Shown here: positions 1 through 36,836 of the stretch, piece after piece | Layout of the letters: each line of letters starts with the position of its first letter | Numbering within the stretch: position 1 is the stretch's first letter | Assembly (NCBI RefSeq): GCF_002532075.1 | Contig: NZ_LYXE01000123.1 | Location: forward strand, 1 to 36,836 | Reading direction: 5' to 3' | DNA from: Candidatus Chloroploca asiatica | GTDB taxonomy: Bacteria; Chloroflexota; Chloroflexia; Chloroflexales; Chloroflexaceae | Length of the DNA: 36,836 bases | Made by a program: the position numbers and the translations under genes | The notes under the pieces: generated by a model | What the model was told of the DNA's origin: nothing | Database searches by the model: none | Seen by the model: the letters and a program-made list of their open reading frames with translations, nothing else

Positions 1-132
1 GTGCTCTTGGTGCGGGCCCTGAACCACCAGTCCATCCCCATGCCGCAACGCTTGTCCCCCGAACCCTGGCCAACGACACCGCCATACCATCCCGAAAGAA
101 ACGAACGTCATGACGCTCCCTCGGCCCGTGAA
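1..132 (+). CDS. Possible C-terminal end of a truncated gene
   Basis: Frame 1 is open from the first base of the window to a TAA at 130-132. It reads as 43 residues, starting VLLVRALNHQ and ending HDAPSARE, with mostly G/C third positions. This is what the tail of a plus-strand gene entering from the left would look like. The short Pro/Arg-rich tail shows no recognisable domain. The stop is followed by an A-run and then the GC-heptad array, so the gene would be convergent with the minus-strand membrane protein ending at 392. Only 44 open codons in GC-rich DNA is weak evidence, and it may be chance. Confidence 0.3.
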
Positions 133-155
133 TAAAAAAACCTACCCCCAAAAGG

Positions 156-307
156 CCGGGGGCCGGGGGCCGGGGGCCGGGGGCCGAGGGCCGAGGGCCG
201 AGGGCCGAGGGCCGGGGGCCGGGGGCCGGGGGCCGGGGGCCGGGCCCGGTGTACGGGCCCGGGGGCCGAGGGCCGGGGGCCGGGGGCCGGGGGCCGGGCC
301 CGGTGTA
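156..307. repeat. GC heptanucleotide tandem array (GGGGGCC / GAGGGCC)
   Basis: About 150 bp of nearly uninterrupted 7-bp units of the form GGGGGCC, with runs of the variant GAGGGCC. Two nearly identical interruptions read GGGCCCGGTGTACGGGC, one near 240-260 and one near 295-311. All three frames stay open on both strands only because the unit contains no stop codon, so the predicted Gly/Pro/Arg proteins are artefacts. The plus strand carries many G-tracts of five and could form G-quadruplexes. The array sits between a possible plus-strand gene end at 132 and the minus-strand gene end at 392. Confidence 0.9.
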
Positions 308-308
308 C

Positions 309-329
309 GGGCACCCCTTGCGGGTGCCC
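309..329. terminator. GC hairpin at the edge of the heptad array
   Basis: An 8-bp perfect stem (GGGCACCC at 309-316, GGGTGCCC at 322-329) with a 5-nt loop follows the heptad array in a convergent intergenic region. There is no clear T-tract on either side, so calling it a terminator is tentative. Confidence 0.35.
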
Positions 330-391
330 CGTTGTTGCCGGGTGCAGCTTTGCGCCTTTGCGTCCAATCATCAAGCAACGGCGTTCACAGA

Positions 392-1237
392 CTACTGAAC
401 ATGTTTGAGAAGAATGACGGTCATTACCACGCCGGCCAACGCCATCGCGGGGAAGACCACCAACTCGACCACGCTAACAGGCACGCCGACCCGCGCCATG
501 TTCAGCCCCATCAGACTGACGGCGATGCCAAGCGTTAGAAACTTGGTCAGGCCAACTGAGGCCAGCAGGTAGCCCCAGGCATGGCGGCGCAAGAGCAGGA
601 TGCCCGCTACGAGGCAGACCGGGACGACCAGCCCCAGATCCATCGCCTGGATGAACATGCTGGTGGTATTTTCTAGCGCGGGGATTGCCCCCGGTGCAAA
701 CGTGGCAGCGATGCGCCCTAGCCAGGCCAGCGAGAGAAAGGCGGCGGCGAAAAATAAGAGGCCGGCAATCCAACCGCGCGGCAGTTTTTCGGAGAAATGT
801 GCGGGCAGGGTCTCCAGGTCAAAGGACATCATCACCATCACGAGGGCAAACAGGCTCAGGCTAAAGAGGGCGACATAGACCAGGAAGAGGGCATTGTAAT
901 GCGCGCCTACCATCATCGTGATGTAGGTGTACAGGATGAAGCCGAGCGTACCGGCCAGCAAGAGGCGTCCGCGCAGGGAGCCGCGCTGCGCCAGCCAGAA
1001 GGAGACCGCCAGCAAAGGGAGACCGAGCGTGAGCGCGATCAGGTCATTGGCTTGCATCTGGGCGGCCATGCTGACCGTATCCCAATAATACAGGCCACGT
1101 GCGTTGATGGTGACTTCCTCACCGCGGAAGGTCGTCAGTGGAAAGGATGTCCCCTCGGCGGGCCAGAGACCGGCCAGCGCAGCGAACAGGGTCAAGATGA
1201 AAATCGGCGGGATGAGCCATTTCAAAGCAGAGTTCAT
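392..1237 (-). CDS. Eight-TM integral membrane protein, unknown function
   Basis: A 281-residue hydrophobic protein. About eight membrane segments are visible, near residues 6-25, 64-83, 92-111, 115-136, 155-173, 194-214, 222-246 and 255-278. A roughly 40-residue non-cytoplasmic loop follows TM1 and contains the sequence FRGEEVTINARGLYYWDTVS. No Walker, FtsX or catalytic motif is visible, and I do not recognise the family. The ATG at 1237 lies 4 bp after the flavodoxin-like stop, with AGGA about 8 nt upstream inside that gene, so the two are very likely translationally coupled. It is the last gene of the small-protein / flavodoxin / membrane-protein operon. A membrane partner for a flavin protein is possible but is inference only. 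Confidence 0.85.
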   Translation of the reverse strand: MNSALKWLIPPIFILTLFAALAGLWPAEGTSFPLTTFRGEEVTINARGLYYWDTVSMAAQMQANDLIALTLGLPLLAVSFWLAQRGSLRGRLLLAGTLGFILYTYITMMVGAHYNALFLVYVALFSLSLFALVMVMMSFDLETLPAHFSEKLPRGWIAGLLFFAAAFLSLAWLGRIAATFAPGAIPALENTTSMFIQAMDLGLVVPVCLVAGILLLRRHAWGYLLASVGLTKFLTLGIAVSLMGLNMARVGVPVSVVELVVFPAMALAGVVMTVILLKHVQ

Positions 1238-1241
1238 TGCA

Positions 1242-1757
1242 TTATCCTATCGAAACTGCCTCGGCCCAGTGCTTGATGGCTTCCCAATCACGCTGATCGG
1301 CTTCGACGGCCTTGACCATCTTAGCGATGAAGCGATCCAAGAAAGAGAGGCGTGAGAAGTCCATCAAGCCGGTGAAGAAGACCTCGGGGGCCTCTGGGAG
1401 CAGAGCGCGGATACGTGCGGTGTACGCTTCGCGGGCAACACGGTTGGCTTCGTCGTCATCCGCATTGAGCATGTGGACGGTGAAGAGGGCGACGGGCAGG
1501 CTCTTCAAGGTCGCCTGGTTGGCTTCGATGAATTTGACGACCTCGGGCAACCAGTTGCCCATACGGATCGCGCTACCCAAGATGACGGCCTGGTAGCCAG
1601 CAAGCGACGCGACCTGTTTAACCGGCTTGACTTCAACCTTATAGCCGCGTGCCGTCAGGGTTTGACCAATCGCGACAGCGATTTCAGCGGTTGAGCCGGC
1701 GCGGGTAGCATAAGTAACAAGAACTTTTTGCGTCATGGAAGGATCCTTAGCTTTCAT
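1242..1757 (-). CDS. Flavodoxin-like domain protein
   Basis: A 171-residue protein that starts with a flavodoxin-type FMN loop: beta-strand KVLVTYATRAGSTAEIA, matching the T/S-x-T/R-G-x-T phosphate loop. It is followed by a GYQAVILGSAIRMGNW strand-loop and an FTVHML segment typical of the Flavodoxin_5/HemG-like group. Such proteins bind FMN in the cytoplasm and act as electron carriers or, in HemG, as protoporphyrinogen oxidase. The specific reaction is not decidable here. The ATG at 1757 has GGAGG six bases upstream and overlaps the previous stop as ATGA. A second in-frame ATG at 1736, with AAGGA upstream, is an alternative start and would give the canonical MTQKVLVTY N-terminus. It is the middle gene of a tight three-gene operon. 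Confidence 0.85.
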   Translation of the reverse strand: MKAKDPSMTQKVLVTYATRAGSTAEIAVAIGQTLTARGYKVEVKPVKQVASLAGYQAVILGSAIRMGNWLPEVVKFIEANQATLKSLPVALFTVHMLNADDDEANRVAREAYTARIRALLPEAPEVFFTGLMDFSRLSFLDRFIAKMVKAVEADQRDWEAIKHWAEAVSIG

Positions 1758-1987
1758 GAGTTGCCTCCAAGCTTGACTTTAAGTTCGATCAGGGTACAAC
1801 CAAGATTGTGTAGGCTGCGAATAAGGCCAATCAAACCGGCCTGGTCGGCACGTAGGTTGTCCAGGGTGAACGTATTGAGCTCCATGGTCAGCGTGGTTCC
1901 GGCGGGGCAGTAATCAGTCAGGAAGGTTGGCTCTAGGTTACCGGAAAAACGCAAGGTATAGCGTTGTATGTCTGCCGTTGTGTTCAT
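1754..1987 (-). CDS. Small conserved protein A (paralogue of 9155-9376)
   Basis: 77 residues starting MNTTADIQRYTLRFSG, from the ATG at 1987. GAGGA lies 7 nt upstream, which favours this start over the upstream ATG at 2029. The protein shares the pattern RY-x-(I/L)-RF-x-G-x-L, then Y-x-PAG-x-T, then DQA-x-L-x-G-(L/M)-(I/L), then LG-x-(S/T)-L with the 73-residue product of 9155-9376, so the two are paralogues. No cysteine cluster, membrane segment or catalytic motif is present. It is the first gene of an operon with the flavodoxin-like gene (ATGA overlap) and lies directly downstream of LuxR-1. The function is unknown; its repeated position after a MalT-type regulator suggests a small accessory or sensor protein. 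Confidence 0.8.
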   Translation of the reverse strand: MNTTADIQRYTLRFSGNLEPTFLTDYCPAGTTLTMELNTFTLDNLRADQAGLIGLIRSLHNLGCTLIELKVKLGGNS

Positions 1988-2032
1988 GGACTTGTCCTCA
2001 TCTATGCATCGATTGTACAACGCACACAACCA

Positions 2033-2062
2033 AAACGGACTACATCTTCATGTAGTCCGTTT
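2033..2062 (-). terminator. Perfect 13-bp hairpin with T-rich tail (minus strand)
   Basis: The arms AAACGGACTACAT (2033-2045) and ATGTAGTCCGTTT (2050-2062) pair perfectly around a CTTC loop. Read on the minus strand, the stem is followed by TTTTGGTTGTGTG, so it could terminate transcription from LuxR-1. It also lies about 45 bp upstream of the small-protein A start, so an operator or attenuator role is equally possible. Confidence 0.5.
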
Positions 2063-2141
2063 GCCCCACCCAATGTAGTCACGGGTTGCATGTTTGCAAG
2101 CTACTAGTAGTCTGTGAAGTAAGTTTGCTGCTCTCGGGCTT

Positions 2142-2212
2142 GGCTTCGACAAGCTCAGCCAACAGCGGGCGATGGGCGTTGCGAACGGACGGAGGCTGAG
2201 CCTGTCGAAGCC
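2142..2212. repeat. Inverted repeat of the TTCGACAGGCTCAG intergenic family
   Basis: A 19-bp arm at 2142-2160 (GGCTTCGACAAGCTCAGCC) pairs with 2194-2212 (GGCTGAGCCTGTCGAAGCC) with one G-T type mismatch around a 33-nt loop. The core TTCGACA-GCTCAG is a widely scattered intergenic palindrome in environmental bacteria. It sits just downstream of LuxR-1 and may serve as a transcript end or simply be a REP-like element. Confidence 0.7.
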
Positions 2213-2269
2213 CCCGTTGGTATCAGCACACGTGTGTTACAGACGCCTACGCTGGCTGCATGGCAGCTG

Positions 2270-4882
2270 TTAAATCAAGCCCAGCGCCCGCGCACGCTCG
2301 ACGGCCTGGACTTGTTTCGCAACCCCCAGTTTGCCGTAAATGCCCTTGACGTGATAGCGCACCGTATTGATGCTAATGATCAGCCGTTCCGCGATCTGGG
2401 CATAGGTCAGGCCTTCGGCGAGCAGGTAGAGCACTTCGCATTCACGCTCGGTCAGGGGTTCGATCAATTCCTGCGCAGGCAGCGCTTGCTGGTCAAGGTC
2501 GTTCTCGCTAAAGACACGCTGGTAGCCTTCCGGTTCGCCGAGTTGCCGGGCACGCGCCAGCCACGCGGTTCCACCGCCAGCCTTCGCACCCAGCACCAGG
2601 GCGTAGATCAAGGTACCCGTACGCCCATCGGTCTCGGCACTCTGCACGATGCGTTCGGCCAGCGCGAGTGCCTGCGGATGGTGGCGAGCTATCATCCAGC
2701 GCAGCCAGGCCAGGTGGATCGCATCGGTTCGATATGTGACCGGGGCTTCGGCAGGAATACCCGTTGCGGTCAAACTGGCTTCAGCTTCAGCCAACTGGCC
2801 CTGCGCCACGAGCAACGCCACCTGCTGCGCGACCCAATCTAGGCGCACCCAGGCTGGCGCGCCCTGGGCCAACAGTTCACCTGCGTCACGCAGATAGCGT
2901 GCAGCAGCTTCTGCCTCACCGGTCTCCTGGCACAAACGCGCCAGGGAGAGACTCGCGTAGATCGCCGAAGTCGGCTGGCTCGACAGTTGCGCCATCCGCA
3001 GCGCGTGCTGCAACAGAGCGCGTGCCTTGGCAACCTGGTTCCATTCATAATAGACCTGCCCGAGCACCGCATGCACCGTCCCAATCATCAACGGAGCCAT
3101 CTGCACGGCGACTTCGGTACGCTCGAGCACAGCTTCGGCACTTGCCACCAGGCGACGCAAACGGCCCTGCGGCGACCAGATCAGCGCAAGATGGGCCACT
3201 GCCACCATCGCCGTCACATGGTCATCAATGGCCTGCGCAGCGTGCAGTGCTTCTTCCAAAGACGCAACGGCCTCATCGAAACGCCCGGCGACACGATACG
3301 CCACCCCCAACGCTAGGGCTGTAGACCCGACCAGCCGTGGCTGCGCTTCTGGCACCAGCGACCGGGCCTGCTGGGCCATGCCCAATGCCTCCAACATCTG
3401 GCCCTGCACCTGCGCCAGGAACGACTCCGCCGCCAAGATATCGGCCTGGAGCGCACGGGTTTCGGTCGCCTCCGGCGGCAGATCGGCGAGCGCAGCGTGG
3501 GCAGCCGCAAGGTAGGGGGTAGCCTGTTGATACGTGCCATGCAAGATATGCGCCCACACCAGGAGCGTATTGAGACGCGGGCTGCGCTGGCGCAACGCTT
3601 GAGGCAAGGCATGAATCCATTGCTGAAGCATCGGCGCATCTTCCCGCGTGAGCAAACGCCAGCCATACTCTTCCAACAAAGTCACCACGCGTTGCATATC
3701 ACCCGCCGCACGCGCATGTTCGACGCTTGCAATGGGCATGTCATGGCGCTCATACCACTGGCTGGCGCGCTGGTGCAACCCAGGCAAGCTAGCGGCGTGC
3801 TTACGCTGCAATGTATGTTGGAGCAAGTCGGCAAAAAGGTGATGGTAGCGATACCAGCGCCCCTCGTCGTCGAGCGGGATAATGAACAGGTTAGCGGCCA
3901 AGAGGCGCTCGAGCATATCGGCGCTATCGCTGCGCCCGGTCACGGCGTCACAGAGATCACCGCTCAGCCGCGTCAGGATCGCGGTATCCCGCAAGAAGTG
4001 CTGAACCGAGGAGGGCTGGCGAGCTAGCACCTCCTCAGTCAGATAACTCAGAATGAAGCGGTGCGATCCACTGAGGGCCGCAACAAAAGCGGTGGGGTCG
4101 GCATGTGTTTGCAGCGACAAGCCTGCCAATTGCAAACCGACAGCCCACCCTTCCGTGCGCTCAGTCAAGCGAGTCAGATCCGCCTCGGTCAGCGCCAAGT
4201 CCATCCCCGTCTGGAGAAAAAGCGCAGTTTCGACCTCGTTAAAGCGCAGGTCAGCCGCACGAAGCTCGGTCAGTTGATCGCGAGCGCGCAGCCGGGCCAG
4301 CGGCAGCGCGGGATCCTCGCGTGTCACCAACACCAGATGCAAGCCCACAGGCGGGTGCGCCAACAGCGCCTGCACAATACTCAAGATCGCCGGACGCTGG
4401 ATGACATGGAAGTCGTCGAACACACAAACAAAAGGCGTCGGCGACGGTTCGACGGTCTGGCGATCCACGTAGGCAGCCTCGAGATCGTTGAGCAGCGTGG
4501 TCACCAGGGTGGCCTGAGAGGGCAAATGACCAGCCCGCAGCACGGGCAGCAGCTCAGCGCCGATGTCCGGATGCACCTGCTGCAGCGCAGCGACCAAGTA
4601 GGTGCAAAAACGGAGCGGATCGTCATCGGCCTCGTCCAACGACAGCCATGCGACAGCACCGTTGAGGTGCGCGATCCACTGCGCCGCCAGGGTCGTTTTG
4701 CCATAGCCAGCCGGGGCCGCGATCAACGTCAACGGATGCCTGGCCTCTAATCCAGCGTGAAGACGCGCCACCAACCCTGGACGGGCAAGCGCCCGGCGCG
4801 GCGGCGCAGGCCGGTGCAACTTGGGCATCAACAATAAGGGTGTAGCAAGCGTACGCATAGAAGCCATTATACCTATCTTCAT
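2270..4882 (-). CDS. LuxR family, MalT-type ATP-dependent transcriptional activator 1
   Basis: About 870 residues with the full MalT-like layout. A short N-terminal segment ends in PKLHRPAPPR. It is followed by a STAND NTPase with Walker A APAGYGKTT near residues 57-65, a Walker B strand VCVFDDFH near 150, and a winged-helix region containing FRYHHLF-type sequence (here YRYHHLFADLL). A long alpha-helical TPR-like region follows, and then a C-terminal LuxR HTH beginning LTERECEVLYLLAEGL. Such proteins bind ATP and an inducer, oligomerise and activate target promoters. The start is uncertain: GTG 4885, ATG 4882, ATG 4867 and a later ATG (MRTLATP) are in frame and none has a strong Shine-Dalgarno. 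It lies 74 bp after the PfkB stop and upstream of the small-protein A operon, its likely target. Confidence 0.93.
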   Translation of the reverse strand: MKIGIMASMRTLATPLLLMPKLHRPAPPRRALARPGLVARLHAGLEARHPLTLIAAPAGYGKTTLAAQWIAHLNGAVAWLSLDEADDDPLRFCTYLVAALQQVHPDIGAELLPVLRAGHLPSQATLVTTLLNDLEAAYVDRQTVEPSPTPFVCVFDDFHVIQRPAILSIVQALLAHPPVGLHLVLVTREDPALPLARLRARDQLTELRAADLRFNEVETALFLQTGMDLALTEADLTRLTERTEGWAVGLQLAGLSLQTHADPTAFVAALSGSHRFILSYLTEEVLARQPSSVQHFLRDTAILTRLSGDLCDAVTGRSDSADMLERLLAANLFIIPLDDEGRWYRYHHLFADLLQHTLQRKHAASLPGLHQRASQWYERHDMPIASVEHARAAGDMQRVVTLLEEYGWRLLTREDAPMLQQWIHALPQALRQRSPRLNTLLVWAHILHGTYQQATPYLAAAHAALADLPPEATETRALQADILAAESFLAQVQGQMLEALGMAQQARSLVPEAQPRLVGSTALALGVAYRVAGRFDEAVASLEEALHAAQAIDDHVTAMVAVAHLALIWSPQGRLRRLVASAEAVLERTEVAVQMAPLMIGTVHAVLGQVYYEWNQVAKARALLQHALRMAQLSSQPTSAIYASLSLARLCQETGEAEAAARYLRDAGELLAQGAPAWVRLDWVAQQVALLVAQGQLAEAEASLTATGIPAEAPVTYRTDAIHLAWLRWMIARHHPQALALAERIVQSAETDGRTGTLIYALVLGAKAGGGTAWLARARQLGEPEGYQRVFSENDLDQQALPAQELIEPLTERECEVLYLLAEGLTYAQIAERLIISINTVRYHVKGIYGKLGVAKQVQAVERARALGLI

Positions 4883-4958
4883 CACCCACGCTCATTCCAT
4901 GCCCACGGCAGGGCGCAGCAGCGAATGGGGTGGCCCGTGCGCTTGAGATATGCACCCC

Positions 4959-5873
4959 CTACTGTGCCGACGGGTACACTTGCATAAAGTGCATGACTTC
5001 GGCATGGGTGGGGCTGTTGAGCACGCCGGGGAAACTGGCGCATACCATGCCTGCGACGGCTGCCGCATACTGGATGGTCTGCTCATCGCTCCACTGCTGC
5101 AACATGCCATAGATGACGCCGGCCCGAAATGAATCACCCGCCCCGGCACTGTCGATCACATTGACTGCATAGGGCTTCAACTGCTTGCCAGGCGTCCCTT
5201 TGCGGCCATACAAGATGGCTTCATCACCCACGGTAAGCACAACCAACCCTTGCGCACGTTGCTGGTAGGCGGCAAACAATTCCGCTAACGCGACATGGGG
5301 ATAGGCTCGGTTGCGAAATTCCCCCGAGATGATCACGGCGGCAGCGCTACTCGCCAAGGCCTGGTCGTACGGGCAATCAATCGAGACAAAGGGTACACCC
5401 AACTCGACGGCGTAGGCGCCGACCAGGGCGCTTTCGGCCTGAAACGGTGGGTCAACACAGACCAACCGCGCTTTGGCGAGATCGTCTTTCCTGGGGATAT
5501 TCCACTTCCGGGTCGTGGACAAGAGATCAACGTAGTTGCCAAAGATCGTCCGGCTGCGATCGTCGGAAAAGACGATTTCCCGCACCCCGGCAAAGCCTGG
5601 CTCGACCCGCAGGCGCTGGGTGTCAATGCCGTAACGAGCGATGGTTGCCAACAAGCGCTCGCCAACTGGCGTAGCGCCAATCCAGTTGCCATCGAGTTGG
5701 ACGCTTACCCCCAGGCGGCTCAAGACAATCGCCGAATTCAGGGCCTCGCCACCGGTCATGAAATGGCTCGCGGCAATCTCGGCGTAACTATCGGGTGAGG
5801 GGAACGCCATGCTCAGCAGATGCAGTTCGCTGGAAGCGATAACGCCATACGCATAGACATCGAACTCTTTCAT
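4959..5873 (-). CDS. PfkB-family carbohydrate kinase
   Basis: 304 residues of ribokinase fold. The N-terminal substrate-binding segment contains MTGGEALNSAIVLSRLG, matching the GG-x-x-x-N-x-A-x-x-x-x-x-LG signature. The C-terminal PfkB signature DSAGAGDSFRAGVIYGML carries the catalytic-base aspartate at about residue 247. Length is normal for the family. It should phosphorylate a sugar or nucleoside with ATP in the cytoplasm, but the substrate cannot be read from sequence. The ATG at 5873 has AAAGGA 8 nt upstream and overlaps, as ATGA, the stop of a severed transporter C-terminus. The ancestral operon was therefore probably sugar permease plus kinase. LuxR-1 follows 74 bp downstream on the same strand. 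Confidence 0.92.
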   Translation of the reverse strand: MKEFDVYAYGVIASSELHLLSMAFPSPDSYAEIAASHFMTGGEALNSAIVLSRLGVSVQLDGNWIGATPVGERLLATIARYGIDTQRLRVEPGFAGVREIVFSDDRSRTIFGNYVDLLSTTRKWNIPRKDDLAKARLVCVDPPFQAESALVGAYAVELGVPFVSIDCPYDQALASSAAAVIISGEFRNRAYPHVALAELFAAYQQRAQGLVVLTVGDEAILYGRKGTPGKQLKPYAVNVIDSAGAGDSFRAGVIYGMLQQWSDEQTIQYAAAVAGMVCASFPGVLNSPTHAEVMHFMQVYPSAQ

Positions 5874-6037
5874 GCTCTTATTCCTTTGCCCTTCTCCAGG
5901 GCCATGCTTGGGGAAGATACAGATGTTTTCCTGGGCAGCAACCGCAGCAACGCCACCGCCGCCACCGCATACAGCACCGAAATGACGGCGAAGAAAGCGA
6001 CGTCGCCCGCAAAGAAGCGTAACGCCTGTTCAAAACT
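5870..6037 (-). pseudogene. Severed C-terminus of a membrane transporter (MFS-like)
   Basis: A minus-strand open stretch with no start codon reads FEQALRFFAGDVAFFAVISV, then LYAVAAVALLRLLPRK, then a short polar tail, and stops with a TGA that overlaps the PfkB ATG as ATGA. The hydrophobic helix ending in a positively charged LLRLLPRK tail is typical of the last helix of an MFS-type permease. Upstream in this frame is a stop at 6038-6040, and the next real gene is the ABC ATPase, whose own stop is at 6030-6032. I infer that the 5' part of a transporter gene was lost when the ABC cassette came to lie here. There is no in-frame ATG early enough for an intact gene. Confidence 0.65.
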
Positions 6038-6797
6038 TCATCGCCGCTAACCAGGCGGCGAGACCCTCTTCGCGGGCTTTGAGGTCATCTCGCGTTGCGT
6101 CGTACGCGCCGGGCCGGTACTCGCCGGCAATGTTGCCATCAAGCATAAACAGCACTCGCTCGGTTCTGGCGGCCACCCTGGCATCATGCGTGACGAGCAT
6201 GATGGTTGTGCCTGTGCGATGAATCTCGCCCAGCAGCGCCATGATCTCGTTGGCCGCGGTGGAATTCAAGGCCCCAGTCGGTTCGTCGCCAAAGATGATC
6301 TGCGGGTCGCTCATCAGGGCCCGGCAGATGCCAACGCGCTGCAGTTGGCCCCCCGACGCCTGGGTGATGTCACGCTTTTCTAGGCCCGCCAGGCCGGTCT
6401 TTTCCATCAGCATGTGCGCTTTTGCGGTAACCTGCGCCCTGTTGGTACGCCGCTTGCGGAGCGATGGCAGCATGATGTTATCGAGAATGTTCAGGTTTTT
6501 CAGCAGGGTTGGCTGTTGGAAGACAAAGCCCATGCTTGTGCGACGCATATCGGCGAGCGCGTTGTCGTTGAGTTGCGCCAGATCGACGCCAGCAAAGCGT
6601 ATACTACCACTGTCAACGCCATCCATGCCACTCAAGGCAAAGAGCAGCGTTGATTTTCCCGAACCCGACGGCCCCATGACCGCCACAAACTCACCTGCGT
6701 TGATTTCAACCGAGACGTCGTCGAGCACCTTGCGCTTTTCGTCGCCCGCGCCAAAGGTCTTGACGATGCGTTCCCCAACCAGAAGCTGCTGCATCAT
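6030..6797 (-). CDS. ABC transporter ATP-binding protein (cassette 1)
   Basis: 255 residues with all ABC motifs: Walker A GPSGSGKST near 42-50, Q-loop FVFQQPTLL, signature ASGGQLQRV (alanine replaces the usual leucine of LSGGQ), Walker B IIFGDEP, D-loop GALNS and switch histidine in LVTHD. This is the MacB/LolD-like exporter ATPase group that pairs with FtsX-type permeases. It energises its partner at the cytoplasmic face. ATG 6797 is chosen because AAGGAG lies 5 nt upstream. The permease stop at 6800-6802 is only 2 bp upstream, and an overlapping GTG at 6803 is a possible alternative start. By eye it is roughly two-thirds identical to the ATPase at 27790-28554. Confidence 0.94.
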   Translation of the reverse strand: MMQQLLVGERIVKTFGAGDEKRKVLDDVSVEINAGEFVAVMGPSGSGKSTLLFALSGMDGVDSGSIRFAGVDLAQLNDNALADMRRTSMGFVFQQPTLLKNLNILDNIMLPSLRKRRTNRAQVTAKAHMLMEKTGLAGLEKRDITQASGGQLQRVGICRALMSDPQIIFGDEPTGALNSTAANEIMALLGEIHRTGTTIMLVTHDARVAARTERVLFMLDGNIAGEYRPGAYDATRDDLKAREEGLAAWLAAMKF

Positions 6798-6799
6798 AT

Positions 6800-9118
6800 T
6801 CACTCCTTAATATGTTCCGCGATGCTGATCCGTCCTGCGTCGAATGTGCCGACGATGGTGGCCGCGAGCGTCACGACCGTGAGCAGCAATGGGCTGAGCA
6901 GATACGCAAACAGCGGATTGATGACGAAGGTAAAAGAGGCGGCCCCAAAGGAGGCGATCACCGCACCCGCCAGCGCCTCGCCCAGCGTGTTGGCGAGGAT
7001 CGTGCCGAGCACAATGCCGACCACCAGGACACAGGCTGCCCGCGCTATATACTGCACCTGAATGTCAGTGTTGGTAAAACCAAACGCCTTCATCACGGCA
7101 ATCGCGTATCGATCCTTGGCCACGAGCATCCGCATAAACAACAGGGTGATCAGCAGGGCGATGGTCAGCGCAATGCCGATGGCGGCAGAGGCGGCCTTGC
7201 CAATGCCGCTGATGGTGGCACCATAGGTCTGCGCAATAAATTCGTCAAGATCCGAGACCTTGGCAAAGGTAAACCGGCCCGCATAGTCCACAAGTTTGGC
7301 GTCAAGCAGCGTCGCATCGACAAGTTCGGCGCTGATCACGCTCCACATAATGTCGGCTGAAGGATCGGTAAAGATCGCCTTGGCGGTTTTGCCGCCGTTC
7401 GTTACGTCAGAATAGATGCCGCACACGGTGAGGTTTTGCTCGTGACCGGCGATGCGCAAGGTCAGGCTATCCCCGACGTTCTTGCCCATCTCGTTGGCGT
7501 GCATCACCGACAGCGCAATTTCGTTCTCGGCAAGCGGGGCGCGCCCGGCAGCATAGGCCAGGGGAAAGATCGTATGGTCACCGAGTTCAACCTTGATCCG
7601 CTCCTCGGAGCCATCCTCCAGGCGGGCGCTGAAGGTCTGGGTGGTCAGCACGACAAAGGCGGCGATGTCGCTGTCATGCGCCAAGGCGGTGGCGATGGCC
7701 GCCGCTTTCGCGTCGATCTGGTCAGTCTGCTGAAGATCAAAGCGCAGATCGCTGTTGCCGACACCCATGTAGGTGCTGAAACTCTTGGCCGCGATCGTGT
7801 TGGCCAAGTTCTGCGGGACGATGATGATGAACGCCGCGAGCACGAGCACAGCGAGCATGGTGGCATAGAGCTTTTTGCGAGCGAGCACATCTTGCAGGCC
7901 CAGCAAGACATTGGTGTCTAGCACCTTGTTCATACTCAGGTGGAAACGCTGGCCCCCGCTGGATGTTTCCTGGGCGATACCGAAACGGATCGCCTCGCCG
8001 GGAGAGATGTGATGAAAGCGCCCAAGTACCCCGTTCACGTACGCGATGATGGACAAAAAGACTAGCAGCACACTGATCGCCCCAACAAGCAGGGCGAGGG
8101 AAGCACGTCCGCTCTCACCGAAAGAGAGGCGCATCTGCTCAAGTAGCACGCCCTGAAAGAGAAACGAAAGCGCAAAACCGAGCAGGCTGCCCACCGCTGC
8201 AATCCCAGCGTATGTCGCCAGGTAGATGCGCTTGATGTCAGCGACGCGCAACCCAATGGCTTTCATCACCCCGATTTCGCGGTAATCATCCTCGATCTTC
8301 GCCAGCAGCGTGAAGCGGATGCACAGGAATGCGACGGCAACAACCAATGCGCTTACCAGAAGCAGAACCGCAATCATCATGCCATCCGAGAGGCCGTTGA
8401 GCATGCGGTAGAGCGGATAGGTAAGCGTCGGCCCATTGGCTTCGAGGCCCGCAGCGGTGTAGGCGGCCTCAAATGCGCCCAGGTTGTCAAGGTCGTGCAG
8501 CCGGAACTCAATCAGGTACTCCATACTGCCGAACGGCTCGAGGGCCGCAAAATCGTGCTGGCTGACCAAAAAACGCTTGGACGACGAGAGTAGCGAATTC
8601 ATCTGCGCATCGCGGAGAAAGCCAGCCACGATAAATGGCTTCCCAGCCACCTCGACCCGCTCACCGAGCACGGTCGTGCCATCCTGCAGATAGTTGACCG
8701 GGACATACAGCTCCCCATCGGCAACCTGAATAATCTCCCCATCGAGGTCGAGCAGAAAATCGAACTGCTCATTCTGCACCACAAAGCCGTTATCCTGGAC
8801 GCTGCGCGCCAGTGAACCACCAGGAAACACCATCTGCGCACCGTCGAGATTGAGAAACTCCACAACCTGGAATGCAGCGACTGCCTCGTGCTGTTCGGCA
8901 AAAGCCGTCAACCGCCCCATATCCAGGGTCCCCGCGTGCATCTGCATAAAATGCGGCGTCTGCGCCCGCGTCATAAGCGCATCGATCGCCCCTGAAAGGT
9001 TGATCATAAGGATCGCCGCCAGCGTCACCAGCATAGCTGCGACGGCAACAAAGAGCATCGTCGTCAACGTGATCGCTTTGTTCTTCACGATATCGTTGTA
9101 GATCGCCCGATAATACAT
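6800..9118 (-). CDS. FtsX-like ABC transporter permease (cassette 1)
   Basis: 772 residues. An N-terminal helix near 15-45 (ITLTTMLFVAVAAMLVTLAA) is followed by a large extracytoplasmic domain. Three helices near 240-370 form the first FtsX domain and include the cytoplasmic DDYREIGVMKAIGLRVADIK. A helix near 410-430 precedes a second external domain, and a C-terminal FtsX domain contains DRYAIAVMKAFGFTN. The double FtsX-domain plan matches exporters of peptides, lipids or macrolides. ATG 9118 is preferred over the ATG at 9139 because GGAG lies 7-8 nt upstream and because the paralogue begins with the same MYYR. It follows small protein B by 36 bp and overlaps the ATPase translation signal. 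The substrate is unknown. Confidence 0.93.
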   Translation of the reverse strand: MYYRAIYNDIVKNKAITLTTMLFVAVAAMLVTLAAILMINLSGAIDALMTRAQTPHFMQMHAGTLDMGRLTAFAEQHEAVAAFQVVEFLNLDGAQMVFPGGSLARSVQDNGFVVQNEQFDFLLDLDGEIIQVADGELYVPVNYLQDGTTVLGERVEVAGKPFIVAGFLRDAQMNSLLSSSKRFLVSQHDFAALEPFGSMEYLIEFRLHDLDNLGAFEAAYTAAGLEANGPTLTYPLYRMLNGLSDGMMIAVLLLVSALVVAVAFLCIRFTLLAKIEDDYREIGVMKAIGLRVADIKRIYLATYAGIAAVGSLLGFALSFLFQGVLLEQMRLSFGESGRASLALLVGAISVLLVFLSIIAYVNGVLGRFHHISPGEAIRFGIAQETSSGGQRFHLSMNKVLDTNVLLGLQDVLARKKLYATMLAVLVLAAFIIIVPQNLANTIAAKSFSTYMGVGNSDLRFDLQQTDQIDAKAAAIATALAHDSDIAAFVVLTTQTFSARLEDGSEERIKVELGDHTIFPLAYAAGRAPLAENEIALSVMHANEMGKNVGDSLTLRIAGHEQNLTVCGIYSDVTNGGKTAKAIFTDPSADIMWSVISAELVDATLLDAKLVDYAGRFTFAKVSDLDEFIAQTYGATISGIGKAASAAIGIALTIALLITLLFMRMLVAKDRYAIAVMKAFGFTNTDIQVQYIARAACVLVVGIVLGTILANTLGEALAGAVIASFGAASFTFVINPLFAYLLSPLLLTVVTLAATIVGTFDAGRISIAEHIKE

Positions 9119-9154
9119 ACCATAACTCCTGCGACACAAAGCATCTTGCCGACA

Positions 9155-9376
9155 CTACTCATCCAGTTGGCGAAACAACGTCAGGCTCAGGCCCAGATCA
9201 CAGATACGTTGGAGCATACCGTCCAGGGCGGCCTGGTCAACAAGGGGGCCACAGAGGATCGTCTCGCCAGCGGGGCTATAGGCGACCGTGAAACCCTCGA
9301 ACCAGATCAAGGTGTTTTGGCCCAAATGACCTTTGAAACGGATTTCATAACGCATGTTGTCGTTGGGTGTGTTCAT
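9155..9376 (-). CDS. Small conserved protein B (paralogue of 1754-1987)
   Basis: 73 residues from the ATG at 9376, starting MNTPNDNMRYEIRFKGHLG and containing WFEGFTVAYSPAGETILCGPL and VDQAALDGMLQRICDLGLSL. The motif order RY-x-I-RF-x-G-x-L, PAG-x-T, DQAAL-x-G-(M/L)-L, DLGL matches small protein A, and the shared MNT start supports this start over the ATG at 9451. The Shine-Dalgarno is weak (TTGGGTT). I know this pattern as a family of uncharacterised short proteins in Chloroflexota and Actinomycetota, without an assigned role. It is the first gene of the ABC cassette 1 operon and lies immediately downstream of LuxR-2, in the same relative place as small protein A. Confidence 0.78.
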   Translation of the reverse strand: MNTPNDNMRYEIRFKGHLGQNTLIWFEGFTVAYSPAGETILCGPLVDQAALDGMLQRICDLGLSLTLFRQLDE

Positions 9377-9487
9377 AACCCAACGATACCGCAAACCAAG
9401 GCCGCTCTGGAACACACCAGGGTGGGATGTACCAAAAAAAGCACCTAACACTTTGGTGTTATACCAATGCCCGTTGAGTTGGTCGCA

Positions 9488-9561
9488 TTGTCACCCTGAG
9501 CGGAGCGAAGGGTCTCAGGCGTTCCCACGGCAGAGATGCTGAGCGCAGCGAAGCATGACAA
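9488..9561. repeat. Dispersed intergenic repeat with CTGAGCGnAGCGAAG cores
   Basis: A 74-bp element bounded by TTGTCA (9488-9493) and its inverse TGACAA (9556-9561). It contains CCTGAGCGGAGCGAAGGGTCT and, further on, GCTGAGCGCAGCGAAGC. These cores are familiar from intergenic repeats of Chloroflexota genomes. It lies between LuxR-2 and small protein B, where it may separate the two transcripts. Confidence 0.7.
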
Positions 9562-9615
9562 GGCTGCGAGCATGTCAGAAAACGTACGTTCCGGCCCACT
9601 CAGGCCAAACAACGT

Positions 9616-11886
9616 TCAGACCAACGCTAACCGGCGCGCTTCAATGATGGCCTGAGCACGACGGCTGACCCCCAGCTTGCCATAGAGATTGTTGACATGG
9701 CGCTTGACCGTGTTGAGCGCAAGCAAGAGTTCATCGGCAATCTCCTGGTTCGACTTGCCCGCGCAGATCAGCCGCAAGACGTCAAGTTCCCGTTCAGTCA
9801 ACGGCTCGATCAACGGCTGCCCTGGCAAGGACGTGCTGGCAACGGCGGTCTGAGTCTCGGCAAGCGCAGCATCCAAGAAACGATTGCGAATAGAGACGGC
9901 GATCCGTTCTGCCTGGTGAACAGCATCCTGTGCCAGGGTCGGGTTACCTTGCGCGTGATGCAAACGCGCTGCAATCAGATAACCCTGTGCAAGATAATAT
10001 TGGTGACCGTTTCTTCGCGCTGTTTCTAAGCCCTGGGCGAGCAGCGTTTCGGCTTCGTCCCATGCTCCCTTCGCACACAAGACATCGGCCAACGCCAACT
10101 GAATCAAACAAAACGCCGGATATGCGGCATACGCGGGTTGTTCAGCAAGTGACAATTCATAGCGACAGATTTTTTCTGCGTGCTCGATCCGACCTTGCGC
10201 CAGGCTGATCTTGGCCCATTCCATGGTCGCGTGCGCGAGCGCAAAAAAATTGCCGCATGCGCGTGCATGCGTACTGACACGGCTCAGGTAAGCATCGGCC
10301 TGCGCAAGATCGTTGGCGGCGACATAGTTATACCCCATCTGTGAATAACACGCGGTGTACCCCATCGCAACCACGATCGGTCCAAAGGTGTGACGAAACC
10401 CAGCGACCGTTGGCAAGAGTTGTTCGATTTCTTGAATGGCAGCGGCGACCTCGCCTTGATGCCGCATGACGACGGCGCGCAACAGCATCACTTGATGCAA
10501 AATGATGTTGTACTCGGGATGGTCCACGGGCAATGCACCTGCGGCAACCATGCGTTCAAAGGCTTGCGTAATATCATCGAGATAGGCATCAATCTGCGCA
10601 TAATCGCCGCGAATAAAGAGCGTCCAGCAATACGCCACGCCTAAGGGCGGGGATTGACGCAGCAAATCACCAGGCAACGACTCAAGCCATTGCACGGCCG
10701 TAGCGAGGCGGCCCGTGTGGTAGATCCGCCGCCAATTGTCAACCACAAGGCGGCTCACATAGGCGTAATCGGGAATGGCGAAAGCATGATGCAACGCTTC
10801 TTCTGGGTAGCCGTTCGCCTGAAACCATTCCGCAGCACGGCGATGCAGCGCTGGCAACGCGTCGGCTTGGGTGCGTTTCAAATGACTTTTGAGAAATTCG
10901 GCGAAGAGATGATGATAACGAAACCAATAATGCTCGGCATCCAGGGGGATCAGGAAAAGATTACGGCGTTGCAGATCCGAAAGCGCATGCTCACTCGCAG
11001 TCTTTGCGGTTACTGCATTGCACAAAGGGGCACACATGCGTTGGAGGATGGAGGTTTCGAGTAAGAATGCTTGCAATGAGGCTGGTTGGCGGGTCAAGAC
11101 TTCTTCGACCAGATATTCAAGCACAAGGTGTTGACTGCCCGTGAAGGCTTGAATGAAGGTATGGACATCAGCACGATCCTGCAGCGAAAGCGCAGCAAGC
11201 TGTAAGCCAGCAATCCAACCCTCGGTACGAATTTCGAGCGCCTCCACATCAGCGGCAGGCAGCGCCAAGTTCATCAAGCCATTGAAAAAGACCGTGGCCT
11301 CATCGGTACTGAAACGCAGATCAGCAAGGCGCACCTCGGTCATGTGCCCGCGTACGCGCAAACGGCTCATGGGGAGCGGCGGATCCGTTCGCGTGGCAAT
11401 GACGAGATGCAAGGCAGGCAGCGCATGTTCAAGCAGGGTCTTCATCGCTGCATGAATATCCGCATTCGAAATCACATGATAATCATCAAGAATCAGGATG
11501 AGCGCCTGGTTGCCGACGGCCACATCATTCACCAGGGCAGTAAGAAAGCGTTGGACATCAAGATCTTGCGCATCTTCCAACAGCGGCAACGCGGTCTGCC
11601 CCAAGGCTGGCGACACCGTTTGGAGAGCCGCAACAAAGTAGCGCCAGAAACGCAGCGGATGGTTGTCACGGTCATCAAGTGAAAGCCAGGCCACCTGCCC
11701 CTGATACGCGGTAATCCACTGAGCCAGCATGGTTGACTTGCCATAGCCAGCCGGCGCCGAAACAACCGTCAGCAATTTTCCCGCCTGCAAACCTGCCGTC
11801 AAGCGCTCAATCAGTTGGGGACGATGAATGATGTTAGGAGGAACCGAGGGGATAAAGAGCTTGGTTAACAGAAGCGAAGCATCCAT
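9616..11886 (-). CDS. LuxR family, MalT-type ATP-dependent transcriptional activator 2
   Basis: 756 residues. The N-terminus MDASLLLTKLFIPSVPPNII is typical of MalT homologues. It is followed by Walker A SAPAGYGKST at about 43-52, Walker B ALILILDDYH near 130-140, an FRYHHLFAEFL winged-helix signature, a helical TPR-like sensor region, and a C-terminal LuxR HTH starting LTERELDVLRLICAG in the last 61 residues. It is about 115 residues shorter than LuxR-1 and clearly not a recent copy. The start ATG at 11886 has only a weak GGA upstream but fits the family N-terminus. It stands directly upstream of small protein B and ABC cassette 1, its likely regulon. The inducer is unknown. Confidence 0.94.
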   Translation of the reverse strand: MDASLLLTKLFIPSVPPNIIHRPQLIERLTAGLQAGKLLTVVSAPAGYGKSTMLAQWITAYQGQVAWLSLDDRDNHPLRFWRYFVAALQTVSPALGQTALPLLEDAQDLDVQRFLTALVNDVAVGNQALILILDDYHVISNADIHAAMKTLLEHALPALHLVIATRTDPPLPMSRLRVRGHMTEVRLADLRFSTDEATVFFNGLMNLALPAADVEALEIRTEGWIAGLQLAALSLQDRADVHTFIQAFTGSQHLVLEYLVEEVLTRQPASLQAFLLETSILQRMCAPLCNAVTAKTASEHALSDLQRRNLFLIPLDAEHYWFRYHHLFAEFLKSHLKRTQADALPALHRRAAEWFQANGYPEEALHHAFAIPDYAYVSRLVVDNWRRIYHTGRLATAVQWLESLPGDLLRQSPPLGVAYCWTLFIRGDYAQIDAYLDDITQAFERMVAAGALPVDHPEYNIILHQVMLLRAVVMRHQGEVAAAIQEIEQLLPTVAGFRHTFGPIVVAMGYTACYSQMGYNYVAANDLAQADAYLSRVSTHARACGNFFALAHATMEWAKISLAQGRIEHAEKICRYELSLAEQPAYAAYPAFCLIQLALADVLCAKGAWDEAETLLAQGLETARRNGHQYYLAQGYLIAARLHHAQGNPTLAQDAVHQAERIAVSIRNRFLDAALAETQTAVASTSLPGQPLIEPLTERELDVLRLICAGKSNQEIADELLLALNTVKRHVNNLYGKLGVSRRAQAIIEARRLALV

Positions 11887-11976
11887 GGATGAGTTCCGTT
11901 CAATCCTTCACCCACATAACAATAACACTATACACGACAATCAAGCGTTTGGAAAAGACCGCTGGATCGCGAGACA

Positions 11977-12053
11977 CTGTAAGGCCGAAGCACGTGCCAG
12001 CCATAACATCCAGCGATAGCGCTGAGTCCGTAGCACATGCTTGGGCCCGACAG
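11977..12053. repeat. REP-like imperfect palindrome (left of transposase remnant)
   Basis: The arm CTGTAAGGCCGAAGCACGTG (beginning at 11977) pairs with the reverse complement of 12030-12053 at 17 of 22 positions. The same AAGGCCGAAGCACG core recurs as a perfect palindrome at 12348-12416 on the other side of the transposase remnant. Confidence 0.6.
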
Positions 12054-12086
12054 ATGTCGTTGTGTCCACAGACGCGGCGGGGATGA

Positions 12087-12284
12087 GGTAGCGCCCCAGC
12101 GTATCTTTCTGCTATCGTACAAAATTTCAAGTCAGTGACAGCCCGACGGATCAACCATGCCGACAGCACGCCGGGGCGACGGGTCTGGCAGGAGGACTAC
12201 TACGAGCATAGTATTCGCAATGAGGCTGATCTGCAGCGTATTCGGGGCTACATCAACGCAAATCCGTCGCGCTGGCGTGCATAA
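12087..12284 (+). pseudogene. C-terminal remnant of a RAYT / IS200-like transposase
   Basis: The plus-strand frame after a TGA at 12084 reads GSAPAYLSAIVQNFKSVTAR, then RINHADSTPGRRVWQEDYYE, then HSIRNEADLQRIRGYINANP, then SRWRA and a TAA. The block FKS-x-x-x-R-x-I-N, then P-G-x-x-VWQ-x-DYYEH-x-IR-(N/D)-E-x-(D/E)-L-x-x-IR-x-YI-x-x-NP-x-(R/K)W, is the conserved C-terminal signature of REP-associated tyrosine transposases (Y1 HUH family). The N-terminal HUH motif and the rest of the catalytic domain are absent from the adjacent DNA, so this is a dead fragment of about 65 codons. REP-like palindromes carrying one shared core lie on both sides, as expected for this family. Confidence 0.85.
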
Positions 12285-12553
12285 GATCCATCACCGCCGA
12301 TGATCGGCCCGTGGCGCGACGAGGCACGCCATGGCGACCGACGCTGGAAGGCCGAAGCACGCGCCACAGACGCCTCTCCAGCAAGAGAGTCCATGTGGGG
12401 CGCGTGCTTCGGCCTTACGGGTGGCGGGAGGACGACGGGCGGGGTAGGGGACGACGGGCGGGGGTCATCGTCGGTCGCGAGGATGATGCTGAGGGTGGTC
12501 GGCCACGCCTGCGGCGAACCGGGGCGCGGGGTGAAGGGCACCAGATCGATCAT
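12248..12553 (-). CDS. Hypothetical Pro-rich protein with tail running into a REP element
   Basis: An ATG at 12553 has GGAG 7 nt upstream. It begins MIDLVPFTPRPGSPQAWPTT and continues with LSIILATDDDPRPSSPTPPV in codons with strongly G/C third positions, so this part looks genuinely coding. From about residue 45 (PVRPKHAP) the frame passes through the REP-like palindrome at 12348-12416 and ends antisense to the transposase remnant. The C-terminal half is therefore probably an insertion artefact and the original end was lost. No domain is recognised. Confidence 0.42.
   Translation of the reverse strand: MIDLVPFTPRPGSPQAWPTTLSIILATDDDPRPSSPTPPVVLPPPVRPKHAPHMDSLAGEASVARASAFQRRSPWRASSRHGPIIGGDGSYARQRDGFALM
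12348..12416. repeat. REP-like palindrome, 18-bp perfect arms (right of transposase remnant)
   Basis: AAGGCCGAAGCACGCGCC at 12348-12365 is the exact reverse complement of 12399-12416, with a 33-nt loop between. The arm core is shared with the imperfect palindrome at 11977-12053, so the two bracket the RAYT-like remnant. Confidence 0.8.
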
Positions 12554-12944
12554 GTGCGTGCTCCATGCAAACAACACGATTTCAGGTGGATTGTAGCACG
12601 TATTTGCTTTTCTCGCAAGGCACGATGCCTGGCGACAAGGCCATCATCGTGACGAGCCTGACTCCAGACGTGGAGCCGGGTCGCGACGACGGCACAACGG
12701 TACGCTGCCACATTTGCGACGATGTCCCTGTACGGCGCTACGTGTATCGTAGCCTCCCGGTGCGTGTCTCTGTCGGCATAGTAGCAGGCGTGGGTAACAG
12801 GAATGGGCCCAGGTCGCCCACCGCCGGTTCTTGGTAGTTTCCGTTCCGTTTCTCCCGGCGCAGGGGATACAGGCACAGGGCGCGGTGAGGCTCATCCGCC
12901 AACAGGTGTTGCGTTTGCGGTTCCGCCGTCACGAGCGGCCCGGC
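12554..12944. other. Intergenic stretch with short repeats
   Basis: No convincing gene. A GTG-started minus-strand ORF (12738-12932, MTAEPQTQHLL...) follows the next gene by 12 bp but has no Shine-Dalgarno and no recognised domain. Short sequences found here recur around 13300-13468: GTACGGCGCTAC at 12730, CGTTCCGTTTCTCCCG at 12842 and GGTTCCGCCGTCA at 12919. Confidence 0.4.
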
Positions 12945-13238
12945 TCAGAGCAGCACCATGCCCCGCCTGACATCGGCAAGCAGGTCGTGCGACGGCTTGA
13001 CCTGGACGCTGAAAAAGGTGTTCCACCAGCCGCGGCGCAGGTGCATGACCGGCTGGATCGGCAGAAGCTCTGGCGAGTTGGGAAAGACCCAGGAGGAGCG
13101 CTTGACCCGTAGCTCGCCGGTGATAGGCGCGCCGTCAGGGGCGCGAAACACGAGCGTCCAGGTGGCGGGTAGCTGGACGAAGGCGTGCTGAAAGATGATC
13201 GTCCACTGGTCGGCAGGACAGGGAATCGTGCGAGGCAT
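12945..13238 (-). CDS. Hypothetical 97-aa protein
   Basis: Starts at the ATG at 13238 with AGGAG 8 nt upstream, which settles the start against the longer frame reaching 13415. The protein begins MPRTIPCPADQWTIIFQHAF and contains ATWTLVFRAPDGAPITGEL and LRRGWWNTFFSVQVKPSHDL. It has several tryptophans, no membrane segment and no recognised motif. Beta-strand-like alternation suggests a small globular domain. It stands alone between blocks of short repeats, with no partner gene in tight spacing. The codon bias is coding-like, so I accept it as a gene without assigning a function. Confidence 0.6.
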   Translation of the reverse strand: MPRTIPCPADQWTIIFQHAFVQLPATWTLVFRAPDGAPITGELRVKRSSWVFPNSPELLPIQPVMHLRRGWWNTFFSVQVKPSHDLLADVRRGMVLL

Positions 13239-13594
13239 GCGGCGTTCTCCTGCGCGCAAGCACGGCCTGGTGTCGGCTCCAGTATAGCCTATGCCCAGAT
13301 CGTTCCGCTTCTCCCGTAAGCTGGCTATGGCGTGTTCGGTTCCGCCGTCATCAGCAGCCAGGTACGGCGCTACAGACGGCTTGACCAGAACCGGCTGAGT
13401 CAGGTGGAAGTGCAAAAGCGTAACGGCGGCGTTCCGTATTTGCGACGATGTACATGTACGGCGCTACGGTGATGCTCTACGCACGCAGTGGAGCAACCAG
13501 GTTGCCCCGAGGCTCGCCGGACAAGGGAGTGCCCAATACGCCGTAACGCCGTACAAAGCCTGTGCTCAAGCGCTACCTTACCCGACACGTCCCG
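13239..13594. other. Intergenic stretch with short dispersed repeats
   Basis: No gene is supported. It carries CGTTCCGCTTCTCCCG (13301), GGTTCCGCCGTCA (13339), GTACGGCGCTAC (13362 and 13456) and ATTTGCGACGATGT (13438). All of these have near-identical partners at 12712-12931 on the other side of the 97-aa gene, but in shuffled order. Confidence 0.5.
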
Positions 13595-13800
13595 TCACCC
13601 GGTGGTGATCTTGATCATATTGGTGGCGGAGAGGCGCAGCTGCGGACACACTTCCTGGGGCAGGCACGATTCTGGTTGCTGCTGCGGCCCTACGTCCCCG
13701 CGCCCCACGGACGCGGTGATGCCGGGGATGATCCGCCCGTCGCCAGGGATCATTCCCGCCCCGATGATCGCGTTGGGGCGCCAAACCTCGTCACAACATA
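13595..13800 (-). pseudogene. Possible gene tail cut off near the MITE pair
   Basis: The minus frame reads DEVWRPNAIIGAGMIPGDG and ends LRLSATNMIKITTG before a TGA. Third positions are mostly G/C and the composition looks coding. It has no start of its own, because the frame upstream runs into the MITE-like repeat at 13810. It could be the C-terminus of an interrupted gene or a chance open frame. No domain is recognised. Confidence 0.3.
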
Positions 13801-13809
13801 CTGGATCTG

Positions 13810-13906
13810 CGTCACTTTTGGTGCATAGCGGCAAACAGAACATTCAACGTCATCGGTTTGCCGCAGCCCAGTCAGACGCCCTGGATCGTCTACACCAAAA
13901 GTGACG
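13810..13906. mobile_element. MITE-like unit 1 (97 bp)
   Basis: Bounded by terminal inverted repeats CGTCACTTTTGGTG and CACCAAAAGTGACG. The body is nearly identical to unit 2 at 13927-14023, differing at about three positions. It encodes no transposase. On the minus strand a frame reading GVLLGCGKPMTLNVLL exists, but it is confined to the repeat. Confidence 0.75.
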
Positions 13907-13940
13907 ATGAGCCGACATGGGCTCATCGTCACTTTTGGTG
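13893..13940. repeat. Perfect 21-bp hairpin joining the two MITE-like units
   Basis: The right end of unit 1 plus its flank GATGAGCC (13893-13913) is the exact reverse complement of 13920-13940, the flank plus the left end of unit 2. The loop is six bases (GACATG). The flank symmetry means the two units are joined head to tail across a palindromic 20-bp linker. Confidence 0.85.
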
Positions 13941-14023
13941 CATAGCGTCAAGCAGAACATTCAACGTCATCGGTTTGCCGCAGCCCAGTAAGACGCCCTG
14001 GATCGTCTACACCAAAAGTGACG
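13927..14023. mobile_element. MITE-like unit 2 (97 bp)
   Basis: Same length and same CGTCACTTTTGGTG terminal inverted repeats as unit 1, and same orientation. The pair forms a direct repeat with a 117-bp period. Confidence 0.75.
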
Positions 14024-14234
14024 AAGAACCACCATGTCATGGCGAGGTTTGCGGGCGCAACTCGCGGAGCACTGCTGCGACCTGATGCGATGCTGCCCGT
14101 AGCCTGGCCGTGCGCCAGATGCTACGCGAAGTGGCGTGACACTAGCGCAATCTATGCTGGTGAGCGCCGCGTGTGGGATAGTCTTGCGGTGCAGCTAGTG
14201 CGCTGATCCATTGGTTTGAAAGAGGATGATTGTA
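14024..14234. other. Region downstream of the RHS gene, no immunity gene seen
   Basis: About 210 bp between the MITE-like pair and the stop of the giant RHS gene. The only open frames are short and lack Shine-Dalgarno or coding character. An immunity gene would be expected here, on the minus strand just after the toxin tip. None is visible, and no terminator hairpin with a T-tract is evident either. Confidence 0.5.
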
Positions 14235-17200
14235 TTAGTTACATTCATCGTAATCTAACATGAAGTGATTAAACAGAAACGAGTTACCCCCCACAATTGG
14301 TGTGCCTCTGAAAAATCCGTAAGGATTAATCACTCTTGCCTTACTATAGCTATTAATCAATTTCCCTAGGCTCTTAGGTATAGGAGTCCATGGTGCCTTG
14401 ACCAATGCCCAACTAACCCCTTTTTGCTTGGCATATCGGAGACTAGCAAAAACATTCCTACCTGCCCCACCAGAGTATAATGGTGTGACACCAAACTTTG
14501 CTTCCATTAAAGATATTATTTTTTTACCATGATACTTTACTCCATCGGGAACAAAGTTTATTCCCTTGTAAGAAATTTTACTTCCAGTATATTTATTGTA
14601 ATTCGATGCAATTCTGGCAAATGGCTCATGCAGATACCTGCCCATATTGCTCATCATTGATCTCTTAAAGTTTGTAGGAATATGCTTCCAGATAGCAGAG
14701 GATGCTTTCTGCCCCATCGGTGCTAAGGCTTTCCCTGCACCAAAGAGCAAACCTCCAGCCGCTGCACCAATGAGAGCGCCTTGTGCAACTTTATCCCACT
14801 GAACATCTTGTCCATGTAATAGATCACTAGCTATTTGTGTCACGGCGCCACCAGCAGCACCTCCTCCCACAGCGCATCCAACTCCCAATGTCACACCACA
14901 AATACCTCCTGTTACAGCTCCCCCAATAGCGCTAGCACCAACTTCCTTCCAATCAACGCTACCAGTTGTAACAGCTTGTGTTACAGCGCTTACTGCACCG
15001 CCAATAATAGCTCCTCCCACAGCTCCTAAGGCTGCACCAATACACCATGGACAGTATCCATACGGATCAACTAGATTCACCGGGCTGTTGTACACGTACT
15101 GGTACCGATGCAGGCTCCGCGGTTCGCTGAACTGCCCCCGGTACGGGTCCTGGCTCATCCAGGTGCCGGTGTCGGGGTCATAGTGGCGGGCGTAGAACTC
15201 GTAGAGTCCGGTGTGCTCGTTCCACTCCTGGCCGGTGAAGGTGTAGTGGTTGTGCGGGTCGCTGAAGTTGCCCTTCGGCAGCTCGATCTGGCCGTACGGC
15301 TCGTAGCGGTAGTTGTGGCTGCTCTGGCCCTGCTGCTTGGTCAGGCCCGCGACCGAGCCCAGCCCGTCGTAGTGATACCAGTAGACCTGGCCCGCCGTGC
15401 CGCTTGGGAAGTGGTGCAGCTGTAGGATGCGCCCCTGGTCACCGCGGTAGAAGTTCTCGTACTGGGGGTTCCAGGTGTTGTACTCGGCGATCGGATCCAG
15501 CCCGTCGTAGACGTACTCCACCTGCTTGGTGCCGCCCCCGCCCGTCTTCGGGTCGTAGCTCTTCACGACGCGCCGCCCGTTGCCGTCATGGGCCATGGTG
15601 GTCACGGCGCGCTCGACGCGGTTGCCCTGCAGGTTCTGCTGGTAGTCCTGCACGACGACCAGGCGGTTCTCGGGGTCGTAGCGGTAGTCACTGCCCTGGA
15701 TGCGCGGACCCTGCGGGCCGGGGAATTCTTTGTTGATGCGGTTGCCATTGGCGTCGTAGGTGTAGGTGACGGTCTGCAACTCGCCACTGGCCCCATTGTT
15801 GGCCTCGCCCGCAAGGCGCAGCTTCGCCAGGAGACTGGTCGCGATGCCCTGGTTGCGCAACTCGCCCTCGGCCTGGTAAGTTTCGACCTGGGCGCGCAAG
15901 CTGGCCAGGGCGGAGTCCACCGCTGCGACGTTCGGTGTGGGATTGCCGTAGAGCTGCGCGAGCAGCGCGTCGGCACGGGCCAGCAGGTCACGCGCAGCTG
16001 CGCTGTTGATGCCCTTGCCCTGCTGGGCAGCGACTTCGTGGCGGAAGGCGTGCAGCGCCTGGGCGCTGTTCTCGGCCCGCTTCAGGCCGGGGCTGCCGGG
16101 GTGGGTGTCGCCGACGACGCTCAGCAACTGGTTGATCGCGTTGTAGCTGTAGTGCAGCGTCTTGCTATCGAAGGGCCGGTTGGTCGTGCTGCTGTCGTTG
16201 GTCGTCAGCGTCAGCCGATTGCCGACCGCATCAAAGGTATACGCCGTCCAGATGCCTTGGCTGTCCTCGTCGCGCACTAGGCGGCGCAGCGGGTCGTAGC
16301 TGTAATTGCTGGTGACCACGCTCGGATTACGCCAGGCGTAGGTCGCCTCCATGCTCACGCGCTGGCCGACGACGTCGTAGCGGTAGACGAAGCGGCTGTT
16401 GACGGTGTTGGCCCCGCCGATCTGCTGGTTCTCGACACTCAGCAGCCGGTTGGCCTTGTCATAGACCTGGGTCGTCACCGTGCTGTTGGGGTTCTCCTGG
16501 CGCACGACCTGACCCACGCCGTCACGGATATAGCGCGTGGAGCGGCCCTCAGGATCGGTCGTGCTGGCCAGCCAGTTGTTCTTGAGGTAGCTGGAGGTGA
16601 CGATCCGCCCATCGGGGTAGGTCAGGCTCAGGCGGTTGCCGACCGGATCGTAGCCAAAGGCGGTACGCCGCTCGTGGACATCCTGCTCCTCGATTAGCCG
16701 GTTGAGCGCGTCGTAGCTGCGCGTGGTGGTGCCGAGTTCGTTGCCGACCGTCAGGACGTTGTTATTCTCGTCGTAGGCATAGGCGACGAACGTCCCGTCG
16801 TGGTAATCCACGCGCTGGAGCTGGTCGTCGGGGTAGTAGCCGTAGGTCGTGCGGTTGCGCAGCGCATCAATGCGCTCGACCCGGTTGAAGGTCTTGTCGT
16901 AGGCGTAGCTCCAGCTGTTGCCGAGCGCATCCACTTCGCGGGTCAGGCGATTCAGCCCGTCGAAGCTAAAGCTGGTCGGGTTACCGTTGGCGTCGCGGAT
17001 CAGGACCAAGTTGCCGGCTTCGTCGTAGCTGTAGCGCGTGGTAACGTTGACATCCACGCCGACGGGCTGGCCGGGCTGCTGGTTGAAGGTGACGCTGCTC
17101 AGGCGGTAGAGCGGGTCGTAGCCGTAGCCGGTCACGATGCCGTCGGCCTCGGTCATAGCCAGCAGGTTGCCCATCCAGTCATAGCCGTAGGCGGTCGTCT

Positions 17201-20200
17201 CGTTCTCGGCGTTGGTGCGCGTCGCCACGCGATCGAGCGCATCGTAGGTCGAGCTACTGGTGTGCCCGTTGCCGTCGGTGCGGGTCAGCGGGTTGCTGTT
17301 GGCGTCATACGTCCAACTGGTCACGTAGCCTTCGGCGTCGGTGCGACTGAGCAGCCGGTAGACGACGTCGTAGGCGAAGCTGGTGGTATGCCCGTTGGCA
17401 TCGGTCTCGGCCAGCAGGTTGCCCACCGGATCATACTGGTAGCGCCAGACCCCAGCGAGGTTGTCGGTGAAGCTAATGACCCGATCCAGGCCGTCGTAGG
17501 CATACGTGCTGGTGAAGCTGCGCGCATCGGTGAGGCGGATCAGGTTGTCGAGCTGGTCGTAAGCGAAGCTGACCGCGTGGCCTTCGGGGTTGGTGATCCG
17601 CACCAGCCGGTTGAGGCCGTCATACGCGCTGGTGGTGGTATGGCCGTTGGCATCGGTGACTGCGATCAGGTTGTTGACGCGGTCGTACCCGAAGCTGGTC
17701 GTGCCGCCTTCGGCATCGAGCGTACGCACCCGGCGCAGGTCAGCGTCGTACTGGTGCTCGGTGACGTACGTGCCACGCGGGTCGTAGATGAAGCGCAGGT
17801 TGCCTGCAAGATCATAGTCAAAGCGCGTGGTGACGTTCTGCGTGCTGCTCGCCGCCTCGCCGGGGCGCTCGTTCTGCACCAGGGCTTCCAGGCGATCCAG
17901 CGCGTTGTAGCGGTAGGCCGTGACGATGCCATTGGGATCGGTCTGGGCCACCAGGTTGCTGTTGGCATCGTAGCCAAAGCTGGTCGTCTGCTGGAGCGCA
18001 TCGCTGACGCTGGCGAGCCGGTTGGCGGCGTCGTAGCTGAAGCTGGTGCTGAAGCCACGCGGGTTGGTCAGCGTGGTCAGGTTGCCCATGGGATCATAGG
18101 CATAGGTCGTCACCTGGGCGGCGGCGCTCTCCTCGCGCACCAGCCGATCCAGCAGGTCGTAGCGGAAGCTGGTGCTGATGCCGTTGGCATCAGTGAGGGT
18201 CAGCAGATTACCGACCAGGTCATAGCTGAATTGGGTCGTGACGTTGGTATCGGCGCTGGCGGGGACACCGGGCACCGCATTGGCAATCGCGGTAACCACG
18301 CGATCCAGGTCGTCGTAGACCAGTTCCTGCACTTGCTGGACGGCGCAACTCTCCCCTTCCAGCGGACTATTGCAGCGGATCAGCGCGGTCAGGTTGCCGA
18401 CGCCATCGTAACGGAAGAAGGTATGGCTCTGCTCGGGAGCATGCTCGGCTACCTGGTTATAGACCGCATCGTAGGCAAAGGTCCAGACCCGACCCTCGGC
18501 ATCCTCGACGCGCACGAGGTTGTTCATCGCATCGTAGGCGTAGCTGGTCGTAAACCCAAGCGGGGTCACCTCGGCAACAAGCTGCTCGGCCTCGTCGTAG
18601 CGGAAGCGCGTGACATCGCCATTGGCATCGGTCGCCGTGATCAGGTTGTCGTTCTTGTCGTAGCTGTAGCGCAGCGTAAAGCCGAGCGGACCATCGAGTT
18701 GGATCAGGTTATCGTTGCCATCGAAAGTGTAGGTGCTGGTAAAGCCGCGCCCATTGGTGGTTGTGCTAAGGCGCCCCAGGCCATCGTAGCTGAACTGCAC
18801 CTGATCGCCAACGCCGTTGGTCGAACTGCGCAGGTCGCCAGTCGTAGCGTCATAGGTGTTGGTCGTCTGGTTGCCGTTGAAATCGGTAATGTTTGTTGGC
18901 AAGCCACGGGCATCGTAGCTAAGCGTACTCGTATCACCGGCAGCATTGGTGATGCCGATCAGATTGCCCCGCGCATCATAGTCAAAGCGCGTGACCCGCC
19001 CTTCGGCATCGGTGAACTGCGTCACCTGGTCGAGGTCATTAAAAGCCCAGGCGCGGCTCCAGCCGAGTGGCCCGGTCTCACTCAGGCGATTACCACGGTC
19101 ATCATACGTATACGTGTAAACTCGCCCGAGCCGGTCAGTGAAGGCAGTCCGGTTGAAGTCGTCGTCGTAGCCATAGGTCTCGGTGAACCCGAGGGCATCC
19201 TGCATGGCGATCAGGCGCCCCATGTCATCGTAGGTATAGGTCGTCGGCTGATCGAAGCTATCGGTCACGATGGTTTCGGTCAGATCGTCGCTATAGCTGA
19301 AGCGATAGGTTTCCTGGAACCCAACGACCTGTTGCTGAACCCGGAACTCATCGTCATACGCGATCTGCAGGAAGGGATGGCCCTCAGGCGTGATGATCGC
19401 CGTGAGCTGCTGATCGTCGCTGTAGCGATATTCGGTGGTATGACCACGCGCATCGGTGACGCTGGTCAGGTTGCCGTCGGTGTAGGCATAGGTGAGGGTC
19501 TTGCCCTCCGGCGCGTGGATCGCGGTAATGAAACCGTCGGCGTTGTAGTCGAAGCGGATCACCCGCCCGCTGGCATTCTCGACCCGCACGAGGTACTCAC
19601 CCTCGTAGAAGAGAGTTACTTTATTGCCATTGCGGTCGCGCCGGGCCACCAGCAACCCCTCGCCATTGAACTCCTCCACCACCAGGGTGCGCTTATTGCG
19701 CAACTCATACCCGGTAGCGGTCTGCGTTAAAACATCAAAGCTGAAGGGGGTCAGGGGCACAAACGCATCCCCAGCGCGGCGGAAACTCACCACGCGGCCA
19801 TCGGGATAGAAGACCTGCGCGCCCTGCATGAGCAGGTTATCCACGACGAGCATGCGCACCGCGTAGGGGAAAGCCCAGGCGCGCCCGAAGTATTGGGGCG
19901 GGCCGGCGATCACCTCTGCCTTGACGTCACCTCCGCTTTCGGTATAGCGCGTGGTACCCCCACCACTCCCGAAGGCAGCCAGCGAGTTGTAGGCACGATC
20001 AATGGCCAGCGTGGTATCGCCCACGCCAGCAACAGTCAGATCACGGAAGCTATCGGTATAGTTGCCGTTGTAGGTATTGACCGGATCGCCCGCCCCTGCC
20101 TGGAAGCCTGGCGACGAAGGCGCGGGATCGCAATCAGAAGCATGCAACAGACATTGCTGACCAAAGTTCCCGGCTTGACTTGCCGACACGGCCAGCGGCC

Positions 20201-23195
20201 CGCCACTGGGGAAGTAGGCATCATTGCCCGACGTATCAACCGCATAGACACGATATTCATTGTTGCCCCTCGTCGGGCCATTGGCAAGCGCAAAGCCATA
20301 GAGGTCACCGCCCAGCGCCTGCATCGGGTAAACCGTACCATTGAAGGTGAGGTCAACCCGTGCCACGGCCCGGTTGTCGGTAACGAGCGCCCGCACCTCG
20401 ATCCCACCCATCCCATCCTGGAAGATATCGAGGTAGTGGATCGTCGGCGGGGTCGTATCTGCCTCCGGCAGTACCCCATCAGCGCCTTCACAGGTATTCT
20501 CGAAGGTAAAGCGGCCCTCATCAGCCGTCAGCGTGTACGTTTCCTGGTTGGTGAAGGCGCGGCACGGCGCGTATCCCACCAGATTATCGCCAGCGGGGCT
20601 GATGCGGGCAGCTTTGAAGGAGAAGATCAGCGGCGTGCCGGGCTCAAGTTTGTGGGGATAGGCATAGATCCATGGACCGATGGGTAACGTGCTTACAAAG
20701 GGTTGCTGACCTTCGGCCTCAACCACCAGCGTCAACTGGATGCTGGCACTGCCTGTATACTGCGGCGCAGCATCGACTCCCGTGGTGAAGGTAAGCTTGA
20801 TTTTCTGAATCTTAGGGTCGCCCTGAATGGGAGGGTCGTACTCTTTCAGCTCACCTGTCACAGCGATCTGGCCTTGTCCAGGGATGGCTGGGAAGTACCG
20901 GTGTGCCTCGACGACTGTATCGTTCTTACTGATAAAGCCCTTCTCAAGGAAGAGCACATCTTGGCCAACGAAGTTGTTGCCGTTCTCATCAACAAAAGTA
21001 GCGGGGGCCTGGGTCGGATTCGGGTTGCCGGTCTGCGGCACACCAAGCCAGCCACTCGGTCCACCTTCTTGCTGATACTTGGTGACATATTCGGGCTGCA
21101 GGAAGAAGAAGGCACCCTCAGCATAGAGCAGTGAACCAATCGGGAAGTGCTGGGCATAGGCACCACCAAAGGCAATCACATCCGTTGTTGGTGCGCCACC
21201 GAGCGCGTCCAGCGTGCGCAACTCACACTCGTCAATAAAGGCTTGGCGAATCGCTGTTGATGCGCCATTCCCAGCCCCGGCTGTTTCACACGCACTCAAC
21301 TCAGGTGCTTGGGGCGCAAGGCTCAGCAGCGCAAACTCGGTGAAGTGATCGGTGGTAGCCGTAATCACCCCTGCCGCTTGATCCACCACTGAAGGTAGGG
21401 CGGTCCAGGTCTGATGGGCAGCATCACGGTAGTAGAGGGCGAGGCCCGAGCCATTCTGGCTGTTGTACGCCACCCGCAGGTTGAGTGGGCGATCAAACTG
21501 GTGTACCGGGTTGCCCTGGGCATCCTCGGCGGTGAGTTGGAAAAAGACGTCGGCGTGCTGGTAGCCCGTCACCGACTGGACAGGCAATGGGCGATAGGTG
21601 ATCGTCGTGAGACTATCGACCGCCCCGACGGGCACATGTAATTCGACACGCCCATCACTGGATTGGAGTACGTCACCGCGGGTGGGTGCAACTGCGACTT
21701 GATCCTGTCCATCAACCGGAACCGCCGTCGCCGTCGCCGAAACGGCCGTCGCTGTGGGCATAGCGGGAACCGCCGTCGCCGTCGCCGAAACCGCCGTCGC
21801 CGTGGGCATAGCGGGAACCGCCGTCGCCGTCGCCGAAACCGCCGTCGCCGTGAGCGTGGCGGGAACCGCCGTCGCCGTCGCCGGAACCGCCGTCGCTGTC
21901 GCCGGAACCGCCGTCGGACTGACCGGAACCGCCGTCGCCGTGGGCATAGCGGGAACGGCCGTCGCCGTCGCCGAAGCCACCGTCGGGCTGGCCGGAACCG
22001 CCGTCGCCGTCGGACTGACCGGAACCGCCGTCGCCGTGGGCATAGCGGGAACGGCCGTCGCCGTCGCCGAAGCCACCGTCGGGCTGGCCGGAACCGCCGT
22101 CGCCGTCGGACTGACCGGAACCGCCGTCGCCGTGGGCGTGGCGGGAACCGCCGTCGCCGTCGCCGAAGCCACCGTCGGGCTGGCCGGAACCGCCGTCACC
22201 GTGAGCGTGGCGGGAACGGCGGTTGCCGTCGCCGGAACCGCCGTCGGACTGACCGGAACCGCCGTCGCCGTGGGCATAGCGGGAACGGCGGTTGCCGTCG
22301 CCGAAGCCACCGTCGGGCTGGCCGGAACCGCCGTCACCGTCGGACTGACCGGAACCGCCGTCGCCGTGGGCGTGGCGGGAACGGCGGTTGCCGTCGCCGA
22401 AGCCACCGTCGGGCTGGCCGGAACCGCCGTCGCTGTCGGACTGCTCGGAACCGCCGTCGCCGTGGGCGTGGCGGGAACGGCTGTTACCGTGGGCGTGGTT
22501 GGTGCAGCCGTTAACGTCGGACTAGCTGACGTATCGGGTGTAGTGGTGACGACTGGGGTGATCGATGGGTTTACTGGAGCAAAATCAGCACCTTCTTGAT
22601 CACCATCGACCTGTACGAAGGGCAGATAGATCGTAAAATCCCCTTGTGCCTGTACATCTGGTGGGGCCCGCGCCTCACTGGGCGCAGCAGCAGGGCGCTG
22701 AGGGGATTCGAGTGATTCACTTGGCGTAGCAGTTTCAGTTACAGTGCCCGTCCCAACAGCAACTGCCTCCTCCGTCGCAACCGCAGTTGCGGGCGGCTCA
22801 TCGTGGACGGCCTGGTTCGCCAAGGCCTGGATCATGTCTGCAGACGAACGAGAATCAATAGCGACAGCCAGGGGGTTAGGCGGGGTTGGCGGTATGACCG
22901 AAGGGACGGCGGGCACCACGAGGCCGAGTGGTTCCATGCGGGTAGGGCCATCACTTGTGCCAAACAGCGGATCAGCGTCCGGCCCGATGGCTGCCTCAAG
23001 TGCAGATCGAATCGGATCGGGAAACGGATCCAGTAGCGCTTCAGGATTTTGTGGCAGTGGATAGTCGCGTGTTAACCCGCGGTGCGCTGCGGTGGTGGCG
23101 CGGGTCACCGGGGGTGTGAACGAGAAGTTACCGACGATCAGGGCGAACAGGAGACAGAAGCTAGCGAAACGGTAAACCCGTGATGTCGGCTGCAT
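14235..23195 (-). CDS. Giant secreted YD/RHS-repeat polymorphic toxin
   Basis: 2986 residues; ATG 23195 has GAGGA 6 nt upstream. In order: Sec signal peptide (1-34); Thr/Pro/Val/Ala tandem-repeat linker (about 232-490); a ZU5-like beta domain (about 498-622, GRVELHVPVGAV); an LGFP-like segment (about 662-729, GGPSGWLGVPQ); an Ig-like domain (about 912-992); a DUF6531-like RHS entry domain (about 1036-1142, DPVNTYNGNYTDSF); dozens of YD repeats (about 1186-2610), interrupted by a helical insert at 2367-2472; an RHS core (about 2622-2712) ending in VDPYG; a Gly/Ala hydrophobic stretch (about 2712-2812); and a C-terminal tip (about 2812-2986). In RHS toxins the YD cage encloses the tip. The tip is AT-rich and contains PDG (D2884), then EAK (E2898, K2900), suggesting a PD-(D/E)XK nuclease. 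That activity is inference. Confidence 0.93.
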   Translation of the reverse strand: MQPTSRVYRFASFCLLFALIVGNFSFTPPVTRATTAAHRGLTRDYPLPQNPEALLDPFPDPIRSALEAAIGPDADPLFGTSDGPTRMEPLGLVVPAVPSVIPPTPPNPLAVAIDSRSSADMIQALANQAVHDEPPATAVATEEAVAVGTGTVTETATPSESLESPQRPAAAPSEARAPPDVQAQGDFTIYLPFVQVDGDQEGADFAPVNPSITPVVTTTPDTSASPTLTAAPTTPTVTAVPATPTATAVPSSPTATAVPASPTVASATATAVPATPTATAVPVSPTVTAVPASPTVASATATAVPAMPTATAVPVSPTAVPATATAVPATLTVTAVPASPTVASATATAVPATPTATAVPVSPTATAVPASPTVASATATAVPAMPTATAVPVSPTATAVPASPTVASATATAVPAMPTATAVPVSPTAVPATATAVPATATAVPATLTATAVSATATAVPAMPTATAVSATATAVPAMPTATAVSATATAVPVDGQDQVAVAPTRGDVLQSSDGRVELHVPVGAVDSLTTITYRPLPVQSVTGYQHADVFFQLTAEDAQGNPVHQFDRPLNLRVAYNSQNGSGLALYYRDAAHQTWTALPSVVDQAAGVITATTDHFTEFALLSLAPQAPELSACETAGAGNGASTAIRQAFIDECELRTLDALGGAPTTDVIAFGGAYAQHFPIGSLLYAEGAFFFLQPEYVTKYQQEGGPSGWLGVPQTGNPNPTQAPATFVDENGNNFVGQDVLFLEKGFISKNDTVVEAHRYFPAIPGQGQIAVTGELKEYDPPIQGDPKIQKIKLTFTTGVDAAPQYTGSASIQLTLVVEAEGQQPFVSTLPIGPWIYAYPHKLEPGTPLIFSFKAARISPAGDNLVGYAPCRAFTNQETYTLTADEGRFTFENTCEGADGVLPEADTTPPTIHYLDIFQDGMGGIEVRALVTDNRAVARVDLTFNGTVYPMQALGGDLYGFALANGPTRGNNEYRVYAVDTSGNDAYFPSGGPLAVSASQAGNFGQQCLLHASDCDPAPSSPGFQAGAGDPVNTYNGNYTDSFRDLTVAGVGDTTLAIDRAYNSLAAFGSGGGTTRYTESGGDVKAEVIAGPPQYFGRAWAFPYAVRMLVVDNLLMQGAQVFYPDGRVVSFRRAGDAFVPLTPFSFDVLTQTATGYELRNKRTLVVEEFNGEGLLVARRDRNGNKVTLFYEGEYLVRVENASGRVIRFDYNADGFITAIHAPEGKTLTYAYTDGNLTSVTDARGHTTEYRYSDDQQLTAIITPEGHPFLQIAYDDEFRVQQQVVGFQETYRFSYSDDLTETIVTDSFDQPTTYTYDDMGRLIAMQDALGFTETYGYDDDFNRTAFTDRLGRVYTYTYDDRGNRLSETGPLGWSRAWAFNDLDQVTQFTDAEGRVTRFDYDARGNLIGITNAAGDTSTLSYDARGLPTNITDFNGNQTTNTYDATTGDLRSSTNGVGDQVQFSYDGLGRLSTTTNGRGFTSTYTFDGNDNLIQLDGPLGFTLRYSYDKNDNLITATDANGDVTRFRYDEAEQLVAEVTPLGFTTSYAYDAMNNLVRVEDAEGRVWTFAYDAVYNQVAEHAPEQSHTFFRYDGVGNLTALIRCNSPLEGESCAVQQVQELVYDDLDRVVTAIANAVPGVPASADTNVTTQFSYDLVGNLLTLTDANGISTSFRYDLLDRLVREESAAAQVTTYAYDPMGNLTTLTNPRGFSTSFSYDAANRLASVSDALQQTTSFGYDANSNLVAQTDPNGIVTAYRYNALDRLEALVQNERPGEAASSTQNVTTRFDYDLAGNLRFIYDPRGTYVTEHQYDADLRRVRTLDAEGGTTSFGYDRVNNLIAVTDANGHTTTSAYDGLNRLVRITNPEGHAVSFAYDQLDNLIRLTDARSFTSTYAYDGLDRVISFTDNLAGVWRYQYDPVGNLLAETDANGHTTSFAYDVVYRLLSRTDAEGYVTSWTYDANSNPLTRTDGNGHTSSSTYDALDRVATRTNAENETTAYGYDWMGNLLAMTEADGIVTGYGYDPLYRLSSVTFNQQPGQPVGVDVNVTTRYSYDEAGNLVLIRDANGNPTSFSFDGLNRLTREVDALGNSWSYAYDKTFNRVERIDALRNRTTYGYYPDDQLQRVDYHDGTFVAYAYDENNNVLTVGNELGTTTRSYDALNRLIEEQDVHERRTAFGYDPVGNRLSLTYPDGRIVTSSYLKNNWLASTTDPEGRSTRYIRDGVGQVVRQENPNSTVTTQVYDKANRLLSVENQQIGGANTVNSRFVYRYDVVGQRVSMEATYAWRNPSVVTSNYSYDPLRRLVRDEDSQGIWTAYTFDAVGNRLTLTTNDSSTTNRPFDSKTLHYSYNAINQLLSVVGDTHPGSPGLKRAENSAQALHAFRHEVAAQQGKGINSAAARDLLARADALLAQLYGNPTPNVAAVDSALASLRAQVETYQAEGELRNQGIATSLLAKLRLAGEANNGASGELQTVTYTYDANGNRINKEFPGPQGPRIQGSDYRYDPENRLVVVQDYQQNLQGNRVERAVTTMAHDGNGRRVVKSYDPKTGGGGTKQVEYVYDGLDPIAEYNTWNPQYENFYRGDQGRILQLHHFPSGTAGQVYWYHYDGLGSVAGLTKQQGQSSHNYRYEPYGQIELPKGNFSDPHNHYTFTGQEWNEHTGLYEFYARHYDPDTGTWMSQDPYRGQFSEPRSLHRYQYVYNSPVNLVDPYGYCPWCIGAALGAVGGAIIGGAVSAVTQAVTTGSVDWKEVGASAIGGAVTGGICGVTLGVGCAVGGGAAGGAVTQIASDLLHGQDVQWDKVAQGALIGAAAGGLLFGAGKALAPMGQKASSAIWKHIPTNFKRSMMSNMGRYLHEPFARIASNYNKYTGSKISYKGINFVPDGVKYHGKKIISLMEAKFGVTPLYSGGAGRNVFASLRYAKQKGVSWALVKAPWTPIPKSLGKLINSYSKARVINPYGFFRGTPIVGGNSFLFNHFMLDYDECN
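21720..22500. repeat. Tandem repeat encoding a TATAVPxxPT linker
   Basis: About 780 bp of units such as GCCGTCGCCGTGGGCATAGC and GGAACCGCCGTCGCCGTCGC, arranged in higher-order blocks of roughly 100-120 bp that recur with few changes. On the minus strand they encode Thr/Ala/Val/Pro repeats inside the RHS protein. Long near-identical blocks make this stretch prone to copy-number change and to assembly collapse. Confidence 0.9.
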
Positions 23196-23479
23196 AGTCG
23201 TTCCTCGGTGGCGGCACCTTCCTATGACAGGCTACCGCGAGGGTAATGATGCGGATCTCTTGAAGTACTATGTATGCATAGTACTATAGTTGTATCAGAA
23301 TGGCGTGAAAATTATGTCACATGGTAATAACAATTTCTTTAACTATTATCTTGAACATGCATCTGACCACGGATGCAGTAAACATTTAAGCCATGTTAGA
23401 GCAGACGGCTTGCAACTCTAATAGGCTGGCGTTTTCAAGAGACAGTAAGAGTCTGCTTACGCAGCTAAACATAGAAAAT
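23196..23479. other. AT-rich intergenic region upstream of the RHS gene
   Basis: Visibly AT-rich against its surroundings, with no believable ORF. It carries the palindrome at 23264-23285 and presumably the RHS promoter. I could not settle on one -35/-10 pair. Confidence 0.5.
23264..23285. promoter_or_regulatory. 22-bp palindrome, possible operator of the RHS gene
   Basis: AGTACTATG (23264-23272) and CATAGTACT (23277-23285) form a perfect dyad around TATG, about 70 bp before the RHS start codon. The AT-rich dyad overlaps the region where a promoter is expected and has no T-tract, so it looks more like a dimeric-regulator site than a terminator. Confidence 0.45.
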
Positions 23480-23523
23480 ATTGATTGTTTGATGGCGTGG
23501 ATTTATGCTATCAAACAATCAAT
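23480..23523 (-). terminator. 14-bp hairpin terminator after the membrane hydrolase gene
   Basis: ATTGATTGTTTGAT (23480-23493) pairs perfectly with ATCAAACAATCAAT (23510-23523) around a 16-nt loop. It lies about 50 bp downstream of the hydrolase stop. On the minus strand it is followed by ATTTTCTATGTTT, fitting an intrinsic terminator that insulates the RHS gene. Confidence 0.6.
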
Positions 23524-23574
23524 AATATGTCAATACCCATTACTAAAATCAGACTGGATTTGCTCTATTTTCAG

Positions 23575-25824
23575 CTACTCCACCCCCACCTCAGCCAGAT
23601 AGATAGCCCCGGCTGCGTTGCCGTCGAACACGAAGCGAATGGTCTGGATCTGGTCGAGTACCAGCGCGGGGTTGGCCGCCTGGAAGTCCGCTAGCGGTAG
23701 GCTGTAGCTCTGCAGGACGATCTCTTCAGGGGCGATCTTGGCGGGGAAGCCGTTCATCCCGGCGAGCCAGTTGGCCTTGACGAGATGGGCAGGGAGCGTT
23801 GGTAGGATTGGCCCAGATACGCTTAATGGGAGGCGCGCTGTCTCTCCAAGAGACGTTTCAACCTCCACCACCATGCCCGTTGCCATCGGTGCGCCCGGCA
23901 CGCTGGCCAGGGCCAGGGTGAGGACGTGATCCGGCGTGAGCTGCCAATCGGCAACCTGGCGCGGGGCGAGCGGTACCGCGTATTGCGGCTGTGACCCGGC
24001 GCTCCAGCTAAGATGCAATGCCTGGATGCCCTGGCTCGTTACGCCGTCGCGCAGCATAAGCGGCTCTTGTGTGGCAAAAAGACCGCTGCCTGCAACCGCT
24101 GCGCCGCCAATGATGTTGATGCGACGAAAAGAGGCGTCCTGGTATTGTGTGACAATGATCGTTTCAGGCAGCCAGGCAAGCCCGGTGACTGGATTGCGAA
24201 AGAGCTCAAGGTACACTGCTTCACCGCCTATCGCTGCGTCGAGAAAGGCGGTGATCAAGACCTTCGCCGCTTGCTGTTGCGCTGCCTGGCTGAGCAGCGG
24301 GGCCCGATTTAAGAGCCACGAGTTGTACAAACCTCGATCGCGATCACCCCAGACGCTGTTAAACTGCCCATGATTGCCCTGATAGACATAGGCCAACGCT
24401 TTGAAGCCCTCTGCGTTCGCCGCGAGCCGCTGGCGACTGAACTGCTGCTGCCCGTACAGCAGATAGGTGTCGGCGTCATGTCCCGCCCCCAGCAGCAGAT
24501 AACTGGTCCGCTCGAGCAACGGCTTTCGGTCGTATGGCCCGGTGTAGGCGTCAGAAGGGGCAATGGCAACCACGCCGCGCACGCCAAAGCCAAATGTGTC
24601 CGCGTCGGTCAGGCCAGGGAGATCGTGCGCGTTCATCTCGGCTGCCCAGGCGACGGCTTCCCCGCCACGTGAATGGCCGATGAGCGCCACCCGCGCGAGA
24701 TCGACCCGTCTGGTAAAGGGATTGCCCGGTGTCTCGTTCCACAAGCGCCACTGCTCCAGATGCTTCAACAGCATCCAGGCACGCAACGGTATTTCCGCAT
24801 TCGCGCCATCCATGAAGAGCAGTCCATTGAGGAAGTTCTGGTCAACCGAGACGACAATATACCCCCGGCTCGCCAGATGCTCGCCCAGGTAGGCATAGCC
24901 AGGGTCAGAGGGTCTACTCATCGCGTGGTTGCCATGCACGATGAGTACCAGGGGTGCCGGCCCGCTATCCTCCGCTGGATACCAGACGGTGCCGTTTAAG
25001 GGGAGTTGACTGTAGTCGAAGCCCCAGTACCACTGGTAATACGATGCGCTCAGGCCGCTGTAACCACCAAAAATGGGTCTACCATCTACGGGTGGCGTCA
25101 TGAGAAGCGCCGCTTCGCCAAACTCTGGGCGATGGTTGCTCTGCCCGCGACCATACGTGAGGCGCGTGACAGTATAGGGGCCAGATTGACCAGGGTTGGC
25201 GAATGCGAGGTTGGGGCGGGCCGATGGCTCCGGCAGCGGTGCCAGATACCCCGCAAACCCTGGATTGACCACCCAAAACACGAACGCCAGGATCAGCGCC
25301 ATAGGCAGACCAACGAGTGCGAATTGAGCCAGACGGGAACGGCCCTTCATCCGCGCCAGGGCAACCGACATCGCCGTGAACCCGGCCAGAACAATGGCGA
25401 TCTCACCGACCACCGGCAAGACAATCTGCTGAAGGAAACTGTTCGGCCAGAGCAGGTCGCCAGCAATAAAGACAAAGGCCCCCAAGATGCGACCGAGCGG
25501 CACGGGCGGTACAAGACGCAAAAACTGCGTCCCGTGGGCAAAGCTCAGGCGCGCAAAGAGCCATCCCAACACCTTCCACAACAGCACAACCAGCCCCTCG
25601 CCCGCCGCGAGGAACGCAAAACCCAAAAAGCCCCCCACAACCGCCAGCAGCAAGCGCGGGAGGCCAAGATCAACTTCAACCGCCAGCAACGCAGTGACCA
25701 CAATGGCCGCCCACATCACACCACTGCCAAAACGCTCGAAGGCAACCACCCATGGCGAAGCCCGCTCGGCAACGTCGGTCGGCCTGGGGCTTGTCTCAGG
25801 TGATGCGCGCACTGAGTGAGGCAT
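23575..25824 (-). CDS. Membrane-anchored alpha/beta hydrolase
   Basis: 749 residues. Five N-terminal membrane helices (about 34-52, 58-83, 109-125, 132-156, 164-186) are followed by an extracytoplasmic alpha/beta hydrolase domain. Visible elements are the oxyanion-type strand LVLIVHGNHAMS, the YIVVSVDQNFLNG segment, the nucleophile elbow GHSRGGE with Ser385, and a late histidine in QGNHGQFN. After the catalytic domain (about 560-749) come beta-rich segments resembling a carbohydrate-binding or lipoprotein-type domain. The enzyme class (esterase, lipase or peptidase) cannot be told. The ATG at 25824 has GGAG 10 nt upstream. It is monocistronic: a hairpin terminator lies downstream and no gene is close upstream. 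Confidence 0.85.
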   Translation of the reverse strand: MPHSVRASPETSPRPTDVAERASPWVVAFERFGSGVMWAAIVVTALLAVEVDLGLPRLLLAVVGGFLGFAFLAAGEGLVVLLWKVLGWLFARLSFAHGTQFLRLVPPVPLGRILGAFVFIAGDLLWPNSFLQQIVLPVVGEIAIVLAGFTAMSVALARMKGRSRLAQFALVGLPMALILAFVFWVVNPGFAGYLAPLPEPSARPNLAFANPGQSGPYTVTRLTYGRGQSNHRPEFGEAALLMTPPVDGRPIFGGYSGLSASYYQWYWGFDYSQLPLNGTVWYPAEDSGPAPLVLIVHGNHAMSRPSDPGYAYLGEHLASRGYIVVSVDQNFLNGLLFMDGANAEIPLRAWMLLKHLEQWRLWNETPGNPFTRRVDLARVALIGHSRGGEAVAWAAEMNAHDLPGLTDADTFGFGVRGVVAIAPSDAYTGPYDRKPLLERTSYLLLGAGHDADTYLLYGQQQFSRQRLAANAEGFKALAYVYQGNHGQFNSVWGDRDRGLYNSWLLNRAPLLSQAAQQQAAKVLITAFLDAAIGGEAVYLELFRNPVTGLAWLPETIIVTQYQDASFRRINIIGGAAVAGSGLFATQEPLMLRDGVTSQGIQALHLSWSAGSQPQYAVPLAPRQVADWQLTPDHVLTLALASVPGAPMATGMVVEVETSLGETARLPLSVSGPILPTLPAHLVKANWLAGMNGFPAKIAPEEIVLQSYSLPLADFQAANPALVLDQIQTIRFVFDGNAAGAIYLAEVGVE

Positions 25825-26334
25825 CGCAACACATCTCCGTCTAAACTGATGCCAGAACCAAATTGTAGCATCGATCCCATGTCACCGAACCGACCCCGTC
25901 GGGCCGAATCAGCGGCCACCACCATGCCTGGGAGAGTCTACAATCATGGTCGCGACTGCGCCCTTGCCATGACATCATACCTCTCCCGATGGCACGCCAC
26001 ATCATACACCACAGGATCGCATCAGCGGGCCACCAGATTACATCGGCCCACACTCCCAGGACGCTCCCACCACAAAAATGGTGGCACCAACCTCGCGCAT
26101 CGCTGCCTGAGGGAGCCTCCCGCCGCAAGCGGGGTGGGCCACACCATGGTCGGCGCACGGCCCAGACATGGCTTCCCGTGTACGTGGCAATGACGTGGCT
26201 TGCGTGCATTTCAGCGCCACCCCTGCCCTGACTTCCCCGCGTGCGCGGGCTTGACAACGAGGCGCACGCCATAGCGGGGCGGTAGGATCGGCCCCTGAAC
26301 GACTACGTCTGACCCTTCTACGCGATCGAGTCAC
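25825..26334. other. Intergenic stretch without a supported gene
   Basis: About 510 bp. A 143-codon minus-strand frame exists, but it is rich in Trp/Cys/His/Met, lacks a Shine-Dalgarno and looks non-coding. Small dyads are present (for example CCACCACAAAAATGGTGG near 26070) but no RNA gene or mobile element is recognised. Confidence 0.45.
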
Positions 26335-26895
26335 CTAGCGCAACATCTCATTCACCGCAGCGAGGTCAAACTCCTCGGGATCGAACTCACCGCCAATCCA
26401 TTCCAGCAGATCCTCGTGCTCGGGGTGTTCCGGATCGCTGATCGCCTCCAGGAAATTGGCGTAGCCCCAGACCCCGCCACAATCCTCGGGTGGGCAGGCC
26501 CGTTTCCCCGCCGTGCAACGCGGATAGCTCACCCCTGGCTCGGGGGCAAGTAGCTTCTCGAGCAGCACCTCGTGGGTCCAACTATCGCCAAAGTCATACT
26601 CGTAGCTCAGCTTCTGCCTGGGCGCGGTGAGCAGATCGTTCAGCTTGAACCGACGCTCATCGCGGACATCCTCGTCATAGTTTGGGTTCGGCACACCGTA
26701 GGCGACCCGTCCGACGCTGAACATGTGCAGATGCGAGTCTGTCCAACCCATTGCGGTCTGGATGATCATGTGTAGCGTTGCCAACGTGACGTTGTCGGCA
26801 ACCTCGACCCGTCGCCAGATCGGTGGCTTGCTATCCTTGAGGCTAATCTTCAGTTGGTAAATACGGCTCGGAACCGCAGCGGCTTTACGGGGCAT
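26335..26895 (-). CDS. Plasmid pRiA4b ORF-3 family protein
   Basis: 186 residues from the ATG at 26895, chosen because GGAGG lies 5 nt upstream. The upstream ATG at 26925 has no such site. The sequence RIYQLKISLKDSKPPIWRRV at the N-terminus, MGWTDSHLHMF in the middle, YEYDFGDSWTHEV, and the cysteine-containing C-x-x-G-x-R-A-C-P-P-E-D-C-G-G segment are hallmarks of the pRiA4b ORF-3-like domain (PF07929). The length is normal and the motifs are intact. The family is common on plasmids and islands, and its biochemical role is not established. It appears monocistronic. Confidence 0.93.
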   Translation of the reverse strand: MPRKAAAVPSRIYQLKISLKDSKPPIWRRVEVADNVTLATLHMIIQTAMGWTDSHLHMFSVGRVAYGVPNPNYDEDVRDERRFKLNDLLTAPRQKLSYEYDFGDSWTHEVLLEKLLAPEPGVSYPRCTAGKRACPPEDCGGVWGYANFLEAISDPEHPEHEDLLEWIGGEFDPEEFDLAAVNEMLR

Positions 26896-27040
26896 CTGAC
26901 CCTCCATAGGCAACTTCGAGCACAACAGCGCTGATCTATATGCTCACGCCACCAGGGACTGGCATCCCGTACCATCCCAGATATACATGACAATATACAG
27001 TACATCATGCATTTCGAGAAGAGAGTCCCCGGCATGAAAT

Positions 27041-27093
27041 AGGGCTACGCTGAACCTGCGGAACCCAAGTTCTGCCATGTTCAGCGTAGCCCT
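27041..27093. repeat. Long two-part inverted repeat
   Basis: AGGGCTACGCTGAAC (27041-27055) pairs perfectly with 27079-27093. Inside the loop a second stem (GCGGAAC with GTTCTGC) closes a CCAA tip, giving an extended hairpin of about 53 nt. It lies between the Phd-like gene and the pRiA4b gene. It could terminate the former, although only a short ATTTC follows on the minus strand. Confidence 0.6.
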
Positions 27094-27161
27094 GCGGCAG
27101 CAAAGTAGGTCTTAGCGACGATCATATCAGCGTCAAGACAAGAAGGGGCCTGGCTCTTTCC

Positions 27162-27401
27162 CTACCCCTCCTGCGGCTCAGCAGCGGGCTTGCTCGCCGC
27201 CGCCACTCGTGCCCGCAGCGTATCAAACAACTCGATGGAGAGCAAAACCGCCGTCGGCTTCCCCTTCTGCGTAATCACGACGGGGCGCTGATTCTGAGCC
27301 GAGCGCCGGATCATCGATGCCAGCGAACTGGCCGCTTTTGAGACCGGCAGCACGCCATGCTGCAGGTCGATGTCAAAAAAATGCTTGGTTGGAGATGTCA
27401 T
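27162..27401 (-). CDS. Phd/YefM-type antitoxin, orphan
   Basis: 79 residues from the ATG at 27401, with an AGGA-containing purine tract 9 nt upstream. The longer frame to 27440 has no comparable site. LPVSKAASSLASMIRRSAQ followed by NQRPVVITQKGKPTAVLLSI is the DNA-binding Phd/YefM fold (PF02604). The C-terminus (RARVAAASKPAAEPQEG) is an Ala/Pro-rich tail. Antitoxins of this type repress their own operon and neutralise a RelE, Doc or VapC-type toxin. No toxin ORF is found in the 100 bp downstream or immediately upstream, so it is either an orphan or a regulator on its own. Confidence 0.88.
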   Translation of the reverse strand: MTSPTKHFFDIDLQHGVLPVSKAASSLASMIRRSAQNQRPVVITQKGKPTAVLLSIELFDTLRARVAAASKPAAEPQEG

Positions 27402-27581
27402 CAGGTTGCTTCCTTCCTCTCGATTGCACTTCCACCGCAAGGCGCCTGGCGATCAAAACAACCAGGGCCCCCTCAACGGAGGCGTGCGGCGGGGTTGCAT
27501 CATGCTACCACAGTCGTGCAATACGTGCATCACCTGGGCGATGGCGCTTGGATCTTCTGCTATCGTGGATGGCTTAAGCGG

Positions 27582-27783
27582 TTATCCAGGCTCCAGCGCC
27601 GGCTCACGATCGCAGGCTTCGGCACAGACACATGGGCCTGCACCACCAAAGGCAAATATGAACAACAGCGCGAACTGAACGGGCAGCAAGGCCCCGCCCG
27701 CTAGTGCCACAAGCTGCGCCCAGAGACGTTCTCACGCCGGGCAGCAGGGCCAGGAAGAGGATCAGGAGGGCGTTAACGGCTCC
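27582..27783 (-). pseudogene. Frameshifted membrane-protein fragment after ABC cassette 2
   Basis: Directly after the ATPase stop, the same frame reads ISGAVNALLILFLALLPGV. A single-base shift near 27735-27740 continues as ERLWAQLVALAGGALLPVQF, then ALLFIFAFGGAG, and stops at 27582. Together they make two or three hydrophobic helices separated by the basic loop expected in a polytopic permease. No start codon with Shine-Dalgarno is present. This resembles the severed transporter end found in the same position after ABC cassette 1, though the two remnants are not obviously the same segment. Confidence 0.5.
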
Positions 27784-27789
27784 TGAAAT

Positions 27790-28554
27790 TCAGAACTTCA
27801 TTCCGGCCAACCAGGTAGTCAGGCTTTCCTCGCGGGCTTTGAGGTCGTCGCGGGTTTCATCATATACGCCGGGCAGGTATGCGCCCGCAATCTTGCCGTC
27901 CAGGATGAACAGTACTCGACCGGTTTTGGCGGCCACTTTGACATCGTGCGTCACCAGCAAGATGGTCACGCCAGTGCGATGAATTTGCGCCAGGAGGGCC
28001 ATAATCTCGTTGGCGGCGGTGGAATTCAACGCGCCGGTCGGCTCGTCGCCAAAGATAATTTTCGGGTCGCCCATCAAGGCGCGGCAGACGCCCACCCGCT
28101 GGAGCTGCCCACCGGAAGCCTGGGTGATGTCGCGGTTTTCCAGCTCGGCGATGCCGGTTGTTTCCATCAGCGTCCTGGCTTTGGCGACCAGATGCGCACC
28201 ATTTTTACGGCCGTCGCGCATGGACGGCAGGATGATGTTGTCGAGGATGTTCAGGTTTTTGAGCAGCGTCGGCTGTTGGAAGACAAAGCCCATTTTGGTG
28301 CGGCGCAGGTCGGCCAGTTCGTTTTCCTTCAGCGCCGACAAATCCGCGCCGTCGAAGGTGACTGTGCCGCTGTCCACGCTGTCCATGCTGCTCAGGGCAT
28401 ACAGCAGCGTGGATTTTCCCGAACCGGAAGGCCCCATCACGGCGACGAACTCGCCCTGGCGGATGTCCACCGAGATACCGTCGAGGACGTTGCGCTTTTC
28501 CGCGCCCAGGCCGAAAGACTTGGTGATTTTTTCGCTGGTAATAAGCTGGTGCAT
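27790..28554 (-). CDS. ABC transporter ATP-binding protein (cassette 2)
   Basis: 254 residues. It has Walker A GPSGSGKST, Q-loop FVFQQPTLL, signature ASGGQLQRV with the same Ala-for-Leu change as cassette 1, Walker B IIFGDEPTGALN and switch LVTHD. The ATG at 28554 has AAGGAG 6 nt upstream and starts 3 bp after the permease stop. Long identical blocks shared with the ATPase at 6030-6797 (for example FVFQQPTLLKNLNILDNI and IIFGDEPTGALNSTAANEI) mark them as paralogues. It powers the FtsX-like permease encoded just upstream. Confidence 0.94.
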   Translation of the reverse strand: MHQLITSEKITKSFGLGAEKRNVLDGISVDIRQGEFVAVMGPSGSGKSTLLYALSSMDSVDSGTVTFDGADLSALKENELADLRRTKMGFVFQQPTLLKNLNILDNIILPSMRDGRKNGAHLVAKARTLMETTGIAELENRDITQASGGQLQRVGVCRALMGDPKIIFGDEPTGALNSTAANEIMALLAQIHRTGVTILLVTHDVKVAAKTGRVLFILDGKIAGAYLPGVYDETRDDLKAREESLTTWLAGMKF

Positions 28555-28557
28555 GGC

Positions 28558-30876
28558 TTACTCCTTGATGTTGTCAGAAATTTTAATATGTCCTGCGTCC
28601 AGGGTGCCGAGGATTGTCGCGGCCAGCGCCACACCCGCCATCAGCAGGGGGCTGAGCAGGTAGGCAAAGCCTGGGTTGACGATGAATTTAAAGGAGGCCG
28701 CCCCAAACGAGCCAATCACCAACCCCGCCAGCGCCTCGCCGAGCGTATTTGCCAGCAGCGTGCCAAGCAAGATGCCAATGATCAGGACGAAAACCGAACG
28801 CGCCATGTACTGCGCCTTGATGTCCGCGTTCGTGAAACCAAAGGCCTTCATCACCGCAATCGCGTATCTATCTTTGGCGACCAACATGCGCATGAACAAT
28901 AGGGTGATCAGCGCGATGAGCGTCAGCGCAATGCCGACGGCCGCATAAGCAGCCTTGCCGATAGCGCTGATCGTCCCGCCGTAGGTTTGCCGGATAAATT
29001 CATCAATGTCCGAGACTTTGGCGAAAGCGAACTTGTCCGCGTAGGCGGCAACCGTTTCATCCAGCAGCACCGGGTTTGTCAACTCGGCGGTGATGACGCT
29101 CCACATGGTGTCCGCCGAGTCGTCGGCGAACACCGCTTTGGCCGATTTGCCGCCGTGGGTCACATCGGAATAGACACCACAGACCGTGAGTATTGTCTCC
29201 CGCCCGTTGATTATCAGCGTGATGACATCCCCCACCTCTTTGCCCATTTCTCTGGCGTTCATCACCGAAAGCGCGATTTCGTTCTCCGCCGCGGGGGCGC
29301 GCCCCTGAATATAGGTCAGCGGAAAGACCGCATGGTCGCCCAGTTCAACCTTGAGGCTTTCCTCCGAGCCGTCAGCCAGCTGCACGGGGAAGGTTTTGGT
29401 GGTCAGCACAACAAATTTGGAGATGGCTACGTCATTGGCCATCGCCGCGGCAATTTCCGCCGCTTTTTCGGCGATCTGGTCGGTCTGCTGAATGTCAATG
29501 CGCAGGTCGCTGTCCCCAACGCCCATGTAGGTGATGAAACTGTTGGAGGCGATGGTGTTGTGCAAATTCTGTGGGACGATGATGATAAATGCCGCCAGCG
29601 CCAGCACCACCAACATAGTGGCATACAGGCTTTTGCGGACAAGCACATCTTTGACGCCGAGGAAAATATTCGTGCTGAGCAGTTTGTTCATGCTCAGGTG
29701 GAAACGCCGCCCCCCGCCCGCTTTTTCCTGCGAAATCCCAAAGCGGATGGCTTCCGCCGGGGAAATTTTGCGAAACCGCCCCAGCACGCCGTTCACATAG
29801 GCGCTAATTGCCAGGAATACCAGCAGGACGCTGATAATCCCCAACAACGGCGCCAGGGTAGCATTTGCGCTTTCGCCCATGTACAGCCGGATGTTGGTCA
29901 GCAGCGCGTCCCGAAAGACAAAGGAAAGTCCATACCCCAGCAGGCTGCCCACCGCCGCGATGGCGACATATTTGGTCAGGTAGATTTTCTTGATGTCGGA
30001 CACGCGCAGCCCGATAGCTTTCATCACCCCGATTTCGCGGTAGTCGTCCTCGATTTTCGCCAGCAGCGTGAAGCGGATGCACAGGAAGGCGATGGCCACC
30101 ACCAGGGCGCTAACCAGGAGCAGGACCGCAATCATCAGGCCGTCGGAAATGGCATTCATCATTCTGAACAGCGGATAGGTGATGGCTGGCCCGTTGGCTT
30201 CGAGTCCCGCGGCGGTGTAGGCCGTCCCGAATGCGCTCAACCTGTCCAGGTCATGCAGCCGGAACTGGATCAGGTATTCCACGCTGCCGAACGGCCTCAG
30301 TGCGGCAAAGTCGTTGTGACTGACCAAAAAGCGCTTGGACGAGGCGAGCATGGGTTGCATTTGCGAGTCGCGGAGAGGCCCCGCAATAGTGAGTGGCTTC
30401 CCGGCTACGGTCACGGTATCGCCAATTTTGGCGGTTCCATCCTGCATGTAGGCGATCGGGAGATAAATGTCCCCGTCTGCGGCCGTGATGAGGTTGCCAT
30501 CGAGGTCAAGCAGGAAATCGAATCTTTCACTCTGAACCACCAGCCCGTTATCCTGGATGGTGCCGGCCAGCGAGCCGCCGGCAAATACAAACTGCGCGCC
30601 GTCCACGTTGAGAAATTCAATCACCTGGAAATCGGCCACATCCTCATGCTGTTCGGCAAAAGCAGTCAGCCGCGCCAGATCCACTTCACCGGCGTGCATT
30701 TGCATGAAGTGGGGCGTTTTTCCCTGCGTCATCATGGTATCAATCGCGCCCGCCAGGTTAACGACCAGGATCGCCGCCAGCGCAACCAGCATAGTTGCCG
30801 CCGCAACAAACAGCATGGTCGTCAGGGTGATGGCCTTGCTGTTGAGCATATCGTTACGGAGTAGTCGGTAATACAT
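28558..30876 (-). CDS. FtsX-like ABC transporter permease (cassette 2)
   Basis: 772 residues, exactly the length of the cassette 1 permease, and colinear with it throughout. It starts MYYRLLRNDMLNSKAITLTT and has the same external domain (KTPHFMQMHAGEVDLARLTA), then DDYREIGVMKAIGLRVSDIK between the first FtsX helices, and the C-terminal DRYAIAVMKAFGFTNADIK. The ATG at 30876 has AGAGGTG 4-5 nt upstream. It is preceded by a micro-ORF and a lipase-like gene rather than by the small protein that leads cassette 1. Codon use is less strongly G/C at third positions than in cassette 1, hinting at separate acquisition rather than local duplication. Confidence 0.93.
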   Translation of the reverse strand: MYYRLLRNDMLNSKAITLTTMLFVAAATMLVALAAILVVNLAGAIDTMMTQGKTPHFMQMHAGEVDLARLTAFAEQHEDVADFQVIEFLNVDGAQFVFAGGSLAGTIQDNGLVVQSERFDFLLDLDGNLITAADGDIYLPIAYMQDGTAKIGDTVTVAGKPLTIAGPLRDSQMQPMLASSKRFLVSHNDFAALRPFGSVEYLIQFRLHDLDRLSAFGTAYTAAGLEANGPAITYPLFRMMNAISDGLMIAVLLLVSALVVAIAFLCIRFTLLAKIEDDYREIGVMKAIGLRVSDIKKIYLTKYVAIAAVGSLLGYGLSFVFRDALLTNIRLYMGESANATLAPLLGIISVLLVFLAISAYVNGVLGRFRKISPAEAIRFGISQEKAGGGRRFHLSMNKLLSTNIFLGVKDVLVRKSLYATMLVVLALAAFIIIVPQNLHNTIASNSFITYMGVGDSDLRIDIQQTDQIAEKAAEIAAAMANDVAISKFVVLTTKTFPVQLADGSEESLKVELGDHAVFPLTYIQGRAPAAENEIALSVMNAREMGKEVGDVITLIINGRETILTVCGVYSDVTHGGKSAKAVFADDSADTMWSVITAELTNPVLLDETVAAYADKFAFAKVSDIDEFIRQTYGGTISAIGKAAYAAVGIALTLIALITLLFMRMLVAKDRYAIAVMKAFGFTNADIKAQYMARSVFVLIIGILLGTLLANTLGEALAGLVIGSFGAASFKFIVNPGFAYLLSPLLMAGVALAATILGTLDAGHIKISDNIKE

Positions 30877-30889
30877 CGGTCACCTCTGT

Positions 30890-30979
30890 TTATTTTGCTT
30901 CTTCCCGCAAGACAACATGCCGTCTGGCAAAGGCAAAGCCAAGCAACATTTCACGTTGGCAATCGTTCAGATGCATCAT
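30890..30979 (-). CDS. Translationally coupled 29-codon micro-ORF
   Basis: Reads MMHLNDCQREMLLGFAFARR then HVVLREEAK and a TAA. Its ATG at 30979 overlaps the stop of the lipase-like gene (AAATGATG), with GGAG 5 nt upstream inside that gene. The stop at 30890 is followed 13 bp later by the permease ATG. Amphipathic helix character is possible. It may be a real small protein, a coupling leader for the permease, or the leftover start of a lost gene. Nothing similar precedes cassette 1. Confidence 0.45.
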   Translation of the reverse strand: MMHLNDCQREMLLGFAFARRHVVLREEAK

Positions 30980-32028
30980 TTTATCTCCGCAGTTTCAGCA
31001 GGGTTTTTCAAATAACGGTTGAGAAATTCGAGACAAGCCCGGTTTACCTCTTGCAAGTATCCCACCCGGTCATGATTGGGCTGCCCGCCTTCCAGCAGCC
31101 TCGTCAGCAGGGGGCTGGCAAGCGCCAGGTCGGTCAGGGAAAAATGCCCCGCGCCGGGCAGGTGCAGGCTGACGGCAGTCTCCGGAGCGTCGGTAAGCAA
31201 AGCCGCATTGCGGGCATATTGCGGCCATGCGGAGAGATGGCTCCAGGAACTATCCGAGTAGATGTTCAAGACCGGGACAGGATAAGCCTTGTCAAGCCAG
31301 AGAAACTCTCCGTTTTCCACGCCGATAATCTCATAGAAAAACGGCGACTCCAGTGCAATCACAGCAACGACATCATCCCTTTGGCGCGGGATAGCCAAGG
31401 CCGCCGAACCGCCGAGGGAATGTCCCATGACGCCGATTCGCGTGCCATCTACTAGCGCATACACGCCATCCGCGCCGCCAGCAGCCCGGGCCAGGATGGT
31501 ATCAAGTACAAAATGAATGTCAGCCGTGCGGATTCCCATCCAGCTCTGGTAGTAGCGAAAACTTTGTTCTTTGTCGCGCCCGGCATCCTCCCGTTGGAGT
31601 TCGGCGAAGTATGCTCGACTTACAAAAGTCGTGCGCCCATCTTCGCTTTTTGTCCAGAAGGCGTGATAAGGGTGGCCGATAGCGCCGACGATATAGCCAT
31701 GGCTTGCCAACTCGCGGTACAGGGACTCGTTGCTGGTTTCTGTGCCAAGCCCGCCATGCGAAAAGACAACCAGTGGATAGAGTTCAACCCCGCCTGTGCC
31801 TTCGGGATACCAGAAAACCACGTTGACCTGGCGATTTTCCCCGATGTCAGAATAGTTTTCAGTGCGCTTCTCATCAGTGTAGGTATAACGTTCTGTTCCG
31901 ATGGTATAAGGCCCGGTCACATCCATCGGCTGGTAGGGTGGGAAAAGCAGGAGATACATTGCCAAAAAGAAAGCAGGTAAAGCAACAAATGCCCATATAG
32001 TTTTAGATTTTCTGGTTTTTGTTTTCAT
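30976..32028 (-). CDS. Membrane-anchored PAF-acetylhydrolase-like alpha/beta hydrolase
   Basis: 350 residues. A basic start and one helix (IWAFVALPAFFLAMYLLLF, about 11-29) anchor an external alpha/beta hydrolase domain. It has the oxyanion strand YPLVVFSHGGLGTETS, the nucleophile elbow GHSLGGS with Ser204, and the catalytic-histidine motif GAGHFSLTD with His295. The VNVVFWYPEG opening and HGGLG pattern resemble the PAF-acetylhydrolase / dienelactone-hydrolase-like lipases of Gram-positive bacteria. Its stop overlaps the micro-ORF that precedes ABC cassette 2, so lipase, micro-ORF, permease and ATPase form one transcription unit. No clear Shine-Dalgarno precedes ATG 32028. Upstream sequence changes character at about 32035, a possible junction. 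Confidence 0.87.
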   Translation of the reverse strand: MKTKTRKSKTIWAFVALPAFFLAMYLLLFPPYQPMDVTGPYTIGTERYTYTDEKRTENYSDIGENRQVNVVFWYPEGTGGVELYPLVVFSHGGLGTETSNESLYRELASHGYIVGAIGHPYHAFWTKSEDGRTTFVSRAYFAELQREDAGRDKEQSFRYYQSWMGIRTADIHFVLDTILARAAGGADGVYALVDGTRIGVMGHSLGGSAALAIPRQRDDVVAVIALESPFFYEIIGVENGEFLWLDKAYPVPVLNIYSDSSWSHLSAWPQYARNAALLTDAPETAVSLHLPGAGHFSLTDLALASPLLTRLLEGGQPNHDRVGYLQEVNRACLEFLNRYLKNPAETAEIK

Positions 32029-32845
32029 AGCGAGGATGAGGGAATGCAGTCAATTCGAAGTTGGCGTAGGGGACTTGCGTTTCACCCAGGCGCGCACGGG
32101 CAACGCCGTTGGCGCATGGAGGCGGCAAGGAGCATTTGGTTTGGAGAAGCTGAACGGCCATGCCGTCAGTATAGACGGGAAAGCACGTCGGGGCAACACC
32201 ATTGCGTCACCATATTATGCGCCGGTAGGCACAAAACCAAGCTGGGCTCTGCGCAACAAGCGAGCATGCGACCCTGGCTTTGCCACAGTACACCGCCCAG
32301 TGTGACTGGATTGTCTGGTCGCGCAGCGGCTGGGCGTCGCCGTTCTTGGGGTATAGCCACGATTCGTGCAACATCGCCCCAGGTGCAGGGTTTCGCCCGT
32401 TCTGATGCGGCATCGCTCTCTCGCCAAGCCCAGTTCTGAATGCCAGCGCAGGGGCCTGCGCTCGCAACGTCGGTGATCCTGGTGGGCTGCGCATGATGGT
32501 GTGAGCGCGGGTCGGCACCCGAAACCGGTGCCTGCACTGCCACCGCGTCCTAGGCTCGCAGCGGAGCCTCGTCGTTGTTCCGCCGCAGCCCGAGCCGCAG
32601 CGTGAACAGCCCGCGGGCCTGTACCTGCCGGGGTCGCGTCAACAAGCTGGAGCTACACCGCCGAGGCCGCAGCGGAACGCAGAGCAACGAACGAGCGACA
32701 AACCCCCCCAAGCACTGGCGAAACCCGGGCATCTCTGGGGCGGCCCGCTCAACGTGACTCCGCCGACTGACCATCCCGACGCACCCGACGACCAACATGG
32801 TCAGCTTCGGCAGGCAACCCGTCAGGCAGGCATTGCAGCGGTGCA
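32029..32845. other. Long intergenic stretch, no supported gene
   Basis: About 820 bp. Open frames on both strands are short, rich in Arg/Cys/Trp and without Shine-Dalgarno sites. The text CCCTGGCTTTGCCA near 32273 resembles CCTGGGCTTTGCCA near 35500, which suggests small dispersed repeats. No RNA gene, IS end or terminator with a T-tract is recognised. Confidence 0.45.
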
Positions 32846-34267
32846 TCAGTTCTCAGGATCGCAACGGCAAACGCGGTTTCTGCCCCCGGACTTAGCCTGG
32901 TAGAGCGCATCGTCGGCCCGCTTGATCCAGGCATGAACGCTTTCTTGGGGCTGAAATTCGGCAACACCGACACTCACGGTGACTGCGCCGACCTCGGGGA
33001 ATGAATGGTTCGCAATGATGACCCGCAGCCGATCCGCCGCGTGCAGCGCCTCGGTCGCTCCGCAGTGAGGCATCAGGAGAGCGAACTCCTCGCCACCCCA
33101 ACGAACCAGGATGTCGACCGTGCGCAGATGCTGGCCGATAAGACGGGTTAACTCGATCAAGATCCGGTCACCGACGAGATGGCCATAGGTGTCGTTGATC
33201 ACCTTGAAATGATCGAGATCGAGCATCAGCAGCGACAACGGCATGTCGTAGCGCACGGCGTGCGTGCGTTCCGCCGCGACCGCCTCCTCGAAATAGGCCC
33301 GATTCCAAACGCCGGTGAGGCGGTCTGTGACGGCGAGTCGTTGAAGCTCCGCGTTGGCCTGCTGGAGCGCGCGATTCGCCGTTTCTGCCGCGTCCCGCGC
33401 CTGGACCAACTCCGCCACGAACCGCTTACGCTCGCTGATGTCGACGAAGGAGCAGATCAGTTGGTCGTCGAGGATCGTGCCGCCGATGACGATATCCTTG
33501 ACCTGCCCGTTCCGGCTCGTCACGCGAAACTCGTGAGGCGTCACATGCCCCTGCTGGGCGGCTGCCTGTGCGATCGCCACATTCCATTTGTTGAGCACGG
33601 TGCGCCGATAGTCTTCCTCCGGATAGGCCCGCACGAACCAAGCTTCGTGGGTCGGAATCTCCTGCGGAGTCCAGCCGAAAATCTGATCAAATGCGGTATT
33701 GCGGTAAAGAATCCGTTGATCCGCCTGCAAGTTCGCCACCGCGACGGCGACCGGCAGATGCTGGAGCATCTTGCGCAGGCGTTCCTCGCTGCGCTTCGCC
33801 TCGCTCTCGGCACGCTTCACGGCCGTGATGTCCCGCGACACCCCGAGTATTTCCACTGTGGCACCGTCCGCGGTATGAACCGGCAAGACGTGGACATCGC
33901 ACCAGATGGTTGAACCGTCCTTACAGCGATATTCTTGCTCGTAGCGTGCATACTCCGGAGGGAGCCCGGCTTGGAGGCGACCCGCCATGCGCGAGAAATA
34001 AGCCAGTGTGATCGCCTGAGACTCGGGCGTCTGGATCTCCTCAAGGGTCTGCTGCATTGCCTCCTCCTGGGTGAAGCCGCGCAGTCGCTCCACCGAAGGG
34101 CTGATATAGGTGATCCGACCATCCAGCGACATGGTCCAGATGACATCCGATGCGTTCTCGGCCAGCAGACGATATCGTTCCTCGCTGACCTGCAGCTGCT
34201 TCTCGGTCTGCTGCCGCGCCTGTTCGATCGTGAGCAGCTGATCTTGGGTCTCGTCGTGCCAGTTCAT
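32846..34267 (-). CDS. PAS-PAS-GGDEF diguanylate cyclase
   Basis: 473 residues, soluble. A short coiled-coil start is followed by PAS 1 (about 28-150, ERYRLLAENASDVIW), with a PAC motif YEQEYRCKDGSTIWCDVHV. PAS 2 follows (about 158-283), then a linking helix (about 285-315), and a GGDEF domain beginning LAVTDRLTGVWNRAYF. The active site is GGEEF at 391-395. An inhibitory-site RTVD occurs at 382-385, five residues before it, so both catalysis and product inhibition look intact. It should convert two GTP to c-di-GMP in response to a signal sensed by the PAS domains. There is no EAL domain. The ATG at 34267 has AAGGG 9 nt upstream, and a strong hairpin ends 18 bp upstream. Confidence 0.95.
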   Translation of the reverse strand: MNWHDETQDQLLTIEQARQQTEKQLQVSEERYRLLAENASDVIWTMSLDGRITYISPSVERLRGFTQEEAMQQTLEEIQTPESQAITLAYFSRMAGRLQAGLPPEYARYEQEYRCKDGSTIWCDVHVLPVHTADGATVEILGVSRDITAVKRAESEAKRSEERLRKMLQHLPVAVAVANLQADQRILYRNTAFDQIFGWTPQEIPTHEAWFVRAYPEEDYRRTVLNKWNVAIAQAAAQQGHVTPHEFRVTSRNGQVKDIVIGGTILDDQLICSFVDISERKRFVAELVQARDAAETANRALQQANAELQRLAVTDRLTGVWNRAYFEEAVAAERTHAVRYDMPLSLLMLDLDHFKVINDTYGHLVGDRILIELTRLIGQHLRTVDILVRWGGEEFALLMPHCGATEALHAADRLRVIIANHSFPEVGAVTVSVGVAEFQPQESVHAWIKRADDALYQAKSGGRNRVCRCDPEN

Positions 34268-34284
34268 AGGTGTTTACCCTTGAG

Positions 34285-34324
34285 GGCGTTCCTCCCACCC
34301 GCTTCTCGCGGTGGGAGGAACGCC
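34285..34324 (-). promoter_or_regulatory. 15-bp hairpin just upstream of the diguanylate cyclase start
   Basis: GGCGTTCCTCCCACC (34285-34299) pairs perfectly with 34310-34324 around a 10-nt loop that can extend the stem by GC pairs after one bulge. It lies 18 bp before the start codon. It has no T-tract. Followed by CCTCAAGGG on the minus strand, it resembles the terminal hairpin at the right end of IS200/IS605-type elements. A 5'-UTR control role is the alternative. Confidence 0.5.
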
Positions 34325-34401
34325 CCGGCTTTCGCCCCCTTTAGCGCACGTTTGCATGGGCATGCGAATGCTGATATCCTACGCTCAGATGTGCGAAGGC
34401 A

Positions 34402-34421
34402 CTCGTGGTGCGCACCACGAG
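34402..34421. repeat. 20-bp perfect palindrome
   Basis: CTCGTGGTGC is followed immediately by its reverse complement GCACCACGAG. It lies in the hairpin-dense segment 34285-34670, which also contains CCCACC...GGTGGG near 34590-34610 and GTCGAC...GTCGAC near 34647-34667. Confidence 0.6.
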
Positions 34422-34534
34422 CCACGGTTTGCACGTTGCCAACTGAACCTTCGGGAGTTCCGGCAGAGAGCCCGCTGCCGGGTAAAAGGTTGACGGTCTG
34501 CGCCACGCACGACACCTTTCGTTGGGCAGGGCCG

Positions 34535-34895
34535 CCCGTCAGACGGCCTCTTGTGCTGCGTCGCCTCCGGGCGAAGGAGCGCGCACACGCCCACCTGCTT
34601 TCGCGGTGGGTATCTGACCACTCTCACCTTTCGATAGTGATTCCATGTCGACAAGAAACTCGTCGACGCGAAACCCACTTTCGTTTTTTTCCAATCGTGT
34701 AGTGAGTGCTCAAATGGGGATTGAGTTGCCATCTTCGCTGCTGTCTTTCTTGAGAAGCGCAAGATAGTTGCGGCGTATCCGCTCAATGAAGCGCGCGCCA
34801 TCGAATGGACGGTCGAAAAGCCTAGTGTACTCACGTGCAATCAAAGCGAGGGTTCAACCACGATTCCAGCACCTCTGCTGTTCGTTGTCTTTGGT
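34535..34895 (-). pseudogene. Decayed ORF with in-frame TGA codons
   Basis: One minus-strand frame begins at an ATG near 34895 (MTKDNEQQ). It then reads TLALIAREYTRLFDRPFDGA then RFIERIRRNYLALLKKDSSE then DGNSIPI, then TGA, then RLEKNESGFRVDEFLVDMES and on to a stop near 34535. TGA also occurs once near the start. The charged helical composition looks like protein, yet no family is recognised. The frame continues without TAA or TAG well beyond this. Nonsense decay of a small gene is the simplest reading. Confidence 0.35.
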
Positions 34896-35827
34896 CATCG
34901 GTTAAGACATTTCAGGTCGGGGGCGAACTATCGTATAGCGTAGATCGTGAACACGATGCCTCGCGTGGCCTGAATGCTCCTTGCACGCTACCATATCACA
35001 GCGGGAGCACCGAATCCATTACCATGCGCTAACAACGTGTGAAGAACCAGCAAGAAATGCCGCGCAAAAGCTGATCCAGCCAAGACTCGCCTGGGAGCAA
35101 CAAGATCGCCCACAAGCGCGAGGGCTAAAAGCAATACTTTTCCAATAAGCTCACGCGAAGGCGCGAAGGGTTCGCTCACGTACGCGAAAAACGTTGCGCC
35201 TTTGCACCTTTGCGTCAAAACAATCGCCTTCTTTGCAAGGTATTGGGGCTAAAAGGCCGGTGCGGAGCAAGCGGGGCATGGGCAACGCACGCAAAAGCGT
35301 TCACAACGGGGGGGCCACGGATCGTGTCGCAGAACGCCCGGCTCAGAAGCAGGGAACGACGACACGTCGGCCCCGTGGCCCTCACCGCCTTCGGCGCAAC
35401 CCTCGCGAGCCGCGCCCCCAAGAGGCCCTGCGCCGAGCTTCGTGTTACCAACTCCATGACGCGACAAGGTGGATGGCTTGCATGCTTATGGGGCGCAAGC
35501 CTGGGCTTTGCCAGTCCGCGTGTTTCGTCCGATCCTGGTGGATGGTGCATTGGCGGTAGTGAATGTCAATCACAAGGGAACGCGGTCTATCGAGGTGATG
35601 AGTTGTGTTTGTCACTGCCACCTGGTCACAGCACGTGTGAGCTTCCGCCTCCTTCCCTGAATGATCGCGCCCTTTGCTTGGCCTTCGGGTGGGCCGCTAT
35701 GGATGCGGCCAGGCTGTCAGCAGCACATTTAGCGTGCCGATGCGGAGGGGCCCGCCGTCGCAACATGAGCGGAGGATGGCGCGGAAGCGGGTGCGGGGGA
35801 TCGGGGTGGTGTGCGCTGCGGCTCCAC
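34896..35827. other. Long intergenic stretch, no supported gene
   Basis: About 930 bp. A 'CGCGAAGGCGCGAAGGG ... TTGCGCCTTTGC' stretch near 35155-35215 resembles dispersed intergenic repeats and echoes TTTGCGCCTTTGCGTC at 350-365. Long plus-strand frames (35194-35559 and 35210-36574) lack Shine-Dalgarno, and the second runs antisense through two real genes. Confidence 0.45.
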
Positions 35828-36445
35828 TCAAAATCGCCCCACCACCCAGACCACCCCGGCCAACCCGAGCAGGTGCAAACCCACCAGCAGCCAGAAGGTA
35901 AGTTGGTAGGCCGCCTTCCGGGTTTTGTGCGGCAGCGCCCACTGCGCGATCAGCGCCCCCGGCCAGCCGCCGAGGGCGTCGAGCAGGTGCAACGTCGCTT
36001 CAGGGACGCGCCGCTGGCCCTGGGTTGCCTGGATCTTGTCGAAGCGGTAGACGAGGGCCGTGAACCCGCTGAGCAGCACATAGGCCAGCACGATCCAGGG
36101 GGGCAGCAAACCGAGCCAACTGATGACGCCGACGGCGAGCAGAAAGAAGCTGCTGGCGAGGATGGCGAGGCGCAGCGACGTGCCGAGGCCGGGGCCGACA
36201 CGGACGTTGACTGCGCGGAGGCGCTGCTGGGCATCGCGGCCCAGGTCATAGACCACCACGCTTCCGGGGCCGAGGCGGTGCCGTCCGGCGACGACCGCCG
36301 TGATGTGGACAAAGACCTCCTCGCCGCCGTGCTCGGGGGCAAGGAAGCCATAGCCCTGCGCGGCCTTCCAGGTACGGATGACCCCGCGCTGACGGCGGGC
36401 CAGCGGATGCGCCGGGCTACGGGGTACGCTCGATCTGCGCGACAT
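35828..36445 (-). CDS. Cold-shock domain / DUF1294 membrane protein
   Basis: 205 residues from the ATG at 36445, which has GGAAG 10 nt upstream. The longer frame to 36535 overlaps the zinc-protein gene more deeply. The N-terminal cold-shock domain (about 20-80) contains GVIRTWKAAQGYGFLAPEHG and VFVHIT, the RNP1- and RNP2-like nucleic-acid-binding motifs. Two central helices (about 95-135) lead to the DUF1294 region with YRFDKIQA, RVPEATLHLLDALGGWPGAL and HKTRKAAYQ, followed by a last helix. The CSD-DUF1294 fusion is a known architecture of unknown function, plausibly an RNA-binding module tethered to the membrane. It overlaps the upstream zinc-finger gene by 29 bp and is therefore coupled to it. 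Confidence 0.92.
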   Translation of the reverse strand: MSRRSSVPRSPAHPLARRQRGVIRTWKAAQGYGFLAPEHGGEEVFVHITAVVAGRHRLGPGSVVVYDLGRDAQQRLRAVNVRVGPGLGTSLRLAILASSFFLLAVGVISWLGLLPPWIVLAYVLLSGFTALVYRFDKIQATQGQRRVPEATLHLLDALGGWPGALIAQWALPHKTRKAAYQLTFWLLVGLHLLGLAGVVWVVGRF

Positions 36446-36662
36446 ACGGGGCACGCTTCCTTTCAGGGCACTGCGTGGTGTGCGTTTGCACCGCCTCCGC
36501 GTTGGCAAAGACGGCACCGCATGCGGTGCAGGCATAGATCAGCCCGGTCGTCGCGCCCAGCGAAGCGGGGCTAGGTTGCGCCGCGCACCCATTGGCATGG
36601 GCCTGTGCGATGGCGGCGCCCGCAAAGCGTTCGCCACAATAACCGCATTTGAATTCAGCCAT
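36417..36662 (-). CDS. Small two-finger zinc-binding protein
   Basis: 81 residues. There are two C2HC-type fingers: FKCGYCGERFAGAAIAQAHA followed by NGC, and YACTACGAVFANAEAVQTHT followed by TQC. Each has the spacing C-x2-C-x12-H-x4-C, close to classical C2H2 fingers with a final cysteine. It may bind nucleic acid or act as a protein adaptor; the target is unknown. The ATG at 36662 has only a weak purine-rich site (AAAGAAAC). Its 3' end overlaps the CSD-DUF1294 start by 29 bp, so the two form an operon and may act together on RNA. Confidence 0.87.
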   Translation of the reverse strand: MAEFKCGYCGERFAGAAIAQAHANGCAAQPSPASLGATTGLIYACTACGAVFANAEAVQTHTTQCPERKRAPYVAQIERTP

Positions 36663-36740
36663 CGTGTTGTTTCTTTTTTCTGTCTCAAACCATCACTGAA
36701 GCCATGTTTTAGTCTACCACCGTATGGGCATCAGCGTCTA

Positions 36741-36754
36741 CCCCAGCGCTGGGG
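36741..36754. repeat. 14-bp GC palindrome
   Basis: CCCCAGCGCTGGGG in the intergenic DNA upstream of the zinc-finger gene. Too short and GC-rich to assign a role; no T-tract follows. Confidence 0.35.
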
Positions 36755-36836
36755 GGCGTTAGGGCGATTGCATCATACGAAACCGGATGCAAACATACGC
36801 TCTATTTGGCAGCATGTGCATGCAACCAGCGTCGCA

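Follow-up and report, generated by a model that had tools for sequence, protein, structure and literature searches.

Positions 13782-14051 of the DNA analysed here (36,836 nt of Candidatus Chloroploca asiatica, NZ_LYXE01000123.1, referred to below as the window) very probably constitute a nested, non-autonomous element of 270 bp, in which two 111-bp MITEs of the ISL3 type stand head to tail, 6 bp apart, between inverted tips like those of an rve/IS481-like insertion sequence (IS). An ISL3-type transposase acting in trans would have placed the units inside such tips, and the whole may afterwards have moved as a unit. The interest of the locus is its setting, that is, the nesting within foreign transposon tips at a fixed distance of 21 bp; the hairpin at its centre is itself ordinary. 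The features are listed below; surveyed genomes, contigs and loci are cited where needed by G, C and L numbers, the genome that contains the window (5.84 Mb, 199 contigs) being G000.

13775-13781, plus strand: left 7-bp direct repeat GGGGCGC, putative TSD of the nested element; 6/7 against the right copy, chance 0.0014
13782-13802, plus strand: left outer tip, 21 bp, CAAACCTCGTCACAACATACT, resembling an rve/IS481-like IS tip; the closest library tip agrees at 13/21, with the junction at coordinate 21
13803-13913, plus strand: unit 1, 111-bp ISL3-type MITE, from repeat and TIR-pattern comparison
13803-13823, plus strand: left terminal inverted repeat (TIR) of unit 1, GGATCTGCGTCACTTTTGGTG; two mismatches to the TIR pattern
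13893-13913, minus strand: right TIR of unit 1, GGCTCATCGTCACTTTTGGTG; TIR-pattern match
13893-13940, no strand: junction hairpin, consisting of the right TIR of unit 1, the 6-bp spacer and the left TIR of unit 2, from repeat search and folding
13914-13919, plus strand: 6-bp spacer GACATG, identical to the first 6 bp of GACATGGT, the 8 bp ahead of the ISL3 end in the right tip
13920-14030, plus strand: unit 2, 111-bp ISL3-type MITE in the orientation of unit 1, from repeat and TIR-pattern comparison
13920-13940, plus strand: left TIR of unit 2, GGCTCATCGTCACTTTTGGTG; TIR-pattern match
14010-14030, minus strand: right TIR of unit 2, GGTTCTTCGTCACTTTTGGTG; TIR-pattern match
14031-14051, minus strand: right outer tip, 21 bp, CAAACCTCGCCATGACATGGT read inward; 15/21 to the rve-type IS tip of G057, junction coordinate 21
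14052-14058, plus strand: right 7-bp direct repeat CGGGCGC; 6/7 against the left copy

Twin units and the junction hairpin

An earlier note on this DNA had described twin, near-identical 97-bp units in the same orientation, and this description holds: the two cores (13810-13906 and 13927-14023) differ at three positions, all four copies of the 14-mer CGTCACTTTTGGTG are exact, and the repeat as a whole has a period of 117 bp (13803-13919 and 13920-14036, 91% identity). The 48-nt junction cruciform with a six-base loop was likewise recovered at 13893-13940, with a perfect 21-bp stem, the loop GACATG and a folding energy of -25.3 kcal/mol as DNA that was equalled by none of 200 shuffles. The repeats proposed as 14-bp terminal inverted repeats are exact as 14-mers but fall short in length, as comparison with relatives indicates that the unit ends are ISL3-type TIRs of 21 bp; each unit is therefore 111 bp long, and the palindrome that had been taken for a linker is part of the TIRs. 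The palindrome is real, yet it is not a separate linker but two facing TIRs plus 6 bp, and since two facing TIRs always make a palindrome its presence is trivial. The junction hairpin is thus an ordinary consequence of two ISL3-type MITEs lying side by side.

The unit ends are more diverged than the cores, with 5 of 14 positions differing in the outermost 7-bp ends as compared with 3 of 97 in the cores (Fisher p = 0.0007). The two inner unit ends are exactly complementary, which is perhaps what hairpin-templated correction would leave, and the spacer GACATG is possibly the remnant of a target duplication. Neither 111-bp unit contains a transposase gene, and the open frame has no Pfam family above cut-off. 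Outside the twin units lies a further inverted pair (13782-13802 and 14031-14051), with which the inverted repeat reaches 42 bp; the repeat search itself reported inverted arms at 13769-13823 and 14010-14064 (78% over 55 nt). The whole 270 nt is strongly structured (-79.2 kcal/mol, z -12).

ISL3-type ends in the genome and its relatives

With up to two mismatches allowed, the TIR pattern GGYTCWTCGNCACTTTTGGTG has 45 matches, distributed over 18 of the 82 genomes of the order, many of them draft or metagenome assemblies; the reversed control pattern has 4. By comparison with relatives, the TIRs of the window units start with GG(C/T/A)TC. Matches to the ISL3 transposase (PF01610) lie at most 60 bp from TIR-pattern ends at G032:C149 and G037:C59 and within about 900 bp of them at G028:C66 and G071:C4, and the NCBIfam ISL3 model NF033550 recognizes two long ISL3 transposases from genomes of the order (336 and 384 bits, cut-off 180). 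The order also contains short two-ended elements, of 131 bp (G035:C413), 133 bp (G032:C123), 110 bp (G037:C649) and 161 bp (G044:C258). The term MITE-like used in the earlier note is apt in so far as the TIR pattern recurs both beside ISL3 transposases and in such short elements.

An 8-bp duplication starting at the GG and matching at 7 or more positions flanks 7 of 21 two-ended elements (8/8 in L081, L083, L085 and L086; 7/8 in L084, L105 and L233), and because the duplications start there the GG was taken as the true end of the element. Sorted by size, such duplications flank 4 of the 6 elements that measure 1.3-1.4 kb, 2 of the 11 with a length of about 1.7-1.95 kb (L081 and L233) and 1 of the 4 short ones. 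Neither window unit has kept an 8-bp duplication (4/8 and 3/8, compared by eye).

In the genome itself five places match the TIR pattern, four of them being the window locus; the exact 14-mer is unique to that locus and no second copy of the unit, hence no set of dispersed copies, was found. The earlier note had held that the lack of other copies in the genome or in relatives would reduce the pair to a one-off local duplication. The genome indeed has none, while related ends occur in 17 of the 81 other genomes of the order; because elements with related ends exist in relatives, the locus is not merely a one-off local duplication, although local duplication may still have made the pair. The transposase with matching ends for which that note had advised a search did not emerge: neither the genome nor the relatives compared yielded one with ends closely matching those of the window, the best transposase-adjacent end among those compared agreeing at 17/21 (G037:C59) and the ISL3 end of the genome itself at 15/21. 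Another end, at G009:C393, agrees at 18/21. No end was found for the ISL3 copy on C14 of the genome, nor did the genome contain a DNA match to the ISL3 element of G045 described below.

Set against the marks of an ISL3-family MITE, the units have TIRs homologous to those of transposase-encoding elements and are short and gene-less; they show neither an 8-bp duplication nor dispersed copies. As the duplication is missing at both, we call the units ISL3-type and not proven members of the family, and on the evidence of their ends they would be derived from, or work like, ISL3 elements. A scan of a genome contig database with the 14-bp ends as a pair gave no match; a scan with the extended end gave two contigs of one Herpetosiphonaceae MAG (class Chloroflexia), and a plasmid search with the ISL3 end of the genome gave none. 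A supposed ISL3 transposase beside the end at G081:C3401 was discarded, for Pfam identified it as a FAD-binding hydroxylase-like protein and gave nothing for the two other frames tested; no second end was found there.

Several elements of the order have compound ends. L089 (G057:C2) and L091 (G051:C72) carry their own TIR stacked two or three times, with a period of 22-24 bp, at one end or at both, and are bordered on the two sides by the outer sequence GACTTGGCCAATGCA; the stacking could reflect self-insertion about 22 bp inside the element's own tip. L070 (G032:C149) has two ISL3-type ends in the same direction at 2560 and 2597, 37 bp apart. The long ISL3-type elements L121 (G071:C38) and L094 (G095:C13) carry further inverted outer sequences (CTGTCCGCATGACGTG and GCCTCACGTAAGAAT, respectively).

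Outer tips and the rve/IS481-like element

Gap-free alignment located 21-mers like the outer tips of the window outside seven ISL3-type ends in G061, G071 and G081. With E up to 0.01, a sequence model of the 42-bp end, built from 9 training sequences of which 2 came from the window, matched 22 places spread over 9 of the 82 genomes; 13 of these lie beyond the training set, some of them partial and weak. Among the matches are the two ends of a complete ISL3 element (G045:C138:152-1965, transposase of 570 aa), of which a second complete copy, 87% identical, lies at G042:C33:50300-52109. In G057 a different element, present in two 1930-bp copies, begins with the tip of the G045 element and continues into other sequence; its copies are flanked by the 7-bp TSDs ATCCGCT and AACAGAT, and it encodes a 577-aa transposase with HTH_32 and rve domains. 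As this protein stays below the cut-off of the NCBIfam IS481 model (152 bits against 224), the element is called IS481-like only. Compared in register with rve-type IS tips, the outer tips of the window agree moderately, the right at 15/21 and the left at 13/21, both with the junction at coordinate 21; the left tip taken alone (score 5) is matched by 4.6% of shuffled flanks. In the genome no rve-type relative was found at E 1e-15. A second rve-type element of G057, on C1, with a 43% identical protein, has the tip GACACTGTGCCACATCATGCT; in G059 the same sequence, apart from one mismatch, was recognized by eye outside two ISL3-type ends.

The direct repeat that flanks the outer tips of the window matches at 6 of 7 positions, and repeat lengths of 5, 6 and 8 give 3, 2 and 3 matches. 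It suggests that the 270-bp hybrid has moved as a unit, which would fit the 7-bp TSDs of the rve-type copies. The element in the window is the sole case, since among the five hybrids with two tips the other four lack an outer duplication (0/7, 1/7, 2/7 and 4/7). A widespread fixed palindrome as the source of outer inverted repeats was also considered and set aside, as the comparable outer sequence in G057 and G051, GACTTGGCCAATGCA, occurs there free of mismatches only at the four element ends; two further places match it with one mismatch.

Insertion 21 bp inside IS tips

The direct case is found in G054:C8, where an rve-type element (131595-133322, minus strand, protein 77% identical) has an intact left TIR, CACACTTAGCCACGACCCCCC followed by GAACATATACTG, and its right TIR is interrupted, 21 bp from the tip, by an ISL3 element at 133458-135229. 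The insertion is flanked by the TSD GGGAGGTC / GGGGGGTC (7/8). From the split TIR and the duplication together it follows that the ISL3-type element entered the TIR of another IS, 21 bp inside its tip.

Tips of IS21 elements give the same distance. On C156 of the genome, the 21-bp sequence TGTCAAGGCCGGTTTATTTTT lies outside an ISL3 end, and with up to two mismatches it was found at 13 places in 7 of 41 genomes of the family. Six of these run on into GACCC (three each in G001 and G030), and the one such place that was checked, G001:C13, encodes IstB and an IstA with an rve domain; the other seven run on into an ISL3-type end (one each in G000, G002, G028 and G032, three in G037). The distance from the IS21 tip to the ISL3-type end is thus also 21 bp. 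The motif TGTCAAG, at one time read as a promoter or operator, is part of the IS21 tip according to the IS21 evidence, including the proteins of L131 and L215. A 161-bp ISL3-type MITE, L103 (G044:C258:17064-17224), is flanked by the 6-bp direct repeat CAAAGT and adjoins a sequence like an IS21 tip; two neighbouring frames held no IS21 gene.

In a free-junction test, designed so as not to presuppose the distance, 41 ends were picked by their inner pattern only and compared with 11 IS ends of 60 bp (from rve-type and IS21 elements), the junction coordinate being free to vary from 12 to 45. The 41 were drawn from the 45 pattern places, leaving out G061:C358, which has a tip, and three places of G028 near contig ends; some of them are probably chance pattern matches. 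At a score of at least 7 the coordinate was 21 in 10 of 10 ends (9 of 9 without those of the window), and at a score of at least 5 in 13 of 15 (11 of 13), the two exceptions lying at 16 and 13; at a score of at least 3 there were 6 exceptions among 23, and the remaining 18 ends stayed below 3. With shuffled flanks, scores of 3, 5 and 7 were reached in 19%, 4.6% and 0.8% of trials. Matches had already been seen when the IS tips were chosen for the library, and hybrids related to one another do not count as separate events. An earlier count, partly circular because its tips had been cut at 21, placed 17 of 41 ends at offset 0 and no more than one at any offset between 1 and 20 (threshold 12/21). 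The distance of 21 bp recurs in four kinds of junction: the hybrids with the first rve-type tip, those with the second in G059 (by eye), the IS21 hybrids and G054:C8.

The suggestion that palindromes may be the preferred target is not supported in that form. In relatives it is the end of some other IS that serves as target, at 21 bp from the tip, and in G054:C8 a single TIR; the flanks in the window resemble IS tips as well. It appears, from the sequences compared, that the ISL3-type target in the order is transposon ends and not palindromes as such. More generally, we put forward tentatively, at somewhat less than even confidence, that the long ISL3-type transposons of the order land at a fixed 21 bp, or two helical turns, inside the ends of other ISs whatever the tip sequence or family (rve-type or IS21), perhaps by reading the foreign transposase bound to its own end, that the host IS could mobilise the hybrid ends so formed, and that the element in the window would be a miniature hybrid moved in this way. 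Only L081 and L233 among the 11 long elements carry the 8-bp duplication noted above. Landing at a fixed distance inside the ends of other transposons is a target rule that specialists would not expect of ISL3. If the proposal is true, rival elements would be disabled or captured and hybrid ends would be built that a second transposase may move; the order would then offer a concrete, testable example of transposons that compete with one another and also hitch rides.

Origin of the nested pair

In the reading of the locus that we favour, a MITE would have been placed in one or both ends of an rve-type IS, or of its miniature derivative, by an ISL3-type transposase acting in trans. The pair would have formed either through a hit on each TIR of the host IS, whose interior was then lost, the 6-bp spacer being a remnant, or through local duplication of one MITE; the hybrid may once have moved as a unit by means of its rve-type tips, leaving the 7-bp duplication, and the perfection of the hairpin was perhaps kept by hairpin-templated correction.

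Formation of the pair by simple local tandem duplication of a MITE already between the tips, through slippage or template switching at hairpins and with no second transposition, comes close to an even chance. The cores differ at only 3 of 97 positions and share one orientation, the 117-bp repeat unit includes a 6-bp piece resembling the left flank, and the genome has no other copy; against it stands the contrast between 5/14 in the ends and 3/97 in the cores, which such a duplication would be expected to yield only if the junction palindrome had been corrected later. A double insertion, either with one MITE entering each TIR of a single host IS or serially at a re-made target, with the interior of the IS subsequently lost, is a serious possibility that we hold at rather less than even. 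The two TIRs of an rve-type IS offer equivalent targets, insertion into a single TIR is seen in G054:C8, one window unit adjoins each tip, and L089, L091 and L070 in other genomes have stacked ISL3 ends, but this route needs more steps, and the IS interior would have to have vanished entirely with no 8-bp duplications left. It is unlikely that the pair is a head-to-tail dimer formed through a replicative or circular intermediate with an IR-IR junction in the manner of IS30: the head-to-tail order and short spacer would suit it, and IS30 is described as making tandem dimers by joining its IRs (PMC9333248), yet no sign of such an intermediate was seen for the ISL3-type elements, and the foreign tips on both sides would go unexplained.

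A fixed regulatory or terminator hairpin array of the REP/BIME kind is very improbable; the strong structure of the 270 nt and the position just downstream of an Rhs gene ending at 14235 are what it would call for, but the genome holds no other copy, an Rfam element was rejected as nothing in the window matched above gathering score, and the ends match transposon ends and carry the 7-bp direct repeat. Least probable of all, to the point of being negligible, is a coding repeat in which a 39-aa unit occurs twice in an open frame. The period of 117 is 3 x 39, and there is a frame that stays open over 105 codons, but in a search of Pfam alone no family exceeded its cut-off (only TssR appeared, at 15 bits against 25.7), and the tandem is bounded by inverted repeats.

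Relation to known systems

The nested ISL3-type pair shares with ISL3 ISs and the MITEs derived from them TIRs of the GG(C/T)TC(T/A)T.. type and, in some relatives, 8-bp duplications, and the mobility of the window MITEs was presumably supplied in trans. It differs in its twin arrangement, its enclosure in the tips of an IS of another class, its single locus in the genome and the loss of the 8-bp duplications.

The nearest known behaviour is that of IS4321 and IS5075, which reportedly target the TIRs of Tn21. These elements insert at a fixed position in the TIR. The likeness lies in insertion into the TIR of another transposon; they have one target family, whereas here a DDE element of the ISL3 type is found at 21 bp in tips of two classes (rve-type and IS21). 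On the IS4321/IS5075 side the system consists of a DEDD transposase with a guide RNA (PMC11187229). The tandem dimers of IS30 (PMC9333248) likewise have head-to-tail copies, facing IRs and a short spacer but belong to a different family, and mosaic non-autonomous elements such as TIMEs (PMC4133298) are small TIR-only elements in mosaic mobile units that derive from Tn3, whereas the window contains a probable ISL3/rve hybrid. The accessible portions of the open-access literature searched held no report of ISL3 elements targeting IS tips.

Surroundings of the element

A phage or plasmid origin was rejected, as there was no phage match and a single short plasmid match, to kdpB. This match (13712-13757) covers 46 bp with 85% identity to kdpB of an Arthrobacter plasmid (E 4e-3), and may be what is left of a pseudogene next to the element, or a chance match. 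The neighbouring Rhs-repeat protein (14235-23195, minus strand) is 2986 aa long and has 26 RHS_repeat stretches; toward the 3' end of its gene (14235-14400) the GC content drops to about 0.38-0.42, as in swapped toxin tips.
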